Positions 1-64,000 of a stretch of 64,000 nucleotides of DNA are shown here, piece after piece (position 1 is the stretch's first letter; every line of letters begins with the position of its first letter). The notes beneath the pieces are model-generated. The model had not been told where the DNA came from. It saw only the letters and a list, made by a program, of their open reading frames with translations, and searched no databases. The position numbers were made by a program, and so were the translations under genes. Source of the stretch: Spirochaetales bacterium (GTDB lineage Bacteria; Spirochaetota; Leptospiria; Leptospirales; Leptonemataceae). Location: contig JABTUL010000001.1 of the NCBI GenBank assembly GCA_015075425.1, positions 1,860,001-1,924,000 on the forward strand, in the 5' to 3' direction.

Positions 1-1450
1 CAAGCAGTGCCCTGCGTTCTGAGGCAGGCGGAGCCCGTAACCGCCCGCCGCGATTGATGAAATAACCAATCGCTTCCGGCAGGATCTCTTCCGATCCGGG
101 AGGAGACTGCAGGGGATCCAGAGCTTTGAAATCGACTGGAAAGACCGGCCAGGGCTGGCGCTTTACTGTCTCCTCACCGTGGATGAGAGATGGATGCGCG
201 AGCAGATTTTCTCGCAAGGGTAGATAATCATTGCGACGGGAAAGAAAATTCTCCAGCTGAAAATGAAAGCTCTTCTCCGATGGATAACGGTTTCGAGCCG
301 CATACAGAGTATGAAGGAAGAGTTCATGATTGCCCTGTCTGCGGTACTCCTCGACCAGCGCTGTAGCTGCCGGTGAATCCGGATACAGAAGGTTTTCCCG
401 TTCCAGATGAAAGAAAGCTCTATCGCGGCGCATGAGTCGCCCCTGGGCCTGCCGCCGGGTGCGATGGTACGCCGCAAGACTTCGCCGGATAGCATGCAGC
501 GGCGGCAGTTCTGTTAAAGCCAGTTCCTCTGCGGCAAACCGCTGCAGGGAATCGGAACTATCCTGCTTCAAAAATTTTGCATAGCTCGAAAGTGCCTCCG
601 TTTTCTGTCCCTGCCGGGCCTTCAGTGTGGCAATCAAAGCCAGAGTCTGTGCGTCCTCCGGGTGACGCTCGTAGAGGCGGCTGGCCCGATCCAGAGCACC
701 CGACAGATCCCCCAGCAAAAGATCAATGCGATACAGATGCCTTTCGAGGGCTGGATTGTCCGGTGAGAGTTCAAGGGCCGTCAGAAAGGAACGGCGGGCA
801 TCCAGAAGCTCATCCTGGTTTCCCGATTTCACAAAGGCATGCAACAGGATCAAACCCCGGCTTTCGTGAAAGCGGTGGTGCATGGAATTGATGCGCCGCG
901 CTTTTTCCAGATGGGCAAGAGCCAGCTCACTGCGCCCTTCTCTGGCATAGTGCCGGGCAAGTCCCAGCAGGGCCAGAAAATGGGCTGGATGATTCTGGAC
1001 TATGCGCCTGTAAAAGTCAAAAGCGAGCCGGGATTTCCCTTCCGTTTCATAATAATCTCCCAGAGCCGTTAACACCTGGGGGTTTCCTGGATCTGCAGAG
1101 CGAACCTGATTGAGATCAGCCAGAGCTTTTTCTCTATTGCCCAGGCGGGTGTGAATCCTGCCGCGCAAAAGAAGGGCCCTGGTATTTTTCTCATCCATGC
1201 GAAAAACACTTTCGAGACTCTGCAGAGCACGACCCAGTTCCGCTAACTCAAAGTAACTCTGGGCCAGACCCAGATGCGCATCCTTATATCCGGGGTTCTT
1301 CTCTATCGCCATTCGATAATGGTATACTGCATCGCTGAAACGCGCCTGCGAAGCCAGTGTCTCCGCCTGACGAAAGTTGCTCTGGGCTGTGCCCTCTGCG
1401 GCAAGGCCCCGGCAGAGAATCAGAAAAATATAAAAAATTACCTTTTTCAT
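1..1450 (-). CDS. Exported TPR-repeat protein (3' end outside window)
   Basis: Open on the minus strand from an ATG at 1450 to the window edge, about 483 residues with no stop seen. The first ~20 residues (MKKVIFYIFLILCRGLAAEG) look like a Sec signal peptide. After it come degenerate 34-residue helical repeats with the TPR pattern (for example AVYHYRMAIEKNPGYKDAHL and ALAHLEKARRIN), which suggests a periplasmic or outer-membrane scaffold. Its ATG overlaps the TGA of the upstream NHL/vWA gene as ATGA (1447-1450), so the two are probably translated together and may act together. Specific role unknown. The carboxyl end is missing from the window. Confidence 0.8.
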   Translation of the reverse strand, partial: MKKVIFYIFLILCRGLAAEGTAQSNFRQAETLASQARFSDAVYHYRMAIEKNPGYKDAHLGLAQSYFELAELGRALQSLESVFRMDEKNTRALLLRGRIHTRLGNREKALADLNQVRSADPGNPQVLTALGDYYETEGKSRLAFDFYRRIVQNHPAHFLALLGLARHYAREGRSELALAHLEKARRINSMHHRFHESRGLILLHAFVKSGNQDELLDARRSFLTALELSPDNPALERHLYRIDLLLGDLSGALDRASRLYERHPEDAQTLALIATLKARQGQKTEALSSYAKFLKQDSSDSLQRFAAEELALTELPPLHAIRRSLAAYHRTRRQAQGRLMRRDRAFFHLERENLLYPDSPAATALVEEYRRQGNHELFLHTLYAARNRYPSEKSFHFQLENFLSRRNDYLPLRENLLAHPSLIHGEETVKRQPWPVFPVDFKALDPLQSPPGSEEILPEAIGYFINRGGRLRAPPASERRALL

Positions 1451-3495
1451 TCGGGAATGAAATAGCCGCCGTCAGCCAGGCCGCTGCTACCTGCATAATC
1501 AACTTCCACACGCACGTCCACATAGCGACCCCGCAGAACCTGTTCGCTGCGGGTACGGTAGGTAATGATATATCGCTGATCCTTGTCTTTTGTGAGATCG
1601 ATAAAATAATCTTTCAATCGACTTTCGTCGAAAGCAGATATATAGCTACCACCGGTCATACTCGTTAGATCCAGCCACTCCGAGCGGACCAGACTGCTTT
1701 TTTCCGGATCGTCTTCTCCCTGGTAACTGATCACATCAACCTTAATCTGGTGTGCACGGGCAAACTGAACAATGCGTTGCAGGGAATACTGTCTGAAGGC
1801 CACCGGATGATAGGCACCGGACGTGATCAGAGTTACCCGCCGTGGACCCAGCGCATCCAGCAGTCCGGCCAGGGCGTCAAAGATGGCTTTACCCAGATTT
1901 ACTGTTTGTGTTACCTCACCTTCCGTCAGAATGCGCGCAATTTCGCGCCGCTTCAGATCCGCTTCTTGCGTTGCCTGGTATACCGTTCTTACCTGCTCCC
2001 CCGCGCGCACCACAGTCAGACGATCGCTGATCCGAATGTCTTTGAGCAGGGTCATGGCCAGCGGCGATAGATACTCCTGGTAGCGCTCACGCATGATCTC
2101 GCTATTCTCCTGAACCAGAACCAGATTCACTCGATGATTGTAAGGCTTGATATTATCGATACGGATTCCCCCGAGTCGATTGTCATTCTCATAGATCCGA
2201 AAATTCTTGCGCTCAAGTCCCAGGAGCGGCTTCCCTGTCCGCTGCGCCAGGGTCAGAAAAACGGCCATGGACGGGTAGGCGCGACTGTCTATGTTCTGGA
2301 TACGGATATCAAAGTTGCTGATACGAAACGCTTCCGGAACCAGAAGCAACAAACGATTGGCCGCGTAGTCGGCCAGATACAATGCATCCATCCCTGAACT
2401 GCGCGCCGCATGCAATCGCCGCAACAGCAGCCGCCGGTCCTCATTATCTCTGAGCTCTGCCAGTGAACGAAACGTTGATGTTAATGTGTCATAAAAAAGA
2501 AGATCACCGTCCTGATTGGAAATAAGCAGCCGCGTACCATCGCGGTGCAGGTGCATGGGGCGACGCATGGTCGGGTCCTCGATGGTTCGCATGAGGTTAC
2601 CATCCAGATCATAGACCAGAACCTGGTCTGCCTCCGGCAGACTCACGAACAACTCTCCCTGTGCACCCACAGCCAGGCCTCCCGGTTCCTCTTCGTCCGG
2701 GATGGGAATCACCGATAGCGGACGGCCTTCCTCTGAAAACTTAATGATTCGATGGTTGCCTGTATCGGCTACGTAAACGCCGTCTTCTGCGAGAGCAACG
2801 CCGGCCGGTCCATAAAACTGCCCTTTTCCCGAACCCCTTTCGCCAAAGGCCATCACACTGCGACCGCGGCCATCAAAGACCCGCAAGCGATCCGCTTTGA
2901 AATCAGAGACGTAAAGACGGTCATGCCGATAGGCAAGACCCAGAGGAGTCTGGAGGGGATCCCAGAAAGGCCCACTGAAATCCGTCAGATACTCTGCTTC
3001 TGAATTGAATTTTACGATCCGTCCAGAATCAAAGCAGGCCAGATATAAAGCATTTTCCTGGTCCAGGGCAAGATCAGTCGGCCCGTGGCAACTTGCTCCG
3101 CGCAATTGGTCGGTCTGTAGCAGGGAAAGCAAAGTGTACGGTCCTGGACGGGCATTGCTGCTCAGGGCAAAGCGCAGGAGCTCACTGCGCTGCCGCACCA
3201 GAGGGTACGCTCCAGCGGAAAATTCATCGAGCAACTCCCATTGTTCAAGCGCTGCATTCCAGTCACCGGAGTAATAGTAAGCATCTCCTAAGTATCTGCG
3301 GGCCAGGTGAAAGTACGGCTGGACATCAAGGGCTTTGTAAAAAAATTCTCGGGAGGCTATGTATTGCCGGTTGTTATAGAAGGCAAGGCCGCGGACAAAG
3401 AGGCTACGCGCCTGCTCTTCCTTAATCCGGAACCGGGGAATTTCCTGAGCTGAAACAACGGAAAGGAGCAAGAAAAATAGGCCCAATGCCCGCAT
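1447..3495 (-). CDS. Exported TPR / NHL-repeat / vWA-like protein
   Basis: 682 residues. A signal peptide (MRALGLFFLLLSVVSAQE) precedes a short TPR-like segment (residues ~25-80). Next comes a run of NHL-type beta-propeller repeats (about 135-370; motifs such as GPAGVALAEDGVYVADTGNH). The carboxyl half (about 400-660) resembles the vWA-related domain of large exported proteins: a 'RKNFRIYENDNRLGGI'-like entry, a NLVLVQENS strand where the metal-binding MIDAS would be, and RRVTLITSGAYHP later. The MIDAS acidic residue is replaced (VLVQENS, not DxSxS), so metal binding is doubtful. Probably a periplasmic protein-protein interaction scaffold working with the TPR protein it overlaps by 4 bp. A perfect palindrome abuts the ATG. 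No enzymatic function is evident. Confidence 0.8.
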   Translation of the reverse strand: MRALGLFFLLLSVVSAQEIPRFRIKEEQARSLFVRGLAFYNNRQYIASREFFYKALDVQPYFHLARRYLGDAYYYSGDWNAALEQWELLDEFSAGAYPLVRQRSELLRFALSSNARPGPYTLLSLLQTDQLRGASCHGPTDLALDQENALYLACFDSGRIVKFNSEAEYLTDFSGPFWDPLQTPLGLAYRHDRLYVSDFKADRLRVFDGRGRSVMAFGERGSGKGQFYGPAGVALAEDGVYVADTGNHRIIKFSEEGRPLSVIPIPDEEEPGGLAVGAQGELFVSLPEADQVLVYDLDGNLMRTIEDPTMRRPMHLHRDGTRLLISNQDGDLLFYDTLTSTFRSLAELRDNEDRRLLLRRLHAARSSGMDALYLADYAANRLLLLVPEAFRISNFDIRIQNIDSRAYPSMAVFLTLAQRTGKPLLGLERKNFRIYENDNRLGGIRIDNIKPYNHRVNLVLVQENSEIMRERYQEYLSPLAMTLLKDIRISDRLTVVRAGEQVRTVYQATQEADLKRREIARILTEGEVTQTVNLGKAIFDALAGLLDALGPRRVTLITSGAYHPVAFRQYSLQRIVQFARAHQIKVDVISYQGEDDPEKSSLVRSEWLDLTSMTGGSYISAFDESRLKDYFIDLTKDKDQRYIITYRTRSEQVLRGRYVDVRVEVDYAGSSGLADGGYFIPE

Positions 3496-3508
3496 TTATG
3501 TGACATAA
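3496..3508. promoter_or_regulatory. Perfect 6-1-6 palindrome directly before a start codon
   Basis: TTATGTGACATAA (6-bp arms around a single G) ends immediately before the ATG of the NHL/vWA gene, where a Shine-Dalgarno would normally sit. It could be an operator for a dimeric repressor. It does not match the CRP consensus and I cannot name a regulator. Confidence 0.35.
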
Positions 3509-3590
3509 TCCCGAAAACGCCAGAAAAGCGAGCACTTTTTACCCTGCCTTCCTTATGGGGCATCGGTAGATTCAGGGCCCGGTATCCGAT

Positions 3591-4430
3591 TCAAACAAAA
3601 CGCGGCGGCATACCCAGTCGGGCACGAAGTTCGTTGTTCTCTGTCAGGAGGTCCTGCAGTTCCTGCTCGGTGAAATTGCGCAGGCGGTCCATGGCGTTGA
3701 GCAATTTTTCCTTCTCCAGATTTTCCTTTGTGCTCAGATCCAGCGCCGTGCTTGTTGCCTGAAGGGTGGCCTCTGCAGATTTCATTTCTTGATCACGCCA
3801 GGCGCTGAGTCTTTCATAAGCCTCCAGTTGCTCCGATAGTTGCAGAAGTTCACTGTTCTGCATGGAGTCCATAGATTCTCTGGCCTTCTGCACGCGATCG
3901 GCAAAAGCTTGATGCTCTACATGATAGTCCATGAGTGCAGCATAGGCACGACTTTCACTTTGCTTTGCTTTCAGTTCTTCCTGAGAAAGGGCCAGCAGTT
4001 TTTCGTAGGCTTCAGTTTTCTGCCGTATTTCATGAGAAAGCGTATAAACAATGGACCGATAGTATTCCAGAACCAACTGTTGTTCCAGACAAACGGCCAG
4101 ATTTTGCGGCTGGATAGAATCCTCAAGAATCAAAGTTCGCGGCAGAAGTTCTGGATTTACGGGAAAATTGCGCGCTTCACCGGATGGCACAAGGAGGATC
4201 TTGGGAATATCGTAAACCGATTTGGCACGATGGATTGCCTGGCCAATCGCTTCCATCCCGCCCTTCTCTACCTGAATCAGGCAAAGGTGAATCTCCCCTG
4301 GCCTTGCCGTTAAATTTTCCAGGTCCGCAAAGCTCGCTTCGCGAATTTCAATGGGAAAAGGTCCACGTCTGAGTTCCAGCGGGAAGGATCGGCCCCGGGA
4401 AACATGCCAGATGATCGATGATTTTACCAC
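3591..4430 (-). CDS. Receiver-like / coiled-coil protein of unknown function
   Basis: 279 residues from a GTG at 4430 that overlaps the TAG of the upstream LptF/G gene by one base (TAGTG). Residues 1-120 have alternating beta/alpha character (IHLCLIQVEKGG, IPKILLVPSGEA, TLILEDS), reminiscent of a degenerate response-regulator receiver fold. From about 125 to the end it is a long charged coiled coil rich in E, Q, K and L. No signal peptide or membrane segment is seen, so it is probably cytoplasmic. Coupling to the permease gene suggests an envelope-related or structural job, but no function can be assigned. About 95 bp separate its stop from the next gene. Confidence 0.75.
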   Translation of the reverse strand: MVKSSIIWHVSRGRSFPLELRRGPFPIEIREASFADLENLTARPGEIHLCLIQVEKGGMEAIGQAIHRAKSVYDIPKILLVPSGEARNFPVNPELLPRTLILEDSIQPQNLAVCLEQQLVLEYYRSIVYTLSHEIRQKTEAYEKLLALSQEELKAKQSESRAYAALMDYHVEHQAFADRVQKARESMDSMQNSELLQLSEQLEAYERLSAWRDQEMKSAEATLQATSTALDLSTKENLEKEKLLNAMDRLRNFTEQELQDLLTENNELRARLGMPPRFV

Positions 4431-6058
4431 TAAGGGACTCCTCTGTCACGATTTTTCTGCCCTATCCGGGCAAGTCTGTTACGAAAAGAAAGCAGAAAAA
4501 CATGGACCCGGGCAATAGCTTTGCCGCGGGCACGGGCCAATCGAAAGAAAACAGGAGCTGTGTAGGGACGAAGCGGCCCGGTCAGGCGCTTCCAGAGCAG
4601 GGAGAGCGGAAAATCGTCGGTACGATTGGCTAAAAGCCACAGGGCGGCGATGCCAGCACCCATTACCGGCAACCAGCCGGCAAGAACGGGATGCAGGCGA
4701 TCCTGGTAACCGGCCTTCAGGCTCTCCGAAAGCACGACAAAATATCCTATATAAATCATTACGGCCAGGGCAAAACTTGAGCCCTTGCCGCCTCGCTTGA
4801 AAACCAGGCCCAGGGGAAAAGCCATGGCGAAAAAGGCAATGCACACAAAAGGCGCTGCAATTCGACGGTGTATCTCGACCGCAAAACGCAAACGGGTACG
4901 GGTTGTATCTTCCAGAAAGGCAGAGAACTGAGCATACTGCTGCATGCGATCCTGGTATTCCTGGGTGGAGGGGCCATCCGGTCTATTGACCTTGCCCTGA
5001 TTGGCCATAATCCAGATTTCAAGCTCTGTCTTTAAAGCCTGCATTTCGCCGATGGGTGGCAACCGCACTATTTCTCCTTCCTGGCCACCACTCTGGCCAA
5101 CTTTCTCAAAAAGCGCTTTTGTATTGATCTCATGGCCTTCCGTGTCTATGCGGTAGAGAAAATCAAACAGTTCAAGAAATGTATAATTATCGGGTTTTAC
5201 GTTCAATTTGCCAATGGTGCGGTTGGGTGGCTGGAATACATAGTCCAGAAAACCTTTCTGGAAATCGGTAAACTGGTACTCCGTCTTTTTTTCATTCAGC
5301 TCCAGAATGAAACCTTCATACAGCCGAACAAATTTTTCATCATGGCCTTCCTGATTCTTGCGAACCAGCAGCTCGCCCCGATCGGCATGAATGATGCGGG
5401 TCATGAAACCATCACCGATAGGAATGGACGTTTCACGCAAATGGACATATTCTGTATTCTTTATGTCCAGATCATTCTGCCATTCGCGAATCTGCACCTG
5501 TCGTAAGATATTGCCCTGGCGTTCGGCAGCATAGATATCCTGCCCTTTCTTACTGACACCATCAAACCCACCGCGGCCCATGAATCCTCCAGGCTGCACG
5601 AGTGAAAGGCTGTGATAGGTCCGTAACCAGTCTTCAAATTCTTCCCGTCCTTCCGCCGCCCGTGGGCCGTAGTAGAAGTACACTGCAGCCACCAGAATCG
5701 CTGAAAATACTCCGTAGATAAGGAACATTTTATAAATGCGATAGAAACTGATTCCACTGGCCCGCATGGCCGTGACTTCGGAATCGGTGGACAGCCGGCT
5801 GGCCGCCATGATGCCCCCCAGGAGGCCGGCCACCGGAATGGTCAAAGTCAACTTTTCCGCAATCAAATACCAGATGTACTGAAAAACGCGGAGCAAAGAT
5901 ACGCCTTTGCCCAGAAGTTCGCCGATGGCATCTTTTAGCACCAGAGAGACAAACAGAGAAGTAAGAAAGATAAAGGAGGTCAGATAGGGAACAGCAATTT
6001 CCCGGGCTATGTAGAACTCTAAAATGCCGGGGCGCACTGGCACCAGGCTCTGAATCAT
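4430..6058 (-). CDS. LptF/LptG (YjgP/YjgQ) family permease
   Basis: 542 residues from the ATG at 6058. The frame is open further upstream, but an earlier start would run into the divergent heptosyltransferase gene. Topology fits the YjgP/YjgQ family: three amino-terminal membrane segments (first after ILEFYIAREIAVPYLTSF), a large periplasmic beta-rich region (residues ~120-420), then three carboxyl-terminal segments (IAAPFVCIAFFAMAFPLGLVF onward). In Gram-negative bacteria LptF and LptG form the inner-membrane part of the LptB2FG exporter that extracts LPS. Only one such gene is present here, so the partner must lie elsewhere; which of the two it is cannot be decided. It is longer than the usual ~360 residues because of the enlarged periplasmic part. 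Confidence 0.9.
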   Translation of the reverse strand: MIQSLVPVRPGILEFYIAREIAVPYLTSFIFLTSLFVSLVLKDAIGELLGKGVSLLRVFQYIWYLIAEKLTLTIPVAGLLGGIMAASRLSTDSEVTAMRASGISFYRIYKMFLIYGVFSAILVAAVYFYYGPRAAEGREEFEDWLRTYHSLSLVQPGGFMGRGGFDGVSKKGQDIYAAERQGNILRQVQIREWQNDLDIKNTEYVHLRETSIPIGDGFMTRIIHADRGELLVRKNQEGHDEKFVRLYEGFILELNEKKTEYQFTDFQKGFLDYVFQPPNRTIGKLNVKPDNYTFLELFDFLYRIDTEGHEINTKALFEKVGQSGGQEGEIVRLPPIGEMQALKTELEIWIMANQGKVNRPDGPSTQEYQDRMQQYAQFSAFLEDTTRTRLRFAVEIHRRIAAPFVCIAFFAMAFPLGLVFKRGGKGSSFALAVMIYIGYFVVLSESLKAGYQDRLHPVLAGWLPVMGAGIAALWLLANRTDDFPLSLLWKRLTGPLRPYTAPVFFRLARARGKAIARVHVFLLSFRNRLARIGQKNRDRGVP

Positions 6059-6094
6059 TCTTGCCAGCCGACTTACAAGCGAGGTGGCTGTCCC

Positions 6095-7144
6095 ATGCAG
6101 CGCATTCTGCTGGTTCAAACTGCTTTCCTGGGCGATGTCATCCTTACCACTCCCCTCATCCGGGCCATTCGACAGACCTATCCATCGTGCCATCTGGACG
6201 TTGTTGTCAATCAAGAAGCAGCGGCCATCCTTAACGGAAACACTGCAGTAAACGGCATTCTCATACTGGATAAAAAGGGCAAGCACCGCGGGGCAGGCTT
6301 TTTGCGCTTCATCAAGGAGATCGAGCGCAGGCGCTATGATCTTTTGCTCTCACCCCACGAATCCCATCGTAGTGCGATCCTTGCCCGATTTTCGAAAATC
6401 CCCGAGCGCATCGGCTACAAGAGCGCAGGCTTTGCCCGCCTCGCCTATACCCGGACCGTGCACCGCCGACTCGACCTACCGGAAGTGGAACGGCTTCTTG
6501 CTTTCTTCAAAGATGCCCTGGGAGTTTCCGCCTCGTTTGATCCCTTTCCGGAGCTCTTCAGCCCGGAGGAAAGCGAGCGGGCAGCAAGCGATATTCTGCA
6601 ACGCCATGGGGCCAGGTTACCCATCCTTATCGCGCCTTCCTCTGTCTGGACCACCAAACGCTGGCCGGTCTGGCATTTCAGCCAGCTGATCAAGCTGCTC
6701 CTGACCGGTTACAAAAACCCGGTATTTCTTCTGGGCTCCGCTGCGGACCGGAAACTGGCTGCGGATATAATAAAACTACTAAAGTATACGGTCCCGGACT
6801 CCTTCCAGAAGCGGGTCGTGGATCTGTGCGGCCAGACATCGTTTGCTGTGTTATTTTCCCTGATGCGGAAATCGCGCCTGCTCATTTCCAACGATTCCGC
6901 ACCGGTTCATTTTGCTCAGGCGGCGCGACTGCCCGTCGTCTGTATCATGGGTCCGACAACCCCGGCCCTCGGATACGCACCCATCACACCGGAAAGTCAT
7001 GTGGCCCAGATAGATCTACCCTGCCGCCCCTGTGGAACCCACGGTGGTCATGTCTGCCCGCTGGGCCACTTCCATTGTATGGAGAAGCTATCCCCGGAAT
7101 ATGTCAGTATGCTGGCCGGAAAGGCCATGCTTACGACTACATAG
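6095..7144 (+). CDS. waaF: ADP-heptose:LPS heptosyltransferase (GT9)
   Basis: 349 residues. It opens with the family start RILLVQTAFLGDVILTTPL, carries IAPSSVWTTKRWP in mid-protein and the carboxyl-terminal donor-site stretch LISNDSAPVHFAQAARLPVV, followed by GPTTP. All are hallmarks of RfaF/WaaF heptosyltransferase II, which transfers heptose from ADP-heptose to the LPS inner core at the cytoplasmic face. Divergent from the LptF/G gene with 36 bp between starts, so both LPS genes probably share a promoter region. Its 3' end overlaps the convergent M23 peptidase gene by 8 bp. The exact acceptor is not knowable from sequence; the symbol is by family resemblance. Confidence 0.88.
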   Translation: MQRILLVQTAFLGDVILTTPLIRAIRQTYPSCHLDVVVNQEAAAILNGNTAVNGILILDKKGKHRGAGFLRFIKEIERRRYDLLLSPHESHRSAILARFSKIPERIGYKSAGFARLAYTRTVHRRLDLPEVERLLAFFKDALGVSASFDPFPELFSPEESERAASDILQRHGARLPILIAPSSVWTTKRWPVWHFSQLIKLLLTGYKNPVFLLGSAADRKLAADIIKLLKYTVPDSFQKRVVDLCGQTSFAVLFSLMRKSRLLISNDSAPVHFAQAARLPVVCIMGPTTPALGYAPITPESHVAQIDLPCRPCGTHGGHVCPLGHFHCMEKLSPEYVSMLAGKAMLTTT

Positions 7145-7967
7145 GGATGTAGCTCGCTGGATTTTTCTGACGACCGGCAAACCGGACTTCGTAGTGCAAA
7201 TGCGGTCCGGTCACTCTGCCTGTTTGTCCGGTGCGCCCGATGCGCTGCCCGGCATATACATATTCGCCCAGGGTCACATCGATGCTGCTCAGGTGCGCGT
7301 AGTAAGTCTGGTAACCGGTCAAATGTTCAATGACAATTAAATTTCCATAGCCTCCGCGGTTGTACTCTGCCCGGCGCACACGTCCCGCTGCCGTTGCTTT
7401 CACTGGAGTACCATTGACTGACTTGAAATCGAGCCCTCCGTGAAATTCCGTCTGCCGTGAGAACGGCCCGCTGCGCCAGCCAAAAGGCGAATTTACGCTG
7501 AGATGTTCAAGGGGCTTAAGACGCGGAACAGGACCCAGGAAATGCTGATAGCTGCCGCCAAAATCGGAATTGGAGGTGATGAGAGCATCATGCAATTGCA
7601 TGCGCAGTCGTAGTCGGCCGGGAGGGGACACATCCTCGAGACGGGCATCACCAAAGGTGGCCAGATTGTTTTCCAGAGCTTCCTCATCATACACGTCGCG
7701 TAAAAGGGAGGCTATTTGTGCCTGCCGCTGGAAAAGGATTTCTGACAGGTGCAGGGTCCTTTGCAGCCGCGGCAGGAGATCCTCGGGATCGTCTTCGTTT
7801 ATGGAGGTCGTCGATTCCAGGGGAGAGAGCAGGAAAAAAAAGATCGCAAAGAGGACCGCGCCCATAGCCACACTGGCCAGGCGCAGAAGAAAAGCCGGTG
7901 ACAGAGAAAAGACATGCGTCCGTTCCGAACCTTCCCATTGCAGGCAGAAAAGCGTTTCTGTTTTCAC
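7137..7967 (-). CDS. Membrane-anchored M23 (LytM-type) peptidoglycan endopeptidase
   Basis: 276 residues from a GTG at 7967 that follows AAGGAG with short spacing and lies 13 bp after the stop of the preceding gene; a longer reading would overlap that gene entirely. One membrane segment (residues ~20-45, LLRLASVAMGAVLFAIFFFLL) precedes a short helical linker and an M23 domain with the zinc ligands HGGLD (HxxxD) and HLHYE (HxH). The domain begins at SPFGWRSGPF and ends with the protein. Such enzymes cleave peptide cross-links in peptidoglycan; since all zinc ligands are kept, this one is probably active. It is last in the ParA-led run, suggesting regulated or localised wall cutting. Confidence 0.9.
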   Translation of the reverse strand: MKTETLFCLQWEGSERTHVFSLSPAFLLRLASVAMGAVLFAIFFFLLSPLESTTSINEDDPEDLLPRLQRTLHLSEILFQRQAQIASLLRDVYDEEALENNLATFGDARLEDVSPPGRLRLRMQLHDALITSNSDFGGSYQHFLGPVPRLKPLEHLSVNSPFGWRSGPFSRQTEFHGGLDFKSVNGTPVKATAAGRVRRAEYNRGGYGNLIVIEHLTGYQTYYAHLSSIDVTLGEYVYAGQRIGRTGQTGRVTGPHLHYEVRFAGRQKNPASYIPM

Positions 7968-7980
7968 CTTTCTCCTTCCA

Positions 7981-8211
7981 TCACTCCAGTAGCCCTGACA
8001 GAACGATAGCGCGCAGGACCAGTTGTAGCAAAAGCCCGAATAGCAGGGACCAGCCTGTAAGGACCGATCTTTGCCAGATAGCCGGTATTGCCAGTATCGG
8101 ATACAGGAGAAGCCATTCCAGAGACACCCATTCGATAAAAAGAAAAAAAGCCAGAGCCGCCTGCAACAAGCAAAAATAGACCCAGCCAGCAAGGCTGGAA
8201 AGAAAGCTCAT
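7981..8211 (-). CDS. Small polytopic membrane protein
   Basis: 76 residues, almost entirely hydrophobic, with two or three membrane segments (SLAGWVYFCLLQAALAFFLF, LLLYPILAIPAIW, WSLLFGLLLQLVL). Its ATG overlaps the TGA of the MORN gene as ATGA, and the M23 gene starts 13 bp after its stop. This coupling, and the way it fills a space that would otherwise be an implausible hydrophobic extension of the M23 protein, support it as a real gene. Size and position recall small MreD-like proteins, but the resemblance is only in hydrophobicity; no function is claimed. Confidence 0.65.
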   Translation of the reverse strand: MSFLSSLAGWVYFCLLQAALAFFLFIEWVSLEWLLLYPILAIPAIWQRSVLTGWSLLFGLLLQLVLRAIVLSGLLE

Positions 8212-8927
8212 GGGTTCTGGATCAGTTCATCCGGACCGATTTTCTGACCCGCTGAATATTCGGTGCTGTACTTAAGGCGCCCGTCGGGATCATAGACCCG
8301 CAGCGCTCCCTGCAATTTTCCATCCTGGTAATGCATCTCCCGGTACAGAGTCCCTGAGGCATAATAGGATTTCCACAGTCCCACAGGCTCGTCACGATGC
8401 AACGTCCCCTCAAGGGCCAGCTTCCCATTTCTGTGGTAGCGCTTCAGGCGACCTTCATAGTAACCGGAAATAAACTGCCCCTCTTCTTCAAGGCTGCCAT
8501 CAGGAAAATAACGCCGGTAGGGACCGTTTTCATTGCCGTAATCCGTAGTAATCAAGAAGCCAAACGTACGTCGGGGCTCGGGCCGGTATTCCATCGTCTG
8601 AACTATGGCTCCCTGTGCATCGCGAAACTCCCAGCGGCCATACCGCCAGTCGTTGCGGTACTCACCACTGGTTGTTACAGTCTTGCCATCCATGGCAAAA
8701 TTCTGCCAGAGGCCTGTGCGGCCGCGGTCATCTTCTCTGCCCTGACGGGCGATTTTTCCGTCGCTGTAGTATTTGCGAAATAGACCGGTTTCATCTTTGT
8801 AAGACCAGAGTCCAAAAGAGCGATCGTACTTTGCACCTGTTGGAACACCGACCGGACGCGGCGGCTCTTTAAGCCGCGTGCACCACAGACCGGAAAAAAG
8901 AATGAGAAAATAAACTATCGAATGGAT
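8208..8927 (-). CDS. MORN-repeat (toxin-antitoxin-like MORN_2) lipoprotein with non-canonical start
   Basis: The frame carries MORN_2-type repeats well upstream of its first ATG (8693): GLWSYKDETGLFRKYYSDGK and GLWQNFAMDGK lie before or across it. Further upstream is a signal-like stretch SIVYFLILFSGLWC with a possible lipidation Cys. No ATG, GTG or TTG occurs between the in-frame stop near 8960 and that Cys. Candidates are ATC at 8927 (8 nt after GGAG), ATA at 8918 (overlapping the upstream TAG as ATAG) or ATT at 8903. I show the ATC, giving 239 residues. Trp at -1 of the lipobox is unusual. MORN_2 proteins are usually surface or periplasmic structural proteins. Third in the ParA-led run. 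Confidence 0.6.
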   Translation of the reverse strand: MHSIVYFLILFSGLWCTRLKEPPRPVGVPTGAKYDRSFGLWSYKDETGLFRKYYSDGKIARQGREDDRGRTGLWQNFAMDGKTVTTSGEYRNDWRYGRWEFRDAQGAIVQTMEYRPEPRRTFGFLITTDYGNENGPYRRYFPDGSLEEEGQFISGYYEGRLKRYHRNGKLALEGTLHRDEPVGLWKSYYASGTLYREMHYQDGKLQGALRVYDPDGRLKYSTEYSAGQKIGPDELIQNP

Positions 8928-9574
8928 ACAAAGCGCTCCGTAAAAACGTTCCCTTCACGGTCAGTGACAAAGACGTGATACGGTCCAGCATCCAGCGGAC
9001 CGGCAAATTGTATATAGTTGGCTGTACTCGGCGGGCGGCGACCCAGAATGGCCTCCTCAACTTCCCCATCACCGGCCACGCGATACACATTGATACGAAC
9101 ATAATCACTCTTTAAATCGTCTTTGCCCCACTGGAAGTGGATGTAGATCTCTCCACCCGCACCTGGAGACACGGACTCCTGATCCAGCCACTTACTGGCG
9201 CTGTCCGGAGTGATGCGTTCGCCTGCGATCGCCAGCATGTAACTGGGCCCAAAGATAGTCCCCCAGATAAAATACAGAACCCAGACGACAACGAGAAGCA
9301 AAACCAAGCCGGAAACAATGCGAATGATCTTACCCGCACCACCGGAGCTGCTGCCGCTATCCGTGTAATCCTCAAGTTTAATATCACTGGAAACATTGTA
9401 TACAGAATCTCTTGCGCGCGCCATCGGTTCCCTGCCCTGCCTTCCGTGATTCCGATCGGCTGCCGGGCTTTCAATCCTTTTTTCCCTCTCTTCAGCGATT
9501 CCTTCCACTAAATCCGCCATGGAAGAGCGTTCACTGGAAATGGCCTCTTTAAACCGGTCTTTTTTCGATGCCAT
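8915..9574 (-). CDS. Bitopic membrane protein of unknown function
   Basis: 219 residues: a polar, charged cytoplasmic region (1-80, ending in a Ser/Gly linker), one strong membrane segment (about 83-108, IIRIVSGLVLLLVVVWVLYFIW), and a ~110-residue periplasmic domain with beta character (GGEIYIHFQWGKDDL, YIQFAGPLDAGPYHVFVTD). The periplasmic part looks like an Ig- or C2-type beta sandwich, but I recognise no family. It overlaps the upstream parA gene by 26 bp. A cytoplasmic tail next to a ParA ATPase and a periplasmic domain in an operon with a wall hydrolase would suit a connector across the inner membrane; that is inference. Confidence 0.75.
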   Translation of the reverse strand: MASKKDRFKEAISSERSSMADLVEGIAEEREKRIESPAADRNHGRQGREPMARARDSVYNVSSDIKLEDYTDSGSSSGGAGKIIRIVSGLVLLLVVVWVLYFIWGTIFGPSYMLAIAGERITPDSASKWLDQESVSPGAGGEIYIHFQWGKDDLKSDYVRINVYRVAGDGEVEEAILGRRPPSTANYIQFAGPLDAGPYHVFVTDREGNVFTERFVSIR

Positions 9575-10316
9575 CCCTTATCTCCGCAAGCAAGCTCTGG
9601 TATTCTTCCGCAACCTTCCCACCAGGCTGGTATTCAAAAATGGTCTGTTTCATGACAACAGCTTCCTCCACAGCCACGGAACGCGAAATCCGGGTGGCAT
9701 ACAGCGGTAACAGGGCCTCTATATGCTCAACCATGGCCTGACCGATGGCTGTGCGCGGATTGAACTGTGTCATCACGGCTCCAGCAACACTGAGATCTGC
9801 ATTGTAACGTTTATTCACGATTTCACAGGTGCTCAGCATTCCCTTGATTCCATCCAGAGAAAAACGGGAGGCCTGTAGGGGCATGACCAGAAAGTCACTG
9901 GCGACCAGGGCATTCACTGGCAGAACACCCAGATTGGGCGGACAGTCAATCACCACATAGGCGAAGTCCGAACCCGCCCGGCCCAGCCATTCGTCGAGCC
10001 GGAAAAAACCGTCCACTGCACCCGTGAGCATCGTCTCCACCTCCGCGAGCTGGAGGACCGCTGGCAGCAGGAAAAGCTCAGGGATGCGGGTAGGAGAGGA
10101 TAGGTCCGCAGCTGCCTCCCTGTTCCGAAAGACTTCAAAGGCAGACAGTTCTGGCCGCGCTTCCTCAGAGAAGATTGAGCTGGCATTGCCCTGCACGTCC
10201 AGATCAATGAGCAGGGTGCGCAGGCTGCTTCTGGCCAGACCCGCAGCCAGATGTACGGCTGTTGTCGTTTTTCCCACACCACCTTTCTGATTCACTATGG
10301 CCAGCGTCGTTGCCAT
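9549..10316 (-). CDS. parA: ParA/Soj-type partitioning ATPase
   Basis: 255 residues, full length for the family. Deviant Walker A KGGVGKT lies at residues 11-17, Walker A' as LLIDLDVQGNAS, and Walker B region as YVVIDCPPNLG. ParA ATPases dimerise on ATP, bind DNA or membrane cargo and position chromosomes, chemoreceptor arrays or division proteins. No parB or parS-like repeat is near, so it is an orphan ParA. It leads a run with a bitopic membrane protein (26-bp overlap), a MORN lipoprotein, a small membrane protein and an M23 hydrolase, which favours cargo positioning at the envelope over chromosome segregation. Divergent from gatB, 95 bp away. Confidence 0.92.
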   Translation of the reverse strand: MATTLAIVNQKGGVGKTTTAVHLAAGLARSSLRTLLIDLDVQGNASSIFSEEARPELSAFEVFRNREAAADLSSPTRIPELFLLPAVLQLAEVETMLTGAVDGFFRLDEWLGRAGSDFAYVVIDCPPNLGVLPVNALVASDFLVMPLQASRFSLDGIKGMLSTCEIVNKRYNADLSVAGAVMTQFNPRTAIGQAMVEHIEALLPLYATRISRSVAVEEAVVMKQTIFEYQPGGKVAEEYQSLLAEIRDGIEKRPV

Positions 10317-10411
10317 GATGGCTATGGAGGACAGGGCACCCTGGCGCGCTGCTCTTTTTTACTCCAGGCTTTTCTGCTTGTTTCCAGAAGGACCGTGCAA
10401 AAGAAGTCCGG

Positions 10412-11845
10412 GTGCAGTGGGAAGTTATCATCGGTCTTGAGGTTCATTGTCAGCTCAACACCGCCTCAAAAATTTTTGCACCGGATGCCTATGTCTACGG
10501 AACAGCCCCCAATTCTCTTGCCGGTCCGGTAACGCTCGGCCTTCCGGGGGTTCTGCCGGTACTCAATCAGGAAGTATTGCATATGGCCATCATGGCCGGA
10601 CTGGCCCTGAACTGCAAAATAGCCCGTGTCACCAAATTTGACCGCAAGCATTACTTTTACCCGGACCTGCCCAAAGGCTACCAGATCTCCCAGTACGATA
10701 TGCCTTATGCGACAGGGGGCAAGCTATCCTTTCAAAAAAAAGGCGATGAGCGGGAGACGGTAATAGGTATCACCCGCATACATATGGAAGAAGATGCCGG
10801 AAAGCTGTTGCACAGTCAGGATCGCGGGATAGCGCGCAGCTATGTTGACTTGAACCGGGCCGGTGCGCCCCTGCTGGAAATTGTCTCTGAACCGGACCTG
10901 CGCAGCGCAGACGATGCTTATGAATATCTGGTTTCCCTCAAAAGCATTCTGCGCTGTATCGGAATTTCAGAGTGCAACATGGAAGAAGGCAGCCTGCGCT
11001 GCGATGCCAATGTTTCCGTACGCCGGGATTCAGCCGCGCCTCTGGGAACACGTGTGGAAATCAAAAATCTCAATTCCTTCAAGGCGGTTAAAGCTGCGAT
11101 TGAATACGAACGTGAGCGGCAGGTTGAAGTTCTGGAAAACGGCGGCTCCATCATCCAGTCCACAGTACTCTGGGACGCGGACGCCCGCTGCACCCGCCTC
11201 ATGCGCACCAAAGAAGACGCTGAAGACTATCGCTATTTCCCGGATCCCGATCTACTTCCCTTTGAAATCCCGCAGGAAACAGTGGACCAGATTTTTTCCC
11301 GAATGCCGGAATTGCCTCAGGCTCGCAAAGCCCGCTTCCAGAAGGATTACGATCTGCCGCCCTACGATAGCGATGTGCTCTCCCGGGAAAGGGATCTGGC
11401 CGACTACTTTGAAGCTGTCGCTCATAGCTCAAAAGATCCCAAAAAAGCCAGTAACTGGGTCAAAGATGAGGTTCTCGGTATCTTAAATAAAAACGATCTA
11501 TCCATCAATGCCTTCCCCGTTGCCGCCGCAGAGCTCGGGTCTATGATTCGCTACCTGAATGAAGGCCAGATCACCGGTAAAATGGCCAAGCAGATCTTTG
11601 AACACATGCACACCGAAGGCCTCGGGCTGGACACAACCATTGAAAAGTACAACTATAAACCGGTGGCGGCGGCGGCCCTGCCGGCCATCGTAAAAAAAGT
11701 CATACAGGAAAATCCGGAAGTTGTGGCGAAAATCAAAGCGGGCAATGATCGAGTGAAAGGCTTTCTGGTGGGTCAGGTCATGAAAGCGACAAACGGACAG
11801 GCACCACCGGATGAGGTCAACCGTATACTCGACCAGGAACTATAA
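10412..11845 (+). CDS. gatB: Aspartyl/glutamyl-tRNA(Asn/Gln) amidotransferase subunit B
   Basis: 477 residues from GTG at 10412, the usual length. It begins WEVIIGLEVHCQLNT, followed by KHYFYPDLPKGYQISQYDMP, the highly conserved tRNA-dependent kinase core, and RSYVDLNRAGAPLLEIVSEPD. The carboxyl end is the helical tail/YqeY domain (about 330-477), which binds tRNA. In GatCAB, GatB phosphorylates the side chain of mischarged Asp-tRNA(Asn) or Glu-tRNA(Gln) before GatA-derived ammonia is added. gatA and gatC are not in the window. The GTG is preceded only by a weak AAGAAG. A MORN gene follows 5 bp after its stop. Confidence 0.97.
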   Translation: MQWEVIIGLEVHCQLNTASKIFAPDAYVYGTAPNSLAGPVTLGLPGVLPVLNQEVLHMAIMAGLALNCKIARVTKFDRKHYFYPDLPKGYQISQYDMPYATGGKLSFQKKGDERETVIGITRIHMEEDAGKLLHSQDRGIARSYVDLNRAGAPLLEIVSEPDLRSADDAYEYLVSLKSILRCIGISECNMEEGSLRCDANVSVRRDSAAPLGTRVEIKNLNSFKAVKAAIEYERERQVEVLENGGSIIQSTVLWDADARCTRLMRTKEDAEDYRYFPDPDLLPFEIPQETVDQIFSRMPELPQARKARFQKDYDLPPYDSDVLSRERDLADYFEAVAHSSKDPKKASNWVKDEVLGILNKNDLSINAFPVAAAELGSMIRYLNEGQITGKMAKQIFEHMHTEGLGLDTTIEKYNYKPVAAAALPAIVKKVIQENPEVVAKIKAGNDRVKGFLVGQVMKATNGQAPPDEVNRILDQEL

Positions 11846-11850
11846 ACTCT

Positions 11851-12303
11851 GTGAAGCCAGGGTATACCTTTCCTTTCTTTGCTGCTCTTTTATTTTGCTC
11901 TGACCACAGCGGAGTAAAACAATCCTGTTTTTCCGGCAATTGCCAGTCCGGTGATGGTATGATGATATGGTACACCATGGTGTACAAAGGGCAGTTCCGT
12001 TCCGGCCGGATGCATGGAAAGGGTAGCATGAACTGGTCAGAAGGTAAACTTTATAAAGGGGACTGGGTTGACGGGCAGATGCACGGCCAGGGTATTCTGG
12101 AATGGAGCGATGGCCGGCGCTATGAAGGTTCCTTTGAAAAAGGAAAGCGACACGGACGGGGTAGCCTGCGGGCCGGCGACCGCACCTATGAAGGCGAGTG
12201 GGCGAACGACAAGATGCACGGCCGGGGCAGACTGGAATTTTCCAACGGTCAGGTGCTCGACGGTTACTTCGAGGCCGATGTATTCAAAGGAACTTCTCCC
12301 TGA
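11851..12303 (+). CDS. Exported MORN-repeat protein
   Basis: 150 residues from a GTG at 11851, 5 bp after gatB. A short hydrophobic start (TFPFFAALLFCS) may be a signal peptide, possibly with a lipidation Cys at residue 16. Residues ~43-145 hold four to five classic MORN repeats (YKGQFRSGRMHGKGSMNWSEG, YKGDWVDGQMHGQG, YEGSFEKGKRHGRG, YEGEWANDKMHGRG). MORN sheets bind lipids or proteins; no catalytic domain accompanies them. The TGA overlaps the malic enzyme ATG (TGATG), probably through gene packing and not shared function. It differs in type from the MORN_2 protein at 8208-8927. Confidence 0.8.
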   Translation: MKPGYTFPFFAALLFCSDHSGVKQSCFSGNCQSGDGMMIWYTMVYKGQFRSGRMHGKGSMNWSEGKLYKGDWVDGQMHGQGILEWSDGRRYEGSFEKGKRHGRGSLRAGDRTYEGEWANDKMHGRGRLEFSNGQVLDGYFEADVFKGTSP

Positions 12304-13460
12304 TGGATTACAACCAAGAATCGATTCGCATCCACCAGGAACTCGGAGGCAAGATTCAAATCCAGGGAAAGATTCCTTTACAGACCACGGAAGACCTTTC
12401 CCTGGCCTACACTCCGGGCGTGGCCGGACCCTGCCTGGCCATTGCTGCGGATCCCGCCCTGGGGCGAGAATTGACCATCAAGAAGAACAGTGTGGCTGTC
12501 GTCACAGATGGCTCGGCCGTGCTGGGCCTCGGGAACATCGGTCCGCTGGCTGCCCTCCCGGTCATGGAGGGCAAAGCACTCCTCTTCAAAGAACTAGCGA
12601 ACATCGATGCCTATCCCATCTGTCTTGGCACCCAGGACCCGGCGGAAATCATCCGCACCGTGCGCAATATCGCGCCTGGATTTGGCGGCATCAACCTGGA
12701 AGACATTGCTGCGCCCCATTGTTTCTTTATCGAGCGCGAGCTGCAGGATCTGGGAATTCCGGTCTTCCATGATGATCAGCATGGCACTGCCATTGTCCTT
12801 CTCGCTGCGCTCATCAATGCCTGTACATTAACTTCGCGGCGGGTGAGTCGCCTGCGAATTGCCATCAATGGAGCGGGGGCGGCAGGTCTGGCCATTGCCA
12901 GCTTACTGAAATCTTACGCTGAAGAAAGCGGCGATCCTGGACAGGGGGAAATCGTCCTCTGCGATACCAGAGGAGCCATTCATTCCGCCCGTGCGGATCT
13001 CAATGCAGAAAAAAAAGCCGCCCTGAGCTTCACCAATCCGAATGATCGTCAGGGAAGCATCCAGGAAATCATGGAAGCCATGGATGTTTTTATTGGTGTC
13101 AGCCAGGCAAACCTGCTATCTGCCGCTGATGTTCGTCGCATGGCTACAGATCCACTCATCTTTGCCCTGGCCAACCCGGTACCGGAAATCCTGCCCCATA
13201 TTGCCGAGCAGGGCGGTGTAGCCATAATGGCTACCGGTCGCAGCGACTTTCCCAATCAGGTCAACAATGCTCTGGTTTTTCCAGGAATTTTCCGCGGGGC
13301 TCTGGATGCCAACAAGCATCAGATCACGACGGCCATGAAGCTGGCCGCAGCGACTGCCCTGGCCGGGGCCGTCGGGCAGCCTTCTGCCGGGCGCATCCTG
13401 CCGTCTGTCCTTGACCGCAGCGTTGCGCAAATCGTAGCCCGGGCAGTGGCCCGGGCCTGA
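12303..13460 (+). CDS. NAD(P)-dependent malic enzyme (short bacterial form)
   Basis: 385 residues from the ATG at 12303, chosen because it overlaps the MORN stop as TGATG and gives the family start ([16 protein letters not shown]). Motifs: [13 protein letters not shown] with the catalytic Tyr, the lysine in [20 protein letters not shown], metal-binding acidic residues in FHDDQHGTA, Rossmann [10 protein letters not shown], and ALANPVPEI. It decarboxylates malate to pyruvate, yielding NADH or NADPH; cofactor choice cannot be read reliably. No phosphotransacetylase domain is attached, unlike the long MaeB form. A GC-rich palindrome lies over its last codons. Confidence 0.95.
13437..13456. terminator. 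GC-rich hairpin over the malic enzyme 3' end
   Basis: GCCCGGGC, a 4-base spacer, then GCCCGGGC can form an 8-bp stem just before the stop, between convergent genes. No T-run follows on either strand and the repeat also encodes Ala-Arg-Ala, so a terminator role is uncertain. Confidence 0.25.
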
Positions 13461-13475
13461 TTTCAATACAAACGT

Positions 13476-13988
13476 TTAGAGGCTCAGCGCCGGTGTGATA
13501 TGAACAACCTTGCCGGTTTCATCCAGTTTGCAATCTTTGCCGGAAAACTGCGGTGCGTAGATCTGGGTCGCCGGTAAACCTTCACCGGCATTGCTATTGT
13601 TCTGTAAACTATTATAGTAGTTTTCCGTAAAAAGCTTAAGCCAGAGAGCCCCCTTGAAGTGGATCACATCCACGCAAGCATCCACAGAGTCCATGGTATA
13701 GTAACGATTGTCGTCAACGCCCAGTTGCGCCCGATAAATCAAACCATTTACCGCTCCATACAGAATCTTACCCATGGTATTGGGTTTCTGGTTGCTGTAC
13801 TTACTGTCAATCAGGCCATCGGCTATGAAAAAGGAGATCAAGGCAGCATCGCTGATTTTAACTTTGGTTTCTTCCCCACTGTAGGAATCCAGTGGACTGA
13901 GTCCCAGTTCATTGGTAATCAGGCAGGAGGGCAGCCCTGAAAGGACGAAGCCCAAAAGAATGGAAAAAAGGATTTTCTTACTATTCAT
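13476..13988 (-). CDS. Small leptospiral-type lipoprotein
   Basis: 170 residues. Basic start MNSKK, hydrophobic stretch ILFSILLGFVLSGLPSC and a Cys at about residue 22 form a spirochaetal lipoprotein signal. The mature part is polar and carries two more Cys (VDACVDVIHF and KDCKLD), possibly a disulfide in the periplasm. It contains ALISFFIADGLIDSKYS and a repeat-poor body; I recognise no catalytic motif. It resembles short lipoproteins known only from Leptospira, but I cannot name the family with certainty. Convergent with the malic enzyme gene and divergent from the DUF1820 gene, so it is probably transcribed alone. Confidence 0.8.
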   Translation of the reverse strand: MNSKKILFSILLGFVLSGLPSCLITNELGLSPLDSYSGEETKVKISDAALISFFIADGLIDSKYSNQKPNTMGKILYGAVNGLIYRAQLGVDDNRYYTMDSVDACVDVIHFKGALWLKLFTENYYNSLQNNSNAGEGLPATQIYAPQFSGKDCKLDETGKVVHITPALSL

Positions 13989-14089
13989 AGGACCAGGGCA
14001 CCCCGGGCGGCCGCGCTGACAAGTATTTCCTGCGAAGGCTCTCCCCGGTTAATATCTTGACCTGTATCGCGCAAAGGCCAGATTAAGAT

Positions 14090-14452
14090 ATGGCGCGTAA
14101 AAACCTCTTCAAGGTAAGTTTTTACAATCAGGGAAAGCTTTATGAACTTTTTGCGCGCCGGGTCAGCCACGGTGAGTTATTCGGATTTCTGGAAGTGGCA
14201 GAACTTGTGTTTGGGAAAAAATCTGCAGTCATCGTGGATCCCAATGAGAACGCCTTGAGAGAAGAATTTGAGAATTCAGAGAAGATTTTCATTCCGCTTC
14301 ATTCTGTGGTGCGTATAGATCAGATCGGTAACAAAGGCGAGCTCAAACCACGGGTGGTCAGCCTGAAGACGCCGGATGAAACCCCTGAATCTCCGGCAGA
14401 AAAGCGCTTCACTCCCATCTATACACCGCCCAACCCCTTTACAGGACGTTAA
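14090..14452 (+). CDS. DUF1820 family protein
   Basis: 120 residues. The body KVSFYNQGKLYELFARRV, then FGFLEVAELVFG, VVDP-like AVIVDPNENALREEF and IPLHSVVRIDQI match DUF1820, a small cytoplasmic protein widespread in proteobacteria and present in leptospires. Its function is unknown. The carboxyl tail (about 95-120) is proline-rich and probably disordered. Its stop overlaps the convergent small membrane gene by 4 bp. No operon partner. Confidence 0.85.
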   Translation: MARKNLFKVSFYNQGKLYELFARRVSHGELFGFLEVAELVFGKKSAVIVDPNENALREEFENSEKIFIPLHSVVRIDQIGNKGELKPRVVSLKTPDETPESPAEKRFTPIYTPPNPFTGR

Positions 14453-14766
14453 CGATCTTTGTTATGATTGATACGATTGAAAACGTAGAGCAGTAAGAAA
14501 GCGCCGGCCAGGCTGGCAATCAAATTCACCCGCACGAGCAAAGTCTCCCCGAACTTGGGCTTCATCAGCCAATCGACCAACTGGATGAACCAGGCATTCC
14601 AGCTGGCAAACCATGAAATGATGACGGCACCGATGAAACCGACCACCATACCGCCCCAGAAGCCACCCAGCAGATCCTTACGCTTGTAACTGTAGAAATA
14701 CCAGGCAGCAAAAAGGCCAATTCCAGCGTAAACCAGGAGATCCAGAACAATGCGCAGTACAGCCAC
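14449..14766 (-). CDS. Small integral membrane protein
   Basis: 105 residues from a GTG at 14766. Three probable membrane segments: IVLDLLVYAGIGLFAAWYFY (~6-25), GMVVGFIGAVIISWFASWNAW (~39-60) and VNLIASLAGAFLLLYVF (~80-96). A Lys/Arg loop (YKRKD) follows the first. No family recognised; such proteins are conserved orphans in leptospires. No clear Shine-Dalgarno. It faces aroE divergently across 56 bp. Confidence 0.65.
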   Translation of the reverse strand: MAVLRIVLDLLVYAGIGLFAAWYFYSYKRKDLLGGFWGGMVVGFIGAVIISWFASWNAWFIQLVDWLMKPKFGETLLVRVNLIASLAGAFLLLYVFNRINHNKDR

Positions 14767-14822
14767 ATAGCAGCATTTTGGAGCATTTATAGACAGGCCA
14801 GCGTTTTTTTAAACTCTGACTC

Positions 14823-15677
14823 ATGCAGATAGACGGGCGGACTCGCCTTTACGGGATACTGGGAAATCCTGTAGCCCATTCGCTTTCACCGGCCCTGCAC
14901 AATCGAGTTTTTGAGCATCACCGGATCAATGCCGCATACGTCCCTCTGCCCGTTACTGATCTCAAGCGCAGTCGTCTGGATCATCTTTTTGCTTCCAATT
15001 TCCATGGATTTTCTGTAACGATTCCTTTCAAAAGTCAGGCGGCCCGACTGGCTGACACGAGCGATGCCCTCACGACCCTCAGCGGTGCGGCCAACACGCT
15101 GATTCCACAGGGAGATAAGATCTCAGCCATCAATACAGATGGACCGGGAGGACTTCGCGCTCTGGGTGAATCGCTGAGAAACCCCGAAGGTCTCACCTAT
15201 CTCGTCGTTGGCTACGGTGGATCGGCTGCGGGAATTGCGCATGCGCTTCTGCTGGAAAAATGGCCCGGACGTTTGCTTTTTTGCGGACGAAATCTTTCTC
15301 GCGCGCGTCGTCTGGCTCAGAAACTGAAGGAATTGCACAATCCGGAACGGACTTTGATCGTAGCCCTTCCTGAACAAAAGATCAACCCCGCAGAAGTAGA
15401 TGTCATTATCAACACCACTCCACTCGGGATGGAAGGCATGAACTCTGCTCTGCCGATTGCAGAGGATTTTTTACTTAAAAAGCACACTGTATTTGATATT
15501 GTATACAAACCACTCAGGACACCGCTCATTGCAGCCGCGGGCCGCAGCGGTGCCCGGACCGTACCCGGCTATACCATGTTGCTCTATCAGGCTGTACTGC
15601 AGTCAGAACTTTTTACGGGCAGGAAAGCGCCTGTTTCTCTCATGGAAAAAATTCTGCTGAAATCACTGAAGTTGTGA
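14823..15677 (+). CDS. aroE: Shikimate dehydrogenase
   Basis: 284 residues, usual length. It opens with YGILGNPVAHSLSPALHN, the shikimate-binding start. Catalytic Lys is K70 in VTIPFK and catalytic Asp is D106 in INTDG. The NADPH-binding loop is VVGYGGSAAG (about 128-137), and NTTPLGM follows. It reduces 3-dehydroshikimate to shikimate with NADPH in aromatic amino acid synthesis. The TGA overlaps the folC GTG (GTGA), so the two are co-translated; both feed chorismate- and folate-related metabolism, though packing alone could explain the pairing. Confidence 0.97.
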   Translation: MQIDGRTRLYGILGNPVAHSLSPALHNRVFEHHRINAAYVPLPVTDLKRSRLDHLFASNFHGFSVTIPFKSQAARLADTSDALTTLSGAANTLIPQGDKISAINTDGPGGLRALGESLRNPEGLTYLVVGYGGSAAGIAHALLLEKWPGRLLFCGRNLSRARRLAQKLKELHNPERTLIVALPEQKINPAEVDVIINTTPLGMEGMNSALPIAEDFLLKKHTVFDIVYKPLRTPLIAAAGRSGARTVPGYTMLLYQAVLQSELFTGRKAPVSLMEKILLKSLKL

Positions 15678-16831
15678 AAAAAAAAAGCAGACTCCTCGAG
15701 GATCTATCCCGGCGGGCCAACCCTGAGAAAAGTCGTCGTTTCGATCCTCTCCGTTTGCAGGCCGGACTCATGCTGCTCATGGAAAGAACGGCCCACTTCA
15801 AGAAGCCACCGGCGTCGATTTCCATTGTCGGTAGCAAAGGTAAAGGCAGTTCCGCCTTCTTTCTGGAATACCTGGCCCGCAAGTCCGGGCTCAAAACCGG
15901 GCTTTACACCTCACCCCACCTGCTTGATTTTTGTGAACGAATTCGCATCAATGGAGAGGCCGTAGCTCTTTCGATTCTTGAAAATACCTATGAATTGATC
16001 GATAAAAAATCTATGGCGGATGCCTCCTATTTCGAGCTTCTCACTGTGCTGGCCCTTGTGCTTTTTCAAGATGTCGATATCATGATTCTTGAGGCAGGAC
16101 TGGGAGGCCGCCTGGATGCCACCCGTTCTGGCCGCTGTGAACACACCATTCTCACAGCCATTGAACGCGAGCATACAGAAATCCTGGGCCAGACGCAAGA
16201 AGAAATCATCAAAGAGAAATTGGCGATCACCGGTTCCTGGACCAGGTCCCTGTATGTGTATAGCACTGTCCCGGCGGAACTCTTGACTGCTGGCAAATCG
16301 GCACTGCCAGCAGAAATCACCGTGCATCATTCCGACTACCGCAGAAGCAGTAACTACCTTGACGATAATTTCAATGAAATATATAGCTTTTTACGAAAAA
16401 CACCTGGGCTGCCGGAAATATTGCCCGGCCATCAGGCACCGCCGCTGCCAGGCCGACTGGAACTGCGCGCCATGGTAGCATCCGGGAAGCCAGCTCTCTT
16501 TGACACCGCTCACACAAAACAGAGCGTAGCCCACATCCTTGACACACCGGCCGTACAGCAGCTACCGCGCCCCCTCGTTGTTGCCGGACACCTGACCGCC
16601 GACCGCCAGGCGGACGACGTTTTCGAGCCAGTAGCGATGCAGGGCCTCACGCTATTCCTGCTGGGGCAACCAGGCAGTCTGCCGAACACGCAATCCTTTT
16701 CCAGCGAAGATCACTTCCGTCAGGCTCTCAAGGAATCCAGGGCCGCCAGTCTTCTTTTTCTGGGCTCGCATCGTTTGTATCCGTTATTTCATTCCTTAAC
16801 GGAGGATCGGAAAACTAAAAATCCATGGTGA
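15674..16831 (+). CDS. folC: Folylpolyglutamate synthase / dihydrofolate synthase
   Basis: 385 residues from GTG at 15674 (GTGA overlap with aroE). ATP-binding loop SKGKGSS is at ~54-60, then GLYTSPHL, the GLGGRLDAT signature, and HTEILGQTQEEIIKEKLAI. FolC adds glutamate to dihydropteroate and folates in the cytoplasm. The protein is shorter than the usual ~420 residues: the carboxyl domain is trimmed, with DTAHTKQS in place of the usual DGAHNP region. The gene opens with GTG followed by ten A residues. It overlaps the convergent gene at 16815 by 17 bp. Function fairly sure; which of the two activities dominates is not. Confidence 0.9.
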   Translation: MKKKSRLLEDLSRRANPEKSRRFDPLRLQAGLMLLMERTAHFKKPPASISIVGSKGKGSSAFFLEYLARKSGLKTGLYTSPHLLDFCERIRINGEAVALSILENTYELIDKKSMADASYFELLTVLALVLFQDVDIMILEAGLGGRLDATRSGRCEHTILTAIEREHTEILGQTQEEIIKEKLAITGSWTRSLYVYSTVPAELLTAGKSALPAEITVHHSDYRRSSNYLDDNFNEIYSFLRKTPGLPEILPGHQAPPLPGRLELRAMVASGKPALFDTAHTKQSVAHILDTPAVQQLPRPLVVAGHLTADRQADDVFEPVAMQGLTLFLLGQPGSLPNTQSFSSEDHFRQALKESRAASLLFLGSHRLYPLFHSLTEDRKTKNPW

Positions 16832-17759
16832 AGCGCACAGAGAGCGATTGGCCGTCATACCCGGCCTGAGCGGTTCCCCCGGAAAACCGGTATGCATGCC
16901 AGAGATACCAGCCCCCCGAGAACAAGAATAGCCCGCCGGCCCGTTGCCGGTGATTTTTTTCTTTTACCTGTAATGCCTCTCTCTCTCTTGCTTGAAGGAG
17001 CGCGAGAGGCGCATGCAAAGAGGAATCCAGAAAAAGAAAACTGGCCGGCTGCCGGATCCCTTCATTCCTCCGGGCCCTGAAGGAATCGGCCTCTCTGAGA
17101 GAATAAGCAGACAGAGAAACAAGACCCATGAATGTTCCGCCCCACAGGGCCGCTTCCTTCCACTCCCAGCGGAGTGTTGAAGGCAGGCCTGGCACAAGAT
17201 AATCGTAAGCCGGACAACGCTCACGACAGGGGCCGCGCCGGACCGTGAGTGGTAGCAAAAGGGGGCTCATGCGCGTGTCCGCCTTGTGAATGCGAACCGT
17301 ATATTCCCCCTTCTCCAGGCGATGCTCTGGCACAATCCGTAACGTTCTATCGTCAATGACGGTAAGACTGGCCGGAACTTCTTTTTCCAAATAATACAGC
17401 CGGGATAATGTTTGCGGCAGGAACTGACTGCCCCTGACCACAACCGATCCATCATTTTCCTGAAAGGCCTCATCGCCGCGGGCTACCGGGAGCAACCCCA
17501 CGCGCATTTCATGCCATGCGGACCACTGGATCTGACCGATTTTGTTGACCGAACCCACGCGAACCCAGACAATACCCGCAGGTAAATCGAGCAACAAACG
17601 TCCGGGCGATATGCGCTGATCCCTTTCCAGACGACCTTCGCGTTCTACCTGCAAACGGTAGCCAACAGCTCCCCTCACCGGCTCCACTTCCAGTTCCACC
17701 CCGGCCCGGAGGGATCCCGTAAAGAGCAGCACGAGGATAAGGAGTCGCCGCTGGATCAT
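16815..17759 (-). CDS. Exported protein with fnIII-like start and membrane-associated end
   Basis: 314 residues with signal peptide MIQRRLLILVLLFTGSLRAG. Residues ~20-100 look like a fibronectin-III or similar beta sandwich (YRLQVEREGRLERD, WSAWHEMRVG), matching the repeats of the upstream FecR protein. Residues ~100-180 may be a second sandwich ending in a Cys pair (GPCRERCP). The last ~110 residues carry WGGTFMGLVSLSAYSL and GGLFLFSGGWYLWHAY, like the hydrophobic DUF5683-type end of leptospiral surface proteins. Its start overlaps the FecR gene stop by 4 bp (ATGA). Likely role: periplasmic partner of the FecR protein. Confidence 0.7.
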   Translation of the reverse strand: MIQRRLLILVLLFTGSLRAGVELEVEPVRGAVGYRLQVEREGRLERDQRISPGRLLLDLPAGIVWVRVGSVNKIGQIQWSAWHEMRVGLLPVARGDEAFQENDGSVVVRGSQFLPQTLSRLYYLEKEVPASLTVIDDRTLRIVPEHRLEKGEYTVRIHKADTRMSPLLLPLTVRRGPCRERCPAYDYLVPGLPSTLRWEWKEAALWGGTFMGLVSLSAYSLREADSFRARRNEGIRQPASFLFLDSSLHAPLALLQAREREALQVKEKNHRQRAGGLFLFSGGWYLWHAYRFSGGTAQAGYDGQSLSVRFTMDF

Positions 17760-19852
17760 GGTCGCTGATTTTCCCTTAGAATGCCATCGCCCTCCACCCG
17801 AAAATCTGGAGGTGCGATTTTTTGATGGTAAACGATCAGCCGGCTGCGCGACGGCGGACCCTCGAGGATCCTTTTCTCCAGTCGTCGCAAGGGCGTCACT
17901 TCCCAGATCAGAAATCCACCGGCCAGAAGACCCAGGTTGCGCAGAGAAAAGGCCGGCGAAGGCAAATAACGCTCGAGAAGCAACCGGCCGCCCCCACTAT
18001 ACAATCGAAGCCGATAGTGGGTTGCTCCTGGGGCCTGCGTCCACGAAAAGTGCACGGCACTGCGGGAAGTCATATCAATGGGACGAATGCCCGGGGAAAG
18101 AATGGTGAGCGCGCCGGGTTCACTGTAGTAATGGATAGTGCGCGATGCACTCTCTCCCATGACGGAACCGGCACTGTCCAGCTGTTGCACCTTCCAGTAG
18201 TAGCTGCCTTCCTCCGGGAGCTGTCGCGTGTGGCCTGTCTGCGGCAGTAAGTCCCGAAAAGCCGGGTCGCGCGCGACCAGCAGACGGTAATTTCGGTTCT
18301 CTTTTTGTTCCCAGAAAAAAGCCACCGTTCGCGGCTGCACAGTCGCAGATACCCAGCTCTCATTTTCTGGCAGCAGTAGCTCTATTCCCGGCCCGCTTAC
18401 CGTGAAACTCCGCGGAGAAGAATAGGTCCCGCCCACATTTCGCACACGCCATTCGTAGGTGCCAGGCAGCAGCTCCACTTTGAGTTGCAGTTGCAGGGCA
18501 TCGGTCGGGTAGATCCTTTCATAACCACTCAGGCCACGCAACTGCACTTCATAACCCTGGCCGCTCTGCGTCTTACTCCAGCGTAAATGGACCCGTCCGG
18601 CCGCCAGCTCTTCACTGGATAGTTTTGCGGCCTGCGCGGGTTCCAGAAGCTCGGGCACCTCCGGAAAGGTTTCCTCAATTATGGAAAACGATTCCACCGG
18701 GCTCTCCTGCCCTGTAGAAAGGTCATCCCTCCCAATCTGCCAGAAGTAGCGGCCCGGTCGCAGAGCCAGGGAAAGACTCTGCCCGGTTACCGCCTGTTTT
18801 CGGGCATTGTGGAGGTCCCGATTTTCGGCCAGGCGTAATTCGCAAAAGGAAGTGCAGCCGCTGAAGCGAAACACAACTACAGCGTTTTTTCCCGGCTTCG
18901 CCATCAGAGCCTGGCCAGCGGCAGGAGAAACGGCAGTAAGGGGAGCCGGACTGGCAATGACCAGCCGACGCACCTCGCTTCGATTCCCATCAGGGGACAA
19001 AAGACGCCAGTAGTACACACCTTCACCCAGGCTGATGCCGCCCTGTCCGCCGTTGGCCGCCGAACGCCCGACAACCCGCTGAAATCCGGCATCGGAGGCC
19101 ACCTGGAACTCCATCGGGCCGGGAAGGGACTCCCAGGAAAAGTTCACCCTCCCCGGATAGAGCTGAGCCCCGTCCAGTGGGGCTTTCAGCAACTTCAAAG
19201 TTCGGTGGACCGTTGCCGGCAGATCTCCTTTCATTACGGCCACGCTGCCTCCAGAAAGGACCTGCCCTTCCTCCTCTCCACTTTTTAGCGTTGCCTGTCC
19301 GGAGCGCACGTCTACTTCAACGGAATCACCACCGGCCACGACACGGAGATCCTCTGTAGCACTTATGATTTTTTCCCCTGCTTTGATTTCGATTTCCCCG
19401 CTGCCCTGTTTCTGTTTGCTGCGCACCGACCCGCCACCCAGATCAATCTGCAATTGTCCGGGATCGAGTCGCAAAACAACCATGGTATTTTCGCCCAGTT
19501 CGATTTCATTTTCGTTTTCCAGCCTGAGCACCGCCTCTGCCCCATCTTGAGTCCAGATCGTGTCAAAGTTATACACGGGAAAGGAAACGCTGATATCCGT
19601 CCAGACAGCCCGGGCCTGACCTTTGCGGCGCGCTTCCCCCGTCTTAAAATGCACCGTGCCGACAGGGCTGCCACTTTCCGCGCCACCGCCTCCCAGCTCC
19701 ACAAAAAGGAGCACAAGGGCCGCGAGAGCTACCAGGACTCCGCCCACCGGGAACACGTTGATACGCAAAAGGGTTTTCCAGTCCGCTCCAGGATCAGCGC
19801 CGCCGCGCACCCACTCGGATTCAAGGATCCGGCGAATGAAGAGAGTCCTCAT
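17756..19852 (-). CDS. FecR-domain membrane protein with beta-sandwich repeats
   Basis: 698 residues. A ~30-residue cytoplasmic tail, one membrane segment (about 33-52, VFPVGGVLVALAALVLLFVEL), then a FecR domain (about 65-200; TIWTQDGAEAVLRLENENEI, IELGENTMVVL). After it come four or five ~90-residue fnIII/Ig-like repeats (FSWESLPGPMEFQVASDAGF; VHLRWSKTQSGQGYEVQLRG; VHFSWTQAPGATHYRLRLY). FecR domains sense or bind ligands in the periplasm; leptospires use them in surface proteins such as LipL45 relatives. Its ATG overlaps the cyclase stop (19849-19852), so sensing may be tied to nucleotide signalling. No sigma factor gene is adjacent, unlike classical FecI/FecR. Confidence 0.85.
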   Translation of the reverse strand: MRTLFIRRILESEWVRGGADPGADWKTLLRINVFPVGGVLVALAALVLLFVELGGGGAESGSPVGTVHFKTGEARRKGQARAVWTDISVSFPVYNFDTIWTQDGAEAVLRLENENEIELGENTMVVLRLDPGQLQIDLGGGSVRSKQKQGSGEIEIKAGEKIISATEDLRVVAGGDSVEVDVRSGQATLKSGEEEGQVLSGGSVAVMKGDLPATVHRTLKLLKAPLDGAQLYPGRVNFSWESLPGPMEFQVASDAGFQRVVGRSAANGGQGGISLGEGVYYWRLLSPDGNRSEVRRLVIASPAPLTAVSPAAGQALMAKPGKNAVVVFRFSGCTSFCELRLAENRDLHNARKQAVTGQSLSLALRPGRYFWQIGRDDLSTGQESPVESFSIIEETFPEVPELLEPAQAAKLSSEELAAGRVHLRWSKTQSGQGYEVQLRGLSGYERIYPTDALQLQLKVELLPGTYEWRVRNVGGTYSSPRSFTVSGPGIELLLPENESWVSATVQPRTVAFFWEQKENRNYRLLVARDPAFRDLLPQTGHTRQLPEEGSYYWKVQQLDSAGSVMGESASRTIHYYSEPGALTILSPGIRPIDMTSRSAVHFSWTQAPGATHYRLRLYSGGGRLLLERYLPSPAFSLRNLGLLAGGFLIWEVTPLRRLEKRILEGPPSRSRLIVYHQKIAPPDFRVEGDGILRENQRP

Positions 19853-22185
19853 GATTCAAGGATCTCGTACTTTTTCTCTTCTGTTTCCGCACTGCTCGCA
19901 TCGACTTTGTCTTTCATCTCAATGCCCAGGCGCTTGCGCAAATCTTCAAGACTGCCCGGGCACGATGGATCGTCACGGCGACCCAGAACCGTGTAAATGG
20001 TCTGCGGCTCCTCTTTACCCTTCACTTTGATAGCCGGCATGGGTACGACTACAAACTGATCCTCTGTTTTGAGAAAAGAATCATGCGAAATCAGTAAATC
20101 GGTACCAAAAGGTTTATTCAGCGATTCAATACGCGAAGCCAGGTTCACCGTATCCCCGATCACCGTAAAATCAAGCCTTTCCGCGGAACCGATCTGCCCG
20201 GCAACTACCGGACCCGAATTGATTCCACAACCCATGGCCGCGCGGGGCCGGTTTCCCTCGCCAGCCCGATTGAATTCGAGGAGAGCCCGGCGCATGGCCA
20301 GCGCTGCATTGATGGCGTTGATTGTCGGATTTCCCTGACCACCAATGGCCCCCCAGTGGGCCATCACTGCATCACCAATGAACTTGTCCACAACGCCATG
20401 GGTTTCATTGACACAACGAACCATGACGGTAAAATATTGATTCAAATACTCCACTACCTCTTCTGGATCCATCTTTTCCGACATGGCGGTGAAACCACGC
20501 AGGTCACTGAAAAACACGGCGCACTCTTTGCGCTCGCCACCCAGCTTGATTTCCCCTTTCAAGGCCATCTCCGCCAGCTCTTTGTTCACGAACTTGCCAA
20601 AAGCATCTTTGATTCTTTCGCGTTCTGCCAGACCGCGGGCCATATCGGAAAAGGAATCGGTGAGAAGCCCCAGTTCATCGCGGGAAGTCGCCTCCAGGTG
20701 CAGTTCATATTCGCCGCGAGCAATGCTTTTGACACCCTCCACCAGCCGCACCAGAGGAACCGTCAGGCTGCGAGCAAATAAGTAAACAATAACAATGGAA
20801 ACAGAAAGGGCAATGAGCAGCACCAGCATGTTGCGGTACTGGATGGAATAGACAGCTTCCAGCGCGCGGTCTTCTTCGGACTCGGCAATCACACCGATTC
20901 CGCCCAGCTCCAGTTTGCGATAGGCCGCAAGCTGCCTTTTGCCCTGAGGATCCGTATAGGGCGTTTGCTCACTGAGAATTCTGGACTGGAGCATCCGGCC
21001 CACAATGGGCACGCCGGTCAAACTGGCCCGCGAAAGAACGAGCGACTCATCCGGGTGGGCAATCACATCGCCCAGGGGGTCCACCAGATAGAAGCGGGTG
21101 AGTGCCTCCTGGCCGGGCAAACCGGCAAAGTCACGCTGGATGCGGCTCGCGTCCATAAGAACCAGATGCAAACCCTCCGGTGCCCGCTCCGCCAGAACAA
21201 GCAGCGGATAGCCCGCCTCGGGGGACGCATTGAGGACGACTTCTGCGCCGGCTTCAGCGGGTAGAAGTCGCGGGACCAATCGTTCAATAGTCAAGCGCAC
21301 CTGTGCTTCATCCTGAGAAAGAACGGCCAGCCGATCGGGATTTATGGCAAGGAACGCGGGCTGCAGAGTGTCTGCATTTCTTTCCATTCGGGCGACTGCC
21401 AGAACATCCCCATTGCGCAGAAAATAATCGCCCGCCTCACCGCGCAGAGCCAGAGGAGCATTGCGCAGTACGGTCACCAGTTCGGTGCGAATCCGCAACC
21501 CCAGGGCTTCTGCCAGTTGCAGATTGCTTTCAAGGACCCGCCCCAGTGTGTCACTTTTAAACCAAACAGTTGCCACACCGATCATACCCGTCAAAGAAAT
21601 CAAAATAATAGCTGAAATGATTCCGATAAGCTTGAGTTTGATGCTGAAGCGAACGTGCGCGGGCTCCTGATTGCGGTAGGCTGCTTTTACGGATGCGGGA
21701 AGCGCGGCCTGGTCTTCCTCCGGAAACCCCTGATGCAGCAAATCGCGGAATCGTTCCAGAAAGGCGATCACAGCGGGAAAATTGCCCTTAAGTGGAGCAG
21801 CAACAGCACCGAGAGGCAGATCCACAAGAAGCACCAGAGCACCGGCGAGTTTAAGGCCCAGCTCCCGTTCCTCTTCTGTTGTAAGCACGAGCGCAGAACG
21901 CCCGCCGAGCATTCCCAGAAAATCGCCACCCATGCGGGCCAGTTTACCCGGATGAGTCAGTATGGAAACCGGAACCTGCCTGATCCGGATTCCCTCTCCG
22001 CGAATCGACCAGGCGCATTTGCGTAACTCCACTTCTGGAACAAAATCCGTAATGACCAGAATTTCTGTGATGCCCTGATTCTTCAGAGACAGGAGGCGCC
22101 CGGGTTCTTTGAGCAACAGTCCCAGGTCTGCGCTCAGATGCAAATCGCCGGATGAGGAAATGGGGAAGACAAGTGCAGAAGCCAT
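19849..22185 (-). CDS. Membrane class III adenylate/guanylate cyclase with HAMP
   Basis: 778 residues from the ATG at 22185; an earlier start at 22353 would overlap the divergent peptidase gene. Order: unassigned cytoplasmic alpha/beta domain (1-180), membrane segment (186-207), extracytoplasmic Cache-like sensor (~210-450, with FYLVDPLGDVIAHPD), membrane segment (451-471), HAMP (~472-525), cyclase domain (~550-740). Metal Asp residues are in FFSDLRGFT (D561) and FIGDAVMA (D605), base-selecting Lys in VDKF (K601), and VIGDTVNLASRIES supplies the Asn/Arg pair. All catalytic residues are kept, and the Lys favours ATP. First gene of the cyclase/FecR/exported-protein run. Confidence 0.92.
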   Translation of the reverse strand: MASALVFPISSSGDLHLSADLGLLLKEPGRLLSLKNQGITEILVITDFVPEVELRKCAWSIRGEGIRIRQVPVSILTHPGKLARMGGDFLGMLGGRSALVLTTEEERELGLKLAGALVLLVDLPLGAVAAPLKGNFPAVIAFLERFRDLLHQGFPEEDQAALPASVKAAYRNQEPAHVRFSIKLKLIGIISAIILISLTGMIGVATVWFKSDTLGRVLESNLQLAEALGLRIRTELVTVLRNAPLALRGEAGDYFLRNGDVLAVARMERNADTLQPAFLAINPDRLAVLSQDEAQVRLTIERLVPRLLPAEAGAEVVLNASPEAGYPLLVLAERAPEGLHLVLMDASRIQRDFAGLPGQEALTRFYLVDPLGDVIAHPDESLVLSRASLTGVPIVGRMLQSRILSEQTPYTDPQGKRQLAAYRKLELGGIGVIAESEEDRALEAVYSIQYRNMLVLLIALSVSIVIVYLFARSLTVPLVRLVEGVKSIARGEYELHLEATSRDELGLLTDSFSDMARGLAERERIKDAFGKFVNKELAEMALKGEIKLGGERKECAVFFSDLRGFTAMSEKMDPEEVVEYLNQYFTVMVRCVNETHGVVDKFIGDAVMAHWGAIGGQGNPTINAINAALAMRRALLEFNRAGEGNRPRAAMGCGINSGPVVAGQIGSAERLDFTVIGDTVNLASRIESLNKPFGTDLLISHDSFLKTEDQFVVVPMPAIKVKGKEEPQTIYTVLGRRDDPSCPGSLEDLRKRLGIEMKDKVDASSAETEEKKYEILES

Positions 22186-22222
22186 GCGGCAGATTCTATG
22201 ATGAGGGCCGATCCCCTGCCCG

Positions 22223-22247
22223 GTCAAGGTCTTTTTGAGACCTTGAC
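22223..22247. promoter_or_regulatory. 10-bp perfect inverted repeat in a divergent promoter region
   Basis: GTCAAGGTCT, spacer TTTTG, AGACCTTGAC lies between the divergent cyclase and Xaa-Pro aminopeptidase starts (91 bp apart). Position between two gene starts argues against a terminator and for an operator or an RNA hairpin in the aminopeptidase leader. No regulator can be named. Confidence 0.4.
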
Positions 22248-22276
22248 GCCTGACTCTAAACGCAGCGCCTGGCAGC

Positions 22277-23620
22277 ATGCTGCCTGCAAGTCTCTTTGAA
22301 AAGCGCCGCCAGGCGGTCCAGCGAGCACTGGGCACGGATGGCATCCTCATCATCTACAGTGCCCGCCCGGCCATCTACAGCAATGACATCCACTTCCGCT
22401 ACAGACAGAATGCGGATTTCTTTTTTCTTACCGGGCTGGCCGAAGACCGCTCGGCACTGATCCTCACGGCCACCGATGCTATCCTTTTTTTAGAAGACAT
22501 CGACCCGGAGGAGACCCTCTGGAGTGGGGAGCGCATGGGACTGCATCGGGCTCGTCGGGAGCTCAAGATCAACACTCGATCCATGGATGCTCTGGCAATG
22601 GATATGGCCGATCTGTTGGCGGGAAAAAAGCGACTCTTCTACGCATTCGGGGCGGACCGGGAGCGCGACCACAGCATCCTGTCAAAGCTCCACCATGCCA
22701 TTCAGGCCCGCCGCAGAAGTAAACACCTGCCAGTGGAAGTGATCCATCCGGCAGAAATCGTCCATCCGCAAAGACGCATCCATCACCCGGCGGAGATTGA
22801 AGCGGTTAAAGCGGCCATTGAACTGACAGACCGGGCCCACCGCGCCTGCATGGAAAAGTCAAAGGCCGGGATGAATGAGGCAGAACTCGAAGCCACGCTC
22901 CTTTACCATTTTCATCGCGAGAGAGCTCACGAAGCGTATCCTTCCATTGTGGCCACCGGAAAAAACGCATGTGTTTTGCATTACATAAATAATAATACAA
23001 AAATTAAAAAAGGAGAACTTATACTGATTGATGCCGGGGCCTGCGTGGACTATTTCAATGCGGACATCACGCGCACATTCCCCGCAGATAAGACCTTCAG
23101 CGCCGGGCAGAAGGCCGTTTATGAAATTGTCCTGGAAGCGCAAAAGAAAGCGATCAAAGCCAGCGTGGCCGGCAAAACTCTGGATGATGTGCACCGGACG
23201 GCCTGTCTGGTTCTCATCCGCGGGCTCATGGATCTCAAATGCCTGGTGGGTTTATCGGCAAGCGATCATTACAAAAAAAGAACTTACACCGCTTTCTATC
23301 CGCACCGGACCGGGCACTACCTGGGACTGGACGTCCATGACGCTGGAGAATACTATGACCGCAAGGACAGGCCCGTTCCCCTGGAAGACGGCGTTCTGAC
23401 AACGGTGGAACCAGGGCTCTACTTCCAGAAGCGGTTGCTTCTGCCGGGGATGACTGGTGAACAAAAAGAAAAACTCAAGCGCTACATCCGTATCCCCCGC
23501 CACCTGCAGGGCATCGGCATTCGCATTGAAGACAATATCCTCATCACTCGAAAGGGCCCGCTGAACCTTTCCTGGAACATTCCAAAAGAGCTGGCCGACA
23601 TTGAGGCGCTCAAAAAATAG
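22277..23620 (+). CDS. pepP: Xaa-Pro aminopeptidase (M24B)
   Basis: 447 residues. The amino-terminal creatinase-like domain (to ~170) contains FRYRQNADFFFLTG. The pita-bread catalytic domain holds all five metal ligands: Asp in ILIDAG, Asp in FNADITRTF, His in GLDVHD, Glu in TTVEPG and Glu in IRIEDN. It removes the amino-terminal residue before proline in peptides, with two Mn ions. Residues ~237-250 (HYINNNTKIKKGEL) are encoded by an A/T-only island, 22979-23011, unlike the rest of the gene. lgt follows 29 bp after the stop with its own ribosome-binding site. Confidence 0.95.
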   Translation: MLPASLFEKRRQAVQRALGTDGILIIYSARPAIYSNDIHFRYRQNADFFFLTGLAEDRSALILTATDAILFLEDIDPEETLWSGERMGLHRARRELKINTRSMDALAMDMADLLAGKKRLFYAFGADRERDHSILSKLHHAIQARRRSKHLPVEVIHPAEIVHPQRRIHHPAEIEAVKAAIELTDRAHRACMEKSKAGMNEAELEATLLYHFHRERAHEAYPSIVATGKNACVLHYINNNTKIKKGELILIDAGACVDYFNADITRTFPADKTFSAGQKAVYEIVLEAQKKAIKASVAGKTLDDVHRTACLVLIRGLMDLKCLVGLSASDHYKKRTYTAFYPHRTGHYLGLDVHDAGEYYDRKDRPVPLEDGVLTTVEPGLYFQKRLLLPGMTGEQKEKLKRYIRIPRHLQGIGIRIEDNILITRKGPLNLSWNIPKELADIEALKK

Positions 23621-23649
23621 ACTGCGGGCCCGCTGCCCGGGAGGAAACC

Positions 23650-24615
23650 ATGCTGGATGAAATTCGACTCTTACCGGACGGGATGAGTTTCCTGGGCCGC
23701 ACAGGCATTTCCACCTTCAGCATTTTGCTCATGGCAGCCTTTCTGGCGGCATCGTATCTTATGCCCCGGGAATTCAAACGGCGCGGCCTGGAACCCAAAC
23801 ATGCAGACAACGTGGTTTTTCTGGCAGTGATCGGCGCCATCATTGGATCCAAGGTACTGTTTGTTGTAGAAATGTATAAAGAGATCCGCTCCTGGGATGA
23901 TGTCTGGCATTACCTTTTTAGCGGGGCCGGACTGGTCTTCTACGGCGGCTTTATCTTCGCTTTCACTTTTATTTATCTGTATCTGAGAAACAAAGAACTC
24001 GATATCTGGACCTACGCCGATGGCATGATTCCCATGCTCGCTTTAGGCTACGGCATTGGCCGGCTGGGCTGCCTTGTTTCCGGTGATGGCTGTTACGGCC
24101 ACGGAGCATCGCACGACATCCCCCTCCTGACGATGGTCTATGGCCCGCGAGCTGTCCAGCCATCTGCCGGGGTAAACGTCTGGAACACACCGCTCATGGA
24201 ATCCATTGCCAGCGTTGGCCTGTTTGCCCTTGTCTGGTACTATTTGCGCTACAAAAACTTTAGACCCGGTTTTCTGGTGACGATTTTCTTTATGTACAAC
24301 GGAATTACCCGATTTCTGGTAGAGTTCATCCGCATCAACGATGCTGTAATCCCCGTTCTCGATCCACCCACCATTGAAGTTGCCGGCAATCCCGTTCTGC
24401 TCACGCATCAGCTGGCCATCGCTTCCGGTAAGGGAGCCGAATACTTTTTCCAGAACTGGCATTGGTACGGCTTCACCCAGGGTCAGATCATCGGCGTGGG
24501 CATTTTCGTCATTGGCCTTGCCTGGATGCTTCGGGGCCGGTTGTATGAGAGTCCAGCCGAAAAACCTGCTCCGATGACGCCGGCTGCCCCCAAAAAGAAG
24601 AAAAAGAAACGCTGA
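23650..24615 (+). CDS. lgt: Prolipoprotein diacylglyceryl transferase
   Basis: 321 residues after a strong GGGAGGAAACC site. About seven membrane segments. The Lgt signature appears as GRLGCLVSGDGCYG (canonical proteobacterial form GRxGNF...), with FYGG in place of FHGG, as in several non-enteric lineages. Lgt moves a diacylglyceryl group from phosphatidylglycerol to the lipobox Cys of prelipoproteins in the inner membrane, the first step of lipoprotein maturation, and several lipoproteins are encoded nearby. The last ~20 residues are Pro- then Lys-rich (KKKKKKR), a cytoplasmic tail. The middle (about 235-265) has an insert relative to the short E. coli enzyme. Confidence 0.9.
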   Translation: MLDEIRLLPDGMSFLGRTGISTFSILLMAAFLAASYLMPREFKRRGLEPKHADNVVFLAVIGAIIGSKVLFVVEMYKEIRSWDDVWHYLFSGAGLVFYGGFIFAFTFIYLYLRNKELDIWTYADGMIPMLALGYGIGRLGCLVSGDGCYGHGASHDIPLLTMVYGPRAVQPSAGVNVWNTPLMESIASVGLFALVWYYLRYKNFRPGFLVTIFFMYNGITRFLVEFIRINDAVIPVLDPPTIEVAGNPVLLTHQLAIASGKGAEYFFQNWHWYGFTQGQIIGVGIFVIGLAWMLRGRLYESPAEKPAPMTPAAPKKKKKKR

Positions 24616-24716
24616 TGGCAAAAAAAGTTCCCCTGTTCTGTAATGAAACGCAGTTTTCTGCGTCCAATACGGGTAGATAAGGGCTGCGATTCATGCTGCT
24701 CTGATGGATGTGTTGC

Positions 24717-25391
24717 ATGAAGCGCCTTATTGTTTTAATCCTGGTTCTTTGCCTGGGCTGTGCTGGTCGTGAGGTCTTAACAGGTTGTCCGCCCTACCAG
24801 GAGACAGTCCTTTTCCCCTCTGCCTTTTCCCCCAGCGTGGCCTTGAACAAGCTCTATGAGCGTATCAAGAAGCTCCTTTCAGAAACGGGAGTGAAATTAG
24901 AAACGATCGGTGATACCCTGGGCGGAGAAGGCATTGAGCTCAAAAAAGAAACCTGCCCGAACGGTGACGTAAAGGCCATTATCGTAAAACTCGATGGAGA
25001 CGCCTCCTTTGACACGGGCAGCCATCGCTTAAAGCCACGAGCCCTGGAACTGGTGAACAAGGTGGGCCAGGCCATGAAGGAAAACCCGGCCACCGGGGCC
25101 CGGGTCAGCGGTCATACAGACTCTGTGGGTTCGTACAACATGAACCTGGGGCTCAGTGAAAGGCGCGCCGGTTCCGTCCGCGATGCTCTGACATCGGGGC
25201 AGGGAGTGGAAAGCAGCCGGATTCTTTCTGTAACCGGATATGCCGATACGCGCAACGTCGTGGACACTAAAGCAGCTGAACCCAGAAACCGCCGGGTGGA
25301 GATCCGGGTGACTCCACTCAAGGATGGAGTAGAAACCGATGGCTGTGCCTGCTTACCGGGAACACAACCGGTCGCCCTTCTGTATCAATAA
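24717..25391 (+). CDS. OmpA-family lipoprotein
   Basis: 224 residues from the ATG at 24717 (a second in-frame ATG lies at 24708). The signal MKRLIVLILVLCLGC gives a good lipobox with Cys15. Residues ~100-215 form an OmpA-like peptidoglycan-binding domain (SFDTGSHRLKPRALELVNKV, GHTDSVGS, LGLSERRA, GYADTRNV, RNRRVEIRV). Such proteins anchor the outer membrane to the wall; the diaminopimelate-binding Asp and Arg are kept (GHTD, NRRVEI). The tail has a Cys pair (GCAC). The beta-barrel gene starts 1 bp after its stop, so they are co-transcribed. Confidence 0.9.
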   Translation: MKRLIVLILVLCLGCAGREVLTGCPPYQETVLFPSAFSPSVALNKLYERIKKLLSETGVKLETIGDTLGGEGIELKKETCPNGDVKAIIVKLDGDASFDTGSHRLKPRALELVNKVGQAMKENPATGARVSGHTDSVGSYNMNLGLSERRAGSVRDALTSGQGVESSRILSVTGYADTRNVVDTKAAEPRNRRVEIRVTPLKDGVETDGCACLPGTQPVALLYQ

Positions 25392-25392
25392 A

Positions 25393-26457
25393 ATGCATCG
25401 AAGACCATCCTTTATCTTCGCTTTTTGTATCGGCGGGCTTTTCAGCGTTTCGGCTCTGGCCCAGACGGCCACCATTGGCAACCATCGCCTGCGCTTGACC
25501 GGTGGCTACGGCTATGGTGAGATCCAACCAGGCATCGTCAGCGAAGCCCCGAATGCCTGGCTTATCAATTCCGCTCTGGCCGACGATCCGAAGACAGAAA
25601 CAGCCATCCCTATTGATCGGGGCAGCGTGGCTCGCTACGCCTCGCATATGCATGCAGCGCAGTACGCGTACAAGGATCGCCTCTTCTTACAATGGTCCTA
25701 CTATCGCATTGACCAGAGCTACGGCCGCCGGGTACCTACACGGGTCACCTACTTCCATCCGGATGGTGCGAATGCGAGCTGGTCCCTTTTTGAGGGGATA
25801 CGGATGGTGCGCTACGATGAACAAAGGCGCAATGTCGAACTCAAGTACCTGCATCCCATGCTTGTGGCCGGATTCAAGGCAGGCTTTTTTGCCGGCGGCG
25901 AGGGATACCGCGAAATCAATAATATTAGCTTTGGTTCGTACATCGCAACCAAGGGCAGCGCCAGCCACAAACCTGGCGTCACGAGCTGGAGTGCAGCCGC
26001 GGCCGCACCCGGAGAGTATGATCTGTACGGACCCATGGGGGGTCTGGCCCTCCAGTTTCAGTTGTTTGACTATCTGGGGTTTCATTACCAGGGCGGAATT
26101 GTCCAGCGCAGCGGCTCCTTCCATATGACCGGAATCCAGATGGTGGATGAACAAAAGAACGGCGAATTTTCCGGTCGGTCCTTCATCGGTCAGGCTGCCT
26201 GGGCAAGCGTGCGCGACCGCGGAATGCGCCACAATCTGGAGGCTGTGCTGCGCCTCTATTGTCGTTATGAAATACATCTGGGAATCCTGCGCGAAGATAT
26301 CCAGCGCGACTACGAACTCTATCTGGGTGATTCCATCAAAGGGGCTGAAGTTATCAGCCAGAAAACCTACGGACTCGGCCTCGGTGAAATGCTGACCGGT
26401 GCGCGAATGCACAAAAATGAAATCTATTTACGATTTAGCGTGAGCGCTTTTCCATGA
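25393..26457 (+). CDS. Probable outer-membrane beta-barrel protein
   Basis: 354 residues from the ATG at 25393, just past the OmpA stop; longer readings overlap that gene. Signal peptide RRPSFIFAFCIGGLFSVSALAQ is cleaved after ALAQ. The mature chain is rich in alternating hydrophobic and aromatic strands (LRLTGGYGYGEIQ, LFLQWSYYRIDQSYG, VELKYLHPMLVAGFKAGFF, LEAVLRLYCRYEIHLGI) and ends NEIYLRFSVSAFP, a typical barrel end. It is probably a leptospiral outer-membrane protein of about 12-16 strands. No named family. Partner role with the preceding OmpA lipoprotein is possible. Confidence 0.7.
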   Translation: MHRRPSFIFAFCIGGLFSVSALAQTATIGNHRLRLTGGYGYGEIQPGIVSEAPNAWLINSALADDPKTETAIPIDRGSVARYASHMHAAQYAYKDRLFLQWSYYRIDQSYGRRVPTRVTYFHPDGANASWSLFEGIRMVRYDEQRRNVELKYLHPMLVAGFKAGFFAGGEGYREINNISFGSYIATKGSASHKPGVTSWSAAAAAPGEYDLYGPMGGLALQFQLFDYLGFHYQGGIVQRSGSFHMTGIQMVDEQKNGEFSGRSFIGQAAWASVRDRGMRHNLEAVLRLYCRYEIHLGILREDIQRDYELYLGDSIKGAEVISQKTYGLGLGEMLTGARMHKNEIYLRFSVSAFP

Positions 26458-26482
26458 AAAAATCAACCATGCGGAGAAAGAG

Positions 26483-29263
26483 ATGAAGAATCGAGAAAGA
26501 AGGGTCCGGAAAATAAGGGCGAAGGTGGCAGTGTCCCTGCTCACGCTTGCCTTCGTGCATTGTTTTGGCAACAGCGGAGCGGGCGATCGTATTCTCTTCG
26601 GGATTTCCGGTGAAAATGGGCCGGTGCTGGCGAGCACAACCACGAATGCCTGCGCCTCTGAAGTTACGATTACCACAGCCACCATTGAACTCGTAGAAGA
26701 TGGCGATGTCAGTCGGGCCTATTCCACTACTTCGCCGTACTATACGGACACGGATGCTGATGGCGGCACCTCCTGGGGGTTTCGTTCCGTAGAAACGTGT
26801 ATCTATCCAGCGCAGAGCTTCACCGGCACTGTGGAAATTCCGCTTTCCACAAACACCAACTACTCTGGCCGACTGACCGTCCAGACATCGTTTCCCGCTG
26901 CCGCATCTGGCAACTGGCCTGGTTCGAACCAGAACCTCCCGGAAAAATTGGTCTTTGCCTCCTCCGGGGTGGCCGCCCGGCAGTGTTTCACGATAACTCG
27001 TGTGAATGATGCCCTGCAAAATACCAGAGAAGATCCTTTCCAGGTGACTCTGGAAACCATCACTGCTGCGGACGACGAAAAAGTGTACCTCGGGAAAAAC
27101 CCCTGTGACATCACAGCCACGGTAGAGGATGATGAAGGTCCCGGAATCAGGGTCTCTAACATTTCCCGCATCATGGAGGAACCAGGTGCGGGCGGTGACA
27201 ACGACGCCGAGTTTCTGGTCCGCCTGCGCACTAATCCCACGGCTGATGTCGTGATTCCGATCAACGATATCTATGACGCAACCAATGCCAACCGGAGAGA
27301 AGGGACTGCTTCGCCAACTTCTCTGACATTTACCACCGGCAACTATAATGTAGACCAGGCTGTGACCATTACATCCAATGATGACCTTGAAGTTGACGGA
27401 ACCAAGACCTATACTGTCGAAGTTCAGACCGCCCAGAGTACGGATACAAATTACAACGGTCTGAAGCCGCGCAACGTGGTCGTGATCAACAACGATAAAA
27501 GCGAACCCGGCTACGTCTATGAACGCTTTGATACAACCGGAGGCAGCACTACGGCCAGCGCCGCCGGAACCATAACGGGTTTTGCAACCGATGAGATGAA
27601 TAACATGGGGTCGACCTACTCAACGTTTACGATCCGCTTGCGTTCCAAACCGACCGCTGACGTGACGCTGAACTTCACTTCAAGTAATACGACGATCAGT
27701 GAAGTTCAAACACCATCACTGACTTTCACGCCCAGCAACTGGAACGTAGCCCAGACCGTCACGGTAATTGGAAAGACCGACGGTGCCGATGGCGGCAGCG
27801 GCAATGGCAATATCGACTACACGGTTTCATTCACCACCACCTCCACAGATACAACCTATGCCGGTGGCAGTGCCATTCCCAGACCGTCGTTTTCCATACG
27901 CTCCTGCGACAACGACAATACGCATGAGATCCAGCCCTGCAACTTTTCTGGCTCTCCCTACGGTGATGCCCGCGGTCGCTTGAGTGGGGCAGAACCGTCG
28001 GCAACGACAGCTATCTGGCTCATTACTAAAGCTGCTCCTGGTTCGACCATCACTGTCGGACTCTCGAGTACAGATACGAGCGAGGGAACCGTTCCAGCCA
28101 GCGTTACGATTGATAGCTCCAATTACCATCGTATGACAACAGCAGGCACCAATCGCATCGTCTTGACTCATGTGGACGACACCGCACTTGATGGCAGTGT
28201 GAACTGGACCGTTACGACAGCAGCGGCCACGGGTGGATCGACCTACAATCCATTTGATCCACTGGCAACAACTACGGATAATGAGCAGCGCTACTACATC
28301 AACCGTACCGGTTCAACGAATGAGCAGGACACGCTGACTGCTACCATTGACATATGTCTTGGCGCTCACAACGCTGAGGCCATCACCATCAATGCAGTTT
28401 GCTCAGGCGATGAATGCGGCTCTATTTCACCGACGTCCGTTACGTTCGACCCCGGCACCGTGATCTCAGGAGGGAGCCCGACCAACGCAAGTTGTAGCTC
28501 TGATGTAAACAAGCGCACCTTCACCGTCCATGGGGCGGATGATAGTTTTGCTGACGGATCCCAGAACTTCACTGTGGATCTGTCTGTGGCTGCAAACACA
28601 GATCCGGTCTACAATGGACAGCATCCGGCCGATCAAACTGTTTCCAACGCGGACAATGAGCAACCCGGAAAGGCGATCTTTGTCACCAGCAGCTCCTACG
28701 TTGGCGAGATGACCGCCGCTGGTGTCGGTGGCGCTGACAATTTCTGTCAGACAACGAGACCCGGATATGCGCCCTCCGGCACATATAAAGCCCTGATTGT
28801 GAGCGACAGTGCAACCAACAGACGCATCGCAACTACCGATGGCTCAACCAATGCTGGCCAGACTGGCTGGGTGCTCACCGCCAACTATCATTACTACCGT
28901 TGCACCGCTTCAGGTAATGATTGCACGGATGAACACCGCCGACTCTTCATCGCCAATTCCCATGGACTGATTCCGGCCGGAGCCATGGGACGCGATTTCT
29001 CAACCAATGTTGCAGATGAGTTCTGGACCGGGATGAATGTAAACATGACTGCGGCGACTCAGAGTTCCACTCCCGCACAAAATCCCGGGGATCCGGACTA
29101 CCGGGACAACTGTGCCGGCTGGACCTACCAGAATGCTCCGGTAAATCCCTTCCCCACCTACTACGGACAGACCTGGGTGTATGGAGGCAGCGCCGGAACC
29201 TATAGCAGCACAACCAACGTTGCCTGTACCAGCAGCAAGAAGCTGATCTGCGTGCAGCAGTAA
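26483..29263 (+). CDS. Large repeat lipoprotein with DUF1554 carboxyl domain
   Basis: 926 residues after GGAGAAAGAG. A basic start and hydrophobic stretch ending in Cys (LLTLAFVHC) suggest a lipoprotein. Residues ~225-720 contain four diverged ~100-residue beta-sandwich repeats of the kind LTFTPSNWNVAQTVTV ... DG ... Y ... NND, akin to Calx-beta-like surface repeats. Residues ~735-926 are a DUF1554 domain (GKAIFVTSSSYVG, ADNFCQTTRPG, DEFWTGMN, KKLICVQQ), a C-type-lectin-like fold best known from Leptospira; Cys pairs probably form disulfides. Likely exposed on the cell surface, possibly adhesive. A hairpin follows the stop. Confidence 0.9.
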   Translation: MKNRERRVRKIRAKVAVSLLTLAFVHCFGNSGAGDRILFGISGENGPVLASTTTNACASEVTITTATIELVEDGDVSRAYSTTSPYYTDTDADGGTSWGFRSVETCIYPAQSFTGTVEIPLSTNTNYSGRLTVQTSFPAAASGNWPGSNQNLPEKLVFASSGVAARQCFTITRVNDALQNTREDPFQVTLETITAADDEKVYLGKNPCDITATVEDDEGPGIRVSNISRIMEEPGAGGDNDAEFLVRLRTNPTADVVIPINDIYDATNANRREGTASPTSLTFTTGNYNVDQAVTITSNDDLEVDGTKTYTVEVQTAQSTDTNYNGLKPRNVVVINNDKSEPGYVYERFDTTGGSTTASAAGTITGFATDEMNNMGSTYSTFTIRLRSKPTADVTLNFTSSNTTISEVQTPSLTFTPSNWNVAQTVTVIGKTDGADGGSGNGNIDYTVSFTTTSTDTTYAGGSAIPRPSFSIRSCDNDNTHEIQPCNFSGSPYGDARGRLSGAEPSATTAIWLITKAAPGSTITVGLSSTDTSEGTVPASVTIDSSNYHRMTTAGTNRIVLTHVDDTALDGSVNWTVTTAAATGGSTYNPFDPLATTTDNEQRYYINRTGSTNEQDTLTATIDICLGAHNAEAITINAVCSGDECGSISPTSVTFDPGTVISGGSPTNASCSSDVNKRTFTVHGADDSFADGSQNFTVDLSVAANTDPVYNGQHPADQTVSNADNEQPGKAIFVTSSSYVGEMTAAGVGGADNFCQTTRPGYAPSGTYKALIVSDSATNRRIATTDGSTNAGQTGWVLTANYHYYRCTASGNDCTDEHRRLFIANSHGLIPAGAMGRDFSTNVADEFWTGMNVNMTAATQSSTPAQNPGDPDYRDNCAGWTYQNAPVNPFPTYYGQTWVYGGSAGTYSSTTNVACTSSKKLICVQQ

Positions 29264-29270
29264 CTTCCGA

Positions 29271-29297
29271 TTCCCGCAGGGCCCGGCCCTGCGGGAA
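29271..29297 (+). terminator. Hairpin after the DUF1554 lipoprotein gene
   Basis: TTCCCGCAGGG, loop CCCGG, CCCTGCGGGAA forms an 11-bp perfect stem 7 bp past the stop. The following T-run is weak (AAATTGCTTT), so intrinsic termination is likely but not certain. Confidence 0.6.
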
Positions 29298-29336
29298 AAT
29301 TGCTTTCGGCCTCATCAGGGTTCCCTAAAGAAGGCC

Positions 29337-31541
29337 ATGCTACAAGAGATACTGCCCGGAGTGAAGGTCTTTCAAAATGACCGGACTTCCATTCTTTTTG
29401 GCTGCCCGCCGGAGATCATAAAAACTCTAATGAGGCGCGGTATCGCTTTGCCGGAGTTCATCGTGCTGCCGGACACCATCGAACGGTTTGGCGTGCTACA
29501 AAATGCCACTGAATTTCCATTGTATCTGTTTCTTTTTGTTCAGGGGAATTTTCAGCGTAACAAGAAAATAACCATCATCGGTGAAGCCGAAGAACTACGA
29601 CGGAATCGCGAGCTCCTATCCCTGACTCTCCTTGGCCCCTCAGAAAAGGAGTATGCTGCTCTCGGTGATTCACCCGTCTATCAGGATCTGTATCGTGAAT
29701 CACGTGCCCTGTCCGTCAAGGATGGAAATGGGAAAGAAATCCCCATCGATGGATTTGTGAACTTCCTGCCCTTCAAGGAGGGGCTGGTGGAACATACAGA
29801 CTTTACGCTACGACACGAAGCAGCCAATGTGTACTCTGTCGGATCCACCATAGTGGACATTAATTTTCTGGAAAAACAAAGCGTAGTTTATGATTTGCGA
29901 CCGGATTTTGTGCCCATCACGCCGGCCCGCTTCGGGATTGATGTTCTGGGCGGAGCTTCGGGTTTTTCTGCGGAAAAACCGTGTTCGGGTCTGGTGCTCA
30001 ATTACAATGCTGACCTCATGCTGATCGATTGCATGCCGTACATCGATCAGGCATTGCATGCACGCGGCATGGCTACCACGCAGATTCGGTCGATCTTCCT
30101 GACCCATATCCATGATGATCATTGCAACATCTTTCCTCTCATCTTAACCAATGATAAACTGCAGTTTCTGGGCACTCGCGAAATCTTCTGGATGGCCTGC
30201 CGCAAACTTTCGCTCATGACCGGGCACAGCGTGCAGGAGTTTGAGTCCTACTTTGATTTTGTGGAACTTAAGGCAGATGAGGACAACGATTTTTTAGGGC
30301 TCACCATCAGGCCCCATTATACTGTGCATTCCATCCCCACCATCGGTGCCACATTCTCCATGCAGGTCGGCGGCCGCGAACGCAGCATCGTCTTTGTGGG
30401 AGACAACAAATCTCTGGTAGAGATTGAAAAACTGAGCGGCCAGGGAATTGTGAAACAGGAGAAATACCAGCGGCTGCTGCAATTGTATCGCGATCCTTAC
30501 GATGTATTGATTGCTGATGGAGGCCAGGGCATTTTGCACAGCGACCCGCGCGATTCCCTGGGTTCACGGGCCGGTCGGGTTGTCTTTGTGCACTTAGAAA
30601 AACTGCCCGAGGAATTTGATACGACATTTTCTCTGGCCAGTCATGGCAAACGCTTCACGCTACAGGAATCAAATGATTCTGCTTTCATCATCAAAACCAT
30701 GCAAATTCTGCAGCGGCACTATCCCGGTATCAGCGAACAATGGGAAACCACCCTGCTCTCCAACGTTCATCTGGTAAAATACAATGCCGGCGACGTAATC
30801 ATGAAACAGGGCGAGCCCAGCAACGGCATGATGTATGTGATCCTGTCCGGCCTTGTGAGTGTTCGCTACCATGACGGTAAAAAGCTGCGGGAAGTGACCG
30901 TAAAGGAAGCGGGGGATCTGATCGGCGAAATGGCCGTGGTCAAACAGGCGGCGATCCGCAGCGCCAGCATAGTCGCGAAAACGCCGGTCACGCTGGGAGA
31001 GATTTCGGAAGAATTGTTTTATCGATTTCTACTGGCAGAAAAACGCATTGATGAAATCAAACGAATGTGGTCCATCCGCCAGGAGCTGGAAGTCAACTAC
31101 CCTTTCTCTACACTGTCTGATCTCCTGAACATGCAACTGGCCCGGCTGGGTGAGCGCCTGGAGCTCCAGCCGCAGCAGGAAGTGATTCGCCAGGGGTCTC
31201 TGACAGCCGATTTTTATATACTTTTAAGAGGGATCTGCCGCGTGGAACGTGATGGAGCAGCGGTCAATGAATTGTCTCCAGGCGCCATGTTTGGCGAATG
31301 GGGAAGTCTGGGTGGACAATTGCGCAACGCCAGTGTGATCGCCAGCGATTCCTGCGCGGTGCTCCGGCTGGCAGCGGATAGCATCCAGAGCATCATTGAT
31401 GACTCCCCTGCTCTTTCCTACCACGTCAATCAACTTCTACGCGAAAGGTCCGGACAGGCAAGCGCCACTCAAGATGTTGCCCGGCAATCCGAGCAAATAC
31501 GCTCCGCGCTTTCGCTACGCGAACTGCGCGACGGATGGTAG
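29337..31541 (+). CDS. Metallo-beta-lactamase-fold protein with two cyclic-nucleotide-binding domains
   Basis: 734 residues. Residues 1-200 are an unassigned alpha/beta region. A metallo-beta-lactamase-fold domain (about 200-440) carries LTHIHDDH (257-262, the HxHxDH motif), HSIP (H331), FVGDNK (D356) and ILHSDP (H401), enough ligands for a two-metal site. Two cNMP-binding domains follow: ~465-575 with phosphate cassette GEMAVVKQAAIRSAS, a good match, and ~600-715 with FGEWGSLGGQLRNAS, less canonical. Likely a hydrolase gated by cAMP or cGMP in the cytoplasm. Substrate unknown; related beta-lactamase-fold enzymes include phosphodiesterases. The cyclase gene at 19849-22185 could supply its ligand. 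Confidence 0.88.
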   Translation: MLQEILPGVKVFQNDRTSILFGCPPEIIKTLMRRGIALPEFIVLPDTIERFGVLQNATEFPLYLFLFVQGNFQRNKKITIIGEAEELRRNRELLSLTLLGPSEKEYAALGDSPVYQDLYRESRALSVKDGNGKEIPIDGFVNFLPFKEGLVEHTDFTLRHEAANVYSVGSTIVDINFLEKQSVVYDLRPDFVPITPARFGIDVLGGASGFSAEKPCSGLVLNYNADLMLIDCMPYIDQALHARGMATTQIRSIFLTHIHDDHCNIFPLILTNDKLQFLGTREIFWMACRKLSLMTGHSVQEFESYFDFVELKADEDNDFLGLTIRPHYTVHSIPTIGATFSMQVGGRERSIVFVGDNKSLVEIEKLSGQGIVKQEKYQRLLQLYRDPYDVLIADGGQGILHSDPRDSLGSRAGRVVFVHLEKLPEEFDTTFSLASHGKRFTLQESNDSAFIIKTMQILQRHYPGISEQWETTLLSNVHLVKYNAGDVIMKQGEPSNGMMYVILSGLVSVRYHDGKKLREVTVKEAGDLIGEMAVVKQAAIRSASIVAKTPVTLGEISEELFYRFLLAEKRIDEIKRMWSIRQELEVNYPFSTLSDLLNMQLARLGERLELQPQQEVIRQGSLTADFYILLRGICRVERDGAAVNELSPGAMFGEWGSLGGQLRNASVIASDSCAVLRLAADSIQSIIDDSPALSYHVNQLLRERSGQASATQDVARQSEQIRSALSLRELRDGW

Positions 31542-31599
31542 GAACAAAATGTCGGCGTGAAACATTGACCCAACCACTTTCCTGAAAAAGTGAAATCGC

Positions 31600-31618
31600 A
31601 TTTTGAACCACGCAAAAT
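31600..31618. terminator. Weak hairpin between convergent genes
   Basis: ATTTTG, 7-base loop, CAAAAT, followed by TTT on the plus strand, lies between the convergent ends of the hydrolase and metF genes. A second 6-bp stem (CACTTT/AAAGTG, 31575-31592) sits just before. Together they could terminate both transcripts. Confidence 0.3.
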
Positions 31619-31626
31619 TTGTCCGG

Positions 31627-32517
31627 CTAAATTTGATCTTTGAGAAGCGCGGCATCGGCAAGTCCAAGGGCTCTGTGAATCGCAAGAGTTGGCCGGGAAC
31701 GATTGAGTGTATAAAAATGGATGTCGCGGACATCCTGATCCATTAAATCGAGCACCTGTTCGGTTGCCCAGTGGATGCCTACCCGGGCCACCTGCTCATC
31801 GTTTTCGCAGCGTTCGATGGCTTTCAGCAGCCGGGCTGGATAGCGGATACCCAGAGCCAGTTCTGCCATGCGCTCCATGCCCGCACGGCTGGTGATGGGC
31901 ATAATCCCGGCAATGATGGGTACCCGGATTCGGGCAAGTTCACACCGTTCACGAAAATCAAAAAAATCGCGATTATCAAAAAACATCTGCGTACAGATAT
32001 AATCAGCTCCGGCATCCACCTTACCTTTGAGATTCTCCATTTCTTTAAGCCGATTGGGAGTTTCCGGATGTCCCTCTGGAAACCCAGCAACACCGATGCC
32101 CATTTCCGGTTGCTGCTCTTTGATGAAGCGCAACAGGTCGGAAGCGTGAGCAAATTCCGTGATCAGCGGACCCTCGCTCTGCCGCGGAGGGTCGCCGCGT
32201 AAGGCCAGCACATTCATAATACCACTGGCGTGGTAGCGCGAAAGAATTTCCTGCATTTGCGCGCGAGTGTGGCCCACACAGGTCAAATGAGAGACAACGG
32301 AGAGACTTGTTTCCTGCTGGATGCGCACGACCAGATCATGGGTGAGGCTGCGTGTGGATCCACCCGCTCCATAGGTTACAGAAACATAGGCCGGACGCAA
32401 AGGCATGAGCTCCTGGATGGAAGTAAAAAGTTGTTCGGAAGCTTCCGGTGTGCGAGGTGGAAAAAATTCGAAGCTGATCCGCGGACCAGGTTTACGAAGA
32501 ATCTGCGCTATATGCAT
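31627..32517 (-). CDS. metF: Methylenetetrahydrofolate reductase
   Basis: 296 residues, normal bacterial length. SFEFFPPRT at the start holds the catalytic Glu; YVSVTYGAGG, VSHLTCVGHT, NVLALRGDPP and ADYICTQMFFD are diagnostic and build the FAD and folate sites of the TIM barrel. It reduces 5,10-methylene-THF to 5-methyl-THF for methionine synthesis. Last in a minus-strand group with a class III aminotransferase and FNR, but 161 bp separate it from them, so it probably has its own promoter. No riboswitch-like structure is recognised upstream. Confidence 0.96.
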   Translation of the reverse strand: MHIAQILRKPGPRISFEFFPPRTPEASEQLFTSIQELMPLRPAYVSVTYGAGGSTRSLTHDLVVRIQQETSLSVVSHLTCVGHTRAQMQEILSRYHASGIMNVLALRGDPPRQSEGPLITEFAHASDLLRFIKEQQPEMGIGVAGFPEGHPETPNRLKEMENLKGKVDAGADYICTQMFFDNRDFFDFRERCELARIRVPIIAGIMPITSRAGMERMAELALGIRYPARLLKAIERCENDEQVARVGIHWATEQVLDLMDQDVRDIHFYTLNRSRPTLAIHRALGLADAALLKDQI

Positions 32518-32650
32518 GGACCCACCGTCTGCAAAAGACCCACGAGGGCAAGCTCAATCAGCAGGAGCAACGCTAATGAGCACACCGCGCTCGCCTGACT
32601 CAAGAGGCTGGTTTGTGCGCATTTTTTGCCGCCACGGCAGTCATGATCGT

Positions 32651-32678
32651 GTAAGTGGCTGTAAGTGGCCTTCCACTT
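32651..32678. repeat. Direct repeat plus hairpin after an aminotransferase gene
   Basis: GTAAGTGGC occurs twice 10 bp apart (32651, 32661) and the second copy pairs with CCACTT (32673-32678) in a 6-bp stem with a CCTT loop. On the minus strand this lies right after the aminotransferase TGA, where either CCACTT copy could pair with AAGTGG. No T-run is present; possible weak terminator. Confidence 0.3.
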
Positions 32679-34019
32679 TCACCGGTCTTGAACGGTCTCC
32701 TCAAGAATCGCAAGTCCCAGATCCAGTTCCTCGTCTTGCAGACAACCGGCCGGCAGGAGAAATCGGATACGCAATGGTTCACTGCCGGCCGTAAAGCAAA
32801 TGAGCCCGCGCGCATACAGATCCTGAACAAGACTGCGGATTTTCTCCGGCTCGCCTCTACCCACCACAAAGGAAACCATAGAGCCAAATATGCGAACTTC
32901 GCTTAACGATGCCATCTGCGACAATCTTTCGCGCACGCGCCGGGCGAGTCCGGAGATCCGGCCCTGCGGACCATAGTAGTTTCCAGAGAGCAATTCAGAG
33001 AGCACGCTTCTGGCTCCGTAAAAGGCAGCGGTAGCTCCAGTAAAGGTCTGGCTGAGGAGCCCCGGGCGCGGTTGCAGTTCTTTACGGTACAGCGTGGCAC
33101 AGATCTGGGTGAGTTTTCCCACCGTAATGATGTCCGCATAATCCATGATCCCCGCATTTTGAGCGGCAAAGAGTTCCGTGGTCCGACCAAAGGTTTGTAT
33201 TTCATCAATCAGGATCAAAATCCCGGCTTCACGGGCACGGGCAAGAATTGAGGTAAAGAAAGCGGGGCTGCCGCTGGAAAATCCTGCCTCGCCCTGAATT
33301 ACTTCCAGAATGAGGAGAGCATGCCCTCCCGGATAGCGCCTGATATATTCATCCAGTTTCTGTAAGGTCTGCACCGTGCTCGCCTCACCCAGGGCCGGGT
33401 CATAGAACGGAAGGTAGTCAACGCAAAGGGCCTCGGGCAAACCCTCACGGTAGGCGGCTTTATCCGTCACGGAAGATAGAGCAAGGGTCCGCCCAGCAAA
33501 GCCGCGTTCGAATGCAAGAATGCGCCGGGCAGGAAAGCGATTGTGCAGGGCTATCTTGAGCGCGTTTTCGTTGGCCATAGCTCCAGACGTAGAGAAAAAA
33601 ACTCGCTCCATAGGGGCGGCTTTTTGCAAAAGCAGTCGAGCCACATCCAGAGCTACTGTACTCTGCTGGAGATTTCCCTGCATGATGGTCCCTTCCAGGG
33701 CAGCATCCAGAGCAGCTTCAAGGAGAGCGGGATGACCATGCCCCATAAAATGTACGCCAATACCACAGATGAAATCGATTTTCACGGAGCCATCGGCCAG
33801 CTCCACCAAAGCCCCGCGACCCAGACCGGAACTTAAATAGGGATAGTACAGGCCTGCTCCTCTGTACTGCCCGTATTCGTGAAGGAGTTTCTCATAGGAT
33901 CCGTCCTCTTTATTCCCCGGAAAGGCAAGCTTCCCCTGGTATTCGCCGATGAGGGCGAGGAGATCTTCCCGGATTTTGCGGAAGCGTGGATCACTACGGA
34001 AGGCCAGAGCAAGTTCCAT
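32679..34019 (-). CDS. Class III PLP-dependent aminotransferase
   Basis: 446 residues from the ATG at 34019, which overlaps the FNR stop as TGATG and follows GGAAG. Hallmarks: DFICGIGVHFMGHGHP, FSTSGAMANENALKIAL, ILIDEIQTFGRT with the PLP-binding Asp, and the PLP-binding Lys in ADIITVGKLTQ. Class III enzymes move omega-amino groups (acetylornithine, ornithine, lysine, GABA). The GKLTQIC stretch resembles lysine-epsilon-aminotransferases more than acetylornithine aminotransferases, but substrate cannot be set. No arginine or GABA genes are near. Coupling to FNR may indicate a shared redox or amine pathway, or only packing. Confidence 0.85.
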   Translation of the reverse strand: MELALAFRSDPRFRKIREDLLALIGEYQGKLAFPGNKEDGSYEKLLHEYGQYRGAGLYYPYLSSGLGRGALVELADGSVKIDFICGIGVHFMGHGHPALLEAALDAALEGTIMQGNLQQSTVALDVARLLLQKAAPMERVFFSTSGAMANENALKIALHNRFPARRILAFERGFAGRTLALSSVTDKAAYREGLPEALCVDYLPFYDPALGEASTVQTLQKLDEYIRRYPGGHALLILEVIQGEAGFSSGSPAFFTSILARAREAGILILIDEIQTFGRTTELFAAQNAGIMDYADIITVGKLTQICATLYRKELQPRPGLLSQTFTGATAAFYGARSVLSELLSGNYYGPQGRISGLARRVRERLSQMASLSEVRIFGSMVSFVVGRGEPEKIRSLVQDLYARGLICFTAGSEPLRIRFLLPAGCLQDEELDLGLAILEETVQDR

Positions 34020-34891
34020 CAGTACACTTCCAGATTCCAGCGACCGCTTTTTTTGAGACGAGCTTTCCATTCTGCCCAGGGGTGTTCACTGCCCTCCATG
34101 ATCCGGCTCAGGGATTCCTCAATACCCGCTTCCATCCCCTTGAGGCCGCAAATGTAAAAGGCAGCCTGGCCGCGTTCCACAGCCTGCCGTATCCGCTGCC
34201 CTTCCTCAAGCAATCTGTCCTGAACATAGATTTTGCGATGGGGATCCACCCGCGACAGGGCCAGGTGAAGGCCGATGCGATCCTGGAAGTTCAAAATCTC
34301 CGCGTTGCAATCATTGGCATAGCTCAGTTCACGCTGTGTTTTGGCCCCGTAGAAAAGATCAATTTTTCCTGCCCATTGCAGGTCGCCGAGCATCCGCATA
34401 AGAAAGGCGCGGAACGGGGCAATTCCCGTCCCCGTTGCAATCAGTATCATATCTGCGGCTTTATCCTCAGGCAGGACAAATGCTTTTCCCGACGGGCCGG
34501 TAACCAGAACAGGATCTCCTGGTGAAAGATGGCAGAGGTATCCGGAGCAGACGCCCTGCCCCACCTGGCCATCTGCCTCTGTATGCGTGGCCCGCTTAAC
34601 ACAGAGCGCTATGTGATCCGGATTTCCGGCCTCACCACTGCTTGTTGAAGCGATGGAGTAGAGGCGAACCTGATGGGGCTTTCCCGGAGCACGTTCTCCG
34701 GGAGCAACCACACCCATTGACTGTCCTTCCACAAAGCTGTAGGGTTGACCTTCCAGATCGAATACCAGATGGTAAATGTCGTCAAGGGCATCAGGAGTTG
34801 TAAGCCGCTCTTTTTTTACAAAGCGCACGCGCAGCGGATTGGTTGGCTTATAGGTATTAAGCGGCGGATCCGGTCGGGCAAGAAGTTCCAC
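34019..34891 (-). CDS. fpr: Ferredoxin-NADP(+) reductase, plastid type
   Basis: 290 residues from GTG at 34891. FAD site: RLYSIAS and GVCSGYLC. NADP(H) site: GTGIAPFRAFLMR and YICGLKGME. It ends WNLEVY, with the carboxyl-terminal Tyr that stacks on FAD in plant and leptospiral FNRs and is absent from E. coli-type FNR. It passes electrons between NADPH and ferredoxin or flavodoxin. Plastid-type FNR in a heterotrophic spirochaete is a known leptospiral trait. A Cys-lined segment GVCSGYLC matches that of plant FNR. The symbol follows E. coli by function and not by close homology. Divergent from the ABC operon. Confidence 0.93.
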   Translation of the reverse strand: MELLARPDPPLNTYKPTNPLRVRFVKKERLTTPDALDDIYHLVFDLEGQPYSFVEGQSMGVVAPGERAPGKPHQVRLYSIASTSSGEAGNPDHIALCVKRATHTEADGQVGQGVCSGYLCHLSPGDPVLVTGPSGKAFVLPEDKAADMILIATGTGIAPFRAFLMRMLGDLQWAGKIDLFYGAKTQRELSYANDCNAEILNFQDRIGLHLALSRVDPHRKIYVQDRLLEEGQRIRQAVERGQAAFYICGLKGMEAGIEESLSRIMEGSEHPWAEWKARLKKSGRWNLEVY

Positions 34892-34971
34892 CCGCGCAAG
34901 GAGCGTCGGGTCAGGTCATGGTCAATTAAAAAAGCTTGTCAAAGAGAAATCCGTTTTCCTATCTGGTCGCA

Positions 34972-35877
34972 ATGATTGAGGTCAGAGAGTTAAGCCGCAG
35001 GTTTGGCGAATTTGCAGCCGTGGACAATATCAGCTTCAGTATACAAAAATCGGATGGCGTTACGGCCCTGCTGGGTCCTAACGGTGCCGGAAAAACAACA
35101 ACCATGCGTATGCTGACGGGATTTCTGCGTGCATCGAGCGGTAGCATTAAGATCAACGCTCTGGACCTCGGGTCAGAAGAAAATCTGGTGCTGGCCAAGG
35201 CTTCTATTGGATACTTGCCGGAAAGCACGCCGCTCTATCCAGAGATGCTGGTGTCCGAATACCTGGCCTTCATGGGACGCGTCCGCGGTCTCTCTGAAGA
35301 TATTTTAGAAAAAAGAGCTAACGAAGTCATCGAGGAGCTCGAACTGGGCTCGCACCTTTACTCCCCCATCGGAATTCTGTCTAAAGGCTTTCGCCAGCGA
35401 GTGGGACTGGCCGCCACACTGATTCACGACCCCGATATCATCATCCTGGATGAGCCTACATCGGGGCTTGACCCCAATCAGATCACGCATATTCGCAAAC
35501 TCATCAAAGGTCTGGGGCAGCGCAAAACTCTCATTCTGTCCACTCATATTTTGCAAGAAGTAGAAGATGTGTGTGATCGGGTTATCATCATCAACCGCGG
35601 CAAAATCGTTGCCGATGAATCGAGGGAAACGCTGATGCACAGTGCCAGCACCTACGCCGTGATTTCACCAAGCTCAGGGGCAAGGGAAAAGATAGAACGT
35701 CTGCCGGCCGTTAAGGGACTGCGGGCTCTGGAAGGGAACCTTTTCCATTGCGAAATTGCAGAAAACAGCACAGCGCAGTTTTTTCGCGATCTGGCCGGCA
35801 CTGGCATTGATGTCCTTGAATTCAGACCGCTAAAACGTTCCCTGCAGGAGATTTTTCAGGAGCTGACCCACGCATGA
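34972..35877 (+). CDS. gldA: ABC transporter ATP-binding protein, gliding type (GldA-like)
   Basis: 301 residues from the ATG at 34972 (a TTG at 34936 has no support). Walker A GPNGAGKTT, signature LSKGFRQRVGLA, Walker B IIILDEPTSGLD, switch His in LSTHILQEVE; the carboxyl ~80 residues are the regulatory extension usual in this subgroup. It powers the ABC-2 permease encoded next. The GldA/F/G set is needed for gliding in Flavobacterium; relatives are widespread in non-gliding bacteria, including leptospires, where the substrate is unknown. First of four genes joined by ATGA overlaps. Confidence 0.9.
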   Translation: MIEVRELSRRFGEFAAVDNISFSIQKSDGVTALLGPNGAGKTTTMRMLTGFLRASSGSIKINALDLGSEENLVLAKASIGYLPESTPLYPEMLVSEYLAFMGRVRGLSEDILEKRANEVIEELELGSHLYSPIGILSKGFRQRVGLAATLIHDPDIIILDEPTSGLDPNQITHIRKLIKGLGQRKTLILSTHILQEVEDVCDRVIIINRGKIVADESRETLMHSASTYAVISPSSGAREKIERLPAVKGLRALEGNLFHCEIAENSTAQFFRDLAGTGIDVLEFRPLKRSLQEIFQELTHA

Positions 35878-36653
35878 CAGAAAACCGCTGGAAAGTCCTT
35901 TACGCAAGAGAACTCTCGAACTATTTCAATACGCCGATTGGCTACGTATTTGCCACGTCCTGTTTATTCTTCAATTTTCTTTTCTTTTTCATTGGGATCT
36001 TTGATCTCATCCCCGGCTTCTTTGACGCCCGCCAGGCCAGCATTCGCTCCTACATGAATCTTTTGCCGCTCACCTTCATCCTGATGGTGCCGGCAGTCAG
36101 TATGCGTATCTGGGCAGAAGAAAGAAAGTCGGGCACCATCGAACTATTGTCCACCCTGCCGGTGACGGAAATCGATCTGGTGATTGCCAAATTTCTGGCA
36201 GCCTGGACCTTTGTAGCCGGAATCGTTTTTGCTTCCCTGCCGCTGGCGATCTCCATCTGGTTTATCGGGGACCTGGACTGGGGCACCACACTGGCCATGT
36301 ATCTGGGATCGCTGCTTATGGCAGGAGCTTACGTCAGCATGGGCATGGTCGTGTCTGCCCTCACCCGCGAACAAATTGTTGCATTTATTCTAATTTTCTT
36401 CATTTCTCTTTTTATGTTTTTAGGGAACTACTTCATTCTCAATCGGCACCTGCCGCGAGCCATAGAAATTCCCGTCGGCGAAGGCCATATCTACCTGCCC
36501 TCACTCGCCGGGATCATTGCATTTTTCACCCACAGCCATCACTATGCCAGCTTCAGTCGGGGAGTCATAGACCTGGGCGACACTGTTTATTATATATCTT
36601 TTATGGCTCTCATGATCCTCGTGAATGTCTGGCTGCTCCGGAGGGAAAGATGA
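35874..36653 (+). CDS. gldF: ABC-2 type permease (GldF-like)
   Basis: 259 residues with six membrane segments. It begins KVLYARELSNYFNTPIGYVF, carries the conserved MRIWAEERKSGTIELLSTLP loop, and ends with TVYYISFMALMILVNVWLL. This is the GldF/NosY-like ABC-2 permease pattern. It forms the membrane channel with the ATPase before it. ATG overlaps the gldA stop (ATGA, 35874-35877) and its own stop overlaps gldG (ATGA). Confidence 0.9.
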   Translation: MTENRWKVLYARELSNYFNTPIGYVFATSCLFFNFLFFFIGIFDLIPGFFDARQASIRSYMNLLPLTFILMVPAVSMRIWAEERKSGTIELLSTLPVTEIDLVIAKFLAAWTFVAGIVFASLPLAISIWFIGDLDWGTTLAMYLGSLLMAGAYVSMGMVVSALTREQIVAFILIFFISLFMFLGNYFILNRHLPRAIEIPVGEGHIYLPSLAGIIAFFTHSHHYASFSRGVIDLGDTVYYISFMALMILVNVWLLRRER

Positions 36654-38341
36654 ACAGCCTGATTCAATGGATCAATGGCAATCGTGCTTTATTTTATGGA
36701 AATATCGCCTTGCTGTTTATTTTTGTTAATCTGCTGGCCGCACGCACCAATTTGCGTCTTGACCTGAGCCGTGATGGAATCAACTCCCTTTCTGAGAGCT
36801 CAGAAAAAGTATTCAGTCGGTTGAACGACCGTGTGCTCATTGAAGCCTATATTTCTCAGGATGTTCCTGGCGAACTTCTGGCCATGCTTCAACCGATCCT
36901 CGGCATCCTTTATGAAATAGAAAGAGAGGGAAAGGACCGTATCAAATTCAAATTGATCGACCCCAGCACAGAAAGTGAAAAAGCTCAGGCAGAAAAGCGC
37001 GGGATCCAGGGGATTCCCATTGAGGAACAGCGAGTGGATCAGGTCAGCGCACGCCTCGGCTATTTTGCCCTTTATCTGCAAATTGGCGACAAAAGTAAAG
37101 TCATCAGCCTTGTGGAAGAAGGTCGCCTGGTCGAAGACATCGAGTACAGAATCTTGCGTGAAATCAAACAAATGACCCGCAAGAGCAAAGAATCGGGCAT
37201 CGCCTTTCTCAAGGCTCCCGGCTCTCTGGAGGCGAGTCGCTGGCAGAGCTACAACGATCAGCACAAGGACAATCTCTTTGGTTTTAAATCACTGCAGGAA
37301 AAAGAAAGCGGAACCATTCAGGAGATCGATTTAAGCGCTGATATTCCGGCCGGGATCGAGGTCCTGATTGTAACCGGTCTGCCACGCCTCGAAAAAATGG
37401 AAGAGTACCGTCTGGATCAATTTATCATGGGCGGCGGCCATGTCCTCTTTTTACTTAAGGGTTTTGATTTTCAATTTCGACAGAACAATCCACAACTTGC
37501 AAGACTGGGCCTTGGGGGTCCAGGCGGTGGATTTGCAGCGGTTCCAGAGGAAGATCTAAAAAAATTAAATGGATTTCTCGGGCACTACGGCGTTACCGTG
37601 AACGGCGAAGTTCTCCTTGATCCCGAAGTCGCCGCTGCTGCCCGTGACATCCAGGGACAGTTCATTATGCCCGTTCCCAATCCCGCCTGGGCGGTTTACA
37701 GCAAAGAAGGCGGCCAGATTCAGGGAAAACACCAGGCGATCGCTTTTACCGAGCAACTGGTCCTGCCCTGGTTTTCGGGCCTTGATCTACGAGAAGCCGT
37801 GCAACCGGACGTAAAATTCTCAAGCCTTGTATTTAGCAATACAACAGCCATCAGACGGGAATCCACGAGCCTTGAACTGCGGGAGTTACAGAATCTGGGA
37901 CAGGAAAATCTCGTGGGCCGTCCCGTTCCCCTGATCGTCTACGCAAGCGGGCGTTTCAAAAGCGCCTTCAGCGCCACTGATCTGCCCGAGGACGTGGACA
38001 AAGACAAATTCCGTGCCAGTGTGGCCGGAGGCAAGGAAGTGAATCTGGTTTTTATCGGCACGCCTTACATGGTTAGCGATATGCTTGTTTCCAGTGAAAT
38101 CAATTTACAAATCTATAGAATCAACCAGGCATTCATCAGCAATCTACTCGAACTCATGGCCGGTGATACAGACCTGATGGCTGCCCGCTCGCGTGTTCAG
38201 ACCATCCAGCAGCTACAGCCTCTGGGGCCGCTGACAGAAAGTTTTTTCAAATGGTTTCACGTCCTGCTTCTGCCTTTAGTAGTGGGCCTGTACGGAACGT
38301 ATCGATTGGTCGGGCGCAATCGCAAGAGGGGGACGTCATGA
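36650..38341 (+). CDS. gldG: GldG-type ABC transporter accessory protein
   Basis: 563 residues preceded by GGAGGGAAAG. One membrane segment near each end (ALFYGNIALLFIFVNLLAA, ~14-32; FHVLLLPLVVGLYGTYRLV, ~535-553) with a large extracytoplasmic domain between. The start DLSRDGINSLSESSEKVFSRL and the ISQDVPGE and LIDPSTE segments match the GldG / auxiliary ABC family. Its domain probably binds substrate or polysaccharide outside the inner membrane. Fusion or pairing with GldF is common; here the genes are separate but overlapping. Confidence 0.88.
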   Translation: MNSLIQWINGNRALFYGNIALLFIFVNLLAARTNLRLDLSRDGINSLSESSEKVFSRLNDRVLIEAYISQDVPGELLAMLQPILGILYEIEREGKDRIKFKLIDPSTESEKAQAEKRGIQGIPIEEQRVDQVSARLGYFALYLQIGDKSKVISLVEEGRLVEDIEYRILREIKQMTRKSKESGIAFLKAPGSLEASRWQSYNDQHKDNLFGFKSLQEKESGTIQEIDLSADIPAGIEVLIVTGLPRLEKMEEYRLDQFIMGGGHVLFLLKGFDFQFRQNNPQLARLGLGGPGGGFAAVPEEDLKKLNGFLGHYGVTVNGEVLLDPEVAAAARDIQGQFIMPVPNPAWAVYSKEGGQIQGKHQAIAFTEQLVLPWFSGLDLREAVQPDVKFSSLVFSNTTAIRRESTSLELRELQNLGQENLVGRPVPLIVYASGRFKSAFSATDLPEDVDKDKFRASVAGGKEVNLVFIGTPYMVSDMLVSSEINLQIYRINQAFISNLLELMAGDTDLMAARSRVQTIQQLQPLGPLTESFFKWFHVLLLPLVVGLYGTYRLVGRNRKRGTS

Positions 38342-39384
38342 TCTTTCTGCGCTCTCATGCTCCGGCTCTACTCACCGGACTCAATCTCCTGCTTGCGGTA
38401 TTTTTGTTTTTCTCTTATGATCCCTTCCGATTGATTGAAACGGGCTACCGAGGTGCCGATCCGCTCCTTTCTCTCGATCTTTCTGCGGTCAAATCCATTG
38501 CTTATGAGGATCCGGGATTGAAATTGAACATTCGCCTGATGAGAGGGGAGGTCCGGCCTTCCAGTAAAGAAAAAGGCAAAGCCCCCGAATACGCCTGGGA
38601 TCTGGTCGTCCGCAAAGATGGACGCGAAGAGTATCTGGCTGCTGACCGTGAAAGAGTAACGGAATTGTTGAAGGCAATAGAGGACAGTCGGCGCTACTAT
38701 CCGGTACCCCGCAGCCCGGAAAAGGATTCTGAACTGCAAATGGGCCGCAACAGTCAGGGTGAGGTGGAAAGTCCCCGGATCATCGTGGAGTACAATCGCG
38801 GAAACAAAGATACCATTTACATTGGTAAGACCAGCGCGCGCGCCGGAGAATCCTATGTCCGGCTTAACGACGAGTCCAGTATCTATCTCGTGGAAACCGA
38901 TCTGCGCTCACTCACCGGACAGGGTGATGTGGCATACTTCCGCAACCGCCGGGTTCTGCCCGATTCTCTGACTGCAGAGTCACTCACGGCGGTAGAACTG
39001 AAGAGGGGCAAAAAAACGGTGCAACTCGTTCGCAAGGCAGGAAGCTGGGAAATGCTTTTGCCGCTACAGGGTAAGCTCAAGGCGGCAGAGTCAACAGCTC
39101 TGATCAGTGAAATCACAGGCTGGAAAGCCAATTCCTTCCTCGAAAAATCCCCCGGACTGGAAAAAGACAGCTCATTTGAGCTGACTCTTGAATTCAAAGG
39201 ACCTGGAGAGGAGAAGGAAACTCTGCAAATTAAGGGCCTGGGAAAAAGCGACTACAGCAGTTTTGTTTTGTCCTTACCGGGCAAAGATAAGGAAATCGTT
39301 GAGGTTACGGGCATACAGCTGCGCGACCTGATGGAAACTCCGGAGAGACTTCTCGAAGGCAATGAACAGCCGATTCTTGAGTAG
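38338..39384 (+). CDS. DUF4340 domain protein
   Basis: 348 residues from the ATG at 38338 (ATGA overlap with gldG, preceded by GAGGGGG). One amino-terminal membrane segment (LLTGLNLLLAVFLFFSY) then an extracytoplasmic region with two DUF4340-like halves (SAVKSIAYEDPG, WDLVVRKDGREEYLAADRERVTELL; VELKRGKKTVQLVRKAGSWEM). DUF4340 proteins commonly accompany GldG-like ABC systems. No catalytic residues are evident. Its stop is 2 bp from the convergent DegT stop. Confidence 0.85.
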   Translation: MIFLRSHAPALLTGLNLLLAVFLFFSYDPFRLIETGYRGADPLLSLDLSAVKSIAYEDPGLKLNIRLMRGEVRPSSKEKGKAPEYAWDLVVRKDGREEYLAADRERVTELLKAIEDSRRYYPVPRSPEKDSELQMGRNSQGEVESPRIIVEYNRGNKDTIYIGKTSARAGESYVRLNDESSIYLVETDLRSLTGQGDVAYFRNRRVLPDSLTAESLTAVELKRGKKTVQLVRKAGSWEMLLPLQGKLKAAESTALISEITGWKANSFLEKSPGLEKDSSFELTLEFKGPGEEKETLQIKGLGKSDYSSFVLSLPGKDKEIVEVTGIQLRDLMETPERLLEGNEQPILE

Positions 39385-39386
39385 TG

Positions 39387-40580
39387 TCATCCCAGAAGAT
39401 CTCCTAAAACACCACATATTTTCTTTACTGTTGCCGGTGGAAGCGTGGGATAGAGCGGCAAGGAAAGAATTCGCTTAAAGAGGGCTTCCGCATGGGGGAA
39501 GTCTGCCATCCTGTATTTGTACGTTTTTCGAAAATGCGTGAACCGATACAGGGGGATGAAGTGCAGGCTTGTCGCAATCCCCCGCGTGTATAGCGCTTCC
39601 ACAAGCTCATCGCGATGTAGTTTTGCGCTATCCAGAAGCTCTACTGTGAAGAGGTGCTGAGCCCCTTCCGGGGTGGGTTCGTCAATGATTCGCAGGGGGA
39701 GACCTTGAAGCATCCGCACATACTCGCCGGCCAGCCGGTGACGTTTTTTCTGCATAGCAGGCAGGCGCCGCAACTGAACACGCCCTATTGCTGCCAGTAT
39801 ATCACACATATTGTATTTATAGCCAAATTCCAGAACATCATAGCGCCAGCGCGCCCGCCCATAGGTCTGCCCCAGGATTCCATGCAAGCGCAACCGCCGC
39901 AGCCGATCGGCAGCACCTGCATCGCGTAACGTCAGCATACCTCCTTCACCGGTGGCCAGATTCTTGGTTGCATAAAAGCTGAAAGCTGCAAATTCCGATT
40001 TTGAACCGATCATCTCCTGACCGTGCCTGCCGGTATAGTGTGCTGGCAGAGCATGAGCCGCATCTTCAATAAGTTTCAAACGGTACTCACGACACAGGTC
40101 ACGAAGGCCATCCAGATCGCAGGCTCGCCCGCCCAGATGCACGGCAACCAGAGCGCGCAATCTGCGACCACTTGCCCGGTGTATCCATTCTCCATTTTTA
40201 TTTTTTTTACAAGTATTTTCGATGAAACCCTCTGTCAGCGATGGATCAAGAAGCATGGTCTGCCGATGAACGTCCACAAGGAGCGGCAGGGCTCCTTCAT
40301 AAGTGAAAGCCTCCGCTGTAGCAATGAAGGTGATTGCCGGCACAATGACGGCGTCCCGGGGCCCCAGCATCAAGGCCCGGCTTATCAAGTGCAGAGCGGA
40401 AGTGCAGGAATTTACGGCCAGGGCCTGCGGCGCTCCCGTGAAATGTTTGAACTCTTCCTCAAAGGCACTCGTCTCGGGTCCCGATGTAAGCCAGCCGGAG
40501 CGAATCACCCGGCTCGCAGCTTTGATCTCTTCATCGCCCAGATCAGGCAGTGCATAGGGGAGGCGCTCTTTCTTGTTCAC
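39387..40580 (-). CDS. DegT/DnrJ/EryC1/StrS family sugar aminotransferase
   Basis: 397 residues from GTG at 40580. Family features: LPDLGDEEIKAASRVIRSGWLTSGP, the substrate loop NSCTSALHLI, ALVAVHLGG, IEDAAHALPA, and PLP Lys in SFYATKNLATGEGG. These enzymes add an amino group to keto-sugar nucleotides for surface polysaccharides. In the middle (residues ~119-137) an A-rich stretch encodes NTCKKNKNGEWIHRASGRRL, an insert compared with typical members. The surrounding glycosyltransferases support a role in LPS O-antigen or glycan building. Divergent from the GT4 gene at 40672. Confidence 0.92.
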   Translation of the reverse strand: MNKKERLPYALPDLGDEEIKAASRVIRSGWLTSGPETSAFEEEFKHFTGAPQALAVNSCTSALHLISRALMLGPRDAVIVPAITFIATAEAFTYEGALPLLVDVHRQTMLLDPSLTEGFIENTCKKNKNGEWIHRASGRRLRALVAVHLGGRACDLDGLRDLCREYRLKLIEDAAHALPAHYTGRHGQEMIGSKSEFAAFSFYATKNLATGEGGMLTLRDAGAADRLRRLRLHGILGQTYGRARWRYDVLEFGYKYNMCDILAAIGRVQLRRLPAMQKKRHRLAGEYVRMLQGLPLRIIDEPTPEGAQHLFTVELLDSAKLHRDELVEALYTRGIATSLHFIPLYRFTHFRKTYKYRMADFPHAEALFKRILSLPLYPTLPPATVKKICGVLGDLLG

Positions 40581-40671
40581 GGTCTTAAACAGAGTTTCGA
40601 TGCACCCTGGTCCGGCCTGTAGATTTTTTTAAAAAAGCTTTTAGCGGCCCGGCCGGCCTGAAGGCTGCCCT

Positions 40672-41880
40672 GTGCGAATCCTGTGCCTCACCCAGGTTTT
40701 TCCGCCCGACCCGGCCGCCGTGGGTCAGTATTTTCTCGACCTCATCAAAAGGGCGTGCGGAGAAGGCCACAGCTGCACGGTCATCACATCCAACCGTGGG
40801 TACGAGAACCCGCGAATGAAATTTCCCTCCCGGAGGGAAGAAGGATACCGGGTCATCCGTCTGCCACTGACGTCCCTGGGCAAACGAACCCTGCTGCAAA
40901 GAATGCTTGGCTCCCTTGGCTTTGTTTTTTTTTCTTTTCTGCGGGCCCTCTTTCTGCCCTTTGATGCAATACTGGTCAGTACCTCCCCTCCCTTTGCCGC
41001 TCCCGGTGCCTTGCTTGTTTCCATTCTCAGGCGCCGCCCCTTTTTCTACTGGGTTATGGATATCAATCCCGACCAGGCTGTGGCTCTGGGAATGGCTCGC
41101 CCGGAACAGTGGTCCGTGCGCGTCTGGCAATCGATCAATCGGCTGATTCTAAGGCGGGCCACGCGAGTGATTACCCTTGACCGGTTCATGGCAGAACGCC
41201 TGCGCAATATCTGTCCGGGAGCAAACATTGCTCACAATCCACTATGGCCGCTGGAAGCCATGGCCACGAGTAACCTCCGGCAAACAGAGCAGTTGCGCAA
41301 GGAGCTTGGTCTCGAGCAAAAATTTGTCTTCATGTACAGCGGCAACTGGAACCGGACCGTATCGCTTTTGCCTCTGGTCCAGGCCATGCAGAAAATTCCT
41401 GAGGATATTCATCTACTCCTCATGGGCGACGGCTTCGGTCGTCGTGAAATCGAAGACTTTGTGGAAAAGCAACCTCAGAAAACCGTAACCCTCCTGCCTT
41501 TCGTTTCTCTGGAAAGGCTTCCCTTCTATCTGGATCTGGCCCAGGTCCATCTGGTCCTGCAGAGCCATCGCATGAGCGGAATCCTTCACCCCAGTAAAAC
41601 CTATAATGCCCTGGCTCTTGGCAAACCCGTCCTTTTCATAGGACCGGAGCATAATTTTTTCCGGGACATTCAAAACAGAGTGGACCTGGGCTGGTTTCTT
41701 GAAGAACCGGTGAGCATATCGTTACTTTCTGAGACTCTGCGAAACATTGCTGCAAATCCGGACGATGCCAGCCGTAAGGGAAGAGCCGCTCTCCTCTATT
41801 CCAGGGAACACAGCAGAGAGGAGCTTGCCGGTTCCATGCTTGAACATTTGGGCCTCAAAAACAGAAATGGTGTATCTTAG
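40672..41880 (+). CDS. GT4 glycosyltransferase (WbuB-like)
   Basis: 402 residues from GTG at 40672. The start RILCLTQVFPPDPAAVGQYF and the membrane-associated stretch LPFDAILVSTSPPFAAPGALL match the WbuB/WcaI-like group of GT4 enzymes. The donor-binding half has FMYSGNWNRTVSLLPLV, LLMGDGFGRREIE and LGKPVLFIGPE. These retaining transferases move sugars from nucleotide donors to lipid-linked glycans at the inner membrane. The usual EX7E motif is not clear in this protein (SGILHPSKTYNALALGKPV is the matching region), as in WbuB relatives. Convergent with the next GT4 gene, 11 bp between stops. Confidence 0.88.
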   Translation: MRILCLTQVFPPDPAAVGQYFLDLIKRACGEGHSCTVITSNRGYENPRMKFPSRREEGYRVIRLPLTSLGKRTLLQRMLGSLGFVFFSFLRALFLPFDAILVSTSPPFAAPGALLVSILRRRPFFYWVMDINPDQAVALGMARPEQWSVRVWQSINRLILRRATRVITLDRFMAERLRNICPGANIAHNPLWPLEAMATSNLRQTEQLRKELGLEQKFVFMYSGNWNRTVSLLPLVQAMQKIPEDIHLLLMGDGFGRREIEDFVEKQPQKTVTLLPFVSLERLPFYLDLAQVHLVLQSHRMSGILHPSKTYNALALGKPVLFIGPEHNFFRDIQNRVDLGWFLEEPVSISLLSETLRNIAANPDDASRKGRAALLYSREHSREELAGSMLEHLGLKNRNGVS

Positions 41881-41891
41881 ATAAAAATCAA

Positions 41892-42968
41892 CTATCCGAA
41901 CTCTTTCCGGTAGATTTCTTCATAGAACTGTATTGTTTGTTGAAAGCATCTGTCCCAGCTAAACAGCTCTGCCCGTTTTAAGCCTTTCTGGATCATTTGC
42001 CGGCGAAGCTCGGGATCTTCCAGGCGGCCGATTTGCTGGACGAGCGCTCTTACTTCAATCGGCTCCAGAAAAAGTGCGGCGTCACCGGCGACTTCCGGAA
42101 GGGAGGACGAATTCGCCGCGATAACCGGGCAGCCCGCGCGCATCGCTTCGAGCACAGGAAAGCCGAAACCTTCGTAAGCCGAAGGATAGACAAGGCAAAA
42201 GGCATGGTTATAGAGGAGGTTCAATCGGGCGTTGTCAATCTGTTGTAAATGAATCACCCGCTCCCCGAGCGTTGATAATAGTTTTCTTTCTGATCTTACA
42301 AGCGGACCGCCGCCTACAAAAACCAGCTGAAATTCCCGCGCTTCCCGCAAAGCCCTGATGACTGTGTGAAAGTTCTTGTAATACCTCCTGTCCCCTACGA
42401 ATAGCAAAAACTTCCTCCGGGTGCTTTCCGGCAGCCAGCCTTCTATTAGCGATGCCTTGTCTTCTAATGGAGCAAATTCAGAGCCTATCCCCAGGTGGAT
42501 GACCCGGATACTTTCGGGAGACAGATGCGGGAAGAATGCGAGCAGATCCCTCCTTGTATGCTCTGAAATGCAGATGATTCCAGAGGAATGCTTCAGAGCA
42601 AATCCTTTCTGGCTTCTGTGGAGAAAGCGTGCCGGATTTCTACGATAGTGCTCGTAGGTAAAATCATACACTGTAGTAATATTTGCTACGTTCTTTTGAA
42701 GAGAAACTCTGTAGTAGCTGGAGTGAAACAATGTATTTCCTGACAGGCGGTGGTAAAAGGGAGCGTAGCGCAAAAGGGGCACGGGAACGGTCTCGCGTTT
42801 CAGAGGAATGTCTCCCAGGGCCTTCCGGAAGCGATTGCGATGGTCTGCTTCGTAGCACATCCAGTCTACACCGGATCCACTCATTCTTTTTAGCAATTCA
42901 GACCAGTAGACAGAGATCCCTCCTGCTGACTGCAATGAAAAAATGATATTATCGTATACAATTCGCAT
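41892..42968 (-). CDS. GT4 (group 1) glycosyltransferase
   Basis: 358 residues. It begins RIVYDNIIFSLQSAGGISVYW, the glycine-rich acceptor loop. The carboxyl half shows LFVGDRRYYKNFHTVI, LVFVGGGPL and the EX7E motif as EGFGFPVLEAM (within VYPSAYEGFGFPVLEA), then NSSSLPEVAGDAALFLEP. This is a clear retaining GT4 enzyme of the mannosyltransferase/RfaB type, using GDP- or UDP-sugars. Substrate unknown. Its start faces the next gene divergently over 187 bp. Confidence 0.92.
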   Translation of the reverse strand: MRIVYDNIIFSLQSAGGISVYWSELLKRMSGSGVDWMCYEADHRNRFRKALGDIPLKRETVPVPLLRYAPFYHRLSGNTLFHSSYYRVSLQKNVANITTVYDFTYEHYRRNPARFLHRSQKGFALKHSSGIICISEHTRRDLLAFFPHLSPESIRVIHLGIGSEFAPLEDKASLIEGWLPESTRRKFLLFVGDRRYYKNFHTVIRALREAREFQLVFVGGGPLVRSERKLLSTLGERVIHLQQIDNARLNLLYNHAFCLVYPSAYEGFGFPVLEAMRAGCPVIAANSSSLPEVAGDAALFLEPIEVRALVQQIGRLEDPELRRQMIQKGLKRAELFSWDRCFQQTIQFYEEIYRKEFG

Positions 42969-43155
42969 GCAAAACGGGTACAGCCTGGCCGGAAGGATTC
43001 CTCAAAATGACAGCACCAGGCACAAGCTCAAATTGTTACAGAGTGGCAATCCATTGCCAAAAAATATTCCCCTGAATACGATCAGGATTGCCCGGTAGAG
43101 GCGCCAGGCCACTTTGCCCTGTGGCTCAAGCCCTAACCCGGGGAAGCAAAATCAA
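42969..43155. other. Divergent intergenic region (187 bp)
   Basis: Separates two glycosyltransferase starts. It contains a short inverted repeat TGGCAA-TCCA-TTGCCA (43044-43059) followed by an A-run, and a GGGGAAG site before the plus-strand ATG. No open reading frame or RNA gene is supported. Confidence 0.4.
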
Positions 43156-44196
43156 ATGAATCGGGATTTCCCCTCCGGTCGCATCGCCATCGCCTGGCAT
43201 GGCCTGCCTTTCTATGCCTACCGCTGCGTGGAGAGCATCCTTGAAGAATTCCGGCCATCGCTTCTGGCCACGCCGGGTCCGGCCAGTGGAGCGGCTTCAA
43301 AATACGCCGGATTTCGCGAGATCCGCGGCCCCAATCCCATGGGCTGGGAGGACCTCCAGCTGCCCGTTCCGGAGCTTTTCTTTCAGACCGGCTGGGGCTA
43401 TCCGCTTTTCAATCACCTGTCCAGGCAGGTCAGGAAATCGGGGGGGCGGGTAGTGGCTTTTGTCGACAACAATCGCAAAAACAACCTGCGCCAGCTACTG
43501 GGAGCTTTGTATTACAGAGTTTTTCTGGCAAATCGGTTTGCCGCCGTCTGGGTACCGGGCACATCAGGCCGGGAGTTGATGGAATTTCTGGGAGCTGAGC
43601 GCATCTATACAGGTCTTTACACTGCAGGCCCGGAGTTTACAGCACAGGGTCCTGAAAAGCGGGCATCCAGAATTTTGTATGCCGGACAGTTCATCGAACG
43701 CAAAGCCATCCAACCATTGTGCGCAGCTTTTCTTTCTGCCATGACAGATCCCTGGGAGTTGTGGCTTGTGGGAAGCGGCCCATCAGTACCACTGGAAAGT
43801 AAACATATCCGAGTTCTGCCCTTTCAAGATCCCGGACAGCTCGCGAATCTGATGCGCGAAAGCGCGTGGTTTGTCCTGCCCTCTTACGAAGAACACTGGG
43901 GCGTTGTTGTCCATGAGGCGGCTCTTTGCGGTTGCGCATTGATTTTGCGACGTTCGGTTGGCGCGGCCAGAGACCTTGCCGGTTCTGATAACGCTCTATT
44001 CTTTGAGCGGGATGCAGAATTGCCAGAGGTTCTCTCCCGGGCCATGCAAATCGATCCGGCCACAGTAAGAAAAATGGGCGAAGCCAGCCGCCGGCGGGCC
44101 GGCGCTTTTTCTGTGGATCGCTGGCAGCGCACCTTCCAGGAGATCACCCGGAATTTACTGCCGCGATCCGGCCCGGATTTCATAAACAGTGTATAG
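43156..44196 (+). CDS. GT4-like glycosyltransferase
   Basis: 346 residues from the ATG at 43156, 10 bp after GGGGAAG; a TTG at 43114 is less likely. The acceptor half is unusual (RIAIAWHGLPFYAYRCVESIL). The donor half is clear: ILYAGQFIERKAIQPL, LWLVGSGPS, and FVLPSYEEHWGVVVHEAALCG containing the EX7E pair, followed by RRSVGAARDL. It is therefore a retaining GT4 transferase. Its 3' end overlaps the convergent GT-C-like gene by 42 bp, unusually long for this window. Confidence 0.87.
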   Translation: MNRDFPSGRIAIAWHGLPFYAYRCVESILEEFRPSLLATPGPASGAASKYAGFREIRGPNPMGWEDLQLPVPELFFQTGWGYPLFNHLSRQVRKSGGRVVAFVDNNRKNNLRQLLGALYYRVFLANRFAAVWVPGTSGRELMEFLGAERIYTGLYTAGPEFTAQGPEKRASRILYAGQFIERKAIQPLCAAFLSAMTDPWELWLVGSGPSVPLESKHIRVLPFQDPGQLANLMRESAWFVLPSYEEHWGVVVHEAALCGCALILRRSVGAARDLAGSDNALFFERDAELPEVLSRAMQIDPATVRKMGEASRRRAGAFSVDRWQRTFQEITRNLLPRSGPDFINSV

Positions 44197-45783
44197 GTCT
44201 GCGTTGCGTTCGGCAATCACCCGACTGAGCCGGTAGTGCTCACCCAGAAAATTACGCAGCGCGGCGAAATCGCGGTAGTCAGCAGGTAGCGGGTCATCGC
44301 CCAGCACAAGCCCCCATTCTGTGGTCTGAATTTCACGGGGTGGTGAATGGGCTACTTCATGACTGATCACAATGAGATCCGGTCGCTTTTGAACTGCCTG
44401 CATGAATCGGGTCCGCGCCCCGGCCTGATGAGGCGAAGGTTTTCTTAAAACATAGTCTACCGGATAGGGCGAGAGAAACTCCAGTACTCCCGGCCGGGCG
44501 GCGGACAGGGCTATCGAGGCATGCTCGAGGCTGACCATGGACCGATAATTAGCACTTGCTGACATATCTTTAAGTGTTTCAGGTAAAAGAAACCCAACCG
44601 GTCGCTCCCTGGTTAATAGTCCTGTCCCCCGATAAATGCGCAAACTGCGCTCCTGCCACAATAGAGTCAGTATTGCCAGGAGGCCCGCAACCGCCAGAGA
44701 ACGCATCGAAGAACGGGTCAGCCATACACCCATGAGTTCCGCGAGCATAATGATGCAAGCCAGCCAGGAAATGTACAGATGATACTGGAATCCCCGCAGT
44801 TGCACCAGGTACATCAGAACACCGGCTATAAATAGAAAGAGTGGGGCTGGATGGAACCGGTAACGGAATGCCAGTACGCACCAGACGCAAATGAGTAGCA
44901 GATGAAATAGGCCGAAATGGCCGGTGTCGATTGCATTCAGATAGCCTTCATTCAAAGAGAGCAAAAATCGCGGCGGCCAGAGAGTAAAGAGATGGAAGGC
45001 GAGAAGTACCGGATCTCTTGTTTCCACAAGCTCGAGGTAAACCGACGTCTGTGTCTGCCACCCGGCAAAGTATTCGACCAGCGCACCGTGCCACAGAAGG
45101 GGCAGACCGATTGCCAGAAGGGCAATGATCCCGCCTGCCATGAATGCCGCCACCCTCTGCCAGAGAAAGCCGGAAGATGTCTTACGACTGACAATAAATA
45201 AATGATATAAATTCATAAATAAAAAAAATAATACAACAGGCGGCTTGATGAGAAAGCTGCAAATCTGCAGGGCCCCCGTCCCGGCATACAAAAAGAGCTC
45301 CCAACCCGAGGCCGGTGACTTTTCAAGATGTTGCAGCAGGTAAATTACTCCCAGCAGGAGCGGAAAAAGAATCACCTCACGTTGAAAGGAGCCATAGGGT
45401 GTAGCCTCTACCGGAAACAGAGAAAAAAGGACTACGGAAGAAACGGCTGCATACCGCCCCGCTCCCGCCCGCAAAACAAAAAAAAGCAGACCGGCCGTCC
45501 CGGAAAGCCAGAGCAAATCCAGAATGCGAAATCCCGTATCGTCAAAACCAAAGAGGCACAGACCAAGAGCATGGACGTAGTGGGTAAACGGCAGATTGAT
45601 GGAAACAAAGTCCACCCCAGGAAAACGACCCTTGAGCATCTGGGCGGCTTCAAAGCGTAGTATTACGGCATCGGGTGAAATCGATACCGGCCAGCGCAGG
45701 GTGGTGAGCGCAAAATGCAGATTGCGTAGAAGGAATACTCCGCCCAGAAGGATGAGAAGGGCCCGAAAAAAAATAGCAATCAT
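44155..45783 (-). CDS. Polytopic membrane glycosyltransferase-like protein (GT-C / GT39-like)
   Basis: 542 residues with about 10-12 membrane segments and a soluble carboxyl end (~400-542). The first loop contains SPDAVILRFEAAQMLKGRFPGVDFVSINLP, resembling the acidic loop of GT-C enzymes that use polyprenyl-phosphate sugars on the outer face of the inner membrane, with an early catalytic acidic residue. It lies 2 bp after the GT2-GtrA fusion, whose product would make and flip the lipid-linked donor; this pairing is logical and supports the call. An A/T-rich island at 45187-45232 encodes FLFMNLYHLFIVS. Substrate unknown. Confidence 0.75.
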   Translation of the reverse strand: MIAIFFRALLILLGGVFLLRNLHFALTTLRWPVSISPDAVILRFEAAQMLKGRFPGVDFVSINLPFTHYVHALGLCLFGFDDTGFRILDLLWLSGTAGLLFFVLRAGAGRYAAVSSVVLFSLFPVEATPYGSFQREVILFPLLLGVIYLLQHLEKSPASGWELFLYAGTGALQICSFLIKPPVVLFFLFMNLYHLFIVSRKTSSGFLWQRVAAFMAGGIIALLAIGLPLLWHGALVEYFAGWQTQTSVYLELVETRDPVLLAFHLFTLWPPRFLLSLNEGYLNAIDTGHFGLFHLLLICVWCVLAFRYRFHPAPLFLFIAGVLMYLVQLRGFQYHLYISWLACIIMLAELMGVWLTRSSMRSLAVAGLLAILTLLWQERSLRIYRGTGLLTRERPVGFLLPETLKDMSASANYRSMVSLEHASIALSAARPGVLEFLSPYPVDYVLRKPSPHQAGARTRFMQAVQKRPDLIVISHEVAHSPPREIQTTEWGLVLGDDPLPADYRDFAALRNFLGEHYRLSRVIAERNADLYTVYEIRAGSRQ

Positions 45784-45785
45784 AA

Positions 45786-47357
45786 TTAACGAATCCGAAA
45801 CACCAGCAGCTTGTATCCAAAGTAATTGGTGATGAAACTCACTGCCACAGTGCTTAGCTTGAGCACATTGACCAGCCAGCGTTCATTGCCCGGATTGAGC
45901 CGGGAATTCAAACCGCCAAAAGCAAGCAGGGCCAGGCACAGTGCGACAACACTGATCGAAAGGAATTTCCAGTATTCCCCGCGAGCCCGAAATGTTATAC
46001 CTGAATTAAAAATATAAGAAATAAAATTCGCGAAAAGAAAGCCAATCGCCTGGTAGATCACCTGTCTGCTGGTTTCCCCCATACCAAAAAAATAGATCAG
46101 TCCGTTGTGAATGGCATAATCAATCGCCGTATTGATCACCCCGACAAAAGAGAAACGATAAACATAACCAAAGCGCAACCGGAATAGATCAAGGAGCACA
46201 CCAACGCTGTCAAGTGTGGTCAGGCGGGAACCCTCTTTGTCCTCCCAGCGCACCGGGGTTTCAACAACATTAAACTGCAAGTCCCGGGCTGCCTTCAAAA
46301 CTTCAAAATCATAGCCATAGCGCAGATTCACAAGTTTCCGGAACAGGACTCGTGCAGCCGTGCGGCGGAAAAGCTTGAAACCACATTGTGTATCCTGAAA
46401 GGATAGACCGGTAAAAAGCCGGATCAGCAGGTTTCCTCCACGGGAAATGAAAATCCGCACCGCAGATTGCCGCACGGTGACATTTGATTCCTGTAAGTAT
46501 CGCGATCCGATGGCTACGTCAAAACCTGCATCCAGGGCGCGGCGCAATGATTCCATCTCTTCAATGGCTGTAGAACCGTCAGCGTCGCAGATCAAAATAA
46601 GCTCCCCCGAAGCCTGACGGACTCCTTCCTGGACGGCCCCCCCTTTGCCAAAATTTTTATAGAGAGTAATGATTCGCGAGGCAGCACCAACAGGAATCAA
46701 AGAAGTACCGTCTGTCGAGCCATCGTCAACAATCAGAATTTCAGAGGAGATTTTCTTCTCTGCAAGATATCTCTCTACTTTTTTAAGAAATGGAGGCAAC
46801 CTCTTTTCTTCATTGAAGGCCGGAATCACAACAGAAAGCTCACAGCCAACCTGCGGTTCACCGGCAAAACGCCGGGCAACGAGAACCGTATTCTCCCCCG
46901 TAATAAATTTCACATAGGGATGCAAACGTATCTCCAGCGAATACAACCAGGCAAGAAATCCGTTGAGAATGCCAGGTTTTTTCACATCCGGCTTTACGCC
47001 CAGAAATCGTACGGGCAGACAGAAAAGGCGCACCAGAAAACCCGCCTGCAAGACCAGCTCAACAACCAGACCGAGATGCCGCGCTTCTTCATAAAGCGAC
47101 CGTAAATCCACGCCACGCAAACGATCGATAATCAAAAGGCTGTTCGCAGAAAGGCGATGATAAATTTCCTTTATACTCAGATGATCATCAATGCTGAGAA
47201 AAAAATCCACCGGTCCGTTTTGCTGCTCAAGTCGCCAGAAATCCAGGCCACCACTGTACTGCGGATTATCGCAGTGGAAGCTTTGAGCCGCATAGGGCAG
47301 ATAGCGCGAGGCAATCCGCCGGTACAATTGCTGCCGCCCACTGATCAGCCAGTGCAT
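45786..47357 (-). CDS. Fusion: methyltransferase-like remnant, GT2 (DPM1-like) and GtrA
   Basis: 523 residues. Residues ~1-165 look like the back half of a class I methyltransferase (VDFFLSIDDHLSIKEIYHRL, SLLIIDR) without the SAM-binding glycine loop. Residues ~172-395 are a GT2 dolichol-phosphate-mannose-synthase-like domain: ELSVVIPAFNEE, IVDDGSTDGT, CDADGST (DxD), FQDTQCGFKLFRR. Residues ~398-523 are GtrA with four membrane segments (FSFVGVINTAIDYAIHNGL). The GT2 part should make a polyprenyl-phosphate sugar and GtrA flip it; the next gene encodes a likely user. Starts 8 bp after the PurA-like gene. Confidence 0.88.
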   Translation of the reverse strand: MHWLISGRQQLYRRIASRYLPYAAQSFHCDNPQYSGGLDFWRLEQQNGPVDFFLSIDDHLSIKEIYHRLSANSLLIIDRLRGVDLRSLYEEARHLGLVVELVLQAGFLVRLFCLPVRFLGVKPDVKKPGILNGFLAWLYSLEIRLHPYVKFITGENTVLVARRFAGEPQVGCELSVVIPAFNEEKRLPPFLKKVERYLAEKKISSEILIVDDGSTDGTSLIPVGAASRIITLYKNFGKGGAVQEGVRQASGELILICDADGSTAIEEMESLRRALDAGFDVAIGSRYLQESNVTVRQSAVRIFISRGGNLLIRLFTGLSFQDTQCGFKLFRRTAARVLFRKLVNLRYGYDFEVLKAARDLQFNVVETPVRWEDKEGSRLTTLDSVGVLLDLFRLRFGYVYRFSFVGVINTAIDYAIHNGLIYFFGMGETSRQVIYQAIGFLFANFISYIFNSGITFRARGEYWKFLSISVVALCLALLAFGGLNSRLNPGNERWLVNVLKLSTVAVSFITNYFGYKLLVFRIR

Positions 47358-47365
47358 GCGACAGG

Positions 47366-48745
47366 CTAAGGATTGTCACCTGGGTGTAAAGTGAATGTCA
47401 AGCGTGATGGGACCGCTGCCGGACGCCATCTGACCGGACCGGCCCAGGTTTTCTGTAGAGCTGTCGGACCGGCAGAAAAATACACTACCGGCTTTCCCGT
47501 TTCCTTCTGGAGGTAGTCAGCGAGCCCCGAGGAATCACCTGTTCCTTCATCAAAGACAGGTGCAGGGTGATTTTCCAGAACTGGACGGCACAATTCCAGA
47601 AGCTCTGTCAGGCGCTGCTGCTCAGCAATTGTCCCGGGAAGACGACGGATACGGATCGCCTCGCCTTTCTCATCCAGCTCAAAAAACTCACCGGCATCGG
47701 TAGCCGGACTGTAAAACCGGTAAGCGCGGACCAAAAAGTAATTCTGACCCTGTGCATGATCGATGCAGGTTAAACCCAGGGCGTCCACCTGGACAAAAGA
47801 AAGGGCATAGTGTAGGAGCACCAGGTCCAACCAGCCCCGGCGGACCGGACCCTGCCAGAAATTGGTTCGGTTACAGCGATCCTCGGGGAGCACTATGCGT
47901 TCATCTTCGCCAGGAAAGGGTCCCGGACCGTGACGGGTCCAGATGGCCCGGATAAGGCCGATTCGATAAGCGGGCAATTTGTTGCTTTGCGTGGCATCGG
48001 TGACAGATACATAGGGAAAAAAACCGTGACGCGCATCCAGAAGGGCGCCCTGCGCTCCTTCAAAGAGAACAGGGGGCTCAACATGAACAGGAGCACACTC
48101 AGCTGTTTGTAAAAATTCATCTATTTTATTAAAATAATAGTCAAAAGCCTGCTCATCGCAGAATAGATCCAGCGCTTCTCTCGCCCGCGGATGGTCCACC
48201 CGACCAATGGTTCGGGCTTTTTCACCAAGAAGAGATCGTATTCTGATCAGAAGTTCCCGCCGTCCGGTCGTCTTTAAGTCTGCCAGTCTGATTACGGGCA
48301 GGCCGCCGCGCTCATCCTGCCAGAGTTCACCCACACCGAGCCCGCAACTGCCATGCCGATTACGGCGTGCCAGTTCGCGGAGCTGGCCCAGAGCCTTATG
48401 GTAGGGTGTGACAACAGGACACTGTTCATCAAATCGCAGGCGGCCGGAGAGAGGGACTCCTTTGTCTTCCAGTATCCGGTACTCGTGCAGGGCAGCAAGT
48501 GGTTCGCAGTACACCGTCTCAAGGCTCATGCTCTTCACGCCGGGGACAAAGAGTCCAGAACCCAACTGGGCAAAAACATGTTCACGGCCTCCGGGAGTCA
48601 GCACATGATGGGCGGCCTGTGGTCCGCCATTGAAACGGCATACGGTGGCCTGCGGAAAGAGACGTGAGAAAAAATCGATGGCTGCGCCCTTGCCTTCGTC
48701 GCCAAAGGCCAGGCCAACCACTGCGATGGCGTCAACTTCAGGCAA
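47366..48745 (-). CDS. Divergent adenylosuccinate-synthetase (PurA) paralog
   Basis: 459 residues from TTG at 48745, overlapping the vWA gene by 8 bp. PurA landmarks: AFGDEGKG (residues 13-20, catalytic D16 kept), GGPQAAHHV (42-48; HNAGHT in true PurA, His kept), LFEGAQGALLD (227-237), RHGPGPFP (271-278), RRGW (302-305), and a GTP-site remnant SAGPTALQKTW. Changes: TTGRGIGP becomes SCGLGVGE (133-140); the Asp-binding loop before RRGW is NFWQGPV; the guanine-binding KLD becomes CID (327-329). Probably a GTP- or NTP-using ligase of PurA fold with altered substrates, not the housekeeping enzyme. In line with kinase and vWA genes. Confidence 0.85.
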   Translation of the reverse strand: MPEVDAIAVVGLAFGDEGKGAAIDFFSRLFPQATVCRFNGGPQAAHHVLTPGGREHVFAQLGSGLFVPGVKSMSLETVYCEPLAALHEYRILEDKGVPLSGRLRFDEQCPVVTPYHKALGQLRELARRNRHGSCGLGVGELWQDERGGLPVIRLADLKTTGRRELLIRIRSLLGEKARTIGRVDHPRAREALDLFCDEQAFDYYFNKIDEFLQTAECAPVHVEPPVLFEGAQGALLDARHGFFPYVSVTDATQSNKLPAYRIGLIRAIWTRHGPGPFPGEDERIVLPEDRCNRTNFWQGPVRRGWLDLVLLHYALSFVQVDALGLTCIDHAQGQNYFLVRAYRFYSPATDAGEFFELDEKGEAIRIRRLPGTIAEQQRLTELLELCRPVLENHPAPVFDEGTGDSSGLADYLQKETGKPVVYFSAGPTALQKTWAGPVRWRPAAVPSRLTFTLHPGDNP

Positions 48746-50102
48746 AAGAGGTCAGCGCCCGCTCCACCTGAGAAGTTTCCTGCCGATTGCGACCGAGCCC
48801 TCGCAAAGTATCCAGGTAGCCGGACAGATCGGTTTTTTTTTCTTTAATTGCCAGCACACCGAGAATCACATCCGTTATGGCCGCCGGATCCTCAATCAAC
48901 AGAATGTTACCCGGCCCGAGCACGGATGCCCATTGGTCCTTGATCAATCGATCGTCATAGTTACGCAAAGCGGCTTCTTCCGCCGCGGAAACACGCCTTT
49001 CCTCCGGCCGGTAATCAAATTCTGCAACGGTAAGATCACTGGCATGGCCGGTCTCACCCTTAAGGCTGATCGTATGATCGAAATACTGCTTGTGACCGTT
49101 CACTTCAAGCTCCAGAGTGAACTGCGCCGGTTCGATTTTTTCGTGAAACCGATAATTTTGCACAAAAACCCGGTAATGACCCGCCGGAGCCGTGCCATGA
49201 GCCCAGCGAACATTCTCCACCGGTTTGGTTGATTCCCCCTGCACGTTCATGTCCACATCCAGCCAGCCACCGCAGGCAGATTGTTTATTTCTATAGAATA
49301 TCTCTTCACCGGATGGGCAAATGACATGCAAATCCAGATCATTGCGATTGTTCCAGATCAGGGATGCCCGGATGTCGACGTTTTTGTACTGTCCCCCAGC
49401 AGATTCAACTCTCTGCCGGATTTCAGCAGAAATATCTCCCAGGCGATCCTGCCAGCTTTTTTGCGGATAGATCAAATAGGTATGGTATTTTTTTTGTAAT
49501 TCTGTAAAGATGTCTTCAGAGAGAATATCTTCAGGGACCTCAAAACCACAAACGGCCTGAATCAGATCTTTTCTAACAGTCGGGTAAAAACCTTCATCTC
49601 CAACGAAGAAAAAGTACCCCTTTTTCCCGCGCTTAACACACTCAAGGATGCTATGCCGGGCATAGTAATAGGCAGCAAGTTCATAGCTCTCCTGACCGGT
49701 ACCTCCACCACCCTCTTCAATCCAGAAATTTTCCAGCACACGATCCAGGCGATTGTCCGCTTCAAACTGTCCCACCTGTAGCGGCGCTTTATCGCCTGAA
49801 GCGGCATCACCGATAGCACAAAAACTGATAGCCACTCCTTGAACATAGCCCTGCACCTGTATCTGGCCAATAAACTCCGGTAGTTTTGCATACATAAGCC
49901 TGGTATCATCGCCACGTGACCGGGTAACATCAAGGGCAACTACAAGAGCTGTCTCATTCATGCACTCCCGGATATGACCCCTGGGATCAAGCGTGCCATG
50001 GAGCTTTTGTTTTTCCGCCGGTTTACTACCAAAGGCAAATCCCTGATGACCGGAAGAGCGAGCCTCGTAGGCAATATCCTGACTGTAAAAACCACCGCCC
50101 AT
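48738..50102 (-). CDS. vWA domain protein with YfaP (DUF2135) domain
   Basis: 454 residues after a strong AAGGAG site. vWA domain ~50-220, MIDAS-like DVTRS (D58, T60, S62) after ALVVAL, a Gly-rich loop EEGGGGTGQES carrying the MIDAS Thr, and FFFVGDEGF for the last Asp. Residues ~235-335 form a YfaP/DUF2135 beta sandwich: RASLIWNNRNDLDLHVICPS, VENVRWAHGTAPAGHYRVFV. The last ~100 residues are helical. No signal peptide, so probably cytoplasmic. vWA proteins with atypical kinases occur in TerY-type systems; here the partner kinase is 11 bp upstream. No phosphatase is adjacent. Confidence 0.88.
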   Translation of the reverse strand: MGGGFYSQDIAYEARSSGHQGFAFGSKPAEKQKLHGTLDPRGHIRECMNETALVVALDVTRSRGDDTRLMYAKLPEFIGQIQVQGYVQGVAISFCAIGDAASGDKAPLQVGQFEADNRLDRVLENFWIEEGGGGTGQESYELAAYYYARHSILECVKRGKKGYFFFVGDEGFYPTVRKDLIQAVCGFEVPEDILSEDIFTELQKKYHTYLIYPQKSWQDRLGDISAEIRQRVESAGGQYKNVDIRASLIWNNRNDLDLHVICPSGEEIFYRNKQSACGGWLDVDMNVQGESTKPVENVRWAHGTAPAGHYRVFVQNYRFHEKIEPAQFTLELEVNGHKQYFDHTISLKGETGHASDLTVAEFDYRPEERRVSAAEEAALRNYDDRLIKDQWASVLGPGNILLIEDPAAITDVILGVLAIKEKKTDLSGYLDTLRGLGRNRQETSQVERALTSFA

Positions 50103-50113
50103 GTTCTTCTCCT

Positions 50114-51151
50114 TTACATACGAAATTCTATAAATTCATGAGGACCGTACATTTCCGCACGAAGCAGATCCAGTCGATTGTACATCTCCCAGGCGTCCGC
50201 AGGCCGGCCGGCCACTGTGGGAAGGGTAAAAAGTCGGAGTAACCGCACAAGCCTTTCATCCAGACCCTCAGGCATACGCCCGCTCGCCGGATCTCCACCC
50301 AAAACATAGAGCATGCATTGCCCGATCGAATACATATCAGAGGATGGCAGGGGATTGGCCCGGGCCGTAACTTCAGGGGCCGTGTAAGGACGATTCTCAA
50401 TGCGAAACGTTTCCCGCGTGCGCGCCGGGTTATCAATAGCATAGCTCCAGTCAATGAGCCAGACATTGTGATCGGCCGGCCGGACCAGAATGTGCGACGG
50501 CTCAATATTGCCGTGAAGGATTCCCTGGCTGTGGGCATGACCTATAACGGCAAGAATCCGCCGCCAGAGCCAGATCACATGACGTTCGGGAATTCCCTGC
50601 GGATAGCGCTTCCGGATCTCTTCGAGGTCAAATCCGGCAATGGATTCAAACACATTCACAGCCAGGCCATCCCGGGTCAAAAAATGCTCCACAAGATGCG
50701 GCAGTTGTTTGCGGAACCGTTCACCGGAATCCCACAGACGGGTAAGGATTCTGGACTCCCGACTCAGCCAATCATTGCTGGAGCGATTTACGGCCTGTTT
50801 GAAAAATACTTTTTCTCCCGTGGCTGTTGTCGCCGCATAGAGGGCAACTCTTTGATTGGCTCCCAGCAATTCTCCCAGCCGGTAGCGCTCCTGCTGCGGT
50901 TGCTGCGGCCTATTTTTTTGACTGCTTCGGGAAACTCCCTCAGCTGCGGGAAGGGGCTTTTTGCTTTTTGAACCCAAAAATAACGATTTGAGAAATCGGT
51001 AAATGTCTTCCGCCAGGCGCTGACCTATACTGCGCAGGATAAAGAGCGCTACGAGGCCAAGAAGGCTTACCCCATAGACAACATAGGGATGAGAAAACAG
51101 CTCTGCAGCCCCTTCAAAGAGAGCGCCGCCCAGTTCAAATATGAATTCCAA
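50114..51151 (-). CDS. Membrane-anchored atypical Ser/Thr kinase-like protein
   Basis: 345 residues from TTG at 51151 (AGGA 6 nt before). One membrane segment near the start (HPYVVYGVSLLGLVALFIL, ~22-40), a basic linker rich in Pro/Gln (~60-88), then a kinase domain. Beta-3 Lys (VFFKQA) and alpha-C Glu (SRESRIL) are kept. The catalytic loop is HGNIEPSHIL in place of HRDLKPxNIL, losing the base Asp, Lys and Asn; the metal Asp is kept in LIDWSYA. YTAPEV and SSDMYSIGQ are the APE and helix F. Similar HGxxxPxHVL loops occur in kinases of TerY-type vWA systems. Active or pseudokinase is open. Confidence 0.85.
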   Translation of the reverse strand: MEFIFELGGALFEGAAELFSHPYVVYGVSLLGLVALFILRSIGQRLAEDIYRFLKSLFLGSKSKKPLPAAEGVSRSSQKNRPQQPQQERYRLGELLGANQRVALYAATTATGEKVFFKQAVNRSSNDWLSRESRILTRLWDSGERFRKQLPHLVEHFLTRDGLAVNVFESIAGFDLEEIRKRYPQGIPERHVIWLWRRILAVIGHAHSQGILHGNIEPSHILVRPADHNVWLIDWSYAIDNPARTRETFRIENRPYTAPEVTARANPLPSSDMYSIGQCMLYVLGGDPASGRMPEGLDERLVRLLRLFTLPTVAGRPADAWEMYNRLDLLRAEMYGPHEFIEFRM

Positions 51152-51159
51152 ACCTTTTC

Positions 51160-52314
51160 CTAAAAATCAAATCGAAGTCCGGCGCTGGCCCCAAACGTTC
51201 CGCGTTCTGTCTTCACAGCTTCCAGCGAAATCTTGAGTGAATCCAGATTGATTTCAAAACCCACCAGACCGTAAATCGTTTTGTACGGTGGCCGTCCCCT
51301 CCCGGTTACCGCGATGGTCAGGAAGGCATCCGGCAACGATTGGCCAAATAACTTCTGGTATTCTTCCTCACTCAAGTTCTTGATGTATTCAGCATAGTCA
51401 GGATTGGAAAGGAGCGCATTGACATTGGTATCAGCGTAGACTCTGCCGCTGCGCGCCAACAAAAAATCGGCTTTCCCTTCATTTACGGAACCACCGGCGC
51501 CCACCGTCAGGTTGAATAAATACAGCAACTGAATCCCGGTGCGAAACTCCAGCTTGGTACTGCGCATACGCACATCATAATTGATGAGGTTGCTCCCATC
51601 CCAGATCAAGTTGACTCCGTTTTCATTGGCCAGATTCAGTTTGGCCGGTTTGGCCACATAATTGATTTGCTGTAAAGAAAAGTGATGACCGACCCCCACA
51701 GAAGCGCCGCGAAAACGAAGGAAAGGTCCCCAGAGCACTTCATTGCCTTCTACCAGATGGTAGCGTAGCTCGGCTCCACGCGAAAAGGAACTGGCGTCGA
51801 TCTTCCCCTGCACTTTTTCCCCGGATTCGCTTTCTGAAAGTTCTGCCCCGACAATGTACAGATCAAAACGAGCCGGAGAAAGAAACGATACGGATCGACC
51901 GCTGTATGGAGCATAGTCGGCTCCGGCCAGCCAGCCCAGATTGATCCCGATGAAGTAGCGCGGGTTGATGGCCACACCCAGAGCAGACAGGTCCTGCAGC
52001 GTGGTCACGCCAGGCATGTATACATTGACCTTCTCTTCCGGTACGTATCCGGCTCCGAGGTACGCTCCAAAGGTAATCCGATGCAGATTGATGGTGCCAA
52101 TAGGTGGCCCCATCAAATTTGCCAGTGCCGCTGCTTCAGCCATATCCTCAAAAACCCGATCCGCGTACTGGCTCTTGAAATGGTAGTAGAACTCTCCCAG
52201 TTGTGCGTCGGTGAAAGGCAGTTCGGAACAGCCCGCCCCATCACAGCGAATCTGAGCAGCCAGGGGTGTAAGCACCGCGCCCGATAGCAGAAGCACAAAG
52301 ATAAATCGAAACAA
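51160..52314 (-). CDS. Exported outer-membrane beta-barrel-like protein
   Basis: 384 residues from TTG at 52314 after AGGGGG. Signal peptide FRFIFVLLLSGAVLTPLAAQ, then a Cys pair (RCDGAGC). Strand-rich mature region with barrel-like repeats (FGAYLGAGYVP, FIGINLGWLAGADY, LLYLFNLTVGAGGSV, YGLVGFEINLDSLKISLEAV) and the end FGASAGLRFDF, with a terminal Phe typical for outer-membrane insertion. It resembles Lsa36-type leptospiral surface proteins in layout, but I cannot confirm it. The kinase gene starts 8 bp after its stop, so it may lead the kinase/vWA/PurA-like run. Confidence 0.75.
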   Translation of the reverse strand: MFRFIFVLLLSGAVLTPLAAQIRCDGAGCSELPFTDAQLGEFYYHFKSQYADRVFEDMAEAAALANLMGPPIGTINLHRITFGAYLGAGYVPEEKVNVYMPGVTTLQDLSALGVAINPRYFIGINLGWLAGADYAPYSGRSVSFLSPARFDLYIVGAELSESESGEKVQGKIDASSFSRGAELRYHLVEGNEVLWGPFLRFRGASVGVGHHFSLQQINYVAKPAKLNLANENGVNLIWDGSNLINYDVRMRSTKLEFRTGIQLLYLFNLTVGAGGSVNEGKADFLLARSGRVYADTNVNALLSNPDYAEYIKNLSEEEYQKLFGQSLPDAFLTIAVTGRGRPPYKTIYGLVGFEINLDSLKISLEAVKTERGTFGASAGLRFDF

Positions 52315-52400
52315 ATTGCCCCCTGTCTTCTTCTATTTGACGGACCGCCACGGTCTGAAAAGTATTTTCCGCAAAGTCTTTCTGAAAAAAAGGTGCCTCT

Positions 52401-52631
52401 GTGCTACGCAAAATTCTGTTTGTTGTGGTTTTTTCGGTCTATTGCTTCATTTTTTTTGTGATCGGTGAAACGGCTGCCCGCCATTTCTATCCGGGGTTCC
52501 TGGATCCCGTTGCCGCCACAGCAAAGGATTTTGGCCTGGCAACGGGATTTTTTCTGATAATTGTTGTATTAGCCTGGATCGGGGCAAATTCCGTGGTATA
52601 TGGCCGACCAGGCGGACAGCGGGGCACCTGA
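52401..52631 (+). CDS. Small membrane protein before tsaE
   Basis: 76 residues from a GTG at 52401. Two membrane segments: ILFVVVFSVYCFIFFVIGETAA (~5-26) and FGLATGFFLIIVVLAWIGANSVV (~44-66), with a short loop holding HFYPGFLDP. Its end overlaps tsaE by 32 bp. No family recognised. Weak ribosome-binding sequence; supported mainly by hydrophobic pattern and by position at the head of a plus-strand run. Confidence 0.55.
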   Translation: MLRKILFVVVFSVYCFIFFVIGETAARHFYPGFLDPVAATAKDFGLATGFFLIIVVLAWIGANSVVYGRPGGQRGT

Positions 52632-53073
52632 TACTCTCTTTTTCACGGCAAATGAGGCCGCCACGGAAAAGCTGGCCGGATCGCTTTATGAAGAGCGATT
52701 GTCCCGTCATGAAGAACTCCTTGTCCTGCTTTACGGTGAACTCGGGGCCGGCAAAACCGCTTTTTGCCGCGGTCTGGGCCAGGCCATGGGCATCACGGAG
52801 ACGATCAATAGCCCCAGTTACAATCTGCTGAACATCTACAGCGGGCAGCGTCACAATCTGTACCATTATGACCTCTACCGGCTGAGTCCCGATGAGATAA
52901 CCCACACGGAATTTCTGGACTACTGGAATGGATGCGGGACCAGGACCATCCATGCAGTCGAATGGCCGCAGAGGCTGGCAGAGTGGCCTCACCGCCTGCC
53001 TCTTTACTCCCTGCACTTCCGAATCCTGGACGCCGGGCGGGAAATCACCTTTGAAAAAATATGCAGCTGGTAA
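52600..53073 (+). CDS. tsaE: tRNA threonylcarbamoyladenosine biosynthesis ATPase TsaE
   Basis: 157 residues. Walker A GELGAGKTAFCRGL, the switch SPSYNLLNIY, and the characteristic LYHYDLYRL with the metal-binding Asp, followed by AVEWPQRL. TsaE hydrolyses ATP and resets the TsaBD complex in the formation of t6A37 on ANN-reading tRNAs. tsaB follows with a 13-bp overlap, the usual pairing; tsaD and tsaC are not in the window. Confidence 0.95.
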   Translation: MADQADSGAPDTLFFTANEAATEKLAGSLYEERLSRHEELLVLLYGELGAGKTAFCRGLGQAMGITETINSPSYNLLNIYSGQRHNLYHYDLYRLSPDEITHTEFLDYWNGCGTRTIHAVEWPQRLAEWPHRLPLYSLHFRILDAGREITFEKICSW

Positions 53074-53669
53074 TCGACACCTGCTCCCGCTGGCTCCTCG
53101 CCTCACTCTTGACTCCGGATCCCCTCACGGTCATGGAGAATACGCCGCGGCAGGCATCCAGCCGGTTGGTCCTGATCATAGCGGAACTTCTAAAAAAGGT
53201 CGCGCCACGCAAAGTCCAGGAAATCATTGTCGTCAACGGACCGGGATCCTTCACGGGAGTCCGAATTGGTGTAGCCACGGCACGCAATCTCTGCCAGCTC
53301 TGGAACATTAAAGCCCGCCTGGTCGATTCCCTGCAGGCCTATGCCTGTTCAATTCCTGGAGATAAACTGGTTTTAATAGATGGAAAACAAAACAAATACT
53401 ATGGACGATTTTTCTTGAACGACCAGCCGGGAAACCTTCTGGATCAGGAATGGGCAAAATATAGCGAATGCCTGCCAGCGGATCTACCCGTCTATGCCGA
53501 TGAACCGGGAGAGCTCAGCAGAATGAATGTCCGGTCCCTGCCCGCTCCCGATCCTCTGGCAATTGCTCGCATGGCTACAGATCCAGTACCATGGCAGGAG
53601 GTCCTGCCGGTCTATTTGAGAAAAGATCCGGCAACGGCTCGTTACCCGGAGGGTTATCGTCATGGCTGA
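53061..53669 (+). CDS. tsaB: tRNA threonylcarbamoyladenosine biosynthesis protein TsaB
   Basis: 202 residues. It starts QLVIDTCSRWLLASLL, the ASKHA-fold first strand, and has the diagnostic VNGPGSFTGVRIGVATARNL. TsaB is an inactive TsaD paralog that scaffolds TsaD and TsaE for t6A synthesis in tRNA. The carboxyl end (LPVYLRKDPAT) matches the family. Slightly shorter than E. coli TsaB (231). Its stop overlaps the RNase R ATG by 8 bp. Confidence 0.94.
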   Translation: MQLVIDTCSRWLLASLLTPDPLTVMENTPRQASSRLVLIIAELLKKVAPRKVQEIIVVNGPGSFTGVRIGVATARNLCQLWNIKARLVDSLQAYACSIPGDKLVLIDGKQNKYYGRFFLNDQPGNLLDQEWAKYSECLPADLPVYADEPGELSRMNVRSLPAPDPLAIARMATDPVPWQEVLPVYLRKDPATARYPEGYRHG

Positions 53670-55740
53670 GGTTACGAAGCTTCTGAGCTTTTTGCGCAAG
53701 CAGGCCGGAAATCGCATCAAACGCAAAGACCTGGAAAAGGCCATGCTGGGCAAAAAAGGTCCGGCCCGCCTTGACGAACAGCTCATTCTCCTGTCGCAGC
53801 TGGGTCTCATTGTGGAGAAGGATCGGAACATCCAGATTTCCCATCCCTTTACCCTCAGTGGTCGGATTTCGTTCAACAAACGGGGGCTGGCTTTTGTCGA
53901 GGCACCGGGCGACCGGGATGTGTTTGTTGCCCCTGAATACACGGGCAACGCACTGCCTGGCGATCGTGTGGAGGTGGTTCTTCACAACCGCAGCCGCGAA
54001 CGATTTGAGGGTCGGGTTCTGCGCGTCCTCGAGCGGGAACGGAGCTACTTCCGGCTCAAAGTAACAGAGGCCGCAGGGGCACGACGCACAGCCGGCATAT
54101 TGCTCGATATTCGCCCACCCCTTATGGCCTGGTTGACAACCGTTCCATCGGAATTTCTGAAATTTGTAAAAAAAGACCAGGTGCTGATTGTTGCCCTGAC
54201 TGGCGAGAAAAAGCACGCCGGCTACTCAGAATACCAGATGGCTCGCTTCATCCGACTGGAAGAGGCGGAGGACGACCTGGAACGCGTTCTTCTTAAATAT
54301 GGCTATGATAAAGAGTATCCACCTGTTGCTCTGGAAGAGCAACGCGACGTTGATGAACGCTCGGTAAGCGACTGGAAAGAACGTAAGGATTTGCGTGGCC
54401 TTTTCACCATTACGATTGATGGTGCCGACGCTAAAGACTTTGACGATGCGATTTCATTGAGGAAAGAGAAAGATGGCTGGGAATTGGTGGTTCACATCGC
54501 CGACGTCGCATACTATGTAAAGCAGAATAGTCCCCTGGATCAGGAAGCCCGCAAGCGGGCCACCAGCGTCTATCTGCCGGGAATGGTCCTGCCGATGCTA
54601 CCTGCCGCTCTGTCCGAAGAACTCTGCTCCCTCAAAGCCGGTGTGAATCGACTGGCCATGAGTGTAAGAATGACCATCCGGAAAGATGGTACGATAAAGC
54701 GCTACGACTTCTGCCGCAGCATCATCACCGTTGATCAGAGACTCACGTATGATGGTGCCGATGAAATCTTGAACACGGGAGACGGACATCTGGCAGAGAT
54801 GCTGCGCGATTTTCAGGAGATGAGCCGCGCGCTCAAAGCTCGTCGCGTGGCCGGCGGGCGTATAGATCTGGAGATCCCGGAAATCTCCTTCCAGAAAGGA
54901 CCCGTCCCGGAAAAAAAGGTACGTCTGCAGTCGAGCATCATGATTGAAGAGGCGATGCTCTCCGCCAACACATGCGTGGCCGAACACCTGCGTAAGAACA
55001 AAGCCGCGGCTCTATACCGGACTCATGCTCCCATGGATCTGGAGAAACTTGAGCTTTTGAACTATTTTTTGAAATTGCACGATATCGCACCCATTGTGCC
55101 GGAAAATGCCGCCTCTCTACAAAAAGCCCTCGCAAAAATCAGTGAACGTGGCAACCGCGAGAGTCGGATTTTTCAGTTCTTACTATTACGTTCTTTCATG
55201 CAGGCTGTTTATTCACAGGATCCAGAGGGCCACTGGGCGCTCGCCCTGCGTGATTATTGCCATTTTACTTCACCCATCCGTCGCTATCCAGACCTGGTGT
55301 GTCACCGCGCCCTGGCCGGACTGCTACGCAAAAAGGATCGTCCCGCAGCGGAGGATCTGGTGAATCTCGGCCGCCACACTTCAGAACGCGAGAGAAAGGC
55401 CATGGATGCTGAGCGCGACGCAGCCAAACTGTTTGGCCTGCGCTACCTGTCGGGTGTCACCGACAAAAAAATGCAGGCTATCCTGAGTGGCTTTAAGTTC
55501 GACCGCCTTTTCTTTGAGCTGGAAAACGGTCTGGAGGCAGTCGTAAAAAGCGAAGAACTGGGTGGCGGAGAACTTGTCGGTCCGGACCCTTTTTCCGTAT
55601 TTATACCCGGACTGGCCAGGCCGGCCTATCTGGGAGAGGAATGGGGGTTGGAACTCATGGAAGTGGATTTCGAAAACATGGTGGCTCTCTTCCGCCCGGA
55701 TTTCAAGAAAATACCGCGGAGCACCGATTGGAAGGGTTAG
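53662..55740 (+). CDS. rnr: Ribonuclease R (RNB family 3'-5' exoribonuclease)
   Basis: 692 residues. Amino-terminal winged-helix region (1-60), cold-shock domains (~65-210, [23 protein letters not shown]), RNB catalytic domain (~240-580) with the acidic cluster [14 protein letters not shown], and [20 protein letters not shown]. The last ~80 residues form a degenerate S1 domain. It degrades structured RNA processively, aiding rRNA and mRNA turnover. All four catalytic Asp appear to be present. thiG starts inside its last codons. It has no long basic tail. Confidence 0.95.
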
Positions 55741-56531
55741 ATCCGTCCCCTCTCGTCATAGCCGGAAAGAATTTCTCCTCAAGGCTATTTGTGGGAACCG
55801 GGAAATTTGCTTCTGCTGATCTGGCCCGTCAGGTCATTGAAGCCACGGGAACGCAGATGGTTACCGTGGCCCTGCGTCGGCTCGATCTGAAAGCCAGCCT
55901 GGAACAGCAATCCATCCTGAGTGCTATTGACCGCAGTACCATCCAGCTTTTGCCCAATACTTCCGGGGCGCGAAATGCAGAAGAGGCGATTCGACTGGCC
56001 CGATTGGCGCGCAGCATGGGAGCCGGCGACTGGGTGAAACTGGAAGTCACACCGGATCCGGTTTATCTCTTACCGGATGGCGCAGAAACGCTAAAGGCCA
56101 GTGAAATCCTTGTCCGCGAAGGATTCGTGGTCCTGCCCTACATTCATGCAGATCCTGTGTTAGCACTGCGATTGCAGGATGTGGGGGTGGCGACAGTCAT
56201 GCCACTGGGCTCACCCATCGGCTCCAACCAGGGCATCAAACATAAAGAAAGCATAGAAATTATCATCGAACAGGCACGTGTCCCGGTCGTTGTCGATGCC
56301 GGACTCGGACAACCCTCTCATGTGGCCCAGGCCATGGAAATGGGAGCCCAGGCTGTGCTTCTCAACACCGCTCTTGCCACGGCCCAGAGGCCGGTGCTTG
56401 TGGCCCGCGCATTTGCCCTGGCCTGCGAAGCCGGTCGCCTGGCTTACCTGCATGGAATTGAGCAGCCGGCGCGTAACTGGCAAGCCCGGGCTTCCAGCCC
56501 TCTGACCGGATTTCTGGGCCATGCCAGCTAA
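55728..56531 (+). CDS. thiG: Thiazole synthase ThiG
   Basis: 267 residues from a TTG at 55728, six bases after GGAG and overlapping rnr by 13 bp; an earlier in-frame ATG (55641) lies deep inside rnr. Family motifs: [10 protein letters not shown] at the start, [25 protein letters not shown] with the Schiff-base Lys, [12 protein letters not shown], and [19 protein letters not shown]. ThiG joins deoxyxylulose phosphate, dehydroglycine and thiocarboxylated ThiS to make the thiazole of thiamine. thiH follows with an 11-bp overlap. thiS and thiF are absent here, and no TPP riboswitch is seen. Confidence 0.95.
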
Positions 56532-57606
56532 CTTTCTCGAGCAACTCCCTGAGCTCTGGTCCGTAGAAGCAACCATGCCAGCCAGCCGCGCGCTGGAGCG
56601 TGAAAAAATCGGTCCGCCGGAATTCCGCGCGCTACTTGCCGCCGGGCCCGCTTTACTGGAAGGTATGGCGGCCAGAGCCCGTCAGGTCACACGCAATCGC
56701 TTTGGCGCAACCATGGAGCTCTACAGTCCTCTGTATCTTTCCAACGAATGCCGCAGCAGCTGCACCTACTGTGGCTTTAGCTACGAAAATCAGATCCGTC
56801 GCAAAACTTTGAGCCTGGATGAACTTACCGCTGAAGCCCGGGTTATCTACGACCAGGGCATCCGTAACGTTCTTCTACTCACCGGCGAAGACTATGTTCG
56901 CACCCCTGTGGACTACATCGGCCGGGCCGGCGCATCACTCCGGGACCGATTCGCCAGCATTGGCGTGGAAATCTATCCGCTAAAGACAGAAGAATACGCC
57001 CAACTTCGCGAGTCCGGTATCGATTCATTGGCCGTTTATCAAGAAACGTATGATCGGGAGCGTTACAAGGAAGTTCATTTGCGCGGAAAGAAAAAGGATT
57101 TCCTGTACCGACTGACTGCCCCGGAGCGGGCCGGAGAGGCCGGCATGCGAGCCATCGCCTGTGGAGCATTGCTTGGTCTTTCTGCCTCTGTCGAACGGGA
57201 AGTGTTTGTTCTGGGAATGCATGCCCGTTATCTGATGCAACGCTTCTGGCAATGCAAAGTCTCCATCAGCCTGCCGCGACTCCGCCCGGCTGAGGGATTT
57301 GATGCCGTCCCGTCCATTTCTGATTCCCGTTTTGTTCAATATCTATGTGCTTTACGATTATTCCTGCCAGATGCCGGCCTCAATCTTTCCACACGCGAAT
57401 CGCCCCGGCTGCGCGATGCCCTGAGCAACATTTGCATCACCCGCATGAGCGCGGGATCGCGCACGGAGCCTGGCGGCTATACGGGACAGGAAACCACCGA
57501 ACAGTTTTCGATTCAGGATCACCGAAGCGTGGCGGAAATCCAGCAGATGCTTGAGTACCAAGGCCTGGACCCGGTGATGACCGACTGGAACTCTGTTCTG
57601 GTTTAA
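56521..57606 (+). CDS. thiH: 2-iminoacetate synthase ThiH (radical SAM)
   Basis: 361 residues, typical length. The 4Fe-4S radical-SAM motif is [10 protein letters not shown] (CxxxCxxC), in the frame [10 protein letters not shown]...; LLTGED (glycine-rich SAM site), [27 protein letters not shown] and [12 protein letters not shown] follow. It cleaves tyrosine to dehydroglycine and p-cresol, which implies anaerobic-type thiamine thiazole synthesis and no need for the glycine oxidase ThiO. Overlaps thiG by 11 bp and the convergent gene by 4 bp. Confidence 0.95.
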
Positions 57607-58370
57607 AAGGGAATGTCGATGGCGAGCCCAGCGATCGCTGTAGCGGGTCGCACCCGGTAAGACGCAGCGACGGGTGTGAAAAAGGCGGCATCGGCCAGAT
57701 TGGCAAGATACACCAGACCAAAAACGGCGGAAGCAAGTTGCCGGTCTTTGCCGGCCTGTGTGCGCGCTGCATGAGAACGCAGAAGCAATTGATCCGCAAT
57801 TAAATGAGTCATGAGAAAAGCATCTTCAGAACGAAATCCACGCAAAGTGTCCGGAGCCGCCGCCCCAAGGAGCAAAGCCTGCCTGTAGTCGGCCCGGTAG
57901 CGGCGGTCTGCAGCCAGATAATTCAGATGGGTGCTGGCAAAATAGGCTCCCGTGGCCACAGCCAATCCTAAAAATACGTACCCTTTTTGTTTCTCACCGG
58001 CATACATCTGACCCCAGCCAGGAAGAGCTGCCGAACGTAGAATGATGGCCCATTCGTCAGCCAGAACAAGCTCCGTCTTTGCGGAGGCATTGTTGCGCAG
58101 GGAACGCCCTTCAGAGGCAATATCCAGAATACGGCTGCGAAATTGCGGCTCATCTTGATCGCCGCGGTAGATGCGCAAAATAGCATTGCGCGGTATCACC
58201 ACTGCGGCGCCACGGTTCACTATTTGCAAAGCCTCTCCGTATTCCTGGACCTGACCGAATAGGACTTCGCCCGTATGCAGGACCACGGCATCGGCCTGAA
58301 GCCCTGATACAACCGGTCCGGCAAAAAGGCAGAGAAGGGCAAATACTGTGCGGAACTTTTTCACAGTCAC
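57603..58370 (-). CDS. Exported protein with DUF5683-like membrane end
   Basis: 255 residues from GTG at 58370, GTGA overlap with the rhomboid stop; a second GTG (58364) is possible. Signal peptide VKKFRTVFALLCLFAGPVVSGLQA. Residues ~27-75 are a small beta domain (AVVLHTGEVLFGQVQEYGEALQIV) of the kind that senses or binds in leptospiral proteins. The carboxyl half holds AALPGWGQMYAGEKQKGYVFLGLAVATGAYFAS and ends with another hydrophobic stretch, the DUF5683-like pattern. Function unknown. Co-transcribed with the rhomboid protease. Confidence 0.75.
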   Translation of the reverse strand: MTVKKFRTVFALLCLFAGPVVSGLQADAVVLHTGEVLFGQVQEYGEALQIVNRGAAVVIPRNAILRIYRGDQDEPQFRSRILDIASEGRSLRNNASAKTELVLADEWAIILRSAALPGWGQMYAGEKQKGYVFLGLAVATGAYFASTHLNYLAADRRYRADYRQALLLGAAAPDTLRGFRSEDAFLMTHLIADQLLLRSHAARTQAGKDRQLASAVFGLVYLANLADAAFFTPVAASYRVRPATAIAGLAIDIPF

Positions 58371-59188
58371 TTAAAGAAGAATCGGCCGGTTGCCGGATCA
58401 AAATAAAGCCGCTTCTGAACGCTTTGTTCGGCCAGATCTTCACGGGAGGGATTGATGATCTTCTCTTCTCTGCCGGTAGCCGGATTGACAATGGTGCGCG
58501 GACCGGAGGGCTCTTCAAACATGGTGCGGAGGTGCTCACGCAAACGCTCCTCACGGGTGCGCAAAACACTTCCGCCAAAACCGGCCGGTCCAGCCTCAAG
58601 CTTCTGGCCTGTAGCCATACCCAGGGCCAGCCGGGAATAAAGGATACCGCCAACAAGACCACCGGCATGTCCCAGGTGAGAGATACCGGGAAAAATATCA
58701 AAAACCGTCAGAATGACGGAGGCGATGAACATGAGCAATGCAGCCGTCCGGGCTCTCATGGGAAAGAAGAACACAAGTAGCATACTGTCTGGATAGAAAA
58801 CTGCCAGAGCGCCCAGAAGACCAAAGATAGCACCCGAGGCACCAACCGTGCCATCCGTACTGTCAAACTGAAAAAGCAAAATAGCAATGGCACTGGTAAA
58901 ACCGGAAACAAAGTAAAGCCAGGAAAAGCGACCCGATCCCAGCGTCCGCTCAATGGGTATTCCCAGGCTGTAAAGAGCTATCATATTGAAAAGGATATGC
59001 ATGAAACTACCATGCAAGAACATACTGGTAAGCGGTTGCCACGAGCCCTGGCCGGCCCAGAATTCTGCGGGAACCAGACTCAGCCGCCGCAGATAGTACT
59101 CTGACCCGGGCTGGAAAAGGAGAACCTGCCCGGCAAAAATGGCAACATTGAGGATCAAAAGCAGGCGCGTAACAGGAGCGTAAGCCAT
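58367..59188 (-). CDS. Rhomboid-family intramembrane serine protease
   Basis: 273 residues. Six membrane segments in residues ~5-190. Catalytic Ser in GASGAIFGLLGA and catalytic His in HLGHAGGLVGG; the membrane loop WQPLTSMFLHGSFMHILFNM carries the HxxxxN oxyanion pair. Rhomboids cut single-span proteins inside the membrane. The carboxyl tail (~200-273) is charged and includes a small domain RTIVNPATGREEKIINPS and KRLYFDPATGRFFFK, a repeat of an NPATGR / DPATGR element. Divergent from the thioesterase gene. Confidence 0.93.
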   Translation of the reverse strand: MAYAPVTRLLLILNVAIFAGQVLLFQPGSEYYLRRLSLVPAEFWAGQGSWQPLTSMFLHGSFMHILFNMIALYSLGIPIERTLGSGRFSWLYFVSGFTSAIAILLFQFDSTDGTVGASGAIFGLLGALAVFYPDSMLLVFFFPMRARTAALLMFIASVILTVFDIFPGISHLGHAGGLVGGILYSRLALGMATGQKLEAGPAGFGGSVLRTREERLREHLRTMFEEPSGPRTIVNPATGREEKIINPSREDLAEQSVQKRLYFDPATGRFFFK

Positions 59189-59270
59189 TGTACTGTAAGT
59201 AGCTGGGCTTTTGCGCCATTGTCGAGTGCTTTTTTCTGATGACGACAGGCAGGCCGGGGCAAAAAAGGAC

Positions 59271-59298
59271 TTGACGGTTAGTAAAACCTTTTTATTTC
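59271..59298 (+). promoter_or_regulatory. Putative sigma-70 promoter
   Basis: TTGACG (59271-59276), 16-bp spacer, TATTTC (59293-59298) before the thioesterase ATG at 59305. Transcription would start at or next to the ATG, giving a leaderless or very short-leader mRNA. Match at -10 is only moderate. Confidence 0.3.
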
Positions 59299-59304
59299 TG
59301 GTCC

Positions 59305-59703
59305 ATGCCGCGATCCGAACTGGGCTTTGGTTCTGGACAGGAAAACAAAGATGGCCTGCAACTCAAGCTGACTTTCGATGAAGACACCAAGACCGTGTAC
59401 GGGGAATATCGCTGCCCGCCACAATTCCAGGGGGATCCACAATGCGTGCATCCTGGAATCCTATCGGTAATGCTTGATGAAATCATGGCGCACATCAACA
59501 TGGCAATGAATTTCGATACGCATACCGGTGAATTGACAGTGCGCTATCTACAGCAGGCCAATCTGGGAGAGAATCTCTATCTGCGTGGCTGGTTCGTGAA
59601 AAAAAATCGGCGAGTTGTCGAGAATCGCGCTGAAATTGAAAATGAGATCGGCAAAATTGTTGCCCGTGGCAAGGGAAAATACATCGAAAAAGAAGAAGCT
59701 TGA
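59305..59703 (+). CDS. Hotdog-fold thioesterase (PaaI-like)
   Basis: 132 residues. A beta strand [24 protein letters not shown] leads into the long hotdog helix [17 protein letters not shown], where Asp or Glu acts as catalyst in PaaI/YbgC-like enzymes, followed by [21 protein letters not shown]. It likely hydrolyses acyl-CoA thioesters in the cytoplasm. Substrate unknown. The gene stands alone; the next gene is convergent 15 bp away. No Shine-Dalgarno is visible, in line with the close promoter. Confidence 0.85.
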
Positions 59704-59718
59704 GGTGGCCCAGATATT

Positions 59719-61008
59719 TTATAGAACCGCCCGGCCGCTGAGAATTTCAGAGGTGGACCGGCGGGCACATTCCTCAAGCCCCTGTATTTGAGCGGCGGTC
59801 AAACCAAACTTCTGTAGCAATCGGAATTCCCGATTCAGATCTGTGCGCAATATTCCAGGATCGTCGCTGCCAATCACAACGGAGAGGCCAGCATAGAGAA
59901 AACGCCGCAGCGGATGTGCGGCAATCGAAAGCGATCCTATGCGCAAGTTGGAGCTGGGGCAGCACTCAATGACAGCACCGCTATCCCGAACTCCTTTCAT
60001 ACAAAAATCCTGAAAGATTTTCAGCTTCTCCACGCGGGTTTCATCATAGACAATTCTGACCGGTTCCCCGTTTGATAGAAGCTCCTTCTCCGCATGAAGA
60101 GCGCGGATATTCACTTCATAGCCCATCTCTTGTAAAGATTCTTGATGATGGCATTCAAAATCAATCTGCGCCAGGCGCTCCCGGGCGGTCTCCTGGCGAA
60201 CAGTACCCTGAAAGTGTTCCGGTGCAATCCCCAGCGCCAGGGCATGCCCGAGTCGATGAACTCCCAGACAGGCTGACTCGTAAACCCAGCGGGCAGCGCT
60301 CTCTACACTTTTGTCCGTGAAACTTTCCCCCACGTGATAGAGTAGCGCCAGGGCATGCGCCGGGTTCTGACGATTGTCCTGTAAAATGCGTGCAAAGAGT
60401 TCGGCTTTGTCCCCTGGTGGAAAACCTTCTTCTGTGGCACAGAAGTCCACCGCCACAAGCATACGCTGGACAGACTCATTTGATTTTTGTAATTCTTTCA
60501 GTGTTTCATATTGCCACAAAGCAGAACGATCATCGCGCAAAAGACTCATCACCAATCGCATCTGTTTCTCTGGATGAGACCTTGATGATTCATCAAGCGC
60601 TCCGGCAAGAGCGGTGACTTTGCTCGACCAGCTGTGTCGATCGAGTAACGGCGAGAAAAGCTGGCGGTATTCAGCAAAGGAAGCCGTCTGTCGATCCTGA
60701 ACTTTCCTTACGATTTCCTGGAACTCTGCTGCGTCTGAACGGGAAAGAGCAATGACCAGATCAAAGCCTGTCTGGAAAGAGCGGAAGTTGCCCGATCGGA
60801 GAAAATAGTAAGACCTGGCCAGCTTGAGCCAATCCTTTTCTGCGAGGATCTGTTCGAGATCCATCCTCTGGCCGTAGGTGGACTCGTAACTCTGATTGAA
60901 GAAATCATACCGCAAATTTTCTCTGCCCGCCATGCAGACGAGATCGCGCAGCGTCAGACAACCATACAGGTGGGCATGCAACTCAAACGACATAGGCCGG
61001 CGCAGCAT
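59719..61008 (-). CDS. Adenosine-deaminase-like metal hydrolase
   Basis: 429 residues from ATG 61008 (60993 is also possible). ADA-family zinc and catalytic motifs: FELHAHLYG (HxH), YHVGES (catalytic Glu; HAGE in ADA), HRLGHALALG, IECCPSSNLRIGSL and IGSDDPGIL. The residue after HxHL that is usually Asp-Gly (HxHLDG) is Tyr-Gly here. The region ~40-200 is longer than in ADA and helical. It probably deaminates a purine nucleoside or a related compound; the changed HxHL(D) site and long insert argue for another substrate. Overlaps the 125-residue gene by 26 bp. Confidence 0.82.
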   Translation of the reverse strand: MLRRPMSFELHAHLYGCLTLRDLVCMAGRENLRYDFFNQSYESTYGQRMDLEQILAEKDWLKLARSYYFLRSGNFRSFQTGFDLVIALSRSDAAEFQEIVRKVQDRQTASFAEYRQLFSPLLDRHSWSSKVTALAGALDESSRSHPEKQMRLVMSLLRDDRSALWQYETLKELQKSNESVQRMLVAVDFCATEEGFPPGDKAELFARILQDNRQNPAHALALLYHVGESFTDKSVESAARWVYESACLGVHRLGHALALGIAPEHFQGTVRQETARERLAQIDFECHHQESLQEMGYEVNIRALHAEKELLSNGEPVRIVYDETRVEKLKIFQDFCMKGVRDSGAVIECCPSSNLRIGSLSIAAHPLRRFLYAGLSVVIGSDDPGILRTDLNREFRLLQKFGLTAAQIQGLEECARRSTSEILSGRAVL

Positions 61009-61360
61009 CCGGCTTTTCCGCAAGATGGCGGGCACCCTGGCAGATGGCAATCCGGGCCTGGATGATCTCTAAGATTTCTTCCTGATCCCTGTACTTTTCT
61101 GCCAGCAGACGCAACCGATCAACAGGAAGCTTTTTCACCGATTGCACAACAGAATTGAGTTCCCGGGCAAATAGCTCTCCTTCAAGAATTTCCAGGACCT
61201 CCGGGTAATCAGGGATTGTGTATTTGAAATATTTTAACTGTTCGCGCAACCCGGCGACGGTCCACTGGCGCGATCTCTGGCGCATGAGATCCAGATACTC
61301 CGGTGTTATGGTTGAGTTTCGCAGGTCTGGATCCTGATTGGGTAACAGCCCCGAAATCAT
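60983..61360 (-). CDS. Small helical protein of unknown function
   Basis: 125 residues from ATG at 61360. Mostly helical and charged: EYLDLMRQRSRQWTVAGLRE, YPEVLEILEGELFARELNSV, LRLLAEKYRDQEEILEII. No signal peptide or membrane segment. No family recognised; the placement before an ADA-like gene with overlap suggests joint expression. Its ATG overlaps the stop of a 36-residue open frame as ATGA. Confidence 0.65.
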   Translation of the reverse strand: MISGLLPNQDPDLRNSTITPEYLDLMRQRSRQWTVAGLREQLKYFKYTIPDYPEVLEILEGELFARELNSVVQSVKKLPVDRLRLLAEKYRDQEEILEIIQARIAICQGARHLAEKPDAAPAYVV

Positions 61361-61467
61361 TTTTTTTCTTTAGTTTCCTTGTCCTTCTGCCCGGTTTTCT
61401 TTTTTACCGATTCCTCGTGCAGATCAATTTCAATCGGCTTCCCCTCTTGCGCACTCTCTCTGGACAC
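61357..61467 (-). CDS. Candidate 36-residue Lys/Glu-rich peptide gene
   Basis: A GTG at 61467 opens a frame that ends in a TGA overlapping the next ATG (ATGA), the coupling seen all over this window. The peptide is acidic at first (GKPIEIDLHEES) and Lys-rich at the end (KKKTGQKDKETKEKK). A TAA lies just before the GTG and no Shine-Dalgarno is visible. It fills a 137-bp gap that is otherwise empty. No homolog known to me. Confidence 0.35.
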   Translation of the reverse strand: MSRESAQEGKPIEIDLHEESVKKKTGQKDKETKEKK

Positions 61468-61497
61468 AGGTTAGGGAGTATCCCAATCAGGCCTCTG

Positions 61498-62109
61498 TCA
61501 ATCAGGAAAAATGGAGCGATAAAAATCCCTGTGCCCTGAATGCAGATCATGGACCCCGTCCAGATCACCAAGAGGCGGGGTGCACCCGAGCGTGAGTCCA
61601 AGAGATGCCATACGGGCCACCGCTTCCCGGGCCACCTGATCATGGCTGAAGGAGAGGCCGGTAAAGAGAGCCGCTTCACTGACCGGACATTGGCCGCTTA
61701 TACCAATCAAATAGTAGCCACCGTCCCTGGCCGGACCAAGAACCGTGTCGAATTTTCGTAGAAGACGATGCGCAAGGCCAATATGAGCGGGCCGCAGGTC
61801 AGGCAGGTCACTGCCCACAAGGACCACGCTCTGTGCCGGATAGCGCCGCCTTTCCCGTTCGAGGGCCCGCCCCATCCTTTCCCCCAGATCCTTTCCTTCC
61901 TGCAATTCCATTGGCAATCCATAATGTTCTAACAGGTCCAGGGGTTCTGCGGCGCTGTACAGTACACAATCGGAGAATTGCGCCGAGCGGACGGCCAGAT
62001 CCAGCATCCGGGCATACAGAAAGGCGGCACGCTCCATCCCAATTTCGTTCCCCAGGCGAGTCTTGACCAGCCCGGGTAGAGGAGGCTTGCAAAAGACGAT
62101 CGTTCTCAA
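61498..62109 (-). CDS. DUF2064 / TIGR04282-type glycosyltransferase
   Basis: 203 residues from TTG at 62109 (TTGA overlap with the gene upstream). The start TIVFCKPPLPGLVKTRLG matches the DUF2064 pattern (FAKAPxPGxVKTRL), followed by GSDLPDL, GPARDGGYYLIG and LGDLDGVHDL. The fold is a GT-A nucleotidyl/glycosyl transferase. Some members sit in arsenosugar gene sets, but no arsenic genes are near, so substrate is open. Cytoplasmic. Confidence 0.88.
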   Translation of the reverse strand: MRTIVFCKPPLPGLVKTRLGNEIGMERAAFLYARMLDLAVRSAQFSDCVLYSAAEPLDLLEHYGLPMELQEGKDLGERMGRALERERRRYPAQSVVLVGSDLPDLRPAHIGLAHRLLRKFDTVLGPARDGGYYLIGISGQCPVSEAALFTGLSFSHDQVAREAVARMASLGLTLGCTPPLGDLDGVHDLHSGHRDFYRSIFPD

Positions 62110-63020
62110 GACGAACGGAAACTCTTGTTGAAAACATCCATAAAGTAATCTTCTTCTGAAACTAAAGCACCGCGATTGGGGAAGGCCTGCTCATAAAATA
62201 GAGCCGCCAGAATCTCAAACCTCTCGTCATAGGGACGTTTCTCCTCTTCCCATTTTATATTGCGCAGCTTGATCAGAAAGCTGATCGTTTTGTCTCCGGC
62301 GGCGAAATCTATACCCAGGGTATTCATCTGACGGATCAACCAGTTCAAATTCCAGATCTGAAAGGCTCCAAGAAACTCAAGCGCCGCCACTGTCGGCTCA
62401 AACTCCATGAGAACTTCCGTCAAATAAAACGCCGTACGCAGCATAGTCTCTTTGCCCTGGTATGCTTCCTCAAGTGCACCGGACAAAGATTCATACATAT
62501 CCATAGTGTTGTTGTACGAATCCATGATATCTGTAATGTGCTGGGGATACTCGTTCATGATTTCAATAAGATCTATAAAACGATCCTCGGCCATGTGCTT
62601 GCTCAGAATTTCATCTTGAGGGCGGCACCCGGGATTGACCAGAGGAATGTACAGGTATTTGGTCTCCACGGCAAATCTTGATTCTTTGGGTATGTAGTAT
62701 TCGATACGGACAGGTTCAACGTAGTAGTTGATGTATTCGCCGCGTGGCAACCTGGGTTCGATGGATAGAGATTTAAGTTTTTTTACGTCATCCGTAACAA
62801 CGCGCTGACCTTCATGTTTGACCCGGGCGCGCTGGATCCTTTTGATTTCTGACAGGCTGCTGAGTTCACGCGACCGTAAGCCGGCAGCGCCGGAAGAGAT
62901 GGCCGGGAAATCTTTAAAAGGATCGCGCCTTTTCCGCTTCCGTTTGAGCTTTTCTTCATCAATCTGCTCTCCTCCCTCAGTGGCCGGGGCATCTTCGGAA
63001 ACGGGCTCTTCTGGATCCAT
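62106..63020 (-). CDS. Conserved cytoplasmic protein of unknown function
   Basis: 304 residues from ATG at 63020 (TTG at 63023 also possible). Residues 1-40 are acidic then basic (EEKLKRKRKRRD) and probably disordered. The rest is helical with no membrane segment: EYINYYVEPVRIEYYIPKES, DRFIDLIEIMNEYPQHITDI, TAFYLTEVLMEFEPTVAALE, RRPYDERFE-like end. No family recognised. It sits between a HEAT-repeat protein and the DUF2064 gene, overlapping both, so all three are probably one operon. Confidence 0.75.
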   Translation of the reverse strand: MDPEEPVSEDAPATEGGEQIDEEKLKRKRKRRDPFKDFPAISSGAAGLRSRELSSLSEIKRIQRARVKHEGQRVVTDDVKKLKSLSIEPRLPRGEYINYYVEPVRIEYYIPKESRFAVETKYLYIPLVNPGCRPQDEILSKHMAEDRFIDLIEIMNEYPQHITDIMDSYNNTMDMYESLSGALEEAYQGKETMLRTAFYLTEVLMEFEPTVAALEFLGAFQIWNLNWLIRQMNTLGIDFAAGDKTISFLIKLRNIKWEEEKRPYDERFEILAALFYEQAFPNRGALVSEEDYFMDVFNKSFRSS

Positions 63021-64000
63021 CAACTGTCCATCAAGGACTCGCGCCTGACGCGAGAGAGAGCATGTTCCACATGCTTGCGGAAATCATCACCGCCCATGGC
63101 CGACAGAACGCGCTCAAGGCTGCCCGTGCTATTCCCGGTGACCCGCAAAAGTGCCTGCAGGGCAGCACTGCGAACTTCGTAGTCGTCCTGTCTGAGCACA
63201 GCATGCTCAAGATGATCCGCTGCGGCAGAAAGGCCCAGCATACCCAGGGAATCGGCTGCCTGAGTTCGAACGCGGGCATCTTTGTCTGCACTCAGGGCAT
63301 GAACAAGGTCATACATACCATCCTTGTAGCCCGTATAACCGATAGCCAGGGCCGCCTGCAGCCGCACCTCCGCATCCGGATCCGACCGCAGCACCATACC
63401 CAGGCCACGGCCGCCCCGCTCAAATTCCATGAGCAGGCGTATCCCTGACAGTTTATTTTGTTTGCTGGTTTCAAATTCCAGCATGTTGGAAATAGCTCCG
63501 GCGCTTCCCGTTTCCAGGAGAATGGCGGCGGTTGTAAGCGCTGTCTGGCGCACCAGCTCAGAACGGTCCGTAATCCCATTCTGCACAATATTACGGTGTC
63601 GGACCCAGCCGCGCTCCCCGATCGTGGCCAGAACATGCGCACGGACATCAGGTGACGGATCGTTTTGCATCCGGGCAATGCTTGATTCACTGGCATCCGG
63701 TTGCTTGAGCAGACTGGAAATGGCGTAAACACGCACGGACTTATTAGTATCCTTTAAATAGCTTTCTACACTGGAGGTGATCCGTTTATCACTGATGTGA
63801 CGCAACCCCTCCAGAGCGTAAATGCGATAAATGGGACGCTCGTTGCCCAGCAGCCGTAAAAGCACCGGGATCATATTGTCATTTTCCATGGAAGCCAGCG
63901 TTTCAAAGGCTTTCTCACGAACTTCGCGACGTGGATGTGTTGCCAGCTGGGCCACGGCATGAATCAGGCGATGCTCCCGCCAGGATTCTGCCAGGGCCAG
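63020..64000 (-). CDS. HEAT-repeat protein (5' end outside window)
   Basis: Open to the window edge, 326 residues visible, so the true start lies beyond 64000. It is made of tandem ~31-residue HEAT-like helical pairs: HPRREVREKAFETLASMEND, IYRIYALEGLRHISDKRI, PDVRAHVLATIGERG, AEVRLQAALAIGYTGYKDGM, ARVRTQAADSLGMLG. These form a curved protein-binding solenoid, similar to PBS lyase HEAT-like repeats. The visible part has no catalytic domain. Its stop TGA overlaps the ATG of the next gene. Confidence 0.85.
   Translation of the reverse strand: MALAESWREHRLIHAVAQLATHPRREVREKAFETLASMENDNMIPVLLRLLGNERPIYRIYALEGLRHISDKRITSSVESYLKDTNKSVRVYAISSLLKQPDASESSIARMQNDPSPDVRAHVLATIGERGWVRHRNIVQNGITDRSELVRQTALTTAAILLETGSAGAISNMLEFETSKQNKLSGIRLLMEFERGGRGLGMVLRSDPDAEVRLQAALAIGYTGYKDGMYDLVHALSADKDARVRTQAADSLGMLGLSAAADHLEHAVLRQDDYEVRSAALQALLRVTGNSTGSLERVLSAMGGDDFRKHVEHALSRVRRESLMDS

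Follow-up and report, generated by a model that had tools for sequence, protein, structure and literature searches.

Small operons that pair a kinase fold with a vWA protein are known from the TerY-P triads, which are defined by a TerY-like vWA protein, a PP2C and a Ser/Thr kinase with a zinc ribbon or OB fold (PMC11090510). A second point of reference is given by PurA paralogs of phages. PurZ and PurZ0, found in Z-genome phages, are defined by a serine (or glycine) at the position of Asp13 (PMC12884076), and PurZ is the precedent for a phage PurA paralog that feeds an altered base into DNA (PMC8342488). Of the 481 PurA homologues that a 2026 survey counted in phages, 147 are PurZ and about four more group with canonical PurA, so that some 330 are unassigned (PMC12884076).

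Here we describe a locus with features of both systems in a window of 64,000 nucleotides from a Spirochaetales bacterium (contig JABTUL010000001.1, positions 1,860,001 to 1,924,000). A first-pass annotation had pointed to four minus-strand genes coding for a barrel-like exported protein, a kinase, a vWA protein and a PurA paralog. All four open reading frames were found at the places and with the spacings described there: the first two gaps measure 8 bp and 11 bp, and the last two genes overlap by 8 bp. The same-strand run extends beyond these four genes; the PurA-like gene is followed after 8 bp by a GT2 and GtrA gene, and this after 2 bp by a PMT_2 gene.

51160..52314, minus strand: exported surface protein of the Lsa36 family, with a hydrophobic signal at its N-terminus (NF047512, 2.9e-66; 223.9 bits, above the cut-off of 90); judged to lie outside the module
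50114..51151, minus strand: kinase-like gene, module gene 1 (345 aa, TTG start; Pkinase, PF00069, 1.5e-12)
48738..50102, minus strand: vWA gene, module gene 2 (454 aa, no signal peptide, MIDAS-like DVTRS)
47366..48745, minus strand: PurA-like gene, module gene 3 (459 aa, TTG start; overlaps gene 2 by 8 bp)
45786..47357, minus strand: GT2 and GtrA protein (PF00535, 2.4e-27; PF04138, 1.4e-11); not conserved with the module
44155..45783, minus strand: PMT_2-family membrane protein (PF13231, 1.1e-6); not conserved with the module

Three of these genes form a module that recurs in other genomes. With the vWA protein as bait, first scans located a PurA-like gene on the same strand, usually adjoining, in 79 of the 80 best bacterial loci and equally in 79 of 80 viral loci; the overall count for distinct viral loci with this bait was 156 of 162. 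A kinase-like gene lies upstream in most of these loci, and the order kinase-vWA-PurA is found in 126 of 160. The proteins of the module also co-diverge, with r = 0.81-0.88 versus shuffle maxima of 0.21-0.28. Since the same order occurs in unrelated genomes and phages, chance can be ruled out, and the recurrence of the linked genes also excludes a chance operon of one genome. The kinase gene of one carrier (G010) lies about 22 kb from the rest of the module. The four-gene cluster proposed initially thus stands for the kinase-like, vWA and PurA-like genes, whose homologs adjoin in other genomes, phages and plasmids, but not for the barrel gene, which has no copy beside the module in the relatives L037-L040. 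The downstream GT2 and PMT genes were rejected as members because they are not conserved in relatives.

Carriers of the module include Actinomycetota, megaplasmids of Agrobacterium, Rhodococcus and Variovorax, a few spirochaetes, and, among phages, Bixzunavirus mycobacteriophages and phages of Vibrio and Rhizobium; isolated phages and plasmids are both represented. Scanning viral sequences with a single query, the f7 vWA protein of spirochaetes, was not informative. The enzyme slot can also hold a different fold: a small number of divergent loci have a pyruvate-kinase-like barrel in the place of PurA. We lean towards reading the locus as one copy of a widespread module that combines a neofunctionalised PurA-like ligase with a pseudokinase and a vWA adaptor.

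The assignment of gene 3 as a diverged adenylosuccinate synthetase paralog is borne out by its profile match to PF00709 (1.1e-48) and by its AlphaFold2 model (pLDDT 92), which matches E. coli PurA in Foldseek (4e-31). Phage and plasmid records were removed from the alignments used for structure prediction. In a phylogenetic tree, the PurA-like proteins form a clade separate from canonical PurA (SH-aLRT 100), with the family signatures HGSCG, TRHG and WQG. The whole fold and the P-loop are shared with PurA, and so are, in an alignment of 169 PurA-like sequences, the residues Asp13, Lys16, His41 and Gln224 (100%) and Asp333 (99%). In contrast, Asn38 is replaced by Gln in 98%, Thr129 by Cys or Val and Thr301 by Gln in 98%; Arg143 is not conserved and Arg303 is deleted in 100%. 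In PurA, Thr129, Arg143 and Thr301 are contacts to IMP or aspartate, and Lys331, which is replaced by His or Cys in the PurA-like family, is part of the guanine-recognition motif. Arg303 of PurA touches ribose and aspartate (PMC8342488). Three of the diagnostic segments map to the window as follows.

48686..48703, minus strand: P-loop GDEGKG, with Lys16 and the equivalent of the catalytic Asp13 (Ser in PurZ)
47927..47938, minus strand: family signature TRHG, with His in place of Val throughout the family (100%)
47840..47857, minus strand: WQGPVR, the rewritten aspartate loop, with Thr301 changed to Gln and Arg303 deleted in all aligned members

As judged from the alignment, this is a rewired active site, in which GTP-binding and catalytic residues are retained and contacts to IMP and aspartate are lost or replaced. 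We infer that the protein still uses GTP but acts on altered substrates. Given the loss of Lys331, the nucleotide donor may also be one other than GTP, and IMP in a different binding mode could still be compatible with the invariant catalytic dyad. The intact PurA fold and catalytic residues would also suit an ordinary second adenylosuccinate synthase that sits in a conserved operon by happenstance. We give this idea next to no credence, because the genome also has a canonical purA at another site (C1:831175-832419, 5.5e-175), and because the IMP and aspartate contacts are consistently replaced in the 169 relatives.

Could the PurA-like enzyme act like PurZ and supply an altered base for phage DNA? 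Both are phage-borne PurA paralogs with changed substrate-site residues, large phages are numerous among the carriers, the PHROGs name for the family is '2-aminooxy adenylosuccinate synthetase', and PurZ provides the precedent (PMC8342488). However, Asp13 is present in 100% of the 169 sequences where PurZ has serine, and PurZ falls outside the PurA-like clade in a tree that contains only two PurZ sequences. On these grounds we can reject identity with PurZ. The PurA-like proteins are also accompanied by vWA proteins, and bacterial copies are numerous. When phages were searched for further genes that accompany the module, such genes turned up only within local groups of related phages, and none recurs across phage groups. 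A role in making a modified DNA precursor is therefore highly improbable.

The first-pass description of gene 1 as a membrane-anchored kinase with an atypical catalytic loop was confirmed. The protein has a membrane helix near its N-terminus (residues 24-42) and the following loop.

50492..50515, minus strand: atypical catalytic loop HGNIEPSH, with the HRD Asp replaced by Asn

The catalytic HRD Asp is absent in 139 of 141 members of this family. The DFG Asp is lost in 97 and kept in 44, including the window protein, which retains the beta3 Lys as well as a DFG-like Asp. These changes suggest that the kinase-fold protein is probably a pseudokinase. About 94% of the 141 members contain the HPD motif of a J domain (94-97% in its single columns), and 16 of 34 match the DnaJ model of Pfam (best match, 2.2e-25). 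Neither the window protein nor its nearest relatives have this motif; the window protein has the membrane helix in its place. In the 34 members scanned, no additional domain C-terminal to the kinase was matched.

The first-pass annotation had envisaged that the kinase/vWA pair controls the enzyme. If this control is by phosphorylation, the kinase would have to be active in spite of its atypical loop, and the kinase-vWA pair would toggle the PurA-like enzyme, as proposed for TerY-P triads. The beta3 Lys and DFG-like Asp of the window protein are consistent with this proposal. The divergent pyruvate-kinase variant (L237) even encodes a kinase with normal HRD and DFG motifs which, together with the DFG Asp surviving in 44 of the 141 members, indicates that some relatives may be active kinases. 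Nevertheless, the wide loss of the HRD Asp and the DFG Asp makes phosphorylation control unlikely, and no PP2C partner lies beside the window copy. We consider such a switch improbable.

The vWA protein from the window has no Pfam match, and its family is hardly recognised by Pfam either: 43 members gave a single weak match, to VWA_2. A sequence search of the PDB with the vWA profile was not informative. The AlphaFold2 model matches integrin beta-I/vWA domains (Foldseek, E 2e-7, prob 1.00), so that the predicted structure upholds the first-pass assignment of a vWA fold. The accompanying YfaP (DUF2135) label does not hold, since a search of the genome with PF09906 gave no match at a cut-off as loose as E = 1. 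The domain that had received this label is the following insertion.

49011..49439, minus strand: beta-rich insertion towards the end of the vWA fold (phrog_1735, 2.8e-32)

Among the aligned vWA proteins, this domain occurs only in the leptospire versions and is absent in the relatives G007 and G028. It is common to many unrelated phage proteins (405 phage records).

The suggested comparison with TerY-type systems holds loosely, as both are small operons that pair a kinase fold with a vWA protein. In contrast to TerY-P triads, the module has a PurA-like paralog of a metabolic enzyme in third place in nearly all loci, and no PP2C gene lies beside the window copy. In the module kinase, the catalytic Asp is missing, neither a zinc ribbon nor an OB fold follows at the C-terminus, and a J domain is usually present. 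Given the missing PP2C and zinc ribbon, we excluded membership in the TerY-P class. The window vWA protein has a vWA fold in its predicted structure and matches neither a TerY nor a Pfam vWA model.

How may the three proteins work together? We infer that they form a complex. The PurA-like protein would be a working, neofunctionalised GTP-dependent ligase that retains PurA-type chemistry, in which GTP phosphorylates a carbonyl oxygen before an amine displaces the phosphate. Its substrates would be other than IMP and aspartate bound canonically, and the product first suggested, either a modified nucleotide or a conjugate with an amino acid, is plausible. The kinase-fold protein would phosphorylate no protein and, as a pseudokinase, would instead sense nucleotides or provide a scaffold. 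The J domain that most members have may recruit Hsp70 (DnaK); in this leptospire, the membrane helix would replace the J domain and anchor the protein. The vWA protein may act as a metal-dependent adaptor that links the pseudokinase to the PurA-like enzyme.

As to the purpose, our guess is that a signal or modification derived from a nucleotide comes into play under stress or when phage and host compete. A rival proposal is a conflict effector, which would sense infection and then make a toxic or signalling nucleotide or drain GTP or purines, be it in bacterial defence, phage superinfection exclusion or counter-defence. The patchy spread of the module through plasmids and large phages points in this direction, as do weak PADLOC matches of the kinase part to defence kinases and a NUDIX-NrtR-type regulator that adjoins the module in Actinomycetota and some plasmids. 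On the other hand, the vWA and PurA-like proteins had no match in PADLOC, neither nucleases nor membrane-pore genes nor known defence genes were found to be conserved with the module, and many species of Nocardia and Amycolatopsis carry it, mostly on large contigs. Together, these observations make a conflict effector rather unlikely.

With slightly less than even confidence, we propose that the module represents an undescribed class of systems, in which a J-domain/pseudokinase-vWA chassis carries a swappable neofunctionalised enzyme that is PurA-like or sometimes pyruvate-kinase-like. The PurA-like version would make a nucleotide conjugate or modify a nucleobase, and would explain many of the PurA homologues in phages that belong with neither PurA nor PurZ. 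The module offers a testable answer for many of the some 330 unassigned ones. Automatic annotation, which names gene 3 adenylosuccinate synthase and the vWA protein hypothetical, hides it in hundreds of genomes. For example, gp261-gp264 of Bixzunavirus are the same module with the J-domain motif present and the vWA protein unrecognised; they are annotated singly as 'ser/thr kinase', hypothetical, hypothetical and 'PurA-like adenylosuccinate synthetase', and our literature searches found no description of them, or of the module, as a unit. Since the module is also carried by phages that were isolated on a standard laboratory host, Mycobacterium smegmatis mc2 155, its product and purpose are open to direct test.

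The four ORFs that the first-pass annotation had grouped into one cluster lie on the minus strand at the positions it gave, the first three separated by 8 bp and 11 bp and the last two overlapping by 8 bp. The run on this strand extends beyond the four genes reported: the PurA-like gene is followed after 8 bp by a GT2+GtrA gene, and this after 2 bp by a PMT_2 gene.

51160-52314, minus strand, Lsa36-family ("barrel") protein
50114-51151, minus strand, kinase-like protein
48738-50102, minus strand, vWA protein
47366-48745, minus strand, PurA-like protein
45786-47357, minus strand, GT2+GtrA protein
44155-45783, minus strand, PMT_2 protein

The GT2+GtrA protein (within 44155-47357) has a long additional N-terminal region, and further glycosyltransferases and a DegT aminotransferase are encoded beyond the PMT_2 gene (39387-44196).

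Homologues of the kinase-like, vWA and PurA-like genes are indeed neighbours in other genomes. Their order is conserved in the spirochaete relatives G003, G004 and G005 (in G005 across a contig break). The vWA and PurA-like genes are adjacent in G010, with the kinase ~22 kb off on the same strand, and in G007, where no clear kinase relative was found. Since no Lsa36-type gene adjoins any of these five module copies, we regard the one in the window (NF047512, 2.9e-66) as a mere neighbour, and its proposed membership in the system is not borne out. True members are scarce in this phylum (7 genomes of the window's order and 2 of another family, n = 296), which suggests that the module spread horizontally. 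In G028 (L043:1-5605), a 521-residue unknown protein and an apparent PIN-type toxin gene lie between a J-domain kinase and a vWA gene; the contig stops before any PurA-like gene.

The PurA-like protein matches PF00709 (1.1e-48) and scores 139.8 bits as an adenylosuccinate synthase equivalog, far under the cut-off of 402. The window genome (4.13 Mb, 4 contigs), in which the window occupies C1:1860001-1924000, also encodes the canonical PurA expected if the protein is a paralog, ~1.07 Mb away. An AlphaFold2 model (pLDDT 92) contains the complete PurA fold, with E. coli PurA as the top PDB match (4e-31) and a far weaker match to the phage paralog PurZ. We compared 169 family members with 15 canonical sequences from E. 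coli and the window's own family (E. coli numbering, Met not counted). All members have Asp13, Lys16, His41 and Gln224, and 99% have Asp333. At the substrate positions the family departs consistently from the canonical sequences: Asn38 to Gln (98%), Thr129 to Cys or Val, Thr300 to an aromatic residue, Thr301 to Gln (98%) and Lys331 to His or Cys. Arg143 is unconserved, and Arg303, the PurA residue in contact with free aspartate and the ribose of IMP (PMC8342488), is deleted in 100%. The canonical TRVG reads TRHG in every member. In contrast to this family with its invariant Asp13, PurZ contains Ser at this position (PMC12884076). In a quick tree search with two PurZ sequences, the family formed a single clade (SH-aLRT 100) separate from canonical PurA and PurZ.

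Of 141 aligned kinase-like proteins, 139 lack the HRD Asp and 97 the DFG Asp, from which we infer a pseudokinase scaffold. The alignment also shows an HPD motif of the J-domain type, at 94–97% conservation, and DnaJ is matched by 16 of the 34 members scanned (best 2.2e-25). The proteins of the window, G003, G004 and G005 carry a strong membrane helix in place of the HPD/J domain; that of G010 has neither. The vWA family is almost invisible to Pfam (one weak VWA_2 match among 43 members). Nevertheless, the model resembles integrin beta-I/vWA domains (2e-7, probability 1.00), and DxTxS is conserved in the family alignments. Of the aligned family members, only the leptospire versions contain a beta-rich insert (49011-49439), whose DUF2135 label could not be confirmed. 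Proteins in 405 phage records share this insert (Salmonella, Klebsiella, Escherichia and Caulobacter phages, Brevibacillus phage Sundance and others).

A scan of the genome collection with a vWA alignment found at least 539 relatives; a viral scan found 311. The best 80 bacterial loci are titled as Actinomycetota, although the tree tool gives one of them (L062, titled Rhodococcus) a family label at odds with this. The PurA-like gene lies on the vWA strand in 79 of these 80 and in 79 of the best 80 viral loci, at median distances of 1 and 196 bp, respectively; the kinase–vWA–PurA order occurs in 126 of the 160. Pairwise distances among the three proteins are correlated (0.81, 0.88 and 0.83; shuffles ≤0.28), showing that they travel together. 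Plasmid carriers include Tsukamurella, Rhodococcus, Agrobacterium vitis, Acetobacter, Variovorax, Methylorubrum extorquens AM1 and Rhizobium leguminosarum. Phage carriers include mycobacteriophage Breeniome (gp261–gp264), Rhizobium phage RHph_TM30 (vWA and PurA-like) and Vibrio phage Va1 (no adjoining kinase seen). The first and two further viral scans gave 162 loci distinct at 95% identity: 156 with a PurA-like gene, four with a pyruvate-kinase-like gene and two others. A published survey lists 481 phage PurA homologues, ~330 of them by its numbers neither PurA nor PurZ (PMC12884076). We found 225 phage records, 189 from Mycobacterium phages, and many of those ~330 may belong to the PurA-like family.

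In those four viral contigs (L322, L325, L332 and L382) the pyruvate-kinase-like gene follows vWA, as in the spirochaete G030, whose kinase shows normal HRD and DFG motifs and whose corresponding protein contains a pyruvate-kinase barrel (7.6e-18). Pfam detects the barrel in all three viral contigs scanned, twice above cut-off. The corresponding gene of G092, like G030 from another spirochaete family, looks similar by sequence. This replacement of the PurA-like gene suggests a kinase–vWA chassis carrying an exchangeable enzyme. Most actinobacterial and some plasmid copies adjoin a NUDIX gene, in many cases one with an NrtR-type winged helix, which hints that the controlling ligand resembles ADP-ribose or a sugar nucleotide.

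L237:5382-8029, spirochaete, kinase (normal HRD/DFG)–vWA pair, then a pyruvate-kinase-barrel paralog instead of PurA-like
L054:6274-6921, NUDIX gene beside the module
L055:2210-2935, NUDIX gene beside the module
most of L060-L139, NUDIX gene beside the module (these three rows: Actinomycetota and some plasmids)

On our best reading, the three proteins would form a complex in which the vWA protein serves as adaptor, the pseudokinase as scaffold or sensor with its J domain or membrane anchor, and the PurA-like protein as a GTP-dependent ligase of PurA type whose specificity has changed. TerY-P triads (PMC11090510) are nearest in logic, but the module departs from their definition in having neither PP2C nor zinc ribbon. 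The one paper found to name phage genes of the module gives each by itself (PMC9476963), and our literature search, confined largely to openly accessible papers, found none uniting them. The RHph_TM30 module is preceded, at a distance of a few genes, by phosphoribosyltransferase-like and NMN adenylyltransferase/NUDIX genes (L059:1-1239), a possible link to NAD metabolism. In Agrobacterium vitis (L055:6471-11035), an AAA ATPase–DUF5682–DUF4132 run immediately follows the module.
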